This document shows positions 1 to 43,674 of a stretch of 43,674 bases of DNA, piece by piece. Below the pieces are notes generated by a model, which searched no databases, was not told the origin of the DNA, and saw only the letters and a list, made by a program, of their open reading frames with translations. The DNA is from a virus, in IMG/VR virus record IMGVR_UViG_3300017781_000022, positions 1 to 43,674 of that record. One strand, given 5' to 3'. Positions within the stretch are counted from its first letter, which is position 1. Every line of letters starts with the position of its first letter. The position numbers were made by a program, and so were the translations under genes.

Positions 1-1797
1 GCTAGTGATGGTGGTGACCCTGATTTAGATGGAATTGCTGGTGCTGTTGATGGTTGGTTATATATAGTTAGTACTGCTGGTTCAGCTGTGCCAAATGGTG
101 CGGCTACAACACCAAATTCTTGGAACTTAGGTGATTGGTGTATTTATAATGGGATCAATTGGACAAGGGTACCCGCTACAAATGCTGGTGTAACTAGTTT
201 AACAACTACTGATGGTACTTATATTAATTTAACACCTAATACAGCTAGCACAGGATCAATAACAGTTACAGCCGATTTAAGTGCTCAAGCCACTGGTACT
301 TCTGATGTAACTACTAAATTTTTAACTGAAGGTAATAAGTGGCAAGTACCTAGTTATTCGCCTGATCCTGGTTTACCAGCAATACTTACAGATGGTGCTA
401 ATCCTGGAGCTATAAGTTTGTATTCAGATGTTGATGCTGCAGACGTGAGATCAGCTATTGGTGCTGGAACTGGAGATGGCGATGTTACAGCATCTAGTAC
501 AACAACATTTACTAATAAATCTGGATCAAACTCACAGTGGACTAATGATGAAGGATATACTACAAATACAGGTACAACCACAGCTGACAATACCCAGACT
601 TTTACAAACAAATCAGGATCAAATAGCCAGTGGACTAATGATGAAGGCTATAGCACAACTACTGGTACGGTTACACCTAGTAGCACAGATACTTTTACTA
701 ATAAATCCGGTAATATATCTATGTGGACTAATGATTCTGGATATACAACAAACACTGGAACTACTACAGCTACCAACACTCAGACATTTACTAATAAGTC
801 TGGTAATATAAGTCAATGGACTAATGATAGCGGTTATATAACTTCAGAAAGCGACACTTTATTAAGTGTAACACAAAGAGGTGCTTCCACAAGTGTAGCA
901 ACTAATTTTACAGGTAGTTTAACTGTTAATGGTACAGGTGCTGGTGCATATTTCTATGTTAGTGGTAACGCACAAAGTACGGCGCCACCTACAAGTTATG
1001 ATACTGGTTTAGCAATGGCTTGGAATAACTCAGGTGGTTCTAGAGAAAATGAAATATATTTTGCAACTGGGTCTGGCGCTACACAGGCTGAAAATGATAG
1101 TACTTATTTTTCTTTTATAAATAGATTTAATACTTCGGGAACTCCTGTAGATACTAGAGTAGCTAAATTTTATGGAAACGGAGATGTTGACTTTTTAGGT
1201 AAAGTTTTTACTCATGCAGATGTATTAGCTGGTTCTACTAAAATAATTGATTTTGCAACTTCTTCAGTAGCTGGTGATGCAACAGGTTTTATAGGAAATT
1301 ATTTTACAACACATGGATCTTTTGCAAACCCAACAACTACAGCAGCAACTTTTTATGATCAAGCAGGGGTTGGACCTACTTTATCAGGTTATAGAGTTGC
1401 TATAAGAAATTATGACGGAACTAACATGATAGCATCAGCTACATTTACAGACACTTCTTTAACTGTAGTTGGTGATGTAATTGCTTATGGTTCACCATCA
1501 GACAAAAGATTAAAAGAAAATATAAAACCTATTGAATCAGCTTTATCTAAAGCTATGAAACTTCAAGGTGTTACTTTTGATTGGAAAAAATCAGATAGTA
1601 TATTAGATATAAAAAAAGACGTAGGATTTATAGCACAAGATGTACAAAAAGTTATACCAGAACTTGTAAGGGAAAACAAAGATGGTATGCTTTCTATGAG
1701 ACATCAAGGTATTGCGCCTATACTTCTTGAAGCGATAAAAGAATTAAAAGCTGAAATAGAAGAATTAAAGTTAAATAAGTGTAATTGTAATAAGTAA
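1..1797 (+). CDS. Tail fibre/spike with C-terminal S74-type chaperone domain (5' partial)
   Basis: The reading frame is open from the first base, so the true start lies upstream of the window; the GTG at 88 is only an internal codon. The protein is rich in Thr, Ser, Asn and Gly, as beta-structured phage fibres are. It carries four 31-residue repeats (about 505-840) built on TFTNKSG.. and WTND.GY. The last ~100 residues (DNA from about 1495) hold SDKRLKENI, then VGFIAQDVQKVIPELV and a helical Glu/Lys end. This is the hallmark of the endosialidase-type intramolecular chaperone (peptidase S74). In that family the domain drives trimerisation and then cleaves itself off, usually at a Ser next to the SDKRLK motif. 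The likely role is host-surface binding. The next gene starts in a TAATG overlap, implying translational coupling. The receptor specificity cannot be inferred. Confidence 0.92.
   Translation, partial: ASDGGDPDLDGIAGAVDGWLYIVSTAGSAVPNGAATTPNSWNLGDWCIYNGINWTRVPATNAGVTSLTTTDGTYINLTPNTASTGSITVTADLSAQATGTSDVTTKFLTEGNKWQVPSYSPDPGLPAILTDGANPGAISLYSDVDAADVRSAIGAGTGDGDVTASSTTTFTNKSGSNSQWTNDEGYTTNTGTTTADNTQTFTNKSGSNSQWTNDEGYSTTTGTVTPSSTDTFTNKSGNISMWTNDSGYTTNTGTTTATNTQTFTNKSGNISQWTNDSGYITSESDTLLSVTQRGASTSVATNFTGSLTVNGTGAGAYFYVSGNAQSTAPPTSYDTGLAMAWNNSGGSRENEIYFATGSGATQAENDSTYFSFINRFNTSGTPVDTRVAKFYGNGDVDFLGKVFTHADVLAGSTKIIDFATSSVAGDATGFIGNYFTTHGSFANPTTTAATFYDQAGVGPTLSGYRVAIRNYDGTNMIASATFTDTSLTVVGDVIAYGSPSDKRLKENIKPIESALSKAMKLQGVTFDWKKSDSILDIKKDVGFIAQDVQKVIPELVRENKDGMLSMRHQGIAPILLEAIKELKAEIEELKLNKCNCNK
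505..840 (+). repeat. Four 31-residue (93-bp) tandem repeats in the tail fibre
   Basis: Phe codons of the TFTNKSG motif lie at 508, 601, 694 and 787, an exact 93-bp period. Each unit reads TFTNKSG(S/N).S.WTND.GY followed by a Thr-rich linker; the last unit has no full linker. Copies 1-2 share the SNSQW form and copies 3-4 the NIS(M/Q)W form, so pairs have diverged or been homogenised separately. Repeats of this type form rod-like shafts in phage fibres. Confidence 0.9.
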
Positions 1798-2933
1798 TGG
1801 CATTACCAGCACCAGGAAATCCTATATCAGCTAGTATGATTAATACAGAAGCAGACAGATCTTCTAGTTTCACAGCGCCTTTGTCGGGTAATAGTTCAAC
1901 GCCTCAAGTAGGTTCATTGGTTAAAATATACTCACCGCCAGATTCTAGCGTTGACCAAAATGCACCACATAAATTTTCAGAATTTTATTCAAAATCGTGG
2001 AACGGAAGAAATAGTATTCAATTTAAACAATATTATTATAATTCTTCAAATAGTTTTCCTAGCGCTACTCAAGCTTGTGTTAGCTCTGCTTGGTATGGTG
2101 GTAACGGAACAACAGTTTATTACACGGGTATTTTAGGAGTTGGAACTATATTTTATACAACACCTTTTGGATTTACTAGATATTCTTTTACAAGTGGCCA
2201 AAATTATTCTTTTAAAACCGCTCCAAACTCTACAGAAACATTAGCTATAACTGCTGATTCTTTAGGTGTAGTTCAAAGTTATAGTGTTTGCCCTTCCTTG
2301 ACACCATTTTGGACAGCTAATGCCAGTAATCCTCGTAATGCTCCTGATTCGTTTAGTTCATCGCAAGGGGCATGTGCTCAAAGATTTAGTTATTCATATA
2401 ATTATTTTGCTTATCACACTGGGGTAAACGCTCAACCAGTGGCTGGAGATTTTGTTTATTTAGATCAGACATTGACAGTTCCATTAATGGCAACTAACAA
2501 TTTAGTTTGGTATCAAGGATCTGATACTGCATCTTACGTTAATTATGGAGAGGTAATAAATAGATATGCTTTTAATATGAATACAGGTAGTGGATCTAGT
2601 AATTTAAATGGTCCAGGAACTGTAAAAGCAAATATTACTGACTGTTCTAGGCAAACAATTTTCCTAAAAAGAAGTGGCTCAGTTCCACCTATTTTCATTG
2701 AGTTCTATTATCAAGCCTCTATTGGAGATGCTGTTAATTTAACAACAAATGATATATTGTATACGGACTCTGCTTTAACAACTACTTATCCAACAGCACA
2801 AACTTGGTTGTTTGACGCAGGCACAAGTGCTAAAAATCCTTGTTATAATACTATATCTTGTCCATCAAGCATAAGTTTAAACAGTAGTGGAGTAATTACA
2901 AATAAAACATGTAATATTAATCCATGTAGTTAA
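1797..2933 (+). CDS. Modular tail-type structural protein, function unknown
   Basis: This 378-aa protein has no recognised enzymatic motif. It is rich in Ser, Asn, Tyr and Thr and carries paired Cys residues. Three degenerate modules can be seen, at about residues 83-168, 195-284 and 300-375. Each has a pattern like (F/L)Y.(T/D)...LT, an aromatic stretch, then a GV-type strand ending in Cys. The last module (ILYTDSALTT... CPSSISLNSSGVI) resembles the C-terminus of the 1385-aa tail protein encoded at 22047-26204 (LYTDLALTTP). The start overlaps the tail-fibre stop (TAATG). A role as a fibre-associated or tail-tip adhesin is likely from position and composition but not proven. Confidence 0.75.
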   Translation: MALPAPGNPISASMINTEADRSSSFTAPLSGNSSTPQVGSLVKIYSPPDSSVDQNAPHKFSEFYSKSWNGRNSIQFKQYYYNSSNSFPSATQACVSSAWYGGNGTTVYYTGILGVGTIFYTTPFGFTRYSFTSGQNYSFKTAPNSTETLAITADSLGVVQSYSVCPSLTPFWTANASNPRNAPDSFSSSQGACAQRFSYSYNYFAYHTGVNAQPVAGDFVYLDQTLTVPLMATNNLVWYQGSDTASYVNYGEVINRYAFNMNTGSGSSNLNGPGTVKANITDCSRQTIFLKRSGSVPPIFIEFYYQASIGDAVNLTTNDILYTDSALTTTYPTAQTWLFDAGTSAKNPCYNTISCPSSISLNSSGVITNKTCNINPCS

Positions 2934-2945
2934 ATTAAATTAAAT

Positions 2946-3593
2946 ATGAAATATAAAGGTTTAAAAATAATGTTTTGTATACCTGGAGCGTCTTTTAGCA
3001 GTCATTTTTTAAACTGCTGGGATTTATTAACTAGGTTTATGAATGAAGAAGAGATACAATATGGCTTAAACACTGGTTATGTTCCTATTATAAACTTAGC
3101 TAGAGATCATGTTTTAGGTATAAATCCTCATGCAAAAATAAAAATACCCTTTGACGGAAAAATTATTTATGATTATATAATGTGGATTGATTCGGACACT
3201 ATATTTGCCCCGGAACAATTCAAAAACTTATTAGATTCTAAAGTTCAAGTTGTGTCTGGATATTGCACTATGTTAAATAATGAAGGAAAACATACGTATG
3301 CTGTTGTAAAAAACGGAAAACATATAAATCAAAAAGTAATTCAAGATTTTTTAGATGAAATAGATTGTGGGTGTAATACTATAATGAAAGTAGATAAACC
3401 AACATTAGCTTTTTGCTTAATAGAAAAAAAAGTAATGGACAAACTAACTTATCCTTATTTTGATATAGAATACAAGAACGGAACATGGAAAGGTGAAGAT
3501 TATTATTTTTTTGATAAAATAACAAAAGCAGGATTTAACATGCATATTCATACGGCCTCAAGAGTGGGGCATTTAAAACAACAAATATTTTAA
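2946..3593 (+). CDS. GT-A-fold glycosyltransferase-like protein
   Basis: This 215-aa protein begins with a beta-strand-like KIMFCIPG and an N-terminal domain resembling GT-A nucleotide-sugar transferases. WIDSDT at residues 80-85 is a DxD-like metal/nucleotide-sugar motif (D82, D84). GED at 183-185 followed by HIH (200-202) and H209 is the usual place for the catalytic acid and the metal-binding His. The protein would transfer a sugar to a virion or host component; donor and acceptor cannot be told. It sits between a tail protein and a fragment of another tail module, suggesting insertion into the tail-gene cluster. It starts after an A/T-only leader (AAATTAAATTAAAT) with no Shine-Dalgarno. 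Confidence 0.75.
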   Translation: MKYKGLKIMFCIPGASFSSHFLNCWDLLTRFMNEEEIQYGLNTGYVPIINLARDHVLGINPHAKIKIPFDGKIIYDYIMWIDSDTIFAPEQFKNLLDSKVQVVSGYCTMLNNEGKHTYAVVKNGKHINQKVIQDFLDEIDCGCNTIMKVDKPTLAFCLIEKKVMDKLTYPYFDIEYKNGTWKGEDYYFFDKITKAGFNMHIHTASRVGHLKQQIF

Positions 3594-3603
3594 AACAATA
3601 AAA

Positions 3604-3690
3604 AATGGCTATTACAAGACATCAACTAGTACATATATTGTAGTTGGTGCAAATGGAATTGTATCCAGCGTGGGCCCTTGTAATCCTTAA
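3604..3690 (+). pseudogene. Remnant C-terminus of a tail-module protein
   Basis: In this frame, NGYYKTSTSTY, then IVVGANGIVSSVGPCNP, runs to a TAA. There is no usable start codon for it. The composition (Gly-Val-Ser-Cys ending after an aromatic/Thr strand) matches the ends of the modules in the 378-aa protein just upstream (SSGVITNKTCNINPC). I read it as the leftover end of a longer or duplicated tail gene displaced by the glycosyltransferase gene. A competing ATG at 3605 gives only a 12-residue peptide. Confidence 0.5.
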
Positions 3691-3711
3691 AGTGTAAATT
3701 TTAAAAAAAAC

Positions 3712-3722
3712 AAGTGATAATA
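3712..3722 (+). promoter_or_regulatory. Intergenic motif AAGTGATAATA, copy 1
   Basis: One of three exact copies of AAGTGATAATA noticed in non-coding gaps. This one lies upstream of the hypothetical gene at 3757 and the chaperonin operon, and is followed 12 bases later by a small hairpin. GATAAT resembles a -10 box, but no -35 element is visible. Promoter function is a guess. Confidence 0.35.
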
Positions 3723-3734
3723 GCAATATAACCC

Positions 3735-3748
3735 GCTCTTAATAGAGC
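3735..3748 (+). other. Small intergenic hairpin
   Basis: GCTCT-TAAT-AGAGC forms a perfect 5-bp stem with a 4-base loop, 8 bases before the ATG at 3757. There is no T-run after it, so it is not a normal terminator. It might shape the 5' end of the transcript. Its position just after the AAGTGATAATA motif is matched at 19952-19987. Confidence 0.35.
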
Positions 3749-3756
3749 AATAACCA

Positions 3757-4071
3757 ATGTCAAATTTAAAACCAATACCAATGACACTATTTTATTCGAC
3801 TAGCTCGTGGAGTAGTCAACCACAATTATCAGAAGAAACCATTAACCTTTTTAAACATGTAGCCAAAAAGAAAAACTGGCGAATTGTTCAATTACCAAAC
3901 GGTTTTTATCAAACTGAATACCTTGATCCAAATAAAAAAAATTCTTGGATCGACGTAACAAGACGTGAAACTCTTGAAGGCGCAGAACAAGCAATAGATT
4001 CTTCTATTGAACATTACAAGAAAAAGCTTTCGTTTCTTCACGGACCACAAGTTGTTAAAACTTTTAAATAA
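3757..4071 (+). CDS. Hypothetical protein, 104 aa
   Basis: Not recognised. The N-terminal part is Ser/Thr-rich. The middle (WRIVQLPNGFYQTEYLDP) looks like a small beta-hairpin, and the C-terminal half (TRRETLEGAEQAIDSSIEHY) is a clear amphipathic helix with Lys-rich ends. No signal peptide or membrane segment is seen. It is the first gene after a 163-bp non-coding gap and directly precedes groEL (28-bp gap), so it is probably co-transcribed with the chaperonin genes. Start at the only ATG, after an A-rich leader. Confidence 0.6.
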   Translation: MSNLKPIPMTLFYSTSSWSSQPQLSEETINLFKHVAKKKNWRIVQLPNGFYQTEYLDPNKKNSWIDVTRRETLEGAEQAIDSSIEHYKKKLSFLHGPQVVKTFK

Positions 4072-4099
4072 AATCAATTCAATCAAATTTAATTAAATT

Positions 4100-5653
4100 A
4101 TGTCAGACGCAATAGTCAAGAACCTAAGCTTTGGTAACGAAGCTAAGGATCAAATATTTAAAGGTATAGAAAAACTCACAAAAGCTGTTAGCTCCACACT
4201 TGGAGCTAGCGGTAAATGTGTAATCTTAGAGGATTCAAGCGGTAGTCCTATTATTACTAAAGATGGTGTAACTGTAGCAGATTCAATTATATTGCTAGAC
4301 CCTGTAGAAAACATGGGTTGTACACTACTTAAAGAAGCCGCTAGAAAAACAGTAAAAGAAGCAGGTGATGGAACCACAACCGCAACTGTTCTTTCACATT
4401 CCATTTTATTAAATGCTTATAGTGTTTTAGATTCTAAAAATGGTAGACAAATAAAAGAAGGTATAAACACAGGTGTATCTAAAATTATAAAAGAATTAGA
4501 AAAAAATTCTTTATCTGTAAAAGGAGATCACATAAACAATGTTGCAACTATAGCAACAAACAATGATAAAGAGCTTGGTTCTTTAATAGCTGATGCTTTT
4601 AAAAACGTAGGTGATACAGGTTTAGTTGTTATGGAACCATCATCAATAGGTGAAACAAAAGTAGATATAGTTGAAGGTGTAGAATACAACAAAGGTTTAG
4701 TTCACCCTAACTTTATAAACAATAAAGAAAAAGGTATAGCAGAACTTGAAAATCCATTAATTTTAATTATGGATTCTAAAGTTGAATCAATAAGACAGAT
4801 TCAACCTGTTTTAGAGTATGTTATAAAAGAAAAACATCCTTTACTTATTATAGGTGAAATAGAAGATAACGTATTATCTGCTTTACTTATGAATAAAATG
4901 AAGGGTAATATAAAAATAAATGTTTTAGATCCACCTGCTTTTGGTTTAAGAAGAAAAGAAATATTAGAAGATCTTTCTCTTTTAACCGGTGCAGTTGTTG
5001 TTAATGAAAATCTAGGTGATAATTTAGATTCTATAAAAACAGAATATTTAGGATCATGTCTTAAGGTTTCGACAGAAGTTGATAAATCAATAATAAGAGT
5101 TGAATCAGGTAATGAAGAGGTTGAAGCAATTATAAAAGACATTAAAGATAAATTAAAAAAGAAAAATAAAGAGCACGTAAGAATAGGTTTAGAACATAGA
5201 CTAGGTAGATTAAGTGCTAAAGTAGCTGTTGTAAAAGTAGGTGCTAATTCTGATTTAGAATTAAAAGAAAAAACAGATAGAGTAGAAGATGCTATATGTG
5301 CTACAAAAGCTGCTATAAAAGAAGGTATTGTTTCTGGAGGTGGTATAGCTCTTTTAAATTCTTCAAAAGTATTAAATAAAAATAATATAGGTGAAAACAT
5401 ATTATACAATGCTATTAAAGCTCCTTTTAATACTATATTAATAAACGCGGGTATTAAAGCTAATGAACCTAAAAAAGAAGGTTATGGCTTAAACGTTATA
5501 ACGGGTGAAACAGTAGACATGATTAAATCAGGTATTATTGATCCGCTGCTTGTAACTAAAAGCGCTTTAACAAATGCGGCCTCTGTAGCTACAACAATAC
5601 TATCAACTGATTGTGTAATTAATAATATTAGAAATTATGAAAGCAATAGGTAG
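4100..5653 (+). CDS. groEL: GroEL-type group I chaperonin
   Basis: 517 aa, slightly shorter than cellular GroEL (about 545). The equatorial-domain ATP motifs are intact: TKDGVTV with D55 (equivalent to E. coli D52), AGDGTTTAT with D90 (equivalent to D87), and VEDAICATKAAIKEG followed by SGGGIALL, which keeps the Asp equivalent to D398. It should therefore be an active folding ATPase. The apical domain (residues about 190-370) is more divergent. The C-terminus lacks the Gly-Gly-Met tail of cellular GroEL and ends in NIRNYESNR. The likely substrate is a virion protein such as the capsid or fibre. The gene order groEL-groES is the reverse of most bacterial operons, and the two genes overlap by 17 bp. 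Confidence 0.97.
   Translation: MSDAIVKNLSFGNEAKDQIFKGIEKLTKAVSSTLGASGKCVILEDSSGSPIITKDGVTVADSIILLDPVENMGCTLLKEAARKTVKEAGDGTTTATVLSHSILLNAYSVLDSKNGRQIKEGINTGVSKIIKELEKNSLSVKGDHINNVATIATNNDKELGSLIADAFKNVGDTGLVVMEPSSIGETKVDIVEGVEYNKGLVHPNFINNKEKGIAELENPLILIMDSKVESIRQIQPVLEYVIKEKHPLLIIGEIEDNVLSALLMNKMKGNIKINVLDPPAFGLRRKEILEDLSLLTGAVVVNENLGDNLDSIKTEYLGSCLKVSTEVDKSIIRVESGNEEVEAIIKDIKDKLKKKNKEHVRIGLEHRLGRLSAKVAVVKVGANSDLELKEKTDRVEDAICATKAAIKEGIVSGGGIALLNSSKVLNKNNIGENILYNAIKAPFNTILINAGIKANEPKKEGYGLNVITGETVDMIKSGIIDPLLVTKSALTNAASVATTILSTDCVINNIRNYESNR
4184..4213 (+). other. Hairpin within the groEL coding sequence
   Basis: GTTAGCTCC, a six-base loop ACACTT, then GGAGCTAGC gives a 9-pair stem with one G-T pair, extendable to 12 with wobbles. 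It lies about 85 bases into the gene over the codons for SSTLGAS. It may simply follow from codon choice, but it is one of the stronger stems in the window. Confidence 0.35.
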
Positions 5654-5897
5654 ATATTTAATTATAGATAAGTTTAAAGAAAAAACTACTAAAACTGAAG
5701 GTGGATTATTATTGTCAGTTAAAGACAAAGAAGATATAAGATACACTGGTGCACATATAATTTCAGTAGGTGATCAAGTTCAAGGATTAAAAAAAGATGA
5801 TCAAATATATTTTGATAGGCATGCTGGTCATAAAGTAGAATTTAAAGAAAAAATATTTCACGTTATTAAAGATCAAGACGTGGTTGTTGTTTTGTGA
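5637..5897 (+). CDS. groES: GroES-type co-chaperonin
   Basis: 86 aa, close to the usual 95-100. The N-terminal strand (IGRYLIIDKFK) leads into a mobile-loop region (KTTKTEGGLLL) matching the GroES loop that docks on GroEL through its hydrophobic tripeptide. GAHIISVGDQV, then DDQIYFDRHAG and VIKDQDVVVVL, follow the GroES beta-barrel order. It caps the chaperonin encoded just upstream. The ATG lies inside the groEL 3' end (17-bp overlap), and its stop overlaps the GTG start of the next gene, so the three genes are translationally coupled. Confidence 0.92.
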   Translation: MKAIGRYLIIDKFKEKTTKTEGGLLLSVKDKEDIRYTGAHIISVGDQVQGLKKDDQIYFDRHAGHKVEFKEKIFHVIKDQDVVVVL

Positions 5898-6334
5898 AAA
5901 AGCTAGAAGCAAAAGATTTAAAAGATCTTAATTTGTTAAAACACTACCGTATAATACGCAAGTGGGCTTGTAAAAACAACGACCTTAATACCGCTGATTT
6001 AGAATTATTAATATATTTAGACTGTATAGATTTATTTACTATTAAAGATTTCAAAATGGGTACTTACTCATACAGTTGGAATAATAGAAGATGGAGCAAG
6101 CTTATACAAAATAACTGGATTTCTGTATGGAGAAAAAGAAACAGAACTACACAAAAATATAATATTTATAAAGTTTCTTTTAGAGGTAAACAATTAATAA
6201 ATAGAATATATAGAATAATGCTTGGTAGTGATGATATACCTACCAGTAACAAAAGAAATGTTATAATGAAAGGAAAATCATATATGGATAAAGTTATGAT
6301 TACCTCTATTAAAAACGTAAACAAGGATATATGA
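5894..6334 (+). CDS. Winged-helix-like DNA-binding protein candidate
   Basis: 146 aa, very basic. Residues about 37-110 fit a winged helix: an acidic helix (LELLIYLDCIDLF), a short helix (TIKDF), a recognition-type segment (WNNRRWSKLIQNNWI) and a basic hairpin (RKRNRTTQKYNIYKVS), then a closing helix (RGKQLINRIYRIML). MarR-like proteins with this layout occur in phages, but I cannot assign a target. It starts with GTG overlapping the groES stop (GTGA) and ends overlapping the next gene's ATG (ATGA). A role as transcriptional regulator of late genes is possible. Confidence 0.65.
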   Translation: MKKLEAKDLKDLNLLKHYRIIRKWACKNNDLNTADLELLIYLDCIDLFTIKDFKMGTYSYSWNNRRWSKLIQNNWISVWRKRNRTTQKYNIYKVSFRGKQLINRIYRIMLGSDDIPTSNKRNVIMKGKSYMDKVMITSIKNVNKDI

Positions 6335-6711
6335 TAAATTTAACACACTCAGCTCTAGGAGCTTCAGGAATAATGGCGGGAATTTCTAGCCAAGCTAGAA
6401 GCGGTTTTCAATCTAATGTTATGACAAAATTAGATAGTATAGAAAGTAAATTAAGTGGTAGTGGCGGCGGTGGCGGCGCTATGCCCGTTGAACAACCCCC
6501 TATGATGCCGGTGGGTAATTTAGCTGGTAGTGTTCCTTCACAAGATCCTGTTTTACCAGACCCAGCTATACCAGAAATGCAGTACGCGGGTGGTGGTGGT
6601 AGAGCACCAATAGATGGAAATTTTAATACACCAACTCAACAAACTGCAGACGATATATATGGAAGTGAAATGGAAAAAACCATGTCATTACAAACTAGAT
6701 CATTAATTTAA
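6331..6711 (+). CDS. Gly/Pro-rich hypothetical protein, 126 aa
   Basis: Not recognised. The N-terminal ~40 residues are helical and Ala/Ser/Gly-rich (SALGASGIMAGISSQ). They are followed by a poly-Gly linker, a Pro/Met-rich low-complexity stretch (MPVEQPPMMPVG) and a C-terminal helix (DDIYGSEMEKTMSLQ). This looks like a small structural or scaffold-associated protein with a disordered centre. It overlaps the previous gene (ATGA). Confidence 0.6.
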   Translation: MINLTHSALGASGIMAGISSQARSGFQSNVMTKLDSIESKLSGSGGGGGAMPVEQPPMMPVGNLAGSVPSQDPVLPDPAIPEMQYAGGGGRAPIDGNFNTPTQQTADDIYGSEMEKTMSLQTRSLI

Positions 6712-6724
6712 AAAAATAATAATT

Positions 6725-6940
6725 ATGCACAATAGAAAATATGATCCAGCAATGGAAAAACTAAAGCCAGGTAAACACGTTGGTATAGTAGGTGAATCCC
6801 ACATATGGGATGGGCCACTAGACCAAGCTGGTAGACCACATGGCATGGGCTCAAGCTCTGGAATAACAGGTATGCAAATACTAAAAGCTCCAACTCCTTA
6901 CAAAGGTATTAACGCGGTTTTATGCGCACAAAGAGATTAA
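6725..6940 (+). CDS. Hypothetical protein, 71 aa
   Basis: Not recognised. The sequence is Gly/His/Pro-rich (GKHVGIVGESHIWDGP, GRPHGMGSSSGITG) with no helix of note, membrane segment or signal. It starts after an A/T-only leader (AAAAAATAATAATT-ATG) and lies 12 bp before the next gene, in the run of small genes between the chaperonin and packaging modules. Confidence 0.55.
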   Translation: MHNRKYDPAMEKLKPGKHVGIVGESHIWDGPLDQAGRPHGMGSSSGITGMQILKAPTPYKGINAVLCAQRD

Positions 6941-6952
6941 AACAATATAAAA

Positions 6953-7546
6953 ATGGGATTATTTAGAACAGCGGATACAGTTATAGGCAAAGCTATGCCT
7001 TTAACAGGTTTAGTTGGAACTCCAAATGCCTTACCGGCTTGGATTTCTGACAACCAAACAGGAACATTAGGAACAAACTTAAATAGCTCTGTGCTATACG
7101 TGGGTGTAAGTGGTGATATATCAGTTATACTACCAGGTACTAGTTTAGGTGATGCTAAAGAATTTAGATGGGGATCCGCTGTCCCAGGGACTAGCGAGGG
7201 TAGTGGTTATACTGTAGCCGCTACAGTTCTTACCACTGAATGCTCTAATAACTTAGCAACAGGTTTAACACTTGAGATAACGCAAGTAGGTGGTGGAGGT
7301 GAGGTACAAGGCGTAGATATAGTTGCTGGAGGATCTGGATATAATGTGAATGACATTGTTACTATTGTTGATGGAGCAAATAAAACAGCTAAAATAAAAG
7401 TACATAAAGTAGGTAATGGAACACCAATTTCAGCTCAAGCTTTAGAGTTTAAAGGAGTTCCCGCTGGAACTATATTACCAGTTACCGTAGATTATGTAAC
7501 ATCATTAACAACTGTAACAGCAGCGGATATAATTGTAGGTAAGTAA
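6953..7546 (+). CDS. Probable virion structural protein, 197 aa
   Basis: A beta-rich protein (many Thr, Val, Gly). Residues about 120-140 carry VAGGSGYNVNDIVTIVDG, the GG.GY..ND motif repeated in tail and baseplate proteins of many marine phages. The N-terminal part (SSVLYVGVSGDISVILPG) also looks like a beta-sandwich strand pattern. No enzymatic motif is seen. Small decoration or tail-associated protein is the best guess. Confidence 0.6.
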   Translation: MGLFRTADTVIGKAMPLTGLVGTPNALPAWISDNQTGTLGTNLNSSVLYVGVSGDISVILPGTSLGDAKEFRWGSAVPGTSEGSGYTVAATVLTTECSNNLATGLTLEITQVGGGGEVQGVDIVAGGSGYNVNDIVTIVDGANKTAKIKVHKVGNGTPISAQALEFKGVPAGTILPVTVDYVTSLTTVTAADIIVGK

Positions 7547-7556
7547 ATAATTAATT

Positions 7557-7826
7557 ATGGGGTATATACAGCCAAACAGTCCGTTTGGACCAGGAAAAAA
7601 AGTAGGATCTACTAAAGATGATGATAAACCAGGGGGTAGCAACGCTGGTAAATACGATTCATCAGAAGGACCTTTTTGTGGGCCATCAGGTGGATCACCA
7701 AAAGGTACGTATCCTGTAAATACAGAAAAAAGAGCTAAAGCAGCTTTATCTTATGCAGATAATGCACCAAATCCATCAGGAATAAAATCTTGTGTTTACA
7801 AGCATTTTCCTAAATTTAAAAAATAA
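7557..7826 (+). CDS. Small Gly/Lys-rich phage protein, 89 aa
   Basis: Function unknown. After a Gly/Ser/Asp-rich N-terminus with one Cys comes TEKRAKAALSYADNAPNP and then a conserved-looking SCVYKHFPKF end. From memory, the pattern 'T.KRA.AAL.YA..AP.P.GI..CV' recurs in small proteins of environmental phages; I cannot give a family name. It may bind nucleic acid or a metal through its Cys and Lys residues, but nothing proves this. Start at ATG after TTAATT. Confidence 0.55.
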   Translation: MGYIQPNSPFGPGKKVGSTKDDDKPGGSNAGKYDSSEGPFCGPSGGSPKGTYPVNTEKRAKAALSYADNAPNPSGIKSCVYKHFPKFKK

Positions 7827-7830
7827 TATT

Positions 7831-8085
7831 ATGGCAGTAAACGAACAAGGACATAAAGGTAAGTACTCAGGTAATTCAAGACATTCTTACAATCATGCCC
7901 ATACAAAAGTAACATCGGAAAATTACGAAGCAACTAAACACGATGATGAAAAACATATGGAATATCTTAAAGAAGATGTTAAGTATGACGATCATCACGG
8001 ACATAGTGATATAAATATGACAGCTGATGAAAAGCATATATCTAAACTAGCTGGTGATCTTAAGTATGATGAAAAACATCATTAA
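7831..8085 (+). CDS. His/Lys/Asp-rich hypothetical protein, 84 aa
   Basis: I place the start at the ATG at 7831 (MAVNEQGHKG), not at the upstream in-frame GTG at 7792, which lies inside the previous gene. The latter half contains two similar acidic/His segments, (T)KHDDEKHMEYLKEDVKYDDHH and ADEKHISKLAGDLKYDEKHH, a degenerate duplication. Many His residues could bind divalent metals. No known family recognised. Confidence 0.6.
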   Translation: MAVNEQGHKGKYSGNSRHSYNHAHTKVTSENYEATKHDDEKHMEYLKEDVKYDDHHGHSDINMTADEKHISKLAGDLKYDEKHH

Positions 8086-8155
8086 AATAAACAGAGTAAA
8101 CTGATAAATCACATAAAATAATAACAATAACCAAACCAAAACAAAAACAAAAATT

Positions 8156-8572
8156 ATGGCAAAATTTATTAACATCCATGTAGTAAATGGATACACACTA
8201 GCGGCAACAAACGTTTCAACACCAGCTATGAATGGTGACAACTTGTTTCCAGCTGATCAAATTACATCAGTAGTTTGTAGTTTAGAGGCTAACAATTCTA
8301 TACCTATTGCAACTATTAGTTTATCTAGTGGAAAAACAATTACAGCTGGTATAGCGGCTGATCAAGGATCTGCATCATCAGCTCCTTCTGACGATGTACC
8401 TACAGCGTCTGATATTTTATCTTACCTAAAAGGTTGGGTGAATAAATCAATAACAGCTAATCCAGGAGGCGTTAAGTCAACTTGTTCTTTAGGTATTGAT
8501 TCAGATGACCAAAGCGGAGCAAAGTATGATCCAGCTTTACAATTATACTGGAGAAGTTACGTAGTATCATAA
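8156..8572 (+). CDS. Hypothetical, possibly virion-associated protein, 138 aa
   Basis: Begins MAKFINIHVVNGYTLA and is beta-strand-rich for 65 residues, then has a Ser/Ala/Asp-rich linker, a helix (ASDILSYLKGWVNKSI) and a C-terminal beta part. No signal or membrane segment. It follows a 70-bp A/C-rich non-coding leader (8086-8155), the longest in this small-gene block, so it may begin a separately expressed unit. Function not recognised. Confidence 0.55.
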   Translation: MAKFINIHVVNGYTLAATNVSTPAMNGDNLFPADQITSVVCSLEANNSIPIATISLSSGKTITAGIAADQGSASSAPSDDVPTASDILSYLKGWVNKSITANPGGVKSTCSLGIDSDDQSGAKYDPALQLYWRSYVVS

Positions 8573-8574
8573 GT

Positions 8575-8730
8575 ATGGAATCTAAAGGGTTCGGCGATAC
8601 TATAGCTAAATTCACAGAGAAAACAGGAATTAAGACCGTTGTAGATAAAATGTCTGACGGTCTTAATATTCCTTGTGGATGTGCTAATCGCCAAGAATGG
8701 TTCAATAAAAAATTCCCTTATAAACAATAG
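8575..8730 (+). CDS. Small 51-aa protein with CGC..R motif
   Basis: Starts two bases after the previous stop and ends one base before the next gene's ATG, filling the gap exactly. It reads MESKGFGDTIAKFTEKTGIK, then a helix and NIPCGCANRQEWFNKKFPY. I recognise this GFGDTI...CGC..RQ..N..FPY pattern as a recurring small protein of Bacteroidota phages, function unknown. The paired Cys may bind metal. Too short for typical ORF cut-offs, so easily missed. A perfect 11-bp inverted repeat lies inside it. Confidence 0.8.
   Translation: MESKGFGDTIAKFTEKTGIKTVVDKMSDGLNIPCGCANRQEWFNKKFPYKQ
8629..8667. repeat. 11-bp perfect inverted repeat inside the 51-aa gene
   Basis: ATTAAGACCGT at 8629-8639 is matched by its exact reverse complement ACGGTCTTAAT at 8657-8667, with a 17-base loop. 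With a 2-base bulge the pairing continues outward through AGGAAT/ATTCCT. In RNA this is a strong hairpin; in DNA it could be a dyad operator. Role unknown. Confidence 0.55.
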
Positions 8731-8731
8731 T

Positions 8732-9076
8732 ATGGCATTTAAAATAAATCCTCCTTTTGACAAAGAATTAATGAGCCTTTCTATTTTTGAAAGAGACATG
8801 GAAGGAGATCCGGTTTATGCTAGAACAATAAGAAATGGTGCTATTATAATGAATGAAGATAATGATGAAGCTCAAAAAGTAAATACATTGTCTCATGAAA
8901 TTATTCATAAGCGCCAATTTTTAGATGAAGCTAGAAAACCTGGAACAGGTTTAGACTATGATGAAAAATACGCGTATTATAAAGGTAAAAAATATTCTTT
9001 AAAAAGAATGGAAAAATCACACCCTTCTGAACCTTGGGAAAAACCAGCATATAAAAACGAAATAAAAACAGTATAA
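8732..9076 (+). CDS. Minimal HExxH zinc-metallopeptidase-like protein, 114 aa
   Basis: Start chosen at the ATG at 8732, right after the previous stop; an upstream in-frame start at 8675 would lie within the 51-aa gene. Residues 54-61 are SHEIIHKR, a zincin HExxH motif (H55, E56, H59) in a predicted helix. PWEKPAYKNE near the C-terminus offers E103 or E110 as third zinc ligand. At 114 aa it is about the smallest size for such a fold. No signal peptide. It could process a virion protein or be an inactive structural relative; the motif is seen directly, the activity inferred. Confidence 0.7.
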   Translation: MAFKINPPFDKELMSLSIFERDMEGDPVYARTIRNGAIIMNEDNDEAQKVNTLSHEIIHKRQFLDEARKPGTGLDYDEKYAYYKGKKYSLKRMEKSHPSEPWEKPAYKNEIKTV

Positions 9077-9079
9077 AAA

Positions 9080-9922
9080 ATGGATAAAAATCATAAACAA
9101 GTAGGTAAAAAACCTGCTCAATACAAAAAATACCCTGCTAAATATAAAGAGTATGGTGGATCAGGTAAGGGAGTTGAAGATTCTGAAACAGAATATAATC
9201 CTGTACCAGATATAGAAGCTGGAAAAGGAGAAGGTTCAGGTAAAGTAAAAGGTGCTGCAGATTTCAAAGGAGGTCTTCACGCTAAAAATACCAAACACTC
9301 AGAAAGCGGTGAGCATTTAGGTCCTAAAAAAATGGGTTATGCCCAAACTTGGGGAGCTGCTAGAAAAAGTGGTGCAGCAAGAGGAGCAGCTGCAGTTGCT
9401 AAAGTACTAGGTGCAGCAGATCCAAACCCAAAAGATCCTAATCATACACATAGTGGAGTAGAAATTGGATCAGGAGCTACAAATGAATTAGAAGGAGTAA
9501 CGCTTAAACCGAAAAAAAATGTAGCTTATAAAACATATCAGGCTAAAGATTATTCAAAACGTTTGCCTGATACTGAAAGAAAAGTGCCATCCGCAAGCGG
9601 TCCTAAGACCGCGGTAGTTAAAAACTATGAAACAAGTACTTTTATGACACCATTTTCAGATAGCAATACATTAAAAGGAAGTTATATGAACGTTCCTAGA
9701 AATAGTGGTTTTAGCTCTGGCAATCCTCAAAACAAATCAGATAGAGCAAACATGATAAACGAGTTCACTGACTTTATGGGCAAACCTACTAGTTCACCTA
9801 GAGCTGTTACAAAAAAATTAAACGAGATGAAAGCAGGTGATAAAGGAGGTCTTTTGTCAGATATTGAGTTTTACGGTTCTGGTAAAAAGAAACATGCTAA
9901 AAAACACCATAATAAAAAATAA
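9080..9922 (+). CDS. Lys/Gly-rich basic protein, 280 aa
   Basis: Function unknown. Highly basic and probably largely disordered. It has a YKKYPAKYKEYGG type N-terminus, a central Ala-rich helix (ARKSGAARGAAAVAKVLGAA) and a C-terminus of alternating Lys/His (KKKHAKKHHNKK). Such charge suggests nucleic-acid binding or packaging with the DNA, but no domain is recognised. Its stop overlaps the start of the holin candidate (TAATG). Confidence 0.55.
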   Translation: MDKNHKQVGKKPAQYKKYPAKYKEYGGSGKGVEDSETEYNPVPDIEAGKGEGSGKVKGAADFKGGLHAKNTKHSESGEHLGPKKMGYAQTWGAARKSGAARGAAAVAKVLGAADPNPKDPNHTHSGVEIGSGATNELEGVTLKPKKNVAYKTYQAKDYSKRLPDTERKVPSASGPKTAVVKNYETSTFMTPFSDSNTLKGSYMNVPRNSGFSSGNPQNKSDRANMINEFTDFMGKPTSSPRAVTKKLNEMKAGDKGGLLSDIEFYGSGKKKHAKKHHNKK

Positions 9923-10386
9923 TGTCTAAAAAAAAATTCAAAGATACTAAAGTTGGGCGATTTTTAACTAAAGTTGCCCCTAGTATCCTTGGAACCGTAG
10001 GTAGTGTAATACCAGACGCTGGCGTATTAGGTCTTGTAAAAAACTTAATAAGTAAAGAACCTGATATTATAATATCTCCTCAAGATAAAGAAACTGCTCT
10101 TAAGTTATTAGAGCAAGATATGTTAGAGATGCAAGAGGTTACAAAACGCTGGGACAGCGATATGAAAAGCGATTCATGGCTTAGTAAAAACACACGCCCA
10201 ATGTCATTAATATTTCTAACTGTTATGTCTATAGCTTTTATATGGGTTGACAGTCACGAACATTTATCTTTTACAGTAGAGCAAGAGTGGATTAGTTTGC
10301 TAAAAACTTTAACTACAACTGTTTATGTAGCCTATTTTGGTTCTCGTGGGGCGGAAAAATGGAAAACTATAAGTAATAATAATTAA
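9922..10386 (+). CDS. Holin candidate (two TM segments)
   Basis: 154 aa. A soluble amphipathic N-terminus with an acidic helix (residues 54-75) is followed by WLSKNTRPMSLIFLTVM and a hydrophobic segment at about 93-109, a short polar loop, then a second hydrophobic segment at 123-140 (WISLLKTLTTTVYVAYFG) and a charged tail. The 'W...TRP' lead-in and the spacing match the 3TM-type phage holin superfamily. Holins permeabilise the inner membrane to release endolysin. The endolysin here is about 30 kb away at 40177, so the lysis genes are split. Confidence 0.72.
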   Translation: MSKKKFKDTKVGRFLTKVAPSILGTVGSVIPDAGVLGLVKNLISKEPDIIISPQDKETALKLLEQDMLEMQEVTKRWDSDMKSDSWLSKNTRPMSLIFLTVMSIAFIWVDSHEHLSFTVEQEWISLLKTLTTTVYVAYFGSRGAEKWKTISNNN

Positions 10387-10419
10387 GTAAATAAACACTA
10401 ACAATTAAATTAAATTAAG

Positions 10420-10669
10420 ATGAGTAAAGAAATTAAAAAATTAGACGAACAAGAATTAAAAAAAGTAAAAGAACAACAAGACAAACTAAATGGTTTATTA
10501 GTTAACATTGGTGTTTTAGAATCTCAAAAACATAGCTTACTACATCAGTTAGCTGAAGAAAATAAAGTTATTGAGGAAACTAAAAAAGAATTAGAAGAAA
10601 AAATACGGTGCTATAAATATTAATTTAGCAGACGGATCTTTTGAGGATATAGAAAAAGAAAGTGAGTAA
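10420..10669 (+). CDS. Coiled-coil protein, apparently frameshifted near its 3' end
   Basis: The uninterrupted frame from 10420 encodes 67 aa ending at 10623: a long heptad helix (ELKKVKEQQDKLNGLLVNIG...) with a terminal EEKIRCYKY. In the +1 frame, from the A6 run at 10598-10603, the sequence continues KYGAININ, then LADGSFEDIEKESE and TAA at 10669. That continuation matches the usual end of this small phage family as I know it, and it would overlap the next gene's GTG by 8 bases. I therefore read this as one gene with an indel in the poly-A run (or slippage, or a sequencing error). Function unknown; the coiled coil suggests oligomerisation. Confidence 0.65.
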
Positions 10670-10889
10670 TGTAGTAAGAAAAATCAGTATTGGTTCTGAC
10701 TATAAAAATGATGCAATGCATTATGCTATAGGTCAGCCAGTATATGGTGGTCATGAAATTTCTCATATTTTATATGAAGAGTCTGACAATTCTTATAACA
10801 TTTATATTAAAAAAAACAAAGAGATATTGCCATGGAAGAAGTTTAATTCTAACATGGCTATATCTATTGAGTATGACTTAGAGTACTAA
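10662..10889 (+). CDS. Small conserved-type phage protein, 75 aa
   Basis: Starts with GTG, giving MSNVVRKISIGSDYKNDAMH. A beta-rich protein containing AMHYAIGQPVYGG, ILYEESDNSYNIYI and a WKKFN...SIEYDLEY end. This layout recurs in environmental T4-like and flavobacterial phages as an uncharacterised protein. No catalytic motif. It overlaps the restored end of the preceding coiled-coil gene and shares one base with the next gene (TAATG), so it belongs to a coupled run. Confidence 0.65.
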   Translation: MSNVVRKISIGSDYKNDAMHYAIGQPVYGGHEISHILYEESDNSYNIYIKKNKEILPWKKFNSNMAISIEYDLEY

Positions 10890-11494
10890 TGAACAGCTTA
10901 TATGATTTTATAGTAAAGCCTTTGGGTGAAACATATAACAACGAAGTTAAAATTAATGATAAATCTCTTATTTTAAATACTAAAGTTGAAGAACATAAGT
11001 TTGTTAACAACTACGCTAAAGTTATAGCTACACCAAAAGCTTTTGCTTGCCCTATAAGAGTGGATGATATAATAGTTATACATCACAATGTTTTTAGAAG
11101 ATGGTATGACATGAAGGGAAAACAACAGTATGGTAAAGCTTTTTTTAAAGATGATTTATTTTTTGTATCTATAGATCAAGTTTATTTATATAAAAATAAT
11201 TCAAGCTGGAAATCAATTAACAACAGGTGTTTTATAAAACCTCTAGAAAACAATAATGATTTAGAGAATAAAAAAGAACAAAACCTTATTGGTATATTAA
11301 AAATAGGTAATAGTGTCTTAAAAGAGCTAGGAATAAACGAGGGAGATCTTGTAGGCTATAAACCTTACGGTGAGTATGATTTTCTTATAGACAAAGAGAG
11401 ATTATACTGTATGAAATCAAATGATATTGTAATTAAATATGGACGTCAAGGAAACGAAAAAGAATATAATCCAAGCTGGGCGTATAGCAGTTGA
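10889..11494 (+). CDS. Tandem GroES-like domain protein, 201 aa
   Basis: Two GroES-fold segments can be traced. The first, at about residues 36-105, has KVIATP, a GD-like DDIIVIHHN, and FFVSIDQVYLYKN. The second, at about 133-190, has IGILKIGNSVLKELG, then GDLVGYKPYGEYDFLI and LYCMKSNDIVIKY. The latter parallels the GroES order GD.V.....G.E....GEEY.....DDI. No clear mobile loop is seen. It is distinct from the canonical GroES at 5637. It may be a chaperonin lid, a virion protein of similar fold, or another oligomer. The next gene starts inside its 3' end (56-bp overlap). Confidence 0.6.
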   Translation: MNSLYDFIVKPLGETYNNEVKINDKSLILNTKVEEHKFVNNYAKVIATPKAFACPIRVDDIIVIHHNVFRRWYDMKGKQQYGKAFFKDDLFFVSIDQVYLYKNNSSWKSINNRCFIKPLENNNDLENKKEQNLIGILKIGNSVLKELGINEGDLVGYKPYGEYDFLIDKERLYCMKSNDIVIKYGRQGNEKEYNPSWAYSS

Positions 11495-11714
11495 AGAATT
11501 AATTAAAGTTGCTAAAGAGCCAATTATAGATTTTGGACCCGATATATCTGCAGATCGTTTAAAAAACGCTGCTGCTACAAAAAAACTTTGTATTATGGAT
11601 GCTTTTGAAATAACCACTAGAATACAAGAAGAAGAAGATATATTAAACGAAAAACCTAAAGAAGTTAAAGAAGAAAAAAGTTTTAAAGGTTTTGCAGAAG
11701 GAAGATCTAAATAA
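11439..11714 (+). CDS. Putative terminase small subunit
   Basis: 91 aa, all helical and charged: an N-terminal helix (TKKNIIQAGRIAVEELIKVA), a central DISADRLKNAAATKKLCIMDAFEI helix pair and an acidic tail. The size, position directly before the large terminase (TAATG overlap) and 'DRLKNAAATKK...DA..I' pattern suggest the DNA-recognition subunit, but no classical HTH can be read with certainty. The ATG start lies 56 bp inside the preceding gene; this keeps the whole first helix, so I prefer it to any later start. Confidence 0.5.
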   Translation: MDVKETKKNIIQAGRIAVEELIKVAKEPIIDFGPDISADRLKNAAATKKLCIMDAFEITTRIQEEEDILNEKPKEVKEEKSFKGFAEGRSK

Positions 11715-13924
11715 TGTACGAGCAAAATTTATATAAAATTTTACCCGATTATATTAAGCCTAAAATTCTTAAAAGGATGAACAGGTATAATAAATGGGAG
11801 TACGGACATAACAAAGAACATGATTTAATTGTTATAAGTAAAGATGGAACTGTTGGGCAAGTTATAGAAATACAAAACCTAGCAATTGGTTTACCATTAC
11901 AAAAAAATATAACTAAATTTGAATCTAACAAATGGGAGTTTACTACATTACCTAATTCGTTTAAAAATATTAAAACAATATTTGATTGGGAGCAATATGA
12001 TGTCGATTTTAAAGAACAGTGGTATGATTACATTGATCAGCAATTTGAATACAGAGATGAGGGTTTTTGGTTTTACAACAAAGATGTTGCAACTTATATT
12101 ACTGGTACTCATTACATGTACTTGCAGTGGTCCAAGATTGATGTTGGGAAACCAGATTATAGAGAAGCCAATAGATTATTCTTTATATTCTGGGAAGCTT
12201 GTAAAGCAGATAAACGTTGCTATGGAATGGCCTACCTCAAAAACAGACGGTCTGGTTTTTCGTTCATGGCATCAGGAGAAGTTGTCAACTTGGCAACCAT
12301 CTCTAGTGATTCAAGATATGGAATATTATCTAAAACAGGACCAGATGCTAAAACAATGTTTACCGACAAAGTTGTACCCATATCCGTCAACTACCCTTTT
12401 TTCTTTAAACCAATACAAGACGGTATGGACCGTCCAAAAACAGAACTTGCCTACAGAGTACCTGCAAGTAAATTTACTAGAAGAAAAATAATAGCTAATG
12501 AAAAAGAAGCAGAGCTTCAAGGATTAGATACAACTATTGATTGGAAAAATACTGGAGATAATAGTTATGATGGTGAAAAATTAAAACTATTAGTACACGA
12601 TGAAAGTGGTAAGTGGGAAAGGCCTAACAATATTCTTAATAACTGGAGAGTTACTAAAACTTGTTTACGATTAGGTTCTAGAATTATAGGTAAGTGTATG
12701 ATGGGGTCAACGAGTAATGCTCTTGACAAAGGAGGAGATAACTTTAAAAAACTTTATTATGATTCAGACGTCACACAAAGAAATGCCAACGGACAAACTC
12801 GCTCTGGATTATATTCTCTGTTCATACCTATGGAGTGGAACTACGAAGGATATATTGATTCTTATGGGTTACCTGTCTTCGATACCCCATCTAAACCTGT
12901 CAAAGGTGCACAAGATGTCAAAATTGATACAGGCGTCATCGAATACTGGCAAAACGAAGTTGATGGTTTAAAACAAGATCAAGATGCTTTAAATGAATTT
13001 TATAGACAGTTTCCAAGAACAGAGGAACATGCTTTTAGAGATGAAGCTAAATCATCTTTATTTAATCTAACTAAAATTTACGAGCAAATAGACTGGAACG
13101 CAGATATAAAACATAGCACATTAGTTACTCAAGGTTCTTTTCAGTGGAAAGGAGGTATTAAAGATACAGAAGTTGTTTTTGCACCTAGCAAGCAAGGAAG
13201 GTTTTATATAACATGGGTTCCACCTATAAAATTACAAAACAATTTAATAGTTAAAAACGGTATTAAATATCCCGGTAATGAAAATGTAGGTGCGTTTGGA
13301 TGTGACAGTTATGACATATCTGGTACAGTAGACAGAAGAGGATCAAACGGCGCGTTGCACGGTTTAACTTCTTTTAGTATGTTAGATGTACCACCTAATC
13401 ATTTTTTCTTAGAATATATAGCACGACCTCAAACTGCAGAAATATTTTTTGAAGATGTTTTAATGGCTTGTGTGTTTTACGGTATGCCAATACTTGCAGA
13501 AAATAATAAACCTAGATTATTATATCATTTTAAAAGAAGAGGTTATAGAGGCTTTTCTATGAATAGACCTGATAAAATTTATAATAAATTATCTGTAACA
13601 GAAAGAGAAATAGGTGGTATACCTAACTCAAGTGAAGACATTAAGCAAGCACATGCTGCGGCTATAGAATCTTACATAGAAACTTATGTTGGTTATAAAG
13701 CGGATGGTTATGGAGATGTTTATTTTCAAAGAACATTAGATGATTGGTCTAAGTTTAATATAAACAATAGAACAACACATGATGCTTCTATAAGTTCAGG
13801 GCTAGCAATAATGGCTTGTAATAAACACAGATATAAACCTGTACCTAAAAGAATTATAACTCAATATGATTTAGGTATAAAAAAATATAATAATTCTGGT
13901 GATATTTCAAAAATAATACAATAA
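11714..13924 (+). CDS. terL: Terminase large subunit
   Basis: 736 aa, long for the family. The ATPase part has a deviant Walker A region (KNRRSGFSF, about residues 175-183, in the place of the usual P-loop) and a Walker B with LLVHDE (D296, E297). The C-terminal RNase H-like nuclease has GCDSYDISGTVD with D531 and D534, and an ILAENNK segment further on. It powers DNA packaging into the prohead and cuts the concatemer. It sits between the putative small subunit and the portal gene (no gap: TAA-ATG). Codon choice between about 12100 and 12960 is somewhat richer in C-ending codons than the flanks, which may reflect recombination. Confidence 0.93.
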   Translation: MYEQNLYKILPDYIKPKILKRMNRYNKWEYGHNKEHDLIVISKDGTVGQVIEIQNLAIGLPLQKNITKFESNKWEFTTLPNSFKNIKTIFDWEQYDVDFKEQWYDYIDQQFEYRDEGFWFYNKDVATYITGTHYMYLQWSKIDVGKPDYREANRLFFIFWEACKADKRCYGMAYLKNRRSGFSFMASGEVVNLATISSDSRYGILSKTGPDAKTMFTDKVVPISVNYPFFFKPIQDGMDRPKTELAYRVPASKFTRRKIIANEKEAELQGLDTTIDWKNTGDNSYDGEKLKLLVHDESGKWERPNNILNNWRVTKTCLRLGSRIIGKCMMGSTSNALDKGGDNFKKLYYDSDVTQRNANGQTRSGLYSLFIPMEWNYEGYIDSYGLPVFDTPSKPVKGAQDVKIDTGVIEYWQNEVDGLKQDQDALNEFYRQFPRTEEHAFRDEAKSSLFNLTKIYEQIDWNADIKHSTLVTQGSFQWKGGIKDTEVVFAPSKQGRFYITWVPPIKLQNNLIVKNGIKYPGNENVGAFGCDSYDISGTVDRRGSNGALHGLTSFSMLDVPPNHFFLEYIARPQTAEIFFEDVLMACVFYGMPILAENNKPRLLYHFKRRGYRGFSMNRPDKIYNKLSVTEREIGGIPNSSEDIKQAHAAAIESYIETYVGYKADGYGDVYFQRTLDDWSKFNINNRTTHDASISSGLAIMACNKHRYKPVPKRIITQYDLGIKKYNNSGDISKIIQ

Positions 13925-16333
13925 ATGAATATAAATTATAATAGCAACAGTGCGTTTCCTGATCAGGTTGTACCTATGGAGGAAAAGATGACGATTAAAT
14001 ATGGAAAGCAAGTTGCTGATGCCATACAGTCTGAATGGTTTGCTCAAGGAAGAACTAATGGTAACCGTTATTTAACTACATTTAATAATTTTCACACTAG
14101 AAGATTATACGCAAGAGGTGAACAACCTGTGCAAAAATATAAAGATGAATTATCTATTAATGGTGATTTATCTTATTTAAATTTAGACTGGCAGCCAGTA
14201 CCAATATTATCTAAATTTGTAGATATATTAGCTAATGGTATATCAGCTAAAGATTATGATATTAAAGCTTATGCTCAAGACCCTGAGTCTATAAAGAAAA
14301 GAACAAAATATGCAGAAGGTTTAGCTAAAGACATGTTTGCTATGGAAATACAGCAACAGGTTAAAGCTTCTACAGGTGTTGATATTTCTAATACAAATAT
14401 ACCACCAGAAAATTTACCTAAAACTATTGAAGAAATGGAATTGCATTTGCAGTTGTCATACAAACAATCAATAGAAATAGCAGAAGAAGAAGCTATTAGT
14501 CAAGTCTTAGCTCAAAATAAATTTGAATTATTAAAACGTAGAATAAATTTAGACTTAGTTACGCTAGGTATTGCCGCAACTAAAACTAGTTTTAATACTT
14601 CAAATGGTATTACTTTAGACTACGTAGATCCAGCTCACATGGTTTATTCTTACACAGAAGATCCTAATTTTGAAGATATATATTACGTAGGTGAAGTAAA
14701 AGCCTTAACAATATCAGAGATTAAAAAACAGTTTCCACAAATATCAAATAAAGAACTTTCTGAATTACAAAAATATAATAGTAATAATAACTATATTTAT
14801 GGATGGGGTGCGTATGATGAAAACACTGTACAGGTATTATATTTTGAATATAAAACTTATATGGATCAAGTTTTTAAATTAAAACAAACTGATTCTGGTT
14901 TAGAAAAAATATTAGAAAAACCTGATACATTTAATCCCCCAGCTAATGATAATTTTGATAGAGTTTCAAGAAGTATAGAGGTATTATTTCACGGCGTAAA
15001 AGTTTTAGGCACTAACACTATGTTAAAATGGGAGTTAGCTGAAAACATGACAAGACCTTTTGCTGATACAACTAAGGTAGAAATGAATTATGCTATATCT
15101 GCACCAAGGATGTATAAAGGTAGAATAGAATCTTTAGTTACTAAGACTATGGGTTTTGCAGATATGATTCAACTAACTCATTTAAAACTACAACAAGTAT
15201 TATCTAGGATGGTACCAGATGGTGTATTTTTAGATATGGATGGTTTAGCCGAAGTTGATCTTGGTAACGGTACTAATTATAATCCTGCAGAAGCTTTAAA
15301 CATGTACTTCCAAACAGGTTCTGTTGTAGGTAGATCACTAACACAAGACGGTGAATTAAACAGAGGTAAAGTACCTGTTCAAGAATTAGCATCTTCTGCT
15401 GGTCAAGCAAAAATAAGTGCTTTAATATCTACATACAATTATTATTTACAAATGATAAGAGATGTAACCGGTCTTAATGAAGCTAGAGACGGTAGTTTAC
15501 CTGACAAAGATACATTAGTAGGATTACAAAAAATTGCGGCTCAACAATCGAACATAGCAACTAAACATGTTAATAATGCTAGTCTTTATTTAACATTAAG
15601 AATATGTGAAAATATTTCTAAAAAAATTGCTGATGCTTTAGAGTTTCCTTTAACAGCTAACTCTTTGATGGAAAGTATTTCGGTTTATAATACACAAACA
15701 TTAAATGAAATTAAAAACTTATCTCTTCATGATTTTGGTATATTCTTAGAATTAGAACCAGATGAAGAAGAAAAAGCAAAATTAGAACAAAATATACAGG
15801 TAGCTTTGCAATCTGGTGGTATAGAACTAGAAGACGCTATAGATTTAAGACAAATTAAAAATTTAAAACTTGCAAATCAAATGCTAAAACAAAGGCGTAG
15901 GTTAAAGCAAGAAAGAGATCAGAAGGTACAGCAAGCAAACATGCAAGCTCAAGCCGCTGCAAATGCTCAGTTAGCTGAAAAAACAGCTATGGCTGAAGTA
16001 CAAAAACAACAAGTATTAACTGAACAAAAAGTTAATATAGAACAAGCTAAGTCACAGTTTGAAATACAAAGAATGCAAACAGAGGCTGAAATAAAACGTA
16101 TGCTTATGGCTGAAGAATTTAACTATAACGTTGAATTAGCTAGAGCAAATAGACAGACAGAGTCTTTAAAAGAAAAAGAAATAGAAGATAGAAAAGATAA
16201 AAGAATCAAAATGGAGGGTACTCAACAAAGTGAGATGATACAACAACGTCAAACTGATGGGCCACCTAAAAACTTTGAATCAAGCAACGATAGCATAGGA
16301 GATTTTGGATTAGAAGCTTTTTCTCCTAAATAA
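13925..16333 (+). CDS. Portal protein
   Basis: 802 aa, in the size class of long P22-like portals. The N-terminal two thirds have a portal-type layout: LSYLNLDWQPVPILSKFVDI (clip/stem approach), a helical stem (MGFADMIQLTHLKLQQVLSR) and VTGLNEARDG. The last ~160 residues are a Gln/Ala/Lys-rich coiled coil (QQANMQAQAAANAQLAEK) with a disordered tail, resembling an extended barrel. It forms the dodecameric DNA channel at the capsid vertex. Position directly after the large terminase supports the call. The ATG directly abuts the terminase stop. Confidence 0.87.
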   Translation: MNINYNSNSAFPDQVVPMEEKMTIKYGKQVADAIQSEWFAQGRTNGNRYLTTFNNFHTRRLYARGEQPVQKYKDELSINGDLSYLNLDWQPVPILSKFVDILANGISAKDYDIKAYAQDPESIKKRTKYAEGLAKDMFAMEIQQQVKASTGVDISNTNIPPENLPKTIEEMELHLQLSYKQSIEIAEEEAISQVLAQNKFELLKRRINLDLVTLGIAATKTSFNTSNGITLDYVDPAHMVYSYTEDPNFEDIYYVGEVKALTISEIKKQFPQISNKELSELQKYNSNNNYIYGWGAYDENTVQVLYFEYKTYMDQVFKLKQTDSGLEKILEKPDTFNPPANDNFDRVSRSIEVLFHGVKVLGTNTMLKWELAENMTRPFADTTKVEMNYAISAPRMYKGRIESLVTKTMGFADMIQLTHLKLQQVLSRMVPDGVFLDMDGLAEVDLGNGTNYNPAEALNMYFQTGSVVGRSLTQDGELNRGKVPVQELASSAGQAKISALISTYNYYLQMIRDVTGLNEARDGSLPDKDTLVGLQKIAAQQSNIATKHVNNASLYLTLRICENISKKIADALEFPLTANSLMESISVYNTQTLNEIKNLSLHDFGIFLELEPDEEEKAKLEQNIQVALQSGGIELEDAIDLRQIKNLKLANQMLKQRRRLKQERDQKVQQANMQAQAAANAQLAEKTAMAEVQKQQVLTEQKVNIEQAKSQFEIQRMQTEAEIKRMLMAEEFNYNVELARANRQTESLKEKEIEDRKDKRIKMEGTQQSEMIQQRQTDGPPKNFESSNDSIGDFGLEAFSPK

Positions 16334-16357
16334 TTACTAATTTTATAATATTATATT

Positions 16358-17575
16358 ATGTCAAACGAAACAAAAACAAATGAACCTGTTAAACAGGAAG
16401 GTGACTTTAAAATAAAGTCAAAGAAAAAAACTCCTAAAAATTTAGGTCACTTAAGTAAAAATGATGTAGCTAAAGTTGATTTAACAAAACCTAGTTCTCA
16501 AGGCGAGGTTGTACCAGATGTTATTAAGGTTGAAGTGCCTAAAGAAGAAATAAACAAAGAAGATAATGCCATTAAAGAGCCAAGCACAGAGAGTGTGGAT
16601 GAAAATAAACCATCCGGAGATGTACAAGAGGTGGGAGAAACACACACCGAAAAACAAGAAACTTCCGAAGAAAGTCCTATCCAAGAAATAAAAGAAGAGG
16701 ACATTGTAAAAGAAGAAATACAAAAAGAAACAATAGAAAAACCACAAGCAGTTTTACCAGAAAACATTGAAAAACTAGTAAAGTTTATGGAAGATACTGG
16801 TGGAACAGTAGAAGATTATGTAAGATTAAATCATGATTACAATAAAACTGATGATGTAACTTTACTTAATGAATACTACAAACAAACAAAACCTCATTTA
16901 AACTCAGAGGAAATTGCTTTCTTAATGGAAGATAATTTTAACTTTGACGAAGAGGTTGATGAAGCTAGAGATGTAAGAAAGAAAAAACTAGCTTTTAAAG
17001 AAGAAGTTGCAAAAGCACGTAAAGAATTAGACGTTCTTAAGGATAAATATTATCAGGAAATCAAGTTGAGACCTGGTATATCTCAAGAACAAAAAAAGGC
17101 TACGGATTTTTTCAACCGATATAACGAGCAACAAGAGGTGATGCAGAATAACCACCAGGATTTTAAAAAGAAAACTGACGAATTGTTTAACGTCGAATTT
17201 CAAGGGTTTGATTTCGATTTAGGACAAAAAAAGTTTAGATATAAAATTTCTAATCCTAAACAAGTTGGTGAAACACAAGCTGACATTAGTAAATTTATAA
17301 ATAAATATACTGATGACAAAGGTGTTATCACTGATACACAAGGTTATCATAAATCGCTTTACGCTGCAATGAATGTAGATAAAATTGCTAATCATTTTTA
17401 CGAACAAGGAAAAGCAGACGGCATTAAAAACGTTGTTAACAGTTCTAAAAATCTATCAACAGAAAACCCGAGGCAAGTTGCCGATGGAAACGTTTTCATA
17501 AACGGATTAAAAGTAAAATCAATTAGTGGACTAGATACATCAAAACTTAAAATAAAAACAAAAAAGTTTAACTAA
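16358..17575 (+). CDS. Scaffolding protein candidate
   Basis: 405 aa, dominated by Lys and Glu. Residues 1-135 are disordered and very acidic/basic (KEEINKEDNAIKEPS). The middle has long helices (ARDVRKKKLAFKEEVAKARK) and the C-terminus is more beta-like and basic. Location between portal and major capsid protein, plus this composition, is typical of scaffold or head-assembly proteins. No protease motif is seen. It could alternatively be an internal head protein. Confidence 0.68.
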   Translation: MSNETKTNEPVKQEGDFKIKSKKKTPKNLGHLSKNDVAKVDLTKPSSQGEVVPDVIKVEVPKEEINKEDNAIKEPSTESVDENKPSGDVQEVGETHTEKQETSEESPIQEIKEEDIVKEEIQKETIEKPQAVLPENIEKLVKFMEDTGGTVEDYVRLNHDYNKTDDVTLLNEYYKQTKPHLNSEEIAFLMEDNFNFDEEVDEARDVRKKKLAFKEEVAKARKELDVLKDKYYQEIKLRPGISQEQKKATDFFNRYNEQQEVMQNNHQDFKKKTDELFNVEFQGFDFDLGQKKFRYKISNPKQVGETQADISKFINKYTDDKGVITDTQGYHKSLYAAMNVDKIANHFYEQGKADGIKNVVNSSKNLSTENPRQVADGNVFINGLKVKSISGLDTSKLKIKTKKFN

Positions 17576-17593
17576 TTAAAAATTAAAATTATT

Positions 17594-19042
17594 ATGGGTG
17601 TTTTACAACCACAATTCGGTTCGATTATTCCATCGCCGATACAACAAACACTAGCATCTAACTATCTACAATTTGATGGTGCTGCTGGTGGAAATTTTGC
17701 TCAGCAATATTTGCCTGAGTTATACGAACAAGAAGTCGAAAGATATGGTAACAGAACTTTATCTGGATTTCTTAAAATGGTAGGAGCTGAACTTCCTATG
17801 ACATCTGATCAGGTTATCTGGTCTGAACAAAACAGATTACATATATCTTATGATAACTGTACTTCTGCTTCTGCTGCTGGTACTCTTGTAATTCCTGCTA
17901 CCGCTGGAGTTACCAACGTAATATCTGCAAACCAAACAATCGTTGTTATGGACGACTTTGGTAATGAAGTTAAAGGTTTAGTTACAGTTTCTAACCCTAG
18001 TGGAGCTGGAGCTCTTGCTAGAACTATCACAATTGTTACTTATGGAGTTGCTAGTATGGCGGCTGCAGGTCTTGTAGATGGTGCTGGTAAAAAGATATTT
18101 GTTTATGGTTCTGAATATCAAAAAGGATCTACAACTCCTAACTATGCTGTTGGTAACAATGGTTTCGTAAGTGTTGACCCTTCTTTTACTCAGTTTCAAA
18201 ACAAACCTGTTATCATTAGAAGCAAATACGTAATCAACGGTTCTGACACAGCTCAGATCGGTTGGGTAGAAGTTGCTAGTGAAGACGGTACAAACGGTTA
18301 CTTATGGTATTTAAAAGCTGAGTCTGAAACAAGACTAAGATTTGAAGACTACCTAGAAATGATGTGTGTTGAAGGTGAACTAGTTGGTGGTAACGCCGCT
18401 AATTTCCCTGCAGCATTACAACCAGGTGGTACTGAAGGTCTATTTGCAGCTATTCAAGCTAGAGGTAACGTAGAAGTTGGATTTAGTGCAGCTGCTGGTA
18501 TAAGTGATTTTGATGATATTCTTAAAAACTTAGACACGCAAGGAGCTATTGAAGAAAACATGCTTTTCTTAAACAGAGAAGTTTCTTTAGACTTTGATGA
18601 CATGCTTGCTTCTATTTCTGCAGGTGGTTCAGGTGGAACTGCTTTTGGATTATTTGAAAACTCTGAAGAAATGGCATTGAACCTTGGGTTCAGCGGTTTC
18701 AGAAGAGGTTCTTACGATTTCTATAAAACTGACTGGAAATACCTAAACGATGCTTCTACAAGAGGTGCGATGGTTGGTCCTGCTTCTATAGAAGGAGTTT
18801 TAATCCCAGCTGGTACATCTACTGTTTATGATCAAATTCTTGGTACAAATATTAGAAGACCATTTTTACACGTTAGATATAGAGCATCACAAGCTGATGA
18901 CAGACGTATGAAATCATGGTTAACTGGTTCTGTTGGTGGAGCATTTACTTCAGATCTTGACGCTATGGAAGTTAACTTCCTATCTGAAAGATGTTTAGTA
19001 ACTCAAGCTGCTAACAACTTTGTATTATTCAAAGGAGTTTAA
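17594..19042 (+). CDS. Major capsid protein
   Basis: 482 aa. An N-terminal arm (SPIQQTLASNYLQFDGAAGG), a spine-type helix with YLPELYEQEVERYGNRTL, and beta-rich regions with an inserted domain fit an HK97-fold shell protein. Codon usage is visibly different from neighbours (many GCT, CTT, AAC, GGT; few rare codons), as expected for the most highly expressed gene. It follows portal and scaffold and is closed by a strong terminator. No processing protease or cleavage site can be pointed to. Confidence 0.87.
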   Translation: MGVLQPQFGSIIPSPIQQTLASNYLQFDGAAGGNFAQQYLPELYEQEVERYGNRTLSGFLKMVGAELPMTSDQVIWSEQNRLHISYDNCTSASAAGTLVIPATAGVTNVISANQTIVVMDDFGNEVKGLVTVSNPSGAGALARTITIVTYGVASMAAAGLVDGAGKKIFVYGSEYQKGSTTPNYAVGNNGFVSVDPSFTQFQNKPVIIRSKYVINGSDTAQIGWVEVASEDGTNGYLWYLKAESETRLRFEDYLEMMCVEGELVGGNAANFPAALQPGGTEGLFAAIQARGNVEVGFSAAAGISDFDDILKNLDTQGAIEENMLFLNREVSLDFDDMLASISAGGSGGTAFGLFENSEEMALNLGFSGFRRGSYDFYKTDWKYLNDASTRGAMVGPASIEGVLIPAGTSTVYDQILGTNIRRPFLHVRYRASQADDRRMKSWLTGSVGGAFTSDLDAMEVNFLSERCLVTQAANNFVLFKGV

Positions 19043-19059
19043 TTACTTTCAATAAAGAT

Positions 19060-19100
19060 AAGGCCTCATGTAAAAGTGGGGCCTTGCCTTTATTTTTTTT
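19060..19100 (+). terminator. Intrinsic terminator after the capsid gene
   Basis: AAGGCCTC (19060-19067) pairs with GGGGCCTT (19078-19085) with one G-T pair, followed by TTTATTTTTTTT (19089-19100). It lies 17 bases after the capsid stop and would set a high capsid dose relative to downstream tail genes. Confidence 0.88.
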
Positions 19101-19124
19101 AAAACTATTAAATTATATTATATT

Positions 19125-19949
19125 ATGGCAAAAGCTAAAAAAGTACAGTCAACTGTAGAAGCACCCGTTATGGAAGCTCCGGTTGTTGTAAAAAAAGAAA
19201 TTAAAAAACCCAAAAATACTTGGGAAATAAAAGATAGAGTATACTGGGTAACAGGTACTCATCATCCTTTAACGTTAACTATACCTAGTAAGCATACAAG
19301 AAAACATGCTTTACTTTGGTTTGACAAAAGTTCAGGTGAACAAAGAGAGTTGCGTTATGCAACTAATCAAAACTCACCATTTGTTGATGAACAAAAAGGA
19401 GAGGTTACATTAGGACATATAACTTTTAGAGATGGAAGTTTATTGGTTCCTAAAGAAAAACAAAACTTACAAAAATTATTATCTTTATATCACCCTATGA
19501 AAGGCGGTAGATATGCAGAAAAAGATGATGTAGCAATAGCGGTTGATGAATTACAAGATATTAATTTAGAAATTGATGCATTAAACGCGGCAAGAGAAAT
19601 AGATATAGATCATGCTGAAGCAATATTAAGAGTGGAAAAAGGATCTGCAGTAAGCGAGATGAGTTCTAAAGAAATAAAAAGAGACTTAATGTTGATGGCT
19701 AAAAAACAACCTAAAACATTTATTGCATTAGCTAATGATGAAAATGTAGTATTAAGAAACTTTGCTATTAGAGCTGTAGAAGCTAATATTATTAAAATTG
19801 CTAATGATCAAAGAAGTTTTCATTGGGGATCTAATGATAGAAAATTAATGAGTGTTCCATTTGATGAAAACCCTTATTCTGCTTTTGCAAGTTTTTTGAA
19901 AACCGACGAAGGTGTAGAAATTTATAGATCTATAGAAAAAAGTCTATAA
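19125..19949 (+). CDS. Virion-associated hypothetical protein, 274 aa
   Basis: After a Lys/Val/Pro-rich tail (residues 1-35) comes WEIKDRVYWVTGTHHPLTL and then LLWFDKSSGEQRELRYATNQNSPF, a beta-rich domain I associate with uncharacterised head-gene neighbours in marine phages. The rest is helical (LQDINLEIDALNAAREIDID; IKRDLMLMAKKQPKTFIALA). No enzymatic motif. It follows the terminator, so it needs read-through or its own promoter. Possibly a head-completion or decoration protein. Confidence 0.6.
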   Translation: MAKAKKVQSTVEAPVMEAPVVVKKEIKKPKNTWEIKDRVYWVTGTHHPLTLTIPSKHTRKHALLWFDKSSGEQRELRYATNQNSPFVDEQKGEVTLGHITFRDGSLLVPKEKQNLQKLLSLYHPMKGGRYAEKDDVAIAVDELQDINLEIDALNAAREIDIDHAEAILRVEKGSAVSEMSSKEIKRDLMLMAKKQPKTFIALANDENVVLRNFAIRAVEANIIKIANDQRSFHWGSNDRKLMSVPFDENPYSAFASFLKTDEGVEIYRSIEKSL

Positions 19950-19951
19950 AC

Positions 19952-19962
19952 AAGTGATAATA
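19952..19962 (+). promoter_or_regulatory. Intergenic motif AAGTGATAATA, copy 2
   Basis: Exact copy of the motif at 3712-3722, including the preceding C (CAAGTGATAATA). It lies 3 bases after the stop of the 274-aa gene and is followed directly by a hairpin and by the connector gene at 20010. Confidence 0.4.
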
Positions 19963-19965
19963 TAT

Positions 19966-19987
19966 TAAGGCGGCTAACGTCGCCTTA
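19966..19987 (+). terminator. GC-rich hairpin, weak terminator or processing site
   Basis: TAAGGCG and CGCCTTA pair perfectly; the loop GCTAACGT adds a G-T and a C-G pair, giving up to 9 pairs with loop TAAC. Only a short T run (ACTTT) follows, so termination would be partial at best. Confidence 0.5.
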
Positions 19988-20009
19988 GTATACTTTAAAT
20001 AAAACAATA

Positions 20010-20798
20010 ATGGCAATAAACGTAAACACTGTATATCAAACGGTATTATTAATACTGAACAAAGAACAAAGGGGTTATATAACTCCTGATGAGTTTAATA
20101 AAATTGGTTCACAAGTTCAGTTGCAAATGTTTGAACAATATTTTGAAGATTTAAATCAACAGTTACGAGTGCCTCAAGCAGATGTAGATTACTCAGATAG
20201 AATAATGAATATAGATGAAAAAATAGCTATATTTAAAACGTTTGGTAACGCTGCTTATGATAATGCTACTACACCAGCAAATCCTTATTGGAATCTTCCA
20301 GTTATTGATACGTATGGTGATAGTATTTTATACGACGGAACAGAACCTAGCACAGCTACACAAGTAGCTTTTTATAGATTAGGTACTATTACTTATAATA
20401 TTCCAATCGGAATACCAGTAGAACTTCAAAGACTTCAAAGAAGTGATTACTACGAGATACAAAGATCTCGACTAACTCAAGCATCTAAACATTTTCCAGT
20501 TTATTTATATGAAAACAATAAACTTTATGTTAGCCCTAGCACAATAAGTGCTGCGGGAGATCTAACTGTAGACTTTGTTCGTAAGCCTAGAAATATAAAA
20601 TGGGCTTTTTCAATAGGTCCTTTAGGTCAATATGAATATGATGCTGTTAATTCTCAAAGCTTTGAATTATCAGAAACAGAACAAACTTCTGTTATTACTA
20701 GAATTTTATTATACTCAGGTGTAATAATAAAAGATCCGCAAATAATACAGCTAGCGGCATCTCAAGTACAATCAGAAGAAACAAATCAAAAAAGTTAA
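20010..20798 (+). CDS. Head-tail connector-type structural protein, 262 aa
   Basis: Begins with a helix-rich region (VNTVYQTVLLILNKEQRGYI and FNKIGSQVQLQMFEQYFEDL), which I associate with a protein found upstream of the tail adaptor in marine podovirus-like genomes. The C-terminal half is beta-rich, including KLYVSPSTI, a display-like DFVRKPRNIKW strand and a final helix (QIIQLAASQVQSEE). Likely part of the neck; the exact position is inferred only from order. Three bases separate it from the next gene. Confidence 0.58.
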   Translation: MAINVNTVYQTVLLILNKEQRGYITPDEFNKIGSQVQLQMFEQYFEDLNQQLRVPQADVDYSDRIMNIDEKIAIFKTFGNAAYDNATTPANPYWNLPVIDTYGDSILYDGTEPSTATQVAFYRLGTITYNIPIGIPVELQRLQRSDYYEIQRSRLTQASKHFPVYLYENNKLYVSPSTISAAGDLTVDFVRKPRNIKWAFSIGPLGQYEYDAVNSQSFELSETEQTSVITRILLYSGVIIKDPQIIQLAASQVQSEETNQKS

Positions 20799-20801
20799 TA
20801 T

Positions 20802-22040
20802 ATGGCAACTCCAAATGGCGGTTTAATAACCGAAACTAACAGACAATATTACGCGGGTGCACAAGGTTTTACTGTGTCAGCTGCAGCTGGAGAAACTGTT
20901 TTTACTTTTACTTTTAACACAGATCTTGTTTTAGGTAATTTTGATCCCACAACCGTGGATTATGGTTTAAATAATTTTAAACTATACACAAGCCCAGATG
21001 GTTTAACATATACAGAATATATAACAACTTACACTTTAGTAGGTAATACAATAACTTTAGGCGCTGCGTTAGCACAGAACAGTGTTATAGTTTGTCAATT
21101 AAAATCTCTTGAAGGTGGTAACTATGGTGATAGAGATGCTTATGGTACTGCTGTAGAAAATAACTATGGTGGATATGCTTACACAACTCTTAACGATGTT
21201 GTTAATAATTTTTTAGTTGCGTATGTGGGTGCGGGTAAACTTATACCAAGTGTAAAAAGAACTGATCTTGTTTTTCATGCTAAACGTGGTTTGCAAGAAT
21301 TTAGTTATGATACATTAAAAAGTATTAAGTCTCAAGAATTAAACATACCCCCTTCACTAAGCGTAGCTTTACCTCAAGACTATGTAAATTATGTGCGCAT
21401 GTCATGGATTGATTCATTAGGTGTTCAGCATTTAATTTATCCTAACAATAATTTAACTGACAATCCGTATACAATGCCTACTCAAGATGATTTAGGTATA
21501 CCTATACAAGATAATTTTGATGCTAATATTGAAGGTACATCAATTACAGAAGAACGTTGGGCAGAGGCAAACACTAATTTAATTACACAAGCTTTTGATA
21601 ATGGTCAATTTAATCAAGGATTAGATTGGTGGGGTTACGACTGGGGTTACGGTGGTTATTGGTATGCTGGTTATGGTCAAGCTTATGGCTTAGATCCTCA
21701 GCGAGCAAATGTAAATGGTTCATTTAATATGAATGAAAGAGAAGGTAAAGTTTCTTTTTCAAACGATTTAGTAGGTAAGTTAATAATTTTAGAATATATT
21801 TCTGATGGTCTTGCTTATGACATGGATAGTAGAATACCTAAAATGGCTGAAGAGGCTTTGTATGCTCATATTATACATGCTGTTTTAGCTTCTAGGATTA
21901 ATCAACCAGAGTATATTGTACAAAGATTAAAAAGAGAAAGAAGCGCTAAACTTAGAAATGCTAAAATAAGATTATCTAATATTAAACTTGAAGAGTTTAC
22001 TCAAGTTATGAGGGGTAAATCTAAATGGATAAAACATTAA
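20802..22040 (+). CDS. Head-to-tail adaptor / tail tubular A-like protein
   Basis: 412 aa. The N-terminal ~110 residues are a beta domain (AAGETVFTFTF, FKLYTSPDGLTYTEYI) like T7-type fibre/adaptor attachment domains. Residues about 125-200 (TLNDVVNNFLVAYV; HAKRGLQEFSYDTLKS; LPQDYVNYVRMSWID) match the helical core of tubular/adaptor proteins that sit beneath the portal. A Gly/Tyr/Trp-rich loop (WWGYDWGYGGYWYAGYG) follows at about residue 275. The C-terminus is helical and basic. Position before the nozzle-type protein supports the call. Confidence 0.62.
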   Translation: MATPNGGLITETNRQYYAGAQGFTVSAAAGETVFTFTFNTDLVLGNFDPTTVDYGLNNFKLYTSPDGLTYTEYITTYTLVGNTITLGAALAQNSVIVCQLKSLEGGNYGDRDAYGTAVENNYGGYAYTTLNDVVNNFLVAYVGAGKLIPSVKRTDLVFHAKRGLQEFSYDTLKSIKSQELNIPPSLSVALPQDYVNYVRMSWIDSLGVQHLIYPNNNLTDNPYTMPTQDDLGIPIQDNFDANIEGTSITEERWAEANTNLITQAFDNGQFNQGLDWWGYDWGYGGYWYAGYGQAYGLDPQRANVNGSFNMNEREGKVSFSNDLVGKLIILEYISDGLAYDMDSRIPKMAEEALYAHIIHAVLASRINQPEYIVQRLKRERSAKLRNAKIRLSNIKLEEFTQVMRGKSKWIKH

Positions 22041-22046
22041 AATAAA

Positions 22047-25000
22047 ATGCCAGAAGTTAAAAATGCTTTTATAAAATCCAAGATGAATAAAGACCTGGAT
22101 GACAGGCTTGTACCATCTGGAGAATATCGCGATGCAAAAAACGTTCAAATTAGTAGATCAGAAGGATCAGATGTGGGCGCTTTAGAAAATGTATTAGGTA
22201 ATAAAGAAATATTATTTTCAACAACTCTTCCAGTTAGCTTTTCTGCTTTAGTTGGAGCACCTAACATTAAATGTATCGGGAAGTTTGTAGATGAAAACAA
22301 TACTACAATATATAGTTTTTGGACTGATTACTTTGATACTCAGGCTGAAAACAGAATTATATATAGCCCTAGTGCTAAAAATTATATTCTTGCGTATGAC
22401 ATATCTGGTAGCGATAATTATAAGGTTTTAGTTGAAGGTGCTTTTTTAAATTTTTCTCAAACAAATCCTATCATAGGTGTTAACATTATAGAAGGTCTTT
22501 TATTTTGGACTGACGATAGAAACCAACCTAGAAAAATAAATGTTAACTTAGCTAACGAAGCTACAAATCCTCAAAATACATACGCTGTTCCTACATATTA
22601 TACAACTGAAGACTCTATTTCAGTTTCTACTTATAATCCTTATCAAACAATAGAAGTTTTAAATGCTAGTGCGCTAGGCGCTGCTATAGTTGCTACAGCT
22701 GGTTTAAATGGGAATGTTACAGAATCAAAAGCACTTACTTTAAATACACCAACTCCAGTAACAGGACCAATAACGGTTGGCTTAGGTGTTAGGGGTACTG
22801 ATGTGAAAAGCGGTACTATAGTTACTAAAGTAAACAGTCAAACATCTATAGAAACAAACAAAGCTAATACGTTGTTAAACGCTGTTACTTTAAGTTTTAA
22901 TGGTTTAGAAACTACAATGTATGATGTTACATCAGCAAAAATTCCAATACCAGTTGCTACAGCCACTCAAGCTATTGTAGATAATCCTTATTACGATGCC
23001 AACTATGGAGGTGATCCACAGTTTTTAGAAGATAAATTTATAAGGTTTAGTTATAGATTTAAATTTGATGATGGTGAATATTCTATATTTGCACCATTTA
23101 CTCAATCAATGTTTATACCTAAACAAGATGGTTATTTTATAAATGACGATGAAAAACTTACTTATGAAAGTACTATAGTAGATTTCATGGAAAACAAAGT
23201 AACTAAAATAGATTTATTAATTCCATTGCCAGCTACAAGATCAGAACTAGCAACAATAAGTAGTTCAAGTTTAAAAATAACTGAAATAGATATTTTATAT
23301 AAAGAATCTGATGGCCAAGCTATCAGAGTTGTAGATACTATTAAAGTAGAAAATGCATCTCCTTGGAATTTAAACCCTACGGATGATGTATATATTTACA
23401 CATATGAATCTACAAAACCTTACAAAACATTACCTGAGGACGAGTTAATTAGAGTATACGACAGAGTACCTGTAAGAGCAAAAACACAAGAGTTAATAAG
23501 TAACAGAGTTGTGTATGGAAACTTTCAAGACAAACATACACCACCTTCTGCATTAGATTATCAAGTTGGTATTACTGATAAATACGCTACTGATGCAGCT
23601 ATAACATCTTATACAAGAAGTGAATACCCTAATCATTCATTGAAACAAAATAGAAATTATCAAGTAGGTATTGTTTTATCTGATAAGTTTGGTAGACAAT
23701 CAAGTACTATTCTTTCTAACAGTACAGCTGCTTTAGCTAATGGTTTTGGTGCTGACACAGTGTATAGCCCTTATCAAACAGCCGCAGATACAACACCGCC
23801 AGAATGGCCCGGTGATTCTTTAAAAGTTTTATTTAATAGCACAATAGATAGCAATTCACCAGCTACATCTAATAGAAGTTTAGGTACACCTGGTTTATAC
23901 AACAGTGATGTAACAAGTGCTAATTATAATCCACTAGGTTGGTATTCTTATAAAATTGTTGTAAAACAACAAGAACAAGAATATTATAATGTTTACTTGC
24001 CTGGTGTAATGAAAGGTAATCCTGACGGAACTGAAACAGGTGGAGATTTATCAAACATTGTTTTAATTAACGACAATATAAATAAAGTACCTAGAGATCT
24101 TACAGAGGTAGGACCTACTCAACAACAGTTTAGAAGTTCTGTACAACTTTTTGGTAGGGTTCAAAATGATGTTATAGCAACCAGTACCGCTGGTAATGAA
24201 CAATTTTATCCTGATAGACTTTCTGATACAGTAAGTACAATATCTTCTGTTAGAGATTTATTTGATGTTAAAGATGTTACAACCACTATTGACAATCAAG
24301 TTGATATATTTGGTTTTTATAATGCAAAATCAAACCCGCTAATAGGTCAAGTTATTACAACAGCAGAGTTTGGAGTAATAAACACAGCAGCAGCACCTTT
24401 TGTACCTTTATTAAATTTAGCTGTTTTTGAAACTGAACCTGTTGTTTCTAGACTAGATATTTATTGGGAAACATCAACAAACGGTTTAATATCAGATTTA
24501 AATACAGCAGTAGCCACAGACACAGGAGGTGTTCAAGCAACAAAAAACTTTAATTTTGAACAAAACGAAGCTGATATAGTTGGTACAGTTGTAACAACAG
24601 ATGGAGCGGGTAACCCTAGTTTTTTCTACGGAGAAGATGTTGTTGGGGCTAGAATAAACAATGCAATATTAAAAGAAAATAGTAATGGAGACATAATAGG
24701 TCTTACAATTACTGATGGAAATGGTGTAAATAGACCTACTAGTGGTTCTGGAGCAGAGTGGACAATTACAAAACAAGGTAATGGTACGGCTGCTACCCCA
24801 TATGAGTATCAACTTTCTGTTGCTGCAGCTCAATACTATGGGCCAAATGCAACAACTACAGAAAATTATACATTTGATTTTATATGGGATGTAGGTGGTG
24901 TTGAAACAACCCCATCTAGTGAGTCAGGTCAATTAGCAAACACAGCACCAATAATTGATGGAACATGTCCTAGAAGTTTAACAGTAACAACTAGTAATCT

Positions 25001-26204
25001 ACCTGCAATTACTACATTGACAGGTTTAAATGGATCTGCTAATACTAGTGATAATACTAAAGATTTAGTTTGGTCTATAGTTTCTCAAACTCAAGGAGGA
25101 AGTTCAACCACAAATTTTGTAATGACCACAACAAGTAATCAAGGTGTTCTTACAGCTGCAACAGGGGCTGGAACATATGTTGTTGTAGCTAGGGTAACTG
25201 ATGCAGGTGGATTAACAGCTGATTGTACTTTAAATATAACAATAGGTCAACCAGAAGTTCCTAGTAGATTTATAATAAATTCTATGGCACCATTGTTCGA
25301 TGGTGATGGAAAAAGAATTTACTATGCAGATAATTATACTAATTTAGATCAGGACATGAGCGCTATAGGTAGTCAATATATTTATGGAACATCATTAGTA
25401 AGTCCCGCAACAAGTAATACATCTGATAAGTGTGCTGTAGGTCAAAATGGAAATTATGTATTTTCAAGAGATAAAAAATCAGCTGGTTTAGGTTCAGGTG
25501 AAGGAGCATTTTATGTTCATTTTTTTGCTGATGCACCTGTTACAACACCCTCGACAACAACGCAAACATTTAACCCGGTTTCAGCGGTAGTAGAATATAG
25601 AGTAGATTCTACAGCTAACTGGAGTATTGCTGAAACGGTTGACAATAGCTTGATTGGAGGTAATAATATTTCTAACACAAAGTCACAATATAATGGCGCT
25701 GAATCAGGTGTTCCAACTGGAGAAGGAGGTTTAACTAGTATAGGTGGAAACAATAATGAAATAACTTTATCTGGTACAACAGGTGGAACATCCGGAGTAA
25801 GAAGAGTTTTTGCTTTTGATATACCTGGTGAATATAGAATAACAATGGGTGCTTTAAACGGTCAAGTTTGTAATTATGCTGATTGTACTATAAGTAAAAA
25901 TTTTAGTGCCTCTCAAAAGTTTTTAATGGGGGATTACAATTATGGTGGCGGAGTAAGTACACCTCAGCAATATCAATACACTGTTAACGGTAGCACATAC
26001 TATGCTAAAGAACATATAACTAAATATGTAACACAATTATATACCGACTTAGCCTTAACTACACCAGCCACAATTACTGCAGGAAATTATAATTTCTTTA
26101 GACCAAATGTTAACTGGGAATATACTAAAAACGGATCTTACACGGCAGACTTTAATGCTTCAGGGCAAAGAACATCTGTATCCGCTTTAGTTACTTATCC
26201 GTAG
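22047..26204 (+). CDS. Large tail nozzle-like protein with C-terminal Ig-like domain, 1385 aa
   Basis: The start (NKDLDDRLVPSGEYRDAKNV) followed by a beta-rich body is typical of nozzle/tubular B-like proteins of marine podoviruses. SLKQNRNYQVGIVLSDKFGR lies in the middle. Residues about 965-1070 form an Ig/cadherin-like domain (IDGTCPRSLTVTTSNLPAIT; GTYVVVARVTDAGG). The C-terminal ~80 residues (LYTDLALTTPATITAGNYNF) resemble the modules of the 378-aa tail protein at 1797-2933. The protein would extend the tail and display an adhesive domain. The downstream 465-aa protein looks like the propeller part of the same type of protein, so the gene may have been split. Confidence 0.7.
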   Translation: MPEVKNAFIKSKMNKDLDDRLVPSGEYRDAKNVQISRSEGSDVGALENVLGNKEILFSTTLPVSFSALVGAPNIKCIGKFVDENNTTIYSFWTDYFDTQAENRIIYSPSAKNYILAYDISGSDNYKVLVEGAFLNFSQTNPIIGVNIIEGLLFWTDDRNQPRKINVNLANEATNPQNTYAVPTYYTTEDSISVSTYNPYQTIEVLNASALGAAIVATAGLNGNVTESKALTLNTPTPVTGPITVGLGVRGTDVKSGTIVTKVNSQTSIETNKANTLLNAVTLSFNGLETTMYDVTSAKIPIPVATATQAIVDNPYYDANYGGDPQFLEDKFIRFSYRFKFDDGEYSIFAPFTQSMFIPKQDGYFINDDEKLTYESTIVDFMENKVTKIDLLIPLPATRSELATISSSSLKITEIDILYKESDGQAIRVVDTIKVENASPWNLNPTDDVYIYTYESTKPYKTLPEDELIRVYDRVPVRAKTQELISNRVVYGNFQDKHTPPSALDYQVGITDKYATDAAITSYTRSEYPNHSLKQNRNYQVGIVLSDKFGRQSSTILSNSTAALANGFGADTVYSPYQTAADTTPPEWPGDSLKVLFNSTIDSNSPATSNRSLGTPGLYNSDVTSANYNPLGWYSYKIVVKQQEQEYYNVYLPGVMKGNPDGTETGGDLSNIVLINDNINKVPRDLTEVGPTQQQFRSSVQLFGRVQNDVIATSTAGNEQFYPDRLSDTVSTISSVRDLFDVKDVTTTIDNQVDIFGFYNAKSNPLIGQVITTAEFGVINTAAAPFVPLLNLAVFETEPVVSRLDIYWETSTNGLISDLNTAVATDTGGVQATKNFNFEQNEADIVGTVVTTDGAGNPSFFYGEDVVGARINNAILKENSNGDIIGLTITDGNGVNRPTSGSGAEWTITKQGNGTAATPYEYQLSVAAAQYYGPNATTTENYTFDFIWDVGGVETTPSSESGQLANTAPIIDGTCPRSLTVTTSNLPAITTLTGLNGSANTSDNTKDLVWSIVSQTQGGSSTTNFVMTTTSNQGVLTAATGAGTYVVVARVTDAGGLTADCTLNITIGQPEVPSRFIINSMAPLFDGDGKRIYYADNYTNLDQDMSAIGSQYIYGTSLVSPATSNTSDKCAVGQNGNYVFSRDKKSAGLGSGEGAFYVHFFADAPVTTPSTTTQTFNPVSAVVEYRVDSTANWSIAETVDNSLIGGNNISNTKSQYNGAESGVPTGEGGLTSIGGNNNEITLSGTTGGTSGVRRVFAFDIPGEYRITMGALNGQVCNYADCTISKNFSASQKFLMGDYNYGGGVSTPQQYQYTVNGSTYYAKEHITKYVTQLYTDLALTTPATITAGNYNFFRPNVNWEYTKNGSYTADFNASGQRTSVSALVTYP

Positions 26205-26221
26205 TAATAAAATAAATAAAT

Positions 26222-26232
26222 AAGTGATAATA
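26222..26232 (+). promoter_or_regulatory. Intergenic motif AAGTGATAATA, copy 3
   Basis: Third exact copy, ending 2 bases before the ATG at 26235 and after a run of AAATAAATAAATAAG. Unlike the other two copies no hairpin follows. Confidence 0.35.
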
Positions 26233-26234
26233 AT

Positions 26235-27632
26235 ATGGGAGCCATAATAGAAGTAAAATACTTTAATTCTTTTCTATTGAAAAAGACTTACGATCCTGCA
26301 ACTAGCGCACCTGGTTGGAATGGTTCTTTTGGTGTACCTAATGGTGTTGCTGGTTCTTACCCTGTTTTTTCTAACCCTACAGATGCTGATAGTTGGGCTA
26401 TAGAAGAAGCTAGAATAAGAGGTGGATATAATAACACTAATGTAGATTATGGCGTAAAAGCTTATTTAGTAGAAGATGAACCTAATTCTTCTGTTAGATT
26501 TAATGCTATGATTTATTCTGGTATTTTTAATTCTAGAACTGGTATAAATAATACTAATGAATTTTCTGTAGGTAAAGATATAACTAAAGCTGTAGATCCA
26601 ATTAATGGATCTATACAAAGATTATATGCTGAAGATACAGCATTAATTATATTTCAACAAGATAAAGTTAGTAGAGCTCCAATAGATAAAGACGTTATAT
26701 ATAATGCTGAAGGTGGTGGAAGCTTAACAGCTTCAAATATGGTTATAGGTAATATTATACCTTATGCAGGTGAATATGGAATTAGTAATAATCCAGAAAG
26801 TTTTGCAGTTTATGGTTACAGAAAGTACTTTACTGATAAAAATAGAAATGCTGTTTTAAGGTTGTCTAGAGATGGTATAACTGAAATATCTCAGTATGGT
26901 ATGATAGATTACTTTAGAGATCAGTTTGGCGCTTTAAATACACAAACGTTTGGTGCTGGTAAAGCTATAGGTGCTTACGATATATACAACAAGCAATATG
27001 TACTTTCATTACAACAAAGTCCTAAATCAGCAGGTGGTGTAACAAACCCTTCACCAAGTTTTGCAACTGTTATATTTGATGAAAGAGTTTTAGGTTGGCC
27101 AGGTTTTATGGACTACAAGCCAGATCAAACATTTAGCTTACAAAGCAATTACTATAGTTTTAAAGACGGTGGGTTTTGGAAACATTATGATCAAACTCAA
27201 TCAAGAAATAATTTTTATGGATTTCAATATGATTCTTCTATAAAATTTGTGTTTAATCCTCAAGTGAGTGTTAGTAAAGTTTTTAAAACAGTTAATTACG
27301 AAGGTAGTAATGGTTGGAAAGTTAATCAATTTGATGGTGCTAGATCTTTTGAATTAGTAGATTCATCTCAAATTGTACTAAGTTATAATGATGGTGCTTA
27401 CACTCAAAATGGTATACAATACTACGCTGGCTTTGTTAAAAAAGAAGGTAAATATTTTGCTAACTTAGTAAATAGTAGCCCGGCTACAACAGGTGAAGTT
27501 GTGTTTGGTGCATCAATGACTGGTGTTAAAGGTTATTATGCAACTGTCACTATTACATCAGATAGCACATCTAGAACTAATCCTATGGAATTGTTTGCTG
27601 TGTCATCAGATTTTGTAGAATCATCATATTAA
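26235..27632 (+). CDS. Tail nozzle / propeller-like structural protein, 465 aa
   Basis: Beta-rich, with segments typical of tubular propeller proteins: GSIQRLYAEDTALIIFQQDK, NIIPYAGEYGISNNPESFAV, YRKYFTDKNRNAVLRLSRDG and GKAIGAYDIYNKQYVLSLQ. No enzymatic motif. In this kind of protein these blades usually follow the DKFGRQS-type part now found in the 1385-aa protein just upstream. I infer that two adjacent genes encode what is elsewhere one polypeptide. The N-terminal MGAIIEVKYFNSFLLKKTYD has no signal peptide. Confidence 0.65.
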   Translation: MGAIIEVKYFNSFLLKKTYDPATSAPGWNGSFGVPNGVAGSYPVFSNPTDADSWAIEEARIRGGYNNTNVDYGVKAYLVEDEPNSSVRFNAMIYSGIFNSRTGINNTNEFSVGKDITKAVDPINGSIQRLYAEDTALIIFQQDKVSRAPIDKDVIYNAEGGGSLTASNMVIGNIIPYAGEYGISNNPESFAVYGYRKYFTDKNRNAVLRLSRDGITEISQYGMIDYFRDQFGALNTQTFGAGKAIGAYDIYNKQYVLSLQQSPKSAGGVTNPSPSFATVIFDERVLGWPGFMDYKPDQTFSLQSNYYSFKDGGFWKHYDQTQSRNNFYGFQYDSSIKFVFNPQVSVSKVFKTVNYEGSNGWKVNQFDGARSFELVDSSQIVLSYNDGAYTQNGIQYYAGFVKKEGKYFANLVNSSPATTGEVVFGASMTGVKGYYATVTITSDSTSRTNPMELFAVSSDFVESSY

Positions 27633-27642
27633 ATTAAATTAA

Positions 27643-28044
27643 ATGAATACAAGAACATTAACTGAGTCTGATTATTTAATATTATCAGACTGGTGGAAAG
27701 CGTGGGGCTGGCCTGCGCTAGCTAAAGATATGTTACCAGACAACGGAACTGGAGGTATAATGGTAGAGAATAAAGGTGAAAATATAGTAGCTGGATTTTT
27801 ATACTGGAGTAATTCTAAACTAGTATGGCTTGACTGGATCATATCAAACCCTGATGCAGATAAAAAAATACGCAAACAAGCTATAGAAATGTTAATACTT
27901 ACAGCAGAACAAATGGTTAAAGATGCTGGTAGTAAATACATGATGTCAATAAGCAGAAGTAATAGTTTGTTAAAAATACACAAAAATATAGGATGGAGTA
28001 TAGATAAAACACCATCACACGAAATGATAAAAGTTATAATTTAA
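27643..28044 (+). CDS. GNAT-like protein in the internal-virion block (T7 gp13-like position)
   Basis: 133 aa. The order strand-helix (LTESDYLILSDWWKAWGWP), the central strands IVAGFLYWSNSKLVWLDWII, a helix (RKQAIEMLILTAEQMVKDAG), and LLKIHKNIGW fit a GNAT acyltransferase fold; the last matches the usual 'A..LYEKLGF' end. The Gly-rich acetyl-CoA loop (Q/R-x-x-G-x-G/A) is replaced by NPDADKKIR, so catalysis is doubtful. T7-like phages keep a GNAT-like protein (gp13) before their internal virion proteins, and this gene sits in the same place. Confidence 0.6.
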   Translation: MNTRTLTESDYLILSDWWKAWGWPALAKDMLPDNGTGGIMVENKGENIVAGFLYWSNSKLVWLDWIISNPDADKKIRKQAIEMLILTAEQMVKDAGSKYMMSISRSNSLLKIHKNIGWSIDKTPSHEMIKVII

Positions 28045-28055
28045 AATTAAAGCAT

Positions 28056-28832
28056 ATGGCAATAGCAACAGCAACAGCACTGACAATTGGAGCGGTAGCA
28101 GCTGGAACAGCAGCAACAGCGTCCGTTGTAGGTGGAGCAATTCAGTCAGGCCAAGAACACAAGGCGATGAGAAATGCTAGAAACGCAAAAGAAATAGCGG
28201 CGGCTAAAGTTAAAGCACTTCAAGACGGTAGGCAAGATATAATAAACCCTTATGCGGGTGTAACAGATTTATCTGACATGGCTAAAGATTTATCTAGCAT
28301 GATGAGTAATCCTTTTGAAAGCTTAGGTGTTGCAACTCAAGCAGCTGAAATACAAGCTGAAGAAGCAGATATATCATTAGCTAATACTTTGGATATGTTA
28401 AGAGCAACTGGAGCTAGTGCTGGTGGAGCAACTGCTTTAGCACAAGCTGCATTAGCTAGTAAAAAAGGAGTTAGTTCTAGTATAGAACAACAAGAGGCTC
28501 AAAACGAAAGGCTAAAAGCACAAGGTGCACAAAACTTAATGCAAGCGCGAGTAACAGAACAACAAAGACTACAAAATATTGCTATATCAGAAGGACAAAG
28601 AACTCAACAGGCAGATGCACAGGGTAAACTATTTGAATTTAATGCTCAAGAGGATAGAGATAATTCAGATATTAGTTACAATATAGCTAAAGAAACTGGA
28701 GGTGCTCAAAGAGAGGCAGCGGCAAGATCACGTAGGGATAATGCTACAGCTGGTATATTTACTGGTGTTGGTAACGTTGCAAGTGGAATAGCTTCAACCG
28801 CTCTTACCGCTGGATTATCGCCGGGAAAGTAG
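28056..28832 (+). CDS. Internal virion protein (T7 gp14-like position), 258-aa zero-frame product
   Basis: Starts with a hydrophobic Ala/Thr/Gly helix (LTIGAVAAGTAATASVVGGA), then long Ala/Gln/Glu-rich helices (AAEIQAEEADISLANTLDML; QQRLQNIAISEGQR), and ends with another Gly/Ala-rich hydrophobic stretch (GIASTALTAGL). This matches gp14-type ejection proteins that insert in the host envelope. The zero-frame stop TAG directly follows the slippery sequence GGGAAAG. A -1 shift would add 30 residues, to 28921, giving 288 aa. Confidence 0.72.
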   Translation: MAIATATALTIGAVAAGTAATASVVGGAIQSGQEHKAMRNARNAKEIAAAKVKALQDGRQDIINPYAGVTDLSDMAKDLSSMMSNPFESLGVATQAAEIQAEEADISLANTLDMLRATGASAGGATALAQAALASKKGVSSSIEQQEAQNERLKAQGAQNLMQARVTEQQRLQNIAISEGQRTQQADAQGKLFEFNAQEDRDNSDISYNIAKETGGAQREAAARSRRDNATAGIFTGVGNVASGIASTALTAGLSPGK

Positions 28833-28849
28833 GAGGGGCGAGGGCCCCT
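28823..28849 (+). promoter_or_regulatory. Candidate -1 programmed ribosomal frameshift signal
   Basis: The heptamer G-GGA-AAG at 28823-28829 is in the correct X-XXY-YYZ phase and is the one used in lambda G/GT. The zero-frame TAG follows at once (28830). After a 4-base spacer, AGGGGC (28834-28839), loop GAGG and GCCCCT (28844-28849) form a perfect GC-rich stem. The -1 frame is open to 28921. Confidence 0.72.
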
Positions 28850-28921
28850 GTAAAATCCGTAAACACATTAACCCCACAAGGTTCTACTGTCGGATTATCG
28901 GCACCGGTGTATACTGGATAA
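28829..28921 (+). CDS. 30-residue -1 frame extension of the internal virion protein
   Basis: Read after a -1 shift at 28823-28829, this gives VGGARAPVKSVNTLTPQGST then VGLSAPVYTG and TAA. It uses ordinary phage codons and leaves an 18-base gap before the next gene, like other gaps here, whereas the zero-frame stop would leave an untypical 107 bases. It is Pro/Thr/Val-rich and likely extended. It is not an independent gene; it has no start. Confidence 0.6.
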   Translation, partial: VGGARAPVKSVNTLTPQGSTVGLSAPVYTG

Positions 28922-28939
28922 AAAAATAATAATAATAAT

Positions 28940-30643
28940 ATGGGATATACAATACCAGGTGCAGATTTTACAGCACCCTCACAATTACAAACAAACGTTG
29001 GTGCCGAAGTAGGTAAAAGTTTAGGAAATGTTTTTGCTCAATTTGGAGCACAGCTAAGACAAGCTAACGAGCAAGCTCAAAAAACTTCAGCGCTGCAAAC
29101 GCAGATGAAAGACACTATACTAATAAACAATACTAAGTCTGTAAACAAAACACTAAGTGCTGGTAAAGAACAATTTGGTGATGATGAAGTATTGTACAAC
29201 GAGTGGAAAAATGAAGTTGTTAGAAGAGGTGAAGAGGCTACACAAGCTCAAATAGATTTTCAATTTGGAGATTTAGATGCTGCTAGTAAAAAAGCAAAAT
29301 TAGATATTGTTGGAGGCTTTGAAAGTTATTTAACTGAAAGCAAACAAAATTATGGTAGATTTTTAGCTGATGTAAATGATATTGATACAGATGGTATGAG
29401 AATTATAGGTGATACTACTAATGGTGAACAACAAAGTAATCAAATAATTTTAAACGCAAACAGTGGTGGAAGTGCAGAAGATCTTTTTGGAAAAGGAGCA
29501 ACAATGACAAGATCATTGAGTGGTGATAATAAACAAATTATAAATACACGCGTAAGAATACCTGTTAATTCACCTATGTTAAAAACACTAGGTAGTAAAA
29601 GTAATGGAACCTCTATATCTGTTTTTGAAAAAGGAGTGGAAGAAGGTATAATAAAGAAAAATGTAGGTGAAGATGGAATGTATTATTATGAATTTGATAA
29701 AAAAATAGATACTAGTAGATATTCTAAAAAAGGTGGATTTGATTTTGTAATACCAAAAGATACCGCTATAGATGGTGGTGCTACTGCACAAGAACTAGGT
29801 TATGTTGATAAAAACATGATTATAAAACCTGACATGTTTGCACAAATGAACGTTGGAGTTGCTAAAGAAACCGTAGATGGTGCAGACGTTAATCCAAGTG
29901 TTGGTGAACCAGCTGTATATACATCAACTTCAACTAAAAATTCTCAAAAAGGATTTGTAAGAACTACCAACTCAAGCATTATTAACGTTGCTCAAATGAG
30001 AAACGATCCTGCACTAGGTGTTATAGTAAACTCTAAGGTTAAAGGCATGTTATTAAGTGGTAGAGGTACAGACGCTAAGCTAGACAGTTTTGGAGCCTAT
30101 GGTGTAGATAGTTTAGATGCTTTTCCATCGTTAAAAAATAAATATAAAACTTTAAGAGGTTTTATAGAATCTGGAGATGAAAACGTTTTAAATACTTTTA
30201 CAAAAAGTATGGTGACACAAACTGTATTTGATAAATTGTTTAGTAAAACAGATAATAAAGGTGATAGGGTTTATACACAAATGACTGCTGATCCAAAAAT
30301 GGTAGAATTTTTAAACGCTAACAATATACGAAATGAAGCAAACGAACCTTATGAAGCAGGTCAAACTGTTTATGTTAAAAATGAAATAACAGAAAGACAA
30401 ATTCAAAAAGATGCTGGACCAGACTTTAATGAACAAATGAAATCTAATTTAGGAAATGAAAAAGCAAATCTAGAAAGTTTGTTTGCTGTCGCGGTACAAA
30501 TACCTGGACCAGCTAAATCTAAAGTAGCATATTTTCCAGCTGTAGGTAAAGAAAAAGCTGGTGTTTATAGAATAGATGATGACGGGGCCAAAGGTATAGG
30601 TGCTACCCCAATGTCAAGGGAATTTTTACTAGGATTATTTTAA
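28940..30643 (+). CDS. Internal virion protein candidate (T7 gp15-like position), 567 aa
   Basis: The N-terminus (YTIPGADFTAPSQLQTNVGA) leads to a long helical, Gln/Ala-rich region (residues 20-150), with the rest mixed alpha/beta. There is a Lys/Gly-rich middle (KKGGFDFVIPKDTAIDGG) and a C-terminal YFPAVGKEKAGVYRIDDDG segment. No peptidase or glycosidase motif is visible. Its place between the gp14-type gene and the giant last gene suggests an ejection-tube component. Start follows AATAATAATAAT directly before ATG. Confidence 0.55.
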   Translation: MGYTIPGADFTAPSQLQTNVGAEVGKSLGNVFAQFGAQLRQANEQAQKTSALQTQMKDTILINNTKSVNKTLSAGKEQFGDDEVLYNEWKNEVVRRGEEATQAQIDFQFGDLDAASKKAKLDIVGGFESYLTESKQNYGRFLADVNDIDTDGMRIIGDTTNGEQQSNQIILNANSGGSAEDLFGKGATMTRSLSGDNKQIINTRVRIPVNSPMLKTLGSKSNGTSISVFEKGVEEGIIKKNVGEDGMYYYEFDKKIDTSRYSKKGGFDFVIPKDTAIDGGATAQELGYVDKNMIIKPDMFAQMNVGVAKETVDGADVNPSVGEPAVYTSTSTKNSQKGFVRTTNSSIINVAQMRNDPALGVIVNSKVKGMLLSGRGTDAKLDSFGAYGVDSLDAFPSLKNKYKTLRGFIESGDENVLNTFTKSMVTQTVFDKLFSKTDNKGDRVYTQMTADPKMVEFLNANNIRNEANEPYEAGQTVYVKNEITERQIQKDAGPDFNEQMKSNLGNEKANLESLFAVAVQIPGPAKSKVAYFPAVGKEKAGVYRIDDDGAKGIGATPMSREFLLGLF

Positions 30644-30652
30644 AAATAAAAT

Positions 30653-33600
30653 ATGGAAATATATATACTAGATGGTCAAGAACTAACTCTAGAACAACTA
30701 CAAGCTTTAGCTGATGAAGCTGGGGCTGGTCTAGAAGACTTTAAATATTTTAAAGGTGTAACAGTAAAGAAAAAGGATGTTGCGGATCTAGATGCAACTG
30801 CAGCATCCACAAATACCGCAGCATCTTGGGAATCACAATTGGCAAATACCAGATTGGGTTGGGAAAAATATCGTAAAACTCAACTTCTAAATAAAGAAGG
30901 TAAGTATGATCCTAATTTAATTGCAGACCCTAACCACAGGATGCCTGATGGAGGACAGAACTATACAAACAAGCGAAAAGAATTTATAATAAAAGAAAGG
31001 GAACTAAATGATAAGATTAAGGGCTATTATTTAGATCCAAAAAATATAGACTTTGCAGACTATAAAACAGTTTTAAATCAAAATGAAGACTCTGTAAAAG
31101 AAGCTATAAGAACAAAATTTCCATTTTATAACGTTGAAGATGGTACCGCAGGTAATTTACTTAAAATACAAACAGCAGAAGGTTTTAAAGAAATAGATTT
31201 AAATCCTATATTTAGTGGTGACAAAGAGAAAGCTATAGAAACTATAAAATATTTAGATCAAGCTTCTAAAGATTTAAAAGATGAAGAGATTATAGCTTTA
31301 AGCATGAACAAGCTAGCTGATAATATTAAAGAAACAGGTAATGTTGGTGCCGTTAACACTTGGCTAGAAGGTAATACTCCTTATCAAATTGAAAAAACAA
31401 TAGTACCTGGTAAAACTTCTACTGGATTACAAGGTGTTTCTACACCAGACACAACTATGTATAACATAGTCAAAGATGGTAAAACAATTAGTTCTTTACC
31501 TATAGATAAGCTAGATGATTTTTTAAGAAATAATATAACCGAAGAAGAGTTTGGAAAAATGAACTCAGTCTCTGTCAAAGCCTTAGAGGTTGGAGCTGCG
31601 CTGAAAAAAGCTTATATAACAGAACAACAGGAAACAATTGAAACTAAACCTGCTACAAAAATAAAATACTATAAAGATAATTTTGCTAAAGATGCTTTAA
31701 AAGTAATGGACGGTTTAACTGGTATTACGGAAGAAGATAAAGAAATAGTAGAAACATACATAACAAATACTCAGAATCAAAAAGGTGAATTGCAATTAGC
31801 TACAGTGCCAGGCTTAACCAGAAGACAAGGCGTATCGCCTAATCAAATAATAAAAGAACTTACAGCTTTAGATGGTTTGCCGGATGAGTTAAAACAACGC
31901 TTAGTAGATGCTGGTTTTATTGACGCAATGAAATCAAGTGTTGACATTGGTATAAAAGATGTTGCTTTTAAAGAGGTGAATAAAGGTATTCCTACTATGC
32001 TAGAAGATATATTAACTGAATTTGATAAAGGTGAATTATTAGATTTAGCCAATTATTATAATACAAAAATAGCTGGAATAACAAGAAACAAAGAGACTGG
32101 GGACATTACAGAAATTGCTAAAATTGATGTAGAAAACTTAGATTTAGATGGTAGCATTAGAGATCAAATAAAAATAAGTGGTGATATTTCTGACACTAAC
32201 AAGTTTATAATTAAAAGAGCTTATCAAAAAGATGAAAAAGAAGCTATAAAAGCTTATGAAGATTTTTACCCTGCTAAACTAGATTCAATAACAAAAGAGG
32301 TAATATCTTTAGGTAAACAATTACCTGAAGATGCTTATATTTATACAACCAGTACACCTAGTGGGCCTTTGTTAAGAATAAAAGTTGACAGAAAAGTTTC
32401 AACTTCTGAAAACGAAAAAATAAAAAACATAAGTGGAAAGCTAGCGGGTTTACAAAGTACATATCATAATTTAGAATTTGATAGAAAAAATGCTGCTAAT
32501 AAAATAATAAACAATCGTAATGCTTTTTACGATCAGTTACAAGATGCAGAAAAAAATGACGACATAATAGCTGCAGCAAATAAAGAATTTGGATTAGGCA
32601 ACTTATTAGTTAAAGATGTTAATGATGCTTTTTCTACTCTTGCTCTAACAGTACCAACTTTGTTTGATTCTGAGTGGGCTATAGGTAAACAAAAGCAATT
32701 AAACGATAAGAATAATTATTACAAAACAATGACTGAGCCTGAGTTTAGCGCTGAGTATATTCTTAGAACTTTAGGCCAACAGTCAGCAAACATTACATTA
32801 GCTTTAGCTACAGCAGGTGGTGGATCTGCTTTAGGCTTAACAAATGCAACAGTGGCTAATACAATAGGTATAGGGTTTGGTGCTGTGTCGGGTACACAAA
32901 CATTTAGAGACTTAAGCATAGAGGTTGATACATACGAAGAAGCAGAGGAGCAAGCTAAAATATATAAAGCTGCTTTTGATAGAGGTGAAATTAGTAAGTA
33001 TAATTATGATATGGCTATGAGAGATATAAATACTACTCTAGCTATGGAAAAATTAACAGACAGCCAAATAATGCTTGCTTCTACATCTAACGCATTAATA
33101 GAAGGTACGTTTACTAGATTCTTGGGTACAGCGGCTAATTCTATAGCTTTAGTTAAAAACTTTAATACTGTAAACAGAAAAGCAATAGCAGAAAATTTAT
33201 ACAAAGGTGGATTTACAAAAGCAATAAATATAATAGGTAGACCTTTAGTTGGTAGAACTGGTCTTGAGACTGTAGAAGAACTAGGTATTTTTGCTGGGCA
33301 AAACTTTATAACTGATACAGCTATATTAGGTAGAGGTGCAGATAGAGAAACATTTTTAAAAGGTGCTAACGAAACTTTCTGGGCAACTGTAGTTACGGCT
33401 GGTATGTCTCAGTCAACAGGTATAACTTATAGCGGTATGAACTCTATGGGTTTAATTAAAGAATATGAAAAAGCTTTAAATAAAAAAAGGTTTGCGTTAA
33501 ATGATCTTTCTTTGTCTATACAAAATGCTACAGATCCAAACATAAAAAAAGCTTTATTGTTTGATTATCAACAAGAATTAATAGGCATGGGACTAGACAT

Positions 33601-36600
33601 AGACTCAAACTCTGTAGATCTTTTAAATCTTACAAACGAAGACAGTCAAGGTAATTCTGATTTAAAAAGATTAATAGGTACTCAATTAATTAAACAAGAT
33701 TATTTAAGAAGTTTAGGTATACAACCAGGTACAGATGCACAACAAATTTCAGCCATAGAAGCTTTAAAAAATAAATCAACTAAGCAAGAAAAAAAAGATA
33801 TAGAAAATACTTTAAGTAGTCTTGATAATCAAATAAATAATATAAAAGAAAAAGGGTCTAAGGCTTCTAACTATGATGTGGCTAAAAATGCTTTAGGCGC
33901 TACTTATACTATTTATGATAATAAATTAAAAGACGATGTTGATTACAAAGCTGCATCTACAAAAGATAAGCTTGTTAAAATAATAAATGCTGTAAGACAA
34001 GAGACGGTTTTAGAAAATACAGACAATGCTAAGTCAGATCCTGCAATTGTTGAAGCTGTTGAAAGTAGATATGCAGATCTAAATGACAAGCAGAAAGATA
34101 AAATCTATGAAAACATAGGTGCTAATATGGCTTTACAAAAAGGTAGAGGCTTTAGTAACCAATTAAATATAGATAGACAAGCTGCCTCTATACTTAGTGA
34201 TGTAAAAGGTATAACAGTTGTAGGTGTTAAAACAGATCAACAAATAGCAGATGCTATTGAAGAGGCTGGACTTTCTCCTTTTGAAGCTAAAGAATCTTAC
34301 AATAAACTAAAAGAAGGTAAAACATTTGGTCTTGTTATAGGTAAAACTATAATAACACAAAATGAAGATGCAATGAATGCTGATCTTGACAACGGTATAA
34401 TAAGAGCAGGTACAGTTGTATTGCATGAGATTAATCACATCATTGATGATGCTAGGATAAAACCTGAAAACAGAAAAAAATATGCTGTAAATTTATTTGA
34501 AGCAGCAAGCACTAGCTCTAATAAAGCTATACAAGATATTCATAACGAAACAATAGACATGTTAAGTAGAATATATGGTGAAACTGTTATCACAGATTTT
34601 AAAAACAAAAGCGCTAAGTTTCAAGATGAGTATACTAAATACTTACAAGAGCAATTGTTTGCATATGAAGACGTTGCACAAATAGAACAAGATGATAGTT
34701 TCATTACTAGACTTTTAAACAGTACTAATCCTAATAATTTAAACACACCTGAAAAAGCTTTAAGCTATTTAGCTGCTAGTAACTCTGCATTTAGAAAAGG
34801 TAAAGTATCTAGTTCAACTAAAAAAGCTATAGAAAGTTTTGAAGGAAATGTAAACGAATCTCAAAAGTCTGATAAAGATATAAATAATCTAGCTATTGAA
34901 TATAAGAATTTAGGTAGTGACTTAAACGCTCAAGGTAAATTTTTATTAGACACTAATTTTTTACAGCAATATACTAATACAGCTTTAGCCGCTATGGGTT
35001 ACGATGTTAGAGCAGGTGATATAACAACTGACGAAGCAACAAGTTTTGTACAAAAATCTTTCCCTAGAGTTATAAGAACATATAAACCTGAGACTGAAGG
35101 ATCTTTTACTAACTGGGTATATTCAACTGTAGGTAGAGAGGGTAAAGGATTTTTTAAAGAAAAAATAGAAGCAAATAAAGATAAGGTTAGAATAACAGAA
35201 AAATCTCAATTTGTAAGTAAAGAAACAGCAGAAGATACTATTGATTTAGAAGCTAGAAAAAAATCAGAGGGTAAAGATAAATCTTTAGTAGATCCAAGAA
35301 AACTACCAGGAGTACCAGCAGATATTGACAACCTTGTAGAGGTTAATAAAAATGAAGTTGTAATAAATCCTGAATCAAGATCTTATACTACAGATTTTAG
35401 AAGTATATCGGATAAGTATGGTTCTAAAATAGCAGGTGAAATTTATGGCATAAACCCTAGCAAACTTAAAAAAGGTGCTGATCTTACATACGGTCAAAAT
35501 AAAGTACTTGATGGTAGAAAAGTAATTTCAGAGGCTGAAAGAATACAAAGTGATTATGTTAATGTTCAAGATGCAAAAAAACTAATATCTTTATTTCCTG
35601 AATATAGCATAAGCACGCCAACAGCTGTAACAACAGAACAAGGCCAGGAGACTAAAGTTGATAAAGAGGTACAAGGTAGATCATTGGGTATTGCACCCAG
35701 TGTTTTAGATTTTTTCTATGAAACTTACATTGATCCTAAAGCTTTAAACAAAGAAACTAAAAAAGATGCTATAACAAACCCTAAGGGTAGAGCCAAAGGA
35801 ACATCAAGTCAACCATACGTTAGAAGATTGAAGCCTGAATTTATAGGTAATATAACTAATGAAACCATAGCTAAAGTACAGAAAAAACTAGGAATTACAG
35901 GTAGAGGTGAATTTAATGTACCACCCAAAGGTAAAGCAAGAACTGAGTTTGGTAGACTACTTATAGGTCTTGCAAATTTAAAAGGAGCTATTGTAGCCAA
36001 TACGGTTGTAGATCAAAAAATACAAGCACTAATTAAAAAAGGTGAAATAAAATCTGCTAGAACTCCAGAACAAATTACAGCTAGCACAAGAGCTGGTAGA
36101 AGCAAAGTTCAATTTAGTACAAAAGATTTTGCATTAAAATTAAAAAATTACGGAAATTTAAAAACAGGTAAAATAACAAATAATACTCTTAAAAATTTAA
36201 CACTTAAAGAATTAAATAATCTTGGTTATATTACCGTAGCAGATGTTAAAAATAAATTAGGATTATCTCTTAAAAAAGATGATAAAATAAAGCTTATAGA
36301 AAAAAGCGGTTACAAAGTGTTATCACCAAGATTTGAAAATGAATTTGTTCCTGGTTTAACTGAATTTTTAAACGACTATCCACAGTATAGAAATATTATA
36401 AGACAATCAACAACTTCTTCTCTTTCAAGAAACTCTATAGGTGCAACACCATTGTTTGATAGACTTTTTCCAAGAACAAATAATAATGTAGAACAGAAAA
36501 GAGACGCTTACAAAACAGCTTCTACTGAAAACACTAGAAAATCTGGAAAAGTAGGTAAACTATCGCAAGCGTTTGTTAAAAAAGTTTTAGCAAATCCTGA

Positions 36601-39600
36601 TAAGTTTATTAGAAATCAATATGCTAAATTAAAAGTTCTTGAAGCGTTTATGATAGATGTTCAATCTTTTTTAAATAAACCTGGTAATAAAAACAAAACT
36701 TTTATTTTTGAACAAATATTAGATGATGGGCAAAACAATATGGGAAGTTTAATGAGAGTTTCTCCTCCCATATTATATTTACCTTTTAAAAACGGTAAAA
36801 TAGATTTTGAATCTAAAATTAGAGAAGAACATAATTTTCCAGCAAATCAAATAGGTAGTTTTTTATTAGGTGCAGCAAAAGATGGTATGGTTGAAGACGC
36901 TTTTAAAATAGTTAGCGCTGCTTATATGCAAGGTCCTTTAACTATTGACGATGATAATAAAGTTAATTTACTTTATAGTTCTACAATGCCCGATATATTT
37001 TGGGATAAAATAGCTCCTAGAATACTTAAAGGTGAATTAGTAATACCTGAAGGATTTGCTTCTGTAATAAGACTAACAGAATCAGATGTAAACTTAGATA
37101 ACTATACATTGATTGATGAAGGTAAAACTTTTAGTGAATGGTTGTTCGGAACAAATGGTTTATCCTTAGCGGAGCAAAAACTATTTACTAGAGAATTTTT
37201 AGCAGAAGGTGTATCTTTAAAAGATATAAAAGCTAAAGCTAAGTTTTCTACAAAAGTAACTGAAACAGTTAATAAAACTTTTAAACCAAATGCTTCTACA
37301 GTTATAGCTAAAAATAATACTGCTGATAAAGCTATGGCTGATGCTAGAGATAGTGTTAAATATAGTGAAAAAAGAAAAGGTATTAGTGTGTTTGATTTTG
37401 ACGATACACTTGCGCAGTCAAATAGTAATGTATTATATACCATGCCTGATGGAACAACAGGTTCTCTTAATGCAGGTGAATTTGCTTTAGAAGCATCTGG
37501 ACTAACTAAGTTAGGTGCTGAGTTTGATTTCAGTGAATTTAACGAGGTTAAAGAAGGTAAGAAAGGTCCATTAGCAGATGTTGCTTTAAAAAGACAAGGT
37601 AAGTTTGGTAGCAAAGATATATTTGTGTTAACCGCTAGACCTCAGTCTTCTGCTATAAACATTAAAAAGTTTTTAGATGAGATCGGTTTAAACATACCTT
37701 TAGAAAATATAACTGGATTAGAAAACGGTACGGCAGAAGCTAAAGCCGAGTGGATGATAGGTAAATATGCTGATGGCTATAATGATTTTTATTTTGCTGA
37801 TGATGCTTTTAAAAACGTAGAAGCAGTTAGAAATGTATTTGATGTATTAGATGTTAAGTCTGATGTACAACAAGCTAGAGTTAAGTTTAGTGAAAAAATA
37901 GATAAAGACTTTAATGACATGATCGAAAGAAACATGGGTGTTAAATCAGAATCTACTTACTCAGATATTTTAGCAAGACGATTAGGTAAAAATCAAAAAC
38001 GATTTGCATTTTTTATACCTCCGTCTGCTGATGACTTTAGAGGATTAACTATGTATACATTTGCTGGTAAAGGTAAGCAAGGTGAATTAGATCAAGACTT
38101 TTTTGATAAAGCTTTAATTAAACCTTACATGGGTGCTATTAATGCTATGGAACTAGCTAAGAATAGAATTAAAAATGCTTATAAAGTTTTACAAAAAACT
38201 AGTCCTAATGTTAGGAAAAAATTAAATAAAAAAATTGGTGGTACTAAGTATACCCATGATCAAGCAATTAGAATTTACTTATGGAATAAAGATGGTGTAA
38301 CTATACCTGGTCTTTCTAAGACAGATCAAAACCAATTAGTAAAACTAGTGGAAGCAAATACAGATTTAGTTGCTTATGCTGAAGGTGTTAAGTTAATTAC
38401 TAAACAAGATACGTATGTTCCACCTAATGAATTTTGGGATGGTACCACAATAATAGGAGACTTAGGTAGATTATCTAGAGAAATAAACAGAAGCGATTAC
38501 TTAAAAGAATTTAATGACAATGCAGATATTTTATTCAGCCCTAAAAATATGAATAAAATAGAAGCTGTGTATGGCTTTAGAGTAAGAGAAGCTTTAGAAA
38601 ACTCTTTATACAGAATGAAGACTGGTAGCAATAAAGCTGCTGGATCAGGTAGAATAGTGACTGCTTGGAACAACTGGGTTAATAACTCTGTTGGTGCTAT
38701 TATGTTCTTTAACAGAAGATCTGCATTGCTACAGATGTTGTCTGCTGGTAACTTTGTTAACTGGTCAGATAATAATCCTTTAAAAGCTGGTTTAGCATTT
38801 GCTAATCAACCTCAGTATTGGAAAGATGTAGTGTACATATTTAACTCACCTAAGTTAAAAGCTAGAAGACAAGGGCTTGAGGGTGATATACAAGAAAAAG
38901 AAATTGCTGAAGCGTCTAGAAAAGGTGGTATGGAAGGTGTTTTATCTTATCTATTAAAAATAGGTTTTACACCTACGCAAATAGCAGATAGTATAGCAAT
39001 ATCTACAGGTGGTGCATCGTTCTATAGAAACAGAATCAACACGTATAAAAAAGAAGGATATACAACTGAAGATGCAGAGAAAAAAGCATTTGATGATTTC
39101 TCAGCTATATCAGACGAGACACAACAGTCAGCAGATCCTATGTTAATATCATCACAGCAAGCAGGTGTATTAGGTAGATTAGTATTAGCATTTCAAAACA
39201 CACCTATGCAGTACACTAGGTTAATGAAAAAAGCTGGGCAAGATCTTATAAACAGAAGAGGTGATGCTAAAACAAATATATCTAAGATATTATACTACGG
39301 GTTTATTCAAAACTTAATATTCTCTACATTACAAAATGCTATGTTTGCTTTTGTACCTGGGTTTGAAGATGATGAAGAAGAGCCTGATTTTAAAACAGAC
39401 AAAGAAAGAGATGCTTGGTTAGTTAAGCAAGGTAATAAAGAAAATAAAAAAGTAACAAGAGTTGCTAACAACATGATTGATACTATTTTAAGAGGATCTG
39501 GTTTAGCTGGCGCAGTTGTGTCTACTATTAAAAACGTTATAATGGAATATAACGAAAGAGAAGACATGACAGTTCTACAAAAATCTAGAGCTAATGCAGA

Positions 39601-40162
39601 TTTATTAATAGCTTTAACAAGTATATCTCCACCTATAAGTTCTAAGATTAGAAAAATAAATAATGCTTTAGATATAGAAGACTTTGAAAAAGATGTTATA
39701 GCAGAAAGAGGTTATAGCGTTATGATTGACGATAGATTTCAATTAAGTCCTCAGTATGATGTTATAGGTAATGTTGCTTCTGCTACTTTAAATTTACCTT
39801 TAGATAGAGTTTTTAATGAAGTTAATTCTATTACCGAAGCTTTAGACAATAGAAACAGTGCATACCAAAGATTAGCTTTAGGATTAGGTTGGAAAACATG
39901 GGATGTAAATGCTAAAATAGAAGAGCATGATCTTATAAAAACAAATGCTAAATCAAAAAGAAAAGTTGAAGGCATAGAAAAAAGTAAGGCAACTAGAAAG
40001 ACCAATAAAGAATTAGAAAAAATACAGAAAAGATTAAGAGCACAGGTATTAAATGCTTTACCAGGCGTAATGAGAGACAGTATAAGACGTAAGGAAAAAG
40101 AAGATAAAAAAATGACCGCAACATACAAGTTGAATCAATTGAAAGCAAAGTATATAGACTAA
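30653..40162 (+). CDS. Giant multidomain virion/polyvalent protein, 3169 aa
   Basis: The largest gene here, at the end of the internal-virion block (the T7 gp16 position). Visible parts in order: an acidic N-terminus (QELTLEQLQALADEAGAG); charged helical stretches to ~700; a hydrophobic Ala/Gly segment at ~710-750 (TLALATAGGGSALGLTNATV); an HExxH zincin motif VVLHEINHIID (H1258, E1259, H1262); a segment at ~1455-1500 (PRVIRTYKPETEGSFTNWVY) resembling sigma region 2; a Lys-rich region; a HAD-type domain from ~2245 (VFDFDDTLAQ with D2248/D2250, later LTARP and FADDAF); and a long helical C-terminus (~2420-2910, with hydrophobic stretches). It is probably injected with the DNA and supplies several activities. 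Only the motifs are seen; activity is inferred. Confidence 0.75.
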   Translation: MEIYILDGQELTLEQLQALADEAGAGLEDFKYFKGVTVKKKDVADLDATAASTNTAASWESQLANTRLGWEKYRKTQLLNKEGKYDPNLIADPNHRMPDGGQNYTNKRKEFIIKERELNDKIKGYYLDPKNIDFADYKTVLNQNEDSVKEAIRTKFPFYNVEDGTAGNLLKIQTAEGFKEIDLNPIFSGDKEKAIETIKYLDQASKDLKDEEIIALSMNKLADNIKETGNVGAVNTWLEGNTPYQIEKTIVPGKTSTGLQGVSTPDTTMYNIVKDGKTISSLPIDKLDDFLRNNITEEEFGKMNSVSVKALEVGAALKKAYITEQQETIETKPATKIKYYKDNFAKDALKVMDGLTGITEEDKEIVETYITNTQNQKGELQLATVPGLTRRQGVSPNQIIKELTALDGLPDELKQRLVDAGFIDAMKSSVDIGIKDVAFKEVNKGIPTMLEDILTEFDKGELLDLANYYNTKIAGITRNKETGDITEIAKIDVENLDLDGSIRDQIKISGDISDTNKFIIKRAYQKDEKEAIKAYEDFYPAKLDSITKEVISLGKQLPEDAYIYTTSTPSGPLLRIKVDRKVSTSENEKIKNISGKLAGLQSTYHNLEFDRKNAANKIINNRNAFYDQLQDAEKNDDIIAAANKEFGLGNLLVKDVNDAFSTLALTVPTLFDSEWAIGKQKQLNDKNNYYKTMTEPEFSAEYILRTLGQQSANITLALATAGGGSALGLTNATVANTIGIGFGAVSGTQTFRDLSIEVDTYEEAEEQAKIYKAAFDRGEISKYNYDMAMRDINTTLAMEKLTDSQIMLASTSNALIEGTFTRFLGTAANSIALVKNFNTVNRKAIAENLYKGGFTKAINIIGRPLVGRTGLETVEELGIFAGQNFITDTAILGRGADRETFLKGANETFWATVVTAGMSQSTGITYSGMNSMGLIKEYEKALNKKRFALNDLSLSIQNATDPNIKKALLFDYQQELIGMGLDIDSNSVDLLNLTNEDSQGNSDLKRLIGTQLIKQDYLRSLGIQPGTDAQQISAIEALKNKSTKQEKKDIENTLSSLDNQINNIKEKGSKASNYDVAKNALGATYTIYDNKLKDDVDYKAASTKDKLVKIINAVRQETVLENTDNAKSDPAIVEAVESRYADLNDKQKDKIYENIGANMALQKGRGFSNQLNIDRQAASILSDVKGITVVGVKTDQQIADAIEEAGLSPFEAKESYNKLKEGKTFGLVIGKTIITQNEDAMNADLDNGIIRAGTVVLHEINHIIDDARIKPENRKKYAVNLFEAASTSSNKAIQDIHNETIDMLSRIYGETVITDFKNKSAKFQDEYTKYLQEQLFAYEDVAQIEQDDSFITRLLNSTNPNNLNTPEKALSYLAASNSAFRKGKVSSSTKKAIESFEGNVNESQKSDKDINNLAIEYKNLGSDLNAQGKFLLDTNFLQQYTNTALAAMGYDVRAGDITTDEATSFVQKSFPRVIRTYKPETEGSFTNWVYSTVGREGKGFFKEKIEANKDKVRITEKSQFVSKETAEDTIDLEARKKSEGKDKSLVDPRKLPGVPADIDNLVEVNKNEVVINPESRSYTTDFRSISDKYGSKIAGEIYGINPSKLKKGADLTYGQNKVLDGRKVISEAERIQSDYVNVQDAKKLISLFPEYSISTPTAVTTEQGQETKVDKEVQGRSLGIAPSVLDFFYETYIDPKALNKETKKDAITNPKGRAKGTSSQPYVRRLKPEFIGNITNETIAKVQKKLGITGRGEFNVPPKGKARTEFGRLLIGLANLKGAIVANTVVDQKIQALIKKGEIKSARTPEQITASTRAGRSKVQFSTKDFALKLKNYGNLKTGKITNNTLKNLTLKELNNLGYITVADVKNKLGLSLKKDDKIKLIEKSGYKVLSPRFENEFVPGLTEFLNDYPQYRNIIRQSTTSSLSRNSIGATPLFDRLFPRTNNNVEQKRDAYKTASTENTRKSGKVGKLSQAFVKKVLANPDKFIRNQYAKLKVLEAFMIDVQSFLNKPGNKNKTFIFEQILDDGQNNMGSLMRVSPPILYLPFKNGKIDFESKIREEHNFPANQIGSFLLGAAKDGMVEDAFKIVSAAYMQGPLTIDDDNKVNLLYSSTMPDIFWDKIAPRILKGELVIPEGFASVIRLTESDVNLDNYTLIDEGKTFSEWLFGTNGLSLAEQKLFTREFLAEGVSLKDIKAKAKFSTKVTETVNKTFKPNASTVIAKNNTADKAMADARDSVKYSEKRKGISVFDFDDTLAQSNSNVLYTMPDGTTGSLNAGEFALEASGLTKLGAEFDFSEFNEVKEGKKGPLADVALKRQGKFGSKDIFVLTARPQSSAINIKKFLDEIGLNIPLENITGLENGTAEAKAEWMIGKYADGYNDFYFADDAFKNVEAVRNVFDVLDVKSDVQQARVKFSEKIDKDFNDMIERNMGVKSESTYSDILARRLGKNQKRFAFFIPPSADDFRGLTMYTFAGKGKQGELDQDFFDKALIKPYMGAINAMELAKNRIKNAYKVLQKTSPNVRKKLNKKIGGTKYTHDQAIRIYLWNKDGVTIPGLSKTDQNQLVKLVEANTDLVAYAEGVKLITKQDTYVPPNEFWDGTTIIGDLGRLSREINRSDYLKEFNDNADILFSPKNMNKIEAVYGFRVREALENSLYRMKTGSNKAAGSGRIVTAWNNWVNNSVGAIMFFNRRSALLQMLSAGNFVNWSDNNPLKAGLAFANQPQYWKDVVYIFNSPKLKARRQGLEGDIQEKEIAEASRKGGMEGVLSYLLKIGFTPTQIADSIAISTGGASFYRNRINTYKKEGYTTEDAEKKAFDDFSAISDETQQSADPMLISSQQAGVLGRLVLAFQNTPMQYTRLMKKAGQDLINRRGDAKTNISKILYYGFIQNLIFSTLQNAMFAFVPGFEDDEEEPDFKTDKERDAWLVKQGNKENKKVTRVANNMIDTILRGSGLAGAVVSTIKNVIMEYNEREDMTVLQKSRANADLLIALTSISPPISSKIRKINNALDIEDFEKDVIAERGYSVMIDDRFQLSPQYDVIGNVASATLNLPLDRVFNEVNSITEALDNRNSAYQRLALGLGWKTWDVNAKIEEHDLIKTNAKSKRKVEGIEKSKATRKTNKELEKIQKRLRAQVLNALPGVMRDSIRRKEKEDKKMTATYKLNQLKAKYID

Positions 40163-40176
40163 CAAAATAGTAAATT

Positions 40177-40638
40177 ATGGAAAACATAAGTAAGAATATA
40201 ACTTATGCTGAAGCTATACATTCTAGTACAGCTAAAAGAGAACGAATAGACAATACACCTAGCCCTAATCAAATAGAAGCTATGAAACTTTTAGCAGAAA
40301 AAATATTTGAACCTTTACGTAAATGGGTTGGAGGACCTATAAAAGTAAATTCATTTTTTAGATCAGCTGCACTTAATAATGAAATAGGTGGAGCATCATC
40401 TAGTCAACATTGTAAAGGCCAAGCTATGGATATTGACGATGTTTATGGTAGAAAATCAAATGCAGAAATGTATCATTGGATTAAAGAAAATTTAAATTTT
40501 GATCAAATGATATGGGAGTTTGGTACAGATACACAACCTAACTGGATCCATGTCAGTTATGTTTCAGAAGAAGATAATAGAAATAAATGTTTAAAAGCTT
40601 ATAAAGAATACAACACAACTAAATACAAAGTAATATGA
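40177..40638 (+). CDS. M15-type peptidase endolysin
   Basis: 153 aa. FFRSAALNNEIGGASSSQH, then CKGQAMDID and WIHVSY, give the zinc ligands of the peptidase M15 (D-Ala-D-Ala carboxypeptidase / L-Ala-D-Glu type) family: H78, D85 and H125. Such enzymes cleave peptidoglycan stem peptides. There is no signal peptide, so it would need the holin to cross the inner membrane. It directly follows the giant gene (14-bp gap) and precedes two small basic genes and two envelope proteins. Confidence 0.9.
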   Translation: MENISKNITYAEAIHSSTAKRERIDNTPSPNQIEAMKLLAEKIFEPLRKWVGGPIKVNSFFRSAALNNEIGGASSSQHCKGQAMDIDDVYGRKSNAEMYHWIKENLNFDQMIWEFGTDTQPNWIHVSYVSEEDNRNKCLKAYKEYNTTKYKVI

Positions 40639-40973
40639 TTAAAAAAGGACCAGCTCATTGTTGGAGCGACACTATGCACAACCCTACATGGGATGCAATG
40701 AGAAAAAGAGTAGAATCTATTGGGCAAAAAGGAGGCGGAAATGATTTGGCTTTAGCTCAAGCAGAACAAAAAAGAGGAGCAGGTAAAAAGAAATGTTCTA
40801 CAAAACCAAAAGCCCCAGCTAAATCACAAGGACCAGCTAAAAGCAGAAAAGGAGATAGAGTATCTTGGAAATATGGAAAAGGTACTTACTCTGGAACCTG
40901 TATAAACGACAGTTGTAGTAGAGCTAGAACTGAAAATGGAAAAGTTAAAATACTACCTAAAAACAGAAAGTAA
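40635..40973 (+). CDS. Small Lys-rich protein with DUF2945-like end, 112 aa
   Basis: Very basic. The N-terminal part (HCWSDTMHNPTWDAMRKRVE) is followed by an Ala/Lys/Pro-rich linker (KPKAPAKSQGPAKSRKG). The end, KGDRVSWKYGKGTYSGTC, resembles the small Tudor/SH3-like barrel of DUF2945 (HVA1) proteins, which open with 'KGD.V.W....G...G'. Here it is cut short. Four Cys residues might bind a metal or form disulphides. It overlaps the endolysin stop by four bases (ATGA). Confidence 0.55.
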   Translation: MIKKGPAHCWSDTMHNPTWDAMRKRVESIGQKGGGNDLALAQAEQKRGAGKKKCSTKPKAPAKSQGPAKSRKGDRVSWKYGKGTYSGTCINDSCSRARTENGKVKILPKNRK

Positions 40974-40976
40974 ATT

Positions 40977-41264
40977 ATGGCTTATAAAGTAAAAGGTCCA
41001 GCTATAAAAGAAGCCGCTTATGAAAAGCAAAACCGCGCTATGCGAGCTAAGCATAAAAAAGAAACAGGTAAAACCTTAAACAAAAGAGCAACAAGTGGAA
41101 CTAGTCCTAAAAGAGTTTCGTTTGCTTGTAGATTTGGTGGCATGGCTGGGTCGTTAAAAAATTCAAAAGGAGAACCGACTAAACTAAAAATGGCTCTTAA
41201 AAAATGGGGATTTGGCAGTAAAGAAGCTGCAAGATCTTTTTGTAATAAACATAAGAAAAAATGA
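40977..41264 (+). CDS. Small basic phage protein, 95 aa
   Basis: Highly basic, with RVSFACRFGGMAGSLKNSKG followed by LKMALKKWGFGSKEAARSFC. I recognise this pattern (SFACRF.GM.G......G.PT...MALKKWGFGS..AA..F) from small phage proteins of unknown function that sit near structural genes. The positive charge suggests nucleic-acid contact. Its stop overlaps the ATG of the lipoprotein gene (ATGA). Confidence 0.65.
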   Translation: MAYKVKGPAIKEAAYEKQNRAMRAKHKKETGKTLNKRATSGTSPKRVSFACRFGGMAGSLKNSKGEPTKLKMALKKWGFGSKEAARSFCNKHKKK

Positions 41265-41641
41265 AATTATGGAAAATTGTCCTTTGTGCAATGGCCTTTG
41301 TGGTCTTTGCTAGTTGTGGAACGTATAACACTAAACCTAAAATACAAATTACGCATGTTTTAGCGGTCACAGAACAAGGTGATACGTTAAGATTACCTAT
41401 TAATATGATTAAACCTAACGTTTATTATAACGTTATATCATATCCTAATAGATACTATGGCGGATGGTATAATAATTATTATCAACCTAGTTATAATAAT
41501 TACAGACCTATCTATGTTCCTAGTAAAGGATCAAGTGGATCATCGAGCAATAATAATAATAATAATAATAATAAGATTGTTCCAAGAGATAATCCAGATA
41601 AAAGACCATCTGGAGAAGTATTACTAAAGGGTAAAAAATAA
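41261..41641 (+). CDS. Phage lipoprotein with poly-Asn tract (outer-spanin candidate)
   Basis: 126 aa with a lipoprotein signal: KLWKIVLCAMAFVVFAS then Cys19 (lipobox FASC). The mature part is Tyr/Asn-rich (YYGGWYNNYYQPSYNNYRP), then carries (AAT)8 encoding eight Asn, and ends in a Lys/Arg tail. It lies just upstream of a membrane-anchored coiled-coil gene and downstream of the endolysin, which fits an envelope-disrupting (spanin-like) or host surface-modifying role. Not proven; surface exclusion is an alternative. Confidence 0.65.
   Translation: MKLWKIVLCAMAFVVFASCGTYNTKPKIQITHVLAVTEQGDTLRLPINMIKPNVYYNVISYPNRYYGGWYNNYYQPSYNNYRPIYVPSKGSSGSSSNNNNNNNNKIVPRDNPDKRPSGEVLLKGKK
41549..41572 (+). 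repeat. (AAT)8 trinucleotide repeat
   Basis: Eight AAT codons in frame in the lipoprotein gene, encoding poly-Asn. Slippage would change length but not frame. Confidence 0.95.
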
Positions 41642-41644
41642 ATT

Positions 41645-41932
41645 ATGAAAAAAGAAGTAGGTGTAGACATTGACGGCGATGGAAAGCCAGATTTAAGCTT
41701 AGATTTAAAAACTATTATATTAATAGTAGGTGGTTTAATATCTATAACAATGACTTATACCACTTTGACTGAGCAGATTCAGTTAAACAAAGTTGGTATT
41801 GAAGAGGCTAAAAAGTTACCTCCACAAACGTCTCATGATCTTATAGATCAAAAGATTTTGTTTTTAGAAGAACACATTAAAGAACAAAATAATCGTTTAG
41901 ATAAAATAGAGGATAAAATTTATAGAAGATAA
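41645..41932 (+). CDS. Single-TM coiled-coil protein (inner-spanin-like candidate)
   Basis: 95 aa. The N-terminus has VDIDGDGKPDLSLD, an EF-hand/dockerin-like calcium loop. One TM helix (LKTIILIVGGLISITMTY, about 21-38) follows, then a long charged coiled coil (ILFLEEHIKEQNNRLDKIED). An anchored helix of this shape is typical of inner spanins, and its neighbour is a lipoprotein; however, the order lipoprotein-then-membrane protein is unusual and its topology may instead be that of a holin-type accessory. No antiholin motif seen. Confidence 0.55.
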   Translation: MKKEVGVDIDGDGKPDLSLDLKTIILIVGGLISITMTYTTLTEQIQLNKVGIEEAKKLPPQTSHDLIDQKILFLEEHIKEQNNRLDKIEDKIYRR

Positions 41933-41995
41933 ATATTGTATAATAAAAAGGAATAAAAAAAACTGGGCGTACCATACCTAATATTCCTAATAAAG

Positions 41996-42026
41996 AAGGG
42001 GAAGTCGTAAGACCTCCCCTTTTTTT
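41996..42026. terminator. Bidirectional terminator between convergent modules
   Basis: AAGGGGAAGTC (41996-42006), loop GTAA, GACCTCCCCTT (42011-42021) form an 11-bp stem with one A-C mismatch, followed by a T7 run (42020-42026). For the opposite strand, the A-rich flank (AATAAAG) gives a T-rich tract. It sits between the plus-strand late genes and the minus-strand reductase, ending 2 bases before the reductase stop. Confidence 0.9.
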
Positions 42027-42027
42027 A

Positions 42028-43674
42028 TTATCCGTCACAACTAAGACAGCCGTCATCCATTGCTTGTTCAGCAATATCTCCACGTAACACTGACTCAGTC
42101 CGAGTATAGTATAAGGTTTTAATACCTTTTTTCCAAGCTTCAAAATGTACTTTATTTATCCACTTAGGTGTGGCAACACTAGGAAAAGCTAAGTTTAAAC
42201 TTACACTTTGGTCTATATACTGTTGTCTTATACCCGCTTGATTAATTAATTCTAATTGATTAATTTCTTTGAAAGTTTTGAAAATTTCTTTGACCGGTAT
42301 GTCGTGAGGACCGTATGTAATTTTGTCTAATGCTTTTAATCCCTGTATTGATCCTCCGTCTTTTAGTATTTGATTCCATGTTTTTTCAGTATCTATTTTA
42401 TGCTTACGTAATATTTTTTTTAATGTTGGGTTCTTTCTTATAAAAGTACCTTTAGCACTTTGTTCTGTAAATACATTAGCTGCCCATGGTTCTATTCCTG
42501 GCGATACGTTTCCACTAAGCTTACTGTTAGATACAGTGGGAGCGATAGCGCGAAGATGGGTATTGCGAAAACCAGTACCGACACACCAAAGAGGTTCTCC
42601 AAAAGCTTCAGCCAAAGACATTGAAGCTCGTTCAGACTCGATTTTAATTTGTGAGAAAATTTTTCTTGTTTCATATTGTGATAATAAACCTTCAAATGGT
42701 AGGCCCTTTTCTTGTAGATACGTGTGCCAACCTAAAACGCCTAATCCTAAAGCTCTACCTTTTTCAGCAGATCTTACAGAATTATGAAATCCAACTTTAC
42801 CTTTGGATCTCTGTATAAACTCTTCTAATACGCCATCTAAAAACCATATAGCGTCATGTATTAGATTACTTCCTTTCCATTCATCGTACTTAGCTAGATT
42901 TAAACTAGATAAACAACAAACGAAACTATGTGACTCATCTGTATGTAATGTAATTTCACTACATATATTAGTCATATGTACTTTTAAACCATGCTTTTTG
43001 TAAGCTGGTGGGTTACACTTGTTTGTATTCCCCTTAAATAACACGTAAGGTTCTCCAGTAGCTTTACGCTTTTGAAGTAATTTTCCCCAACGTTTTCTAG
43101 CTGCTCCATCTCCTGACTCAACTCGTCGCATAAACTTGTCGCCGACCACAGCGCACTGGTGCAGGTTGAGCGATTGACGGTTAACGTCTCCTTTAGGTTC
43201 ACGTATTTCGAGCCACTCATCAAAATCGGGGTGTTCAATGTTAAGATTAACCGATGCAGCTCCTCGTCGGACAGATCCTTGATTAGTGGCAAGTATTGTT
43301 GAATCGTATATCTTACAAAAAGGCACAACTCCATCACTAGTTCCATTTCCTTTAATTTTTGCACTAGCGGGTCTGATTTGATTAATTCCGATTCCTACTC
43401 CACCGCCGTGCTTTGCGAGTAGCATCATCTCTAGGTTTTTACTACCTATATCGTATATACTGTCAGCAACATCTATACCGAAACAACTGATCGGTAAACC
43501 TCTGTCTGTTCCTGTATTAGACAACACAGGAGATGCAAGACATAACCAACCTGACCAAATGTATTCAAAAAACTTTTCGGCCATATCAGGACGTTCTAAA
43601 CGTCTTGCTACAGTATTACAAACTCTATGATAAGCATCTTTAGGTGATTCATTTTTTAAAAGATAACCACCACC
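42028..43674 (-). CDS. nrdA: Class I ribonucleotide reductase large subunit (5' partial)
   Basis: The frame is open past the first ATG (43584) to the window edge: GGYLLKNESPKDAYHRVCNT, then VARRLERPD, then MAEKFFEY, so the start lies beyond 43674. Family marks: ASPVLSNTGT, LPISCFGIDVADS (redox Cys), HGGGVGIGI, QGSVRRGA, MTNICSEITL (Asn, active-site Cys and Glu), SFVCCLSSLNL (second redox Cys), LGLGVLGWHTYL, and a C-terminal DDGCLSC tail with two Cys for thioredoxin/glutaredoxin exchange. It reduces NDPs to dNDPs for phage replication, with a small subunit expected upstream. The minus-strand orientation shows a separate, probably early, transcription unit. Confidence 0.97.
   Translation of the reverse strand, partial: GGGYLLKNESPKDAYHRVCNTVARRLERPDMAEKFFEYIWSGWLCLASPVLSNTGTDRGLPISCFGIDVADSIYDIGSKNLEMMLLAKHGGGVGIGINQIRPASAKIKGNGTSDGVVPFCKIYDSTILATNQGSVRRGAASVNLNIEHPDFDEWLEIREPKGDVNRQSLNLHQCAVVGDKFMRRVESGDGAARKRWGKLLQKRKATGEPYVLFKGNTNKCNPPAYKKHGLKVHMTNICSEITLHTDESHSFVCCLSSLNLAKYDEWKGSNLIHDAIWFLDGVLEEFIQRSKGKVGFHNSVRSAEKGRALGLGVLGWHTYLQEKGLPFEGLLSQYETRKIFSQIKIESERASMSLAEAFGEPLWCVGTGFRNTHLRAIAPTVSNSKLSGNVSPGIEPWAANVFTEQSAKGTFIRKNPTLKKILRKHKIDTEKTWNQILKDGGSIQGLKALDKITYGPHDIPVKEIFKTFKEINQLELINQAGIRQQYIDQSVSLNLAFPSVATPKWINKVHFEAWKKGIKTLYYTRTESVLRGDIAEQAMDDGCLSCDG

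Follow-up and report, generated by a model that had tools for sequence, protein, structure and literature searches.

A Putative −1 Frameshift Signal Extending a gp14-like Internal Virion Protein in Marine Phages

Short-tailed phages send their DNA across the cell envelope through a channel built of ejection proteins, and what fixes the copy numbers and symmetry mismatches of these proteins is unsettled. The T7 core contains eight copies of gp14 and the T7 channel six; the protein lies between the portal barrel and gp15, and the symmetry mismatch is bridged by gp6.7 (PMC11784390). A two-isoform ratio built into the gene itself would, if true, directly address this question. The window analyzed here, a viral record of 43,674 bases taken in full, carries a gene whose last two sense codons belong to a slippery heptamer, and it raises the question of whether one protein or two are made from it. 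The features of the locus are these:

28056–28832, + strand: zero-frame gene, 258 aa, likely a gp14-like internal virion protein
28823–28829, + strand: slippery heptamer G_GGA_AAG, in frame and abutting the stop
28830–28832, + strand: zero-frame stop TAG
28834–28849, + strand: likely stimulatory hairpin, AGGGGC (28834–28839) pairing with GCCCCT (28844–28849) around the loop GAGG
28829–28918, + strand: −1 frame extension of 30 codons, VGGARAPVKSVNTLTPQGSTVGLSAPVYTG, closed by TAA at 28919–28921
Predicted extension peptide in the window: SVNTLTPQGSTVGLSAPVY
Predicted extension peptide in homologue L032: TVDEFEMPDFSK
28940–30643, + strand: next gene, 567 aa, in the gp15 slot of a gp14-gp15-gp16 order

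The 3′ end of the 258-aa gene reads CCG GGA AAG TAG, and the stem, a perfect 6-bp GC helix, begins after a spacer of 4 nt. The −1 frame closes 18 nt before the next ATG (28940), and joining the zero-frame part to the extension gives a predicted isoform of 288 aa. The coordinates given in an earlier note for the gene end, heptamer, stem, −1 frame and next-gene spacing all held when the sequence was read again. The 258-aa protein has a hydrophobic N-terminus, long helices and a hydrophobic C-terminal segment, after which the tail would follow.

The reading preferred here, at a probability of roughly 0.9, is that programmed −1 ribosomal frameshifting adds a C-terminal extension to a minority of the copies of a gp14-like internal virion protein, giving isoforms of 258 and 288 aa. 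Ribosomes translating the ejection-protein gene would arrive at G_GGA_AAG, the final two sense codons, and would be stalled there by the downstream hairpin, probably together with slow termination at UAG. A minority would re-pair one base back, from GGA to GGG and from AAG to AAA, and these slipped ribosomes would skip the stop and translate the 30 codons of the −1 frame. Two products would result at a set ratio, the 258-aa form predominating over the 288-aa form; both presumably enter the virion, where the tail on a minority of subunits might serve core or portal assembly or contacts during ejection, for example by adapting the core to the portal. Work in E. coli, which may not be this phage's host, has shown G_GGA_AAG to be highly shift-prone (PMC5009743).

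The strongest evidence for such a signal comes from its recurrence. Eight scans of viral contigs yielded 193 distinct metagenomic homologues, and a terminal heptamer, defined as GGGAAAN or AAAAAAG inside the last three codons, was found in 24 of them against about 0.2 expected; in the subset of the first 175 homologues, 23 were counted where the frequency in the remainder of these genes predicts 0.17. GGGAAAG is the predominant type (13 members), followed by AAAAAAG (4), GGGAAAT (3), GGGAAAA (2) and GGGAAAC (2). The stop follows the heptamer directly in 18/24 and comes one or two codons later in the remaining six. By comparison, 633 other distinct ORFs in the loci served as a control and gave one heptamer end, with a −1 frame of just 4 codons, so that a chance heptamer is ruled out. 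An extra or missing base, which the earlier note had named as a way in which the candidate could fail, is also excluded as a sequencing or assembly error, since diverged homologues on many independent contigs from many metagenomes concur. Identical sequences were also recovered from different samples (L006/L007 and L014/L015).

Each of the 24 heptamer homologues has a −1 extension, of 15–49 aa with a median of 32 among the complete ones, and the spacing of the genes accommodates it. Between the zero-frame stop and the next ATG lie 59–159 nt (median 109) in homologues with a heptamer and a median of 12 nt in those without, while the extension stop precedes the next ATG by a median of 14.5 nt in the 22 measurable members. 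In other words, the extension of the heptamer homologues ends at a normal distance from the next gene, and homologues without a heptamer have almost no room. Among homologues lacking a canonical heptamer, a measured gap of 60 nt or more occurs once, apparently in L239 (79 nt), where GGGGGAAGAC is joined by a −1 frame of 27 aa and a strong GCGCCG/CGGCGC hairpin. Two others, L056 (GCT-TTT-TAG) and L501 (CTA-AAG-TAA), are probable further members, and the tail of L501 is 88% identical to that of L012 over 24 aa. The bypassed stop is TAG in 19/24 homologues with a heptamer versus 18/169 without (Fisher p=5e-12), an enrichment that may reflect slow termination or merely the Gly or Ala codon that comes next in the −1 frame. 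The extensions themselves stop at TAA in 23/24 complete cases of an earlier set. Because about 166 of the 193 homologues have no such arrangement, the extension must be dispensable in most of the family. No homologue was detectable in isolated phages (tblastn with four queries against a phage collection), and none was found in bacterial genome contigs.

A second line of evidence is the hairpin. Scored as one simple hairpin starting 1–9 nt past the heptamer and compared with dinucleotide shuffles, the 23 members had a mean energy of −5.56 kcal/mol versus −1.03 ± 0.40 in the shuffled sequences, none of 300 shuffles being as low; the hairpin of the window reaches −11.7 kcal/mol (p=0.01 against shuffles). 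GC-rich 4-bp stems starting at +3 to +7 occur in 18/23, as opposed to 0–1/23 in windows further downstream, and the stem sequences vary among lineages. The earlier note had worried that a 4-base spacer, shorter than the typical 5–9, may lower efficiency, but stems starting 4–6 nt past the heptamer turn out to be the norm in this family. Six members that align without gaps share the same 4-bp stem, in which all four pairs (4/4) show two-sided changes and 100% of cells are paired, versus 17–67% when the stem is slid to other registers; as these six were chosen because the stem fits one register, the covariation backs the shuffle test and does not stand on its own. An MFE z-score over 45 nt (mean z −1.0) was too blunt a measure, and the fixed-position hairpin test was used instead. 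A clear simple hairpin was not seen in the heptamer members L027, L212, L387, L173 and L541, and inspection by eye revealed no consistent loop pseudoknot pairing among members. Taken as a whole, the hairpin likely stimulates shifting at the heptamer, to judge from its position and pairing.

A third line comes from the protein that the −1 frame would encode. Of 300 pairs of extensions, nine are similar past a Bonferroni threshold; L014 and L016, for example, share YKPNDTVGFY..LF, and L001 and L012 share TPT.TY..S.L.D.FKV.NP. Where six pairs were compared, the third position of −1 codons accounts for 70 of 149 nucleotide differences (p=4e-4), in a test whose codon alignments were built in the −1 frame and lean slightly in favor of this outcome. 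The other two frames contain stops inside the extension in nearly all members; in the window, the +1 frame over the extension is open by chance, and it is closed in most relatives. Readthrough of the stop and a +1 shift are ruled out by these early stops. A search for homologues with the tail fused in frame found none beyond the reversed-sequence null. As far as sequence comparison can tell, what the extensions conserve is the protein encoded in their −1 frame. The comparison of homologues that the earlier note had called for speaks in its favor: the proposed combination of heptamer, hairpin and −1 extension recurs in the 24 distinct homologues, with hairpins of the varying clarity described above, and an uninterrupted-frame version of the extension was not found.

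Considering that a ribosome could also reach the −1 frame by other means, several explanations have to be weighed against tandem slippage. The one with some real, if small, chance of being correct is a slip of a single tRNA in the P site at the stop, with AAG in the P site and UAG in the A site, which would give the same products. The abutting stop in 18/24 members and the strong enrichment of UAG would suit it, as would L056, whose GCT-TTT-TAG is compatible with a one-tRNA slip only, and L501, where CTA-AAG-TAA is followed by the −1 tail nearly shared with L012. Set against this, most members retain GGG before AAA, as a tandem slip predicts, and six have their stop one or two codons later. 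Slippage by the polymerase, producing a mixed pool of mRNAs, is very improbable: the AAAAAAG of four members could invite it, but GGGAAAG offers no long homopolymer, and a downstream hairpin at a fixed spacer fits ribosomes.

Two further explanations do without any slip in these genes. A separate small gene, or reinitiation after the stop, might be supposed for a region that lies between two operon genes with a stop nearby, but there is hardly any prospect of it, as ATG, GTG and TTG are absent from the −1 frame, from 20 codons upstream through to its end, in many members; the window has just one start-like codon there, number 26 of the 30, and the heptamer would be left unexplained. Least credible is the idea that the extension is what remains of a C-terminus once encoded in frame and that the −1 frame is open by chance. 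The trait is indeed patchy, with 17 changes on a 165-row tree, yet the frame is open in 24/24 members, the lengths are narrow, the protein is conserved, the hairpins carry compensatory changes, and the in-frame version was not found.

Because the 17 changes on the tree compare with 23.6 in shuffled data (0/500 as low), the trait is, on the evidence of this phylogeny, inherited but often gained or lost. All four members of the window's clade (the window, L001, L004 and L006) have it, and the extension is wholly absent from the nearest heptamer-less homologues, L002 and L003. L318 and L032 are 84% identical, and signal and tail are complete in one of them and cleanly missing from its partner; this contrast is a recent gain or loss. 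The tails appear to have a history of their own. The window and L001 are 89% identical in their core regions and have dissimilar tails, and the tail type of L001 is shared with L012 (core 59%) and L173 (core 55%). The simplest reading is that tails have been swapped between lineages as cassettes, always behind the signal and in the −1 frame. Since the tail always lies behind the signal and an in-frame fusion was never seen, minority dosage itself would seem to be selected. At roughly even odds, then, a widespread group of marine podophages would use conserved −1 frameshifting to set the isoform ratio of a gp14-like protein, with the tails as an exchangeable cassette whose minority dosage is under selection. 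If true, a selected minority tail might, for example, reconcile the differing symmetries of core and portal or make a host-specific contact.

The identity of the 258-aa protein is drawn from its surroundings and from weak matches. The gene order (muzzle, 133 aa, 258 aa, 567 aa and 3169 aa) parallels gp097–gp101 of Cellulophaga phage phi38:1, and the 258-, 567- and 3169-aa genes follow one another as gp14-like, gp15-like and larger gp16-like genes would. Such a small, middle and giant order is that of the podophage gp14-gp15-gp16 ejection genes (PMC8954989). The 258-aa gene occupies the slot of phi38:1 gp099, whose product is annotated as a virion structural protein, and a profile of 99 homologues matched gp099 with an hhalign probability of 93%. 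Weak PHROG matches were to a virion structural protein in five members and to a DNA ejection protein in one. The predicted model is almost all helix, and its top fold match in BFVD is an Internal virion protein (E=2.2e-4, with a weak TM of 0.41/0.36). No Pfam family was found, nor a solved structure, either by sequence or by fold in the PDB. A gp14-like internal virion (ejection) protein is likely from synteny together with weak profile and fold matches. The label given in the earlier note is thus partly supported, by gene order and position, the weak fold match and the PHROG hit to a DNA ejection protein in one member; neither T7 gp14 nor any of its structures matched in sequence.

Several neighbors deserve mention in their own right. 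The upstream protein carries a crassvirus muzzle C-terminal domain (PF25729, E=1.2e-13), and among annotated phages its matches are nearly all from phages of Bacteroidota (Cellulophaga, Flavobacterium, Tenacibaculum, Maribacter and Bacteroides). This muzzle-like protein is a single 1324-aa gene in Cellulophaga phi38:1 and is divided in the window into genes of 1385 and 465 aa with a 30-nt gap (22047–27632). The same split with exactly the same gap occurs in L001 (280–5577) and L004 (40–5577), which suggests a genuine division of the gene. The protein in the gp16 position, at 3169 aa (30653–40162), is far larger than T7 gp16 (1318 aa), and PHROG gave only a weak match to it, within the N-terminal part. 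Four frameshift-less homologues of the 258-aa protein (L044, L059, L075 and L338) have an in-frame C-terminus that resembles the chaperone domain of endosialidases (Peptidase_S74), with a best E of 2.4e-4 that narrowly misses the Pfam cut-off; such a domain would be odd for an internal virion protein.

Frameshift-extended capsid and tail proteins of virions are already established, and the closest functional parallels to the present case are gene 10 of T7 and T3 and a kuravirus capsid protein. The 10A/10B pair, with which the earlier note had compared the isoforms predicted here, likewise arises from a −1 shift near the end of a virion gene that gives a minor, C-terminally extended isoform (PMC5009743). 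Gene 10 encodes a capsid protein, however, with a heptamer of the G_GU class and, in T7, a distant 3′ stimulator, whereas the present gene encodes a likely core or ejection protein and has GGGAAAG, a close hairpin and short, variable tails. The major capsid protein of kuravirus-like YF01 shares GGGAAAG near the stop, the −1 direction and the extended isoform (PMC9965538), but its extension is about 540 aa, in contrast to the 15–49 aa on an internal protein seen here.

The comparison with lambda G/GT, also drawn earlier, is sound as regards the heptamer. There too, a −1 slip near the 3′ end occurs at a fixed low rate that sets the ratio of two products, and the frameshift is widely conserved in phages; the lambda proteins differ in being chaperones that are absent from mature virions, in having a T part that is a domain, and in belonging to a different gene. 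The gene neighborhood here is of the podophage type with a nozzle/muzzle protein, and not that of a long-tailed phage with an adjacent tape measure gene. Listeria phages PSA, A118 and A500 and Lactobacillus phage A2 also have frameshift-extended structural proteins, although these are capsid or tail proteins, often with +1 shifts or Ig-like domains. For Ig-like extensions, whether a version lies in frame or out of frame is regarded as a matter of chance (PMC5009743), unlike the present extensions, of which every one seen lies in the −1 frame behind the signal. With gp14 of T7 and the ejection proteins of other podophages, the 258-aa protein shares the slot before genes of gp15 size and giant genes in the gp16 position, as well as its helical character and hydrophobic ends; the known proteins have 181–240 aa, and a detectable match in sequence or solved structure is what sets it apart from them by its absence.

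A review of ejection proteins does not mention frameshifting (PMC8954989), no report of it in an ejection-protein gene was found in the open-access literature searched, and the crassvirus structural atlas is silent as well. The class of gene, the wide conservation and the swapping of tails look new, and the short list of frameshift-extended virion proteins would gain a gene class. An injected protein appears to come in two versions in many marine phages, and gene calls made in the standard way, closing at the zero-frame stop, would leave out about 30 conserved residues in such phages. Moreover, the roughly 25 diverged signals provide a natural series for studying frameshift sites at a stop codon.

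Two smaller features of the window may be added. The alternative C-termini resemble one another, AGLSPGK (28810–28832) and VGLSAPVYTG (28890–28918) both lying over ggattatcg..ccgg, and this likeness perhaps points to a small duplication at the origin of the window's tail. Finally, near-identical A/T-rich leaders (...aataataataATGgg) precede two genes, at 26212–26240 and 28918–28945, and are possibly a recurring initiation leader of the Bacteroidota type that functions without a Shine-Dalgarno sequence.
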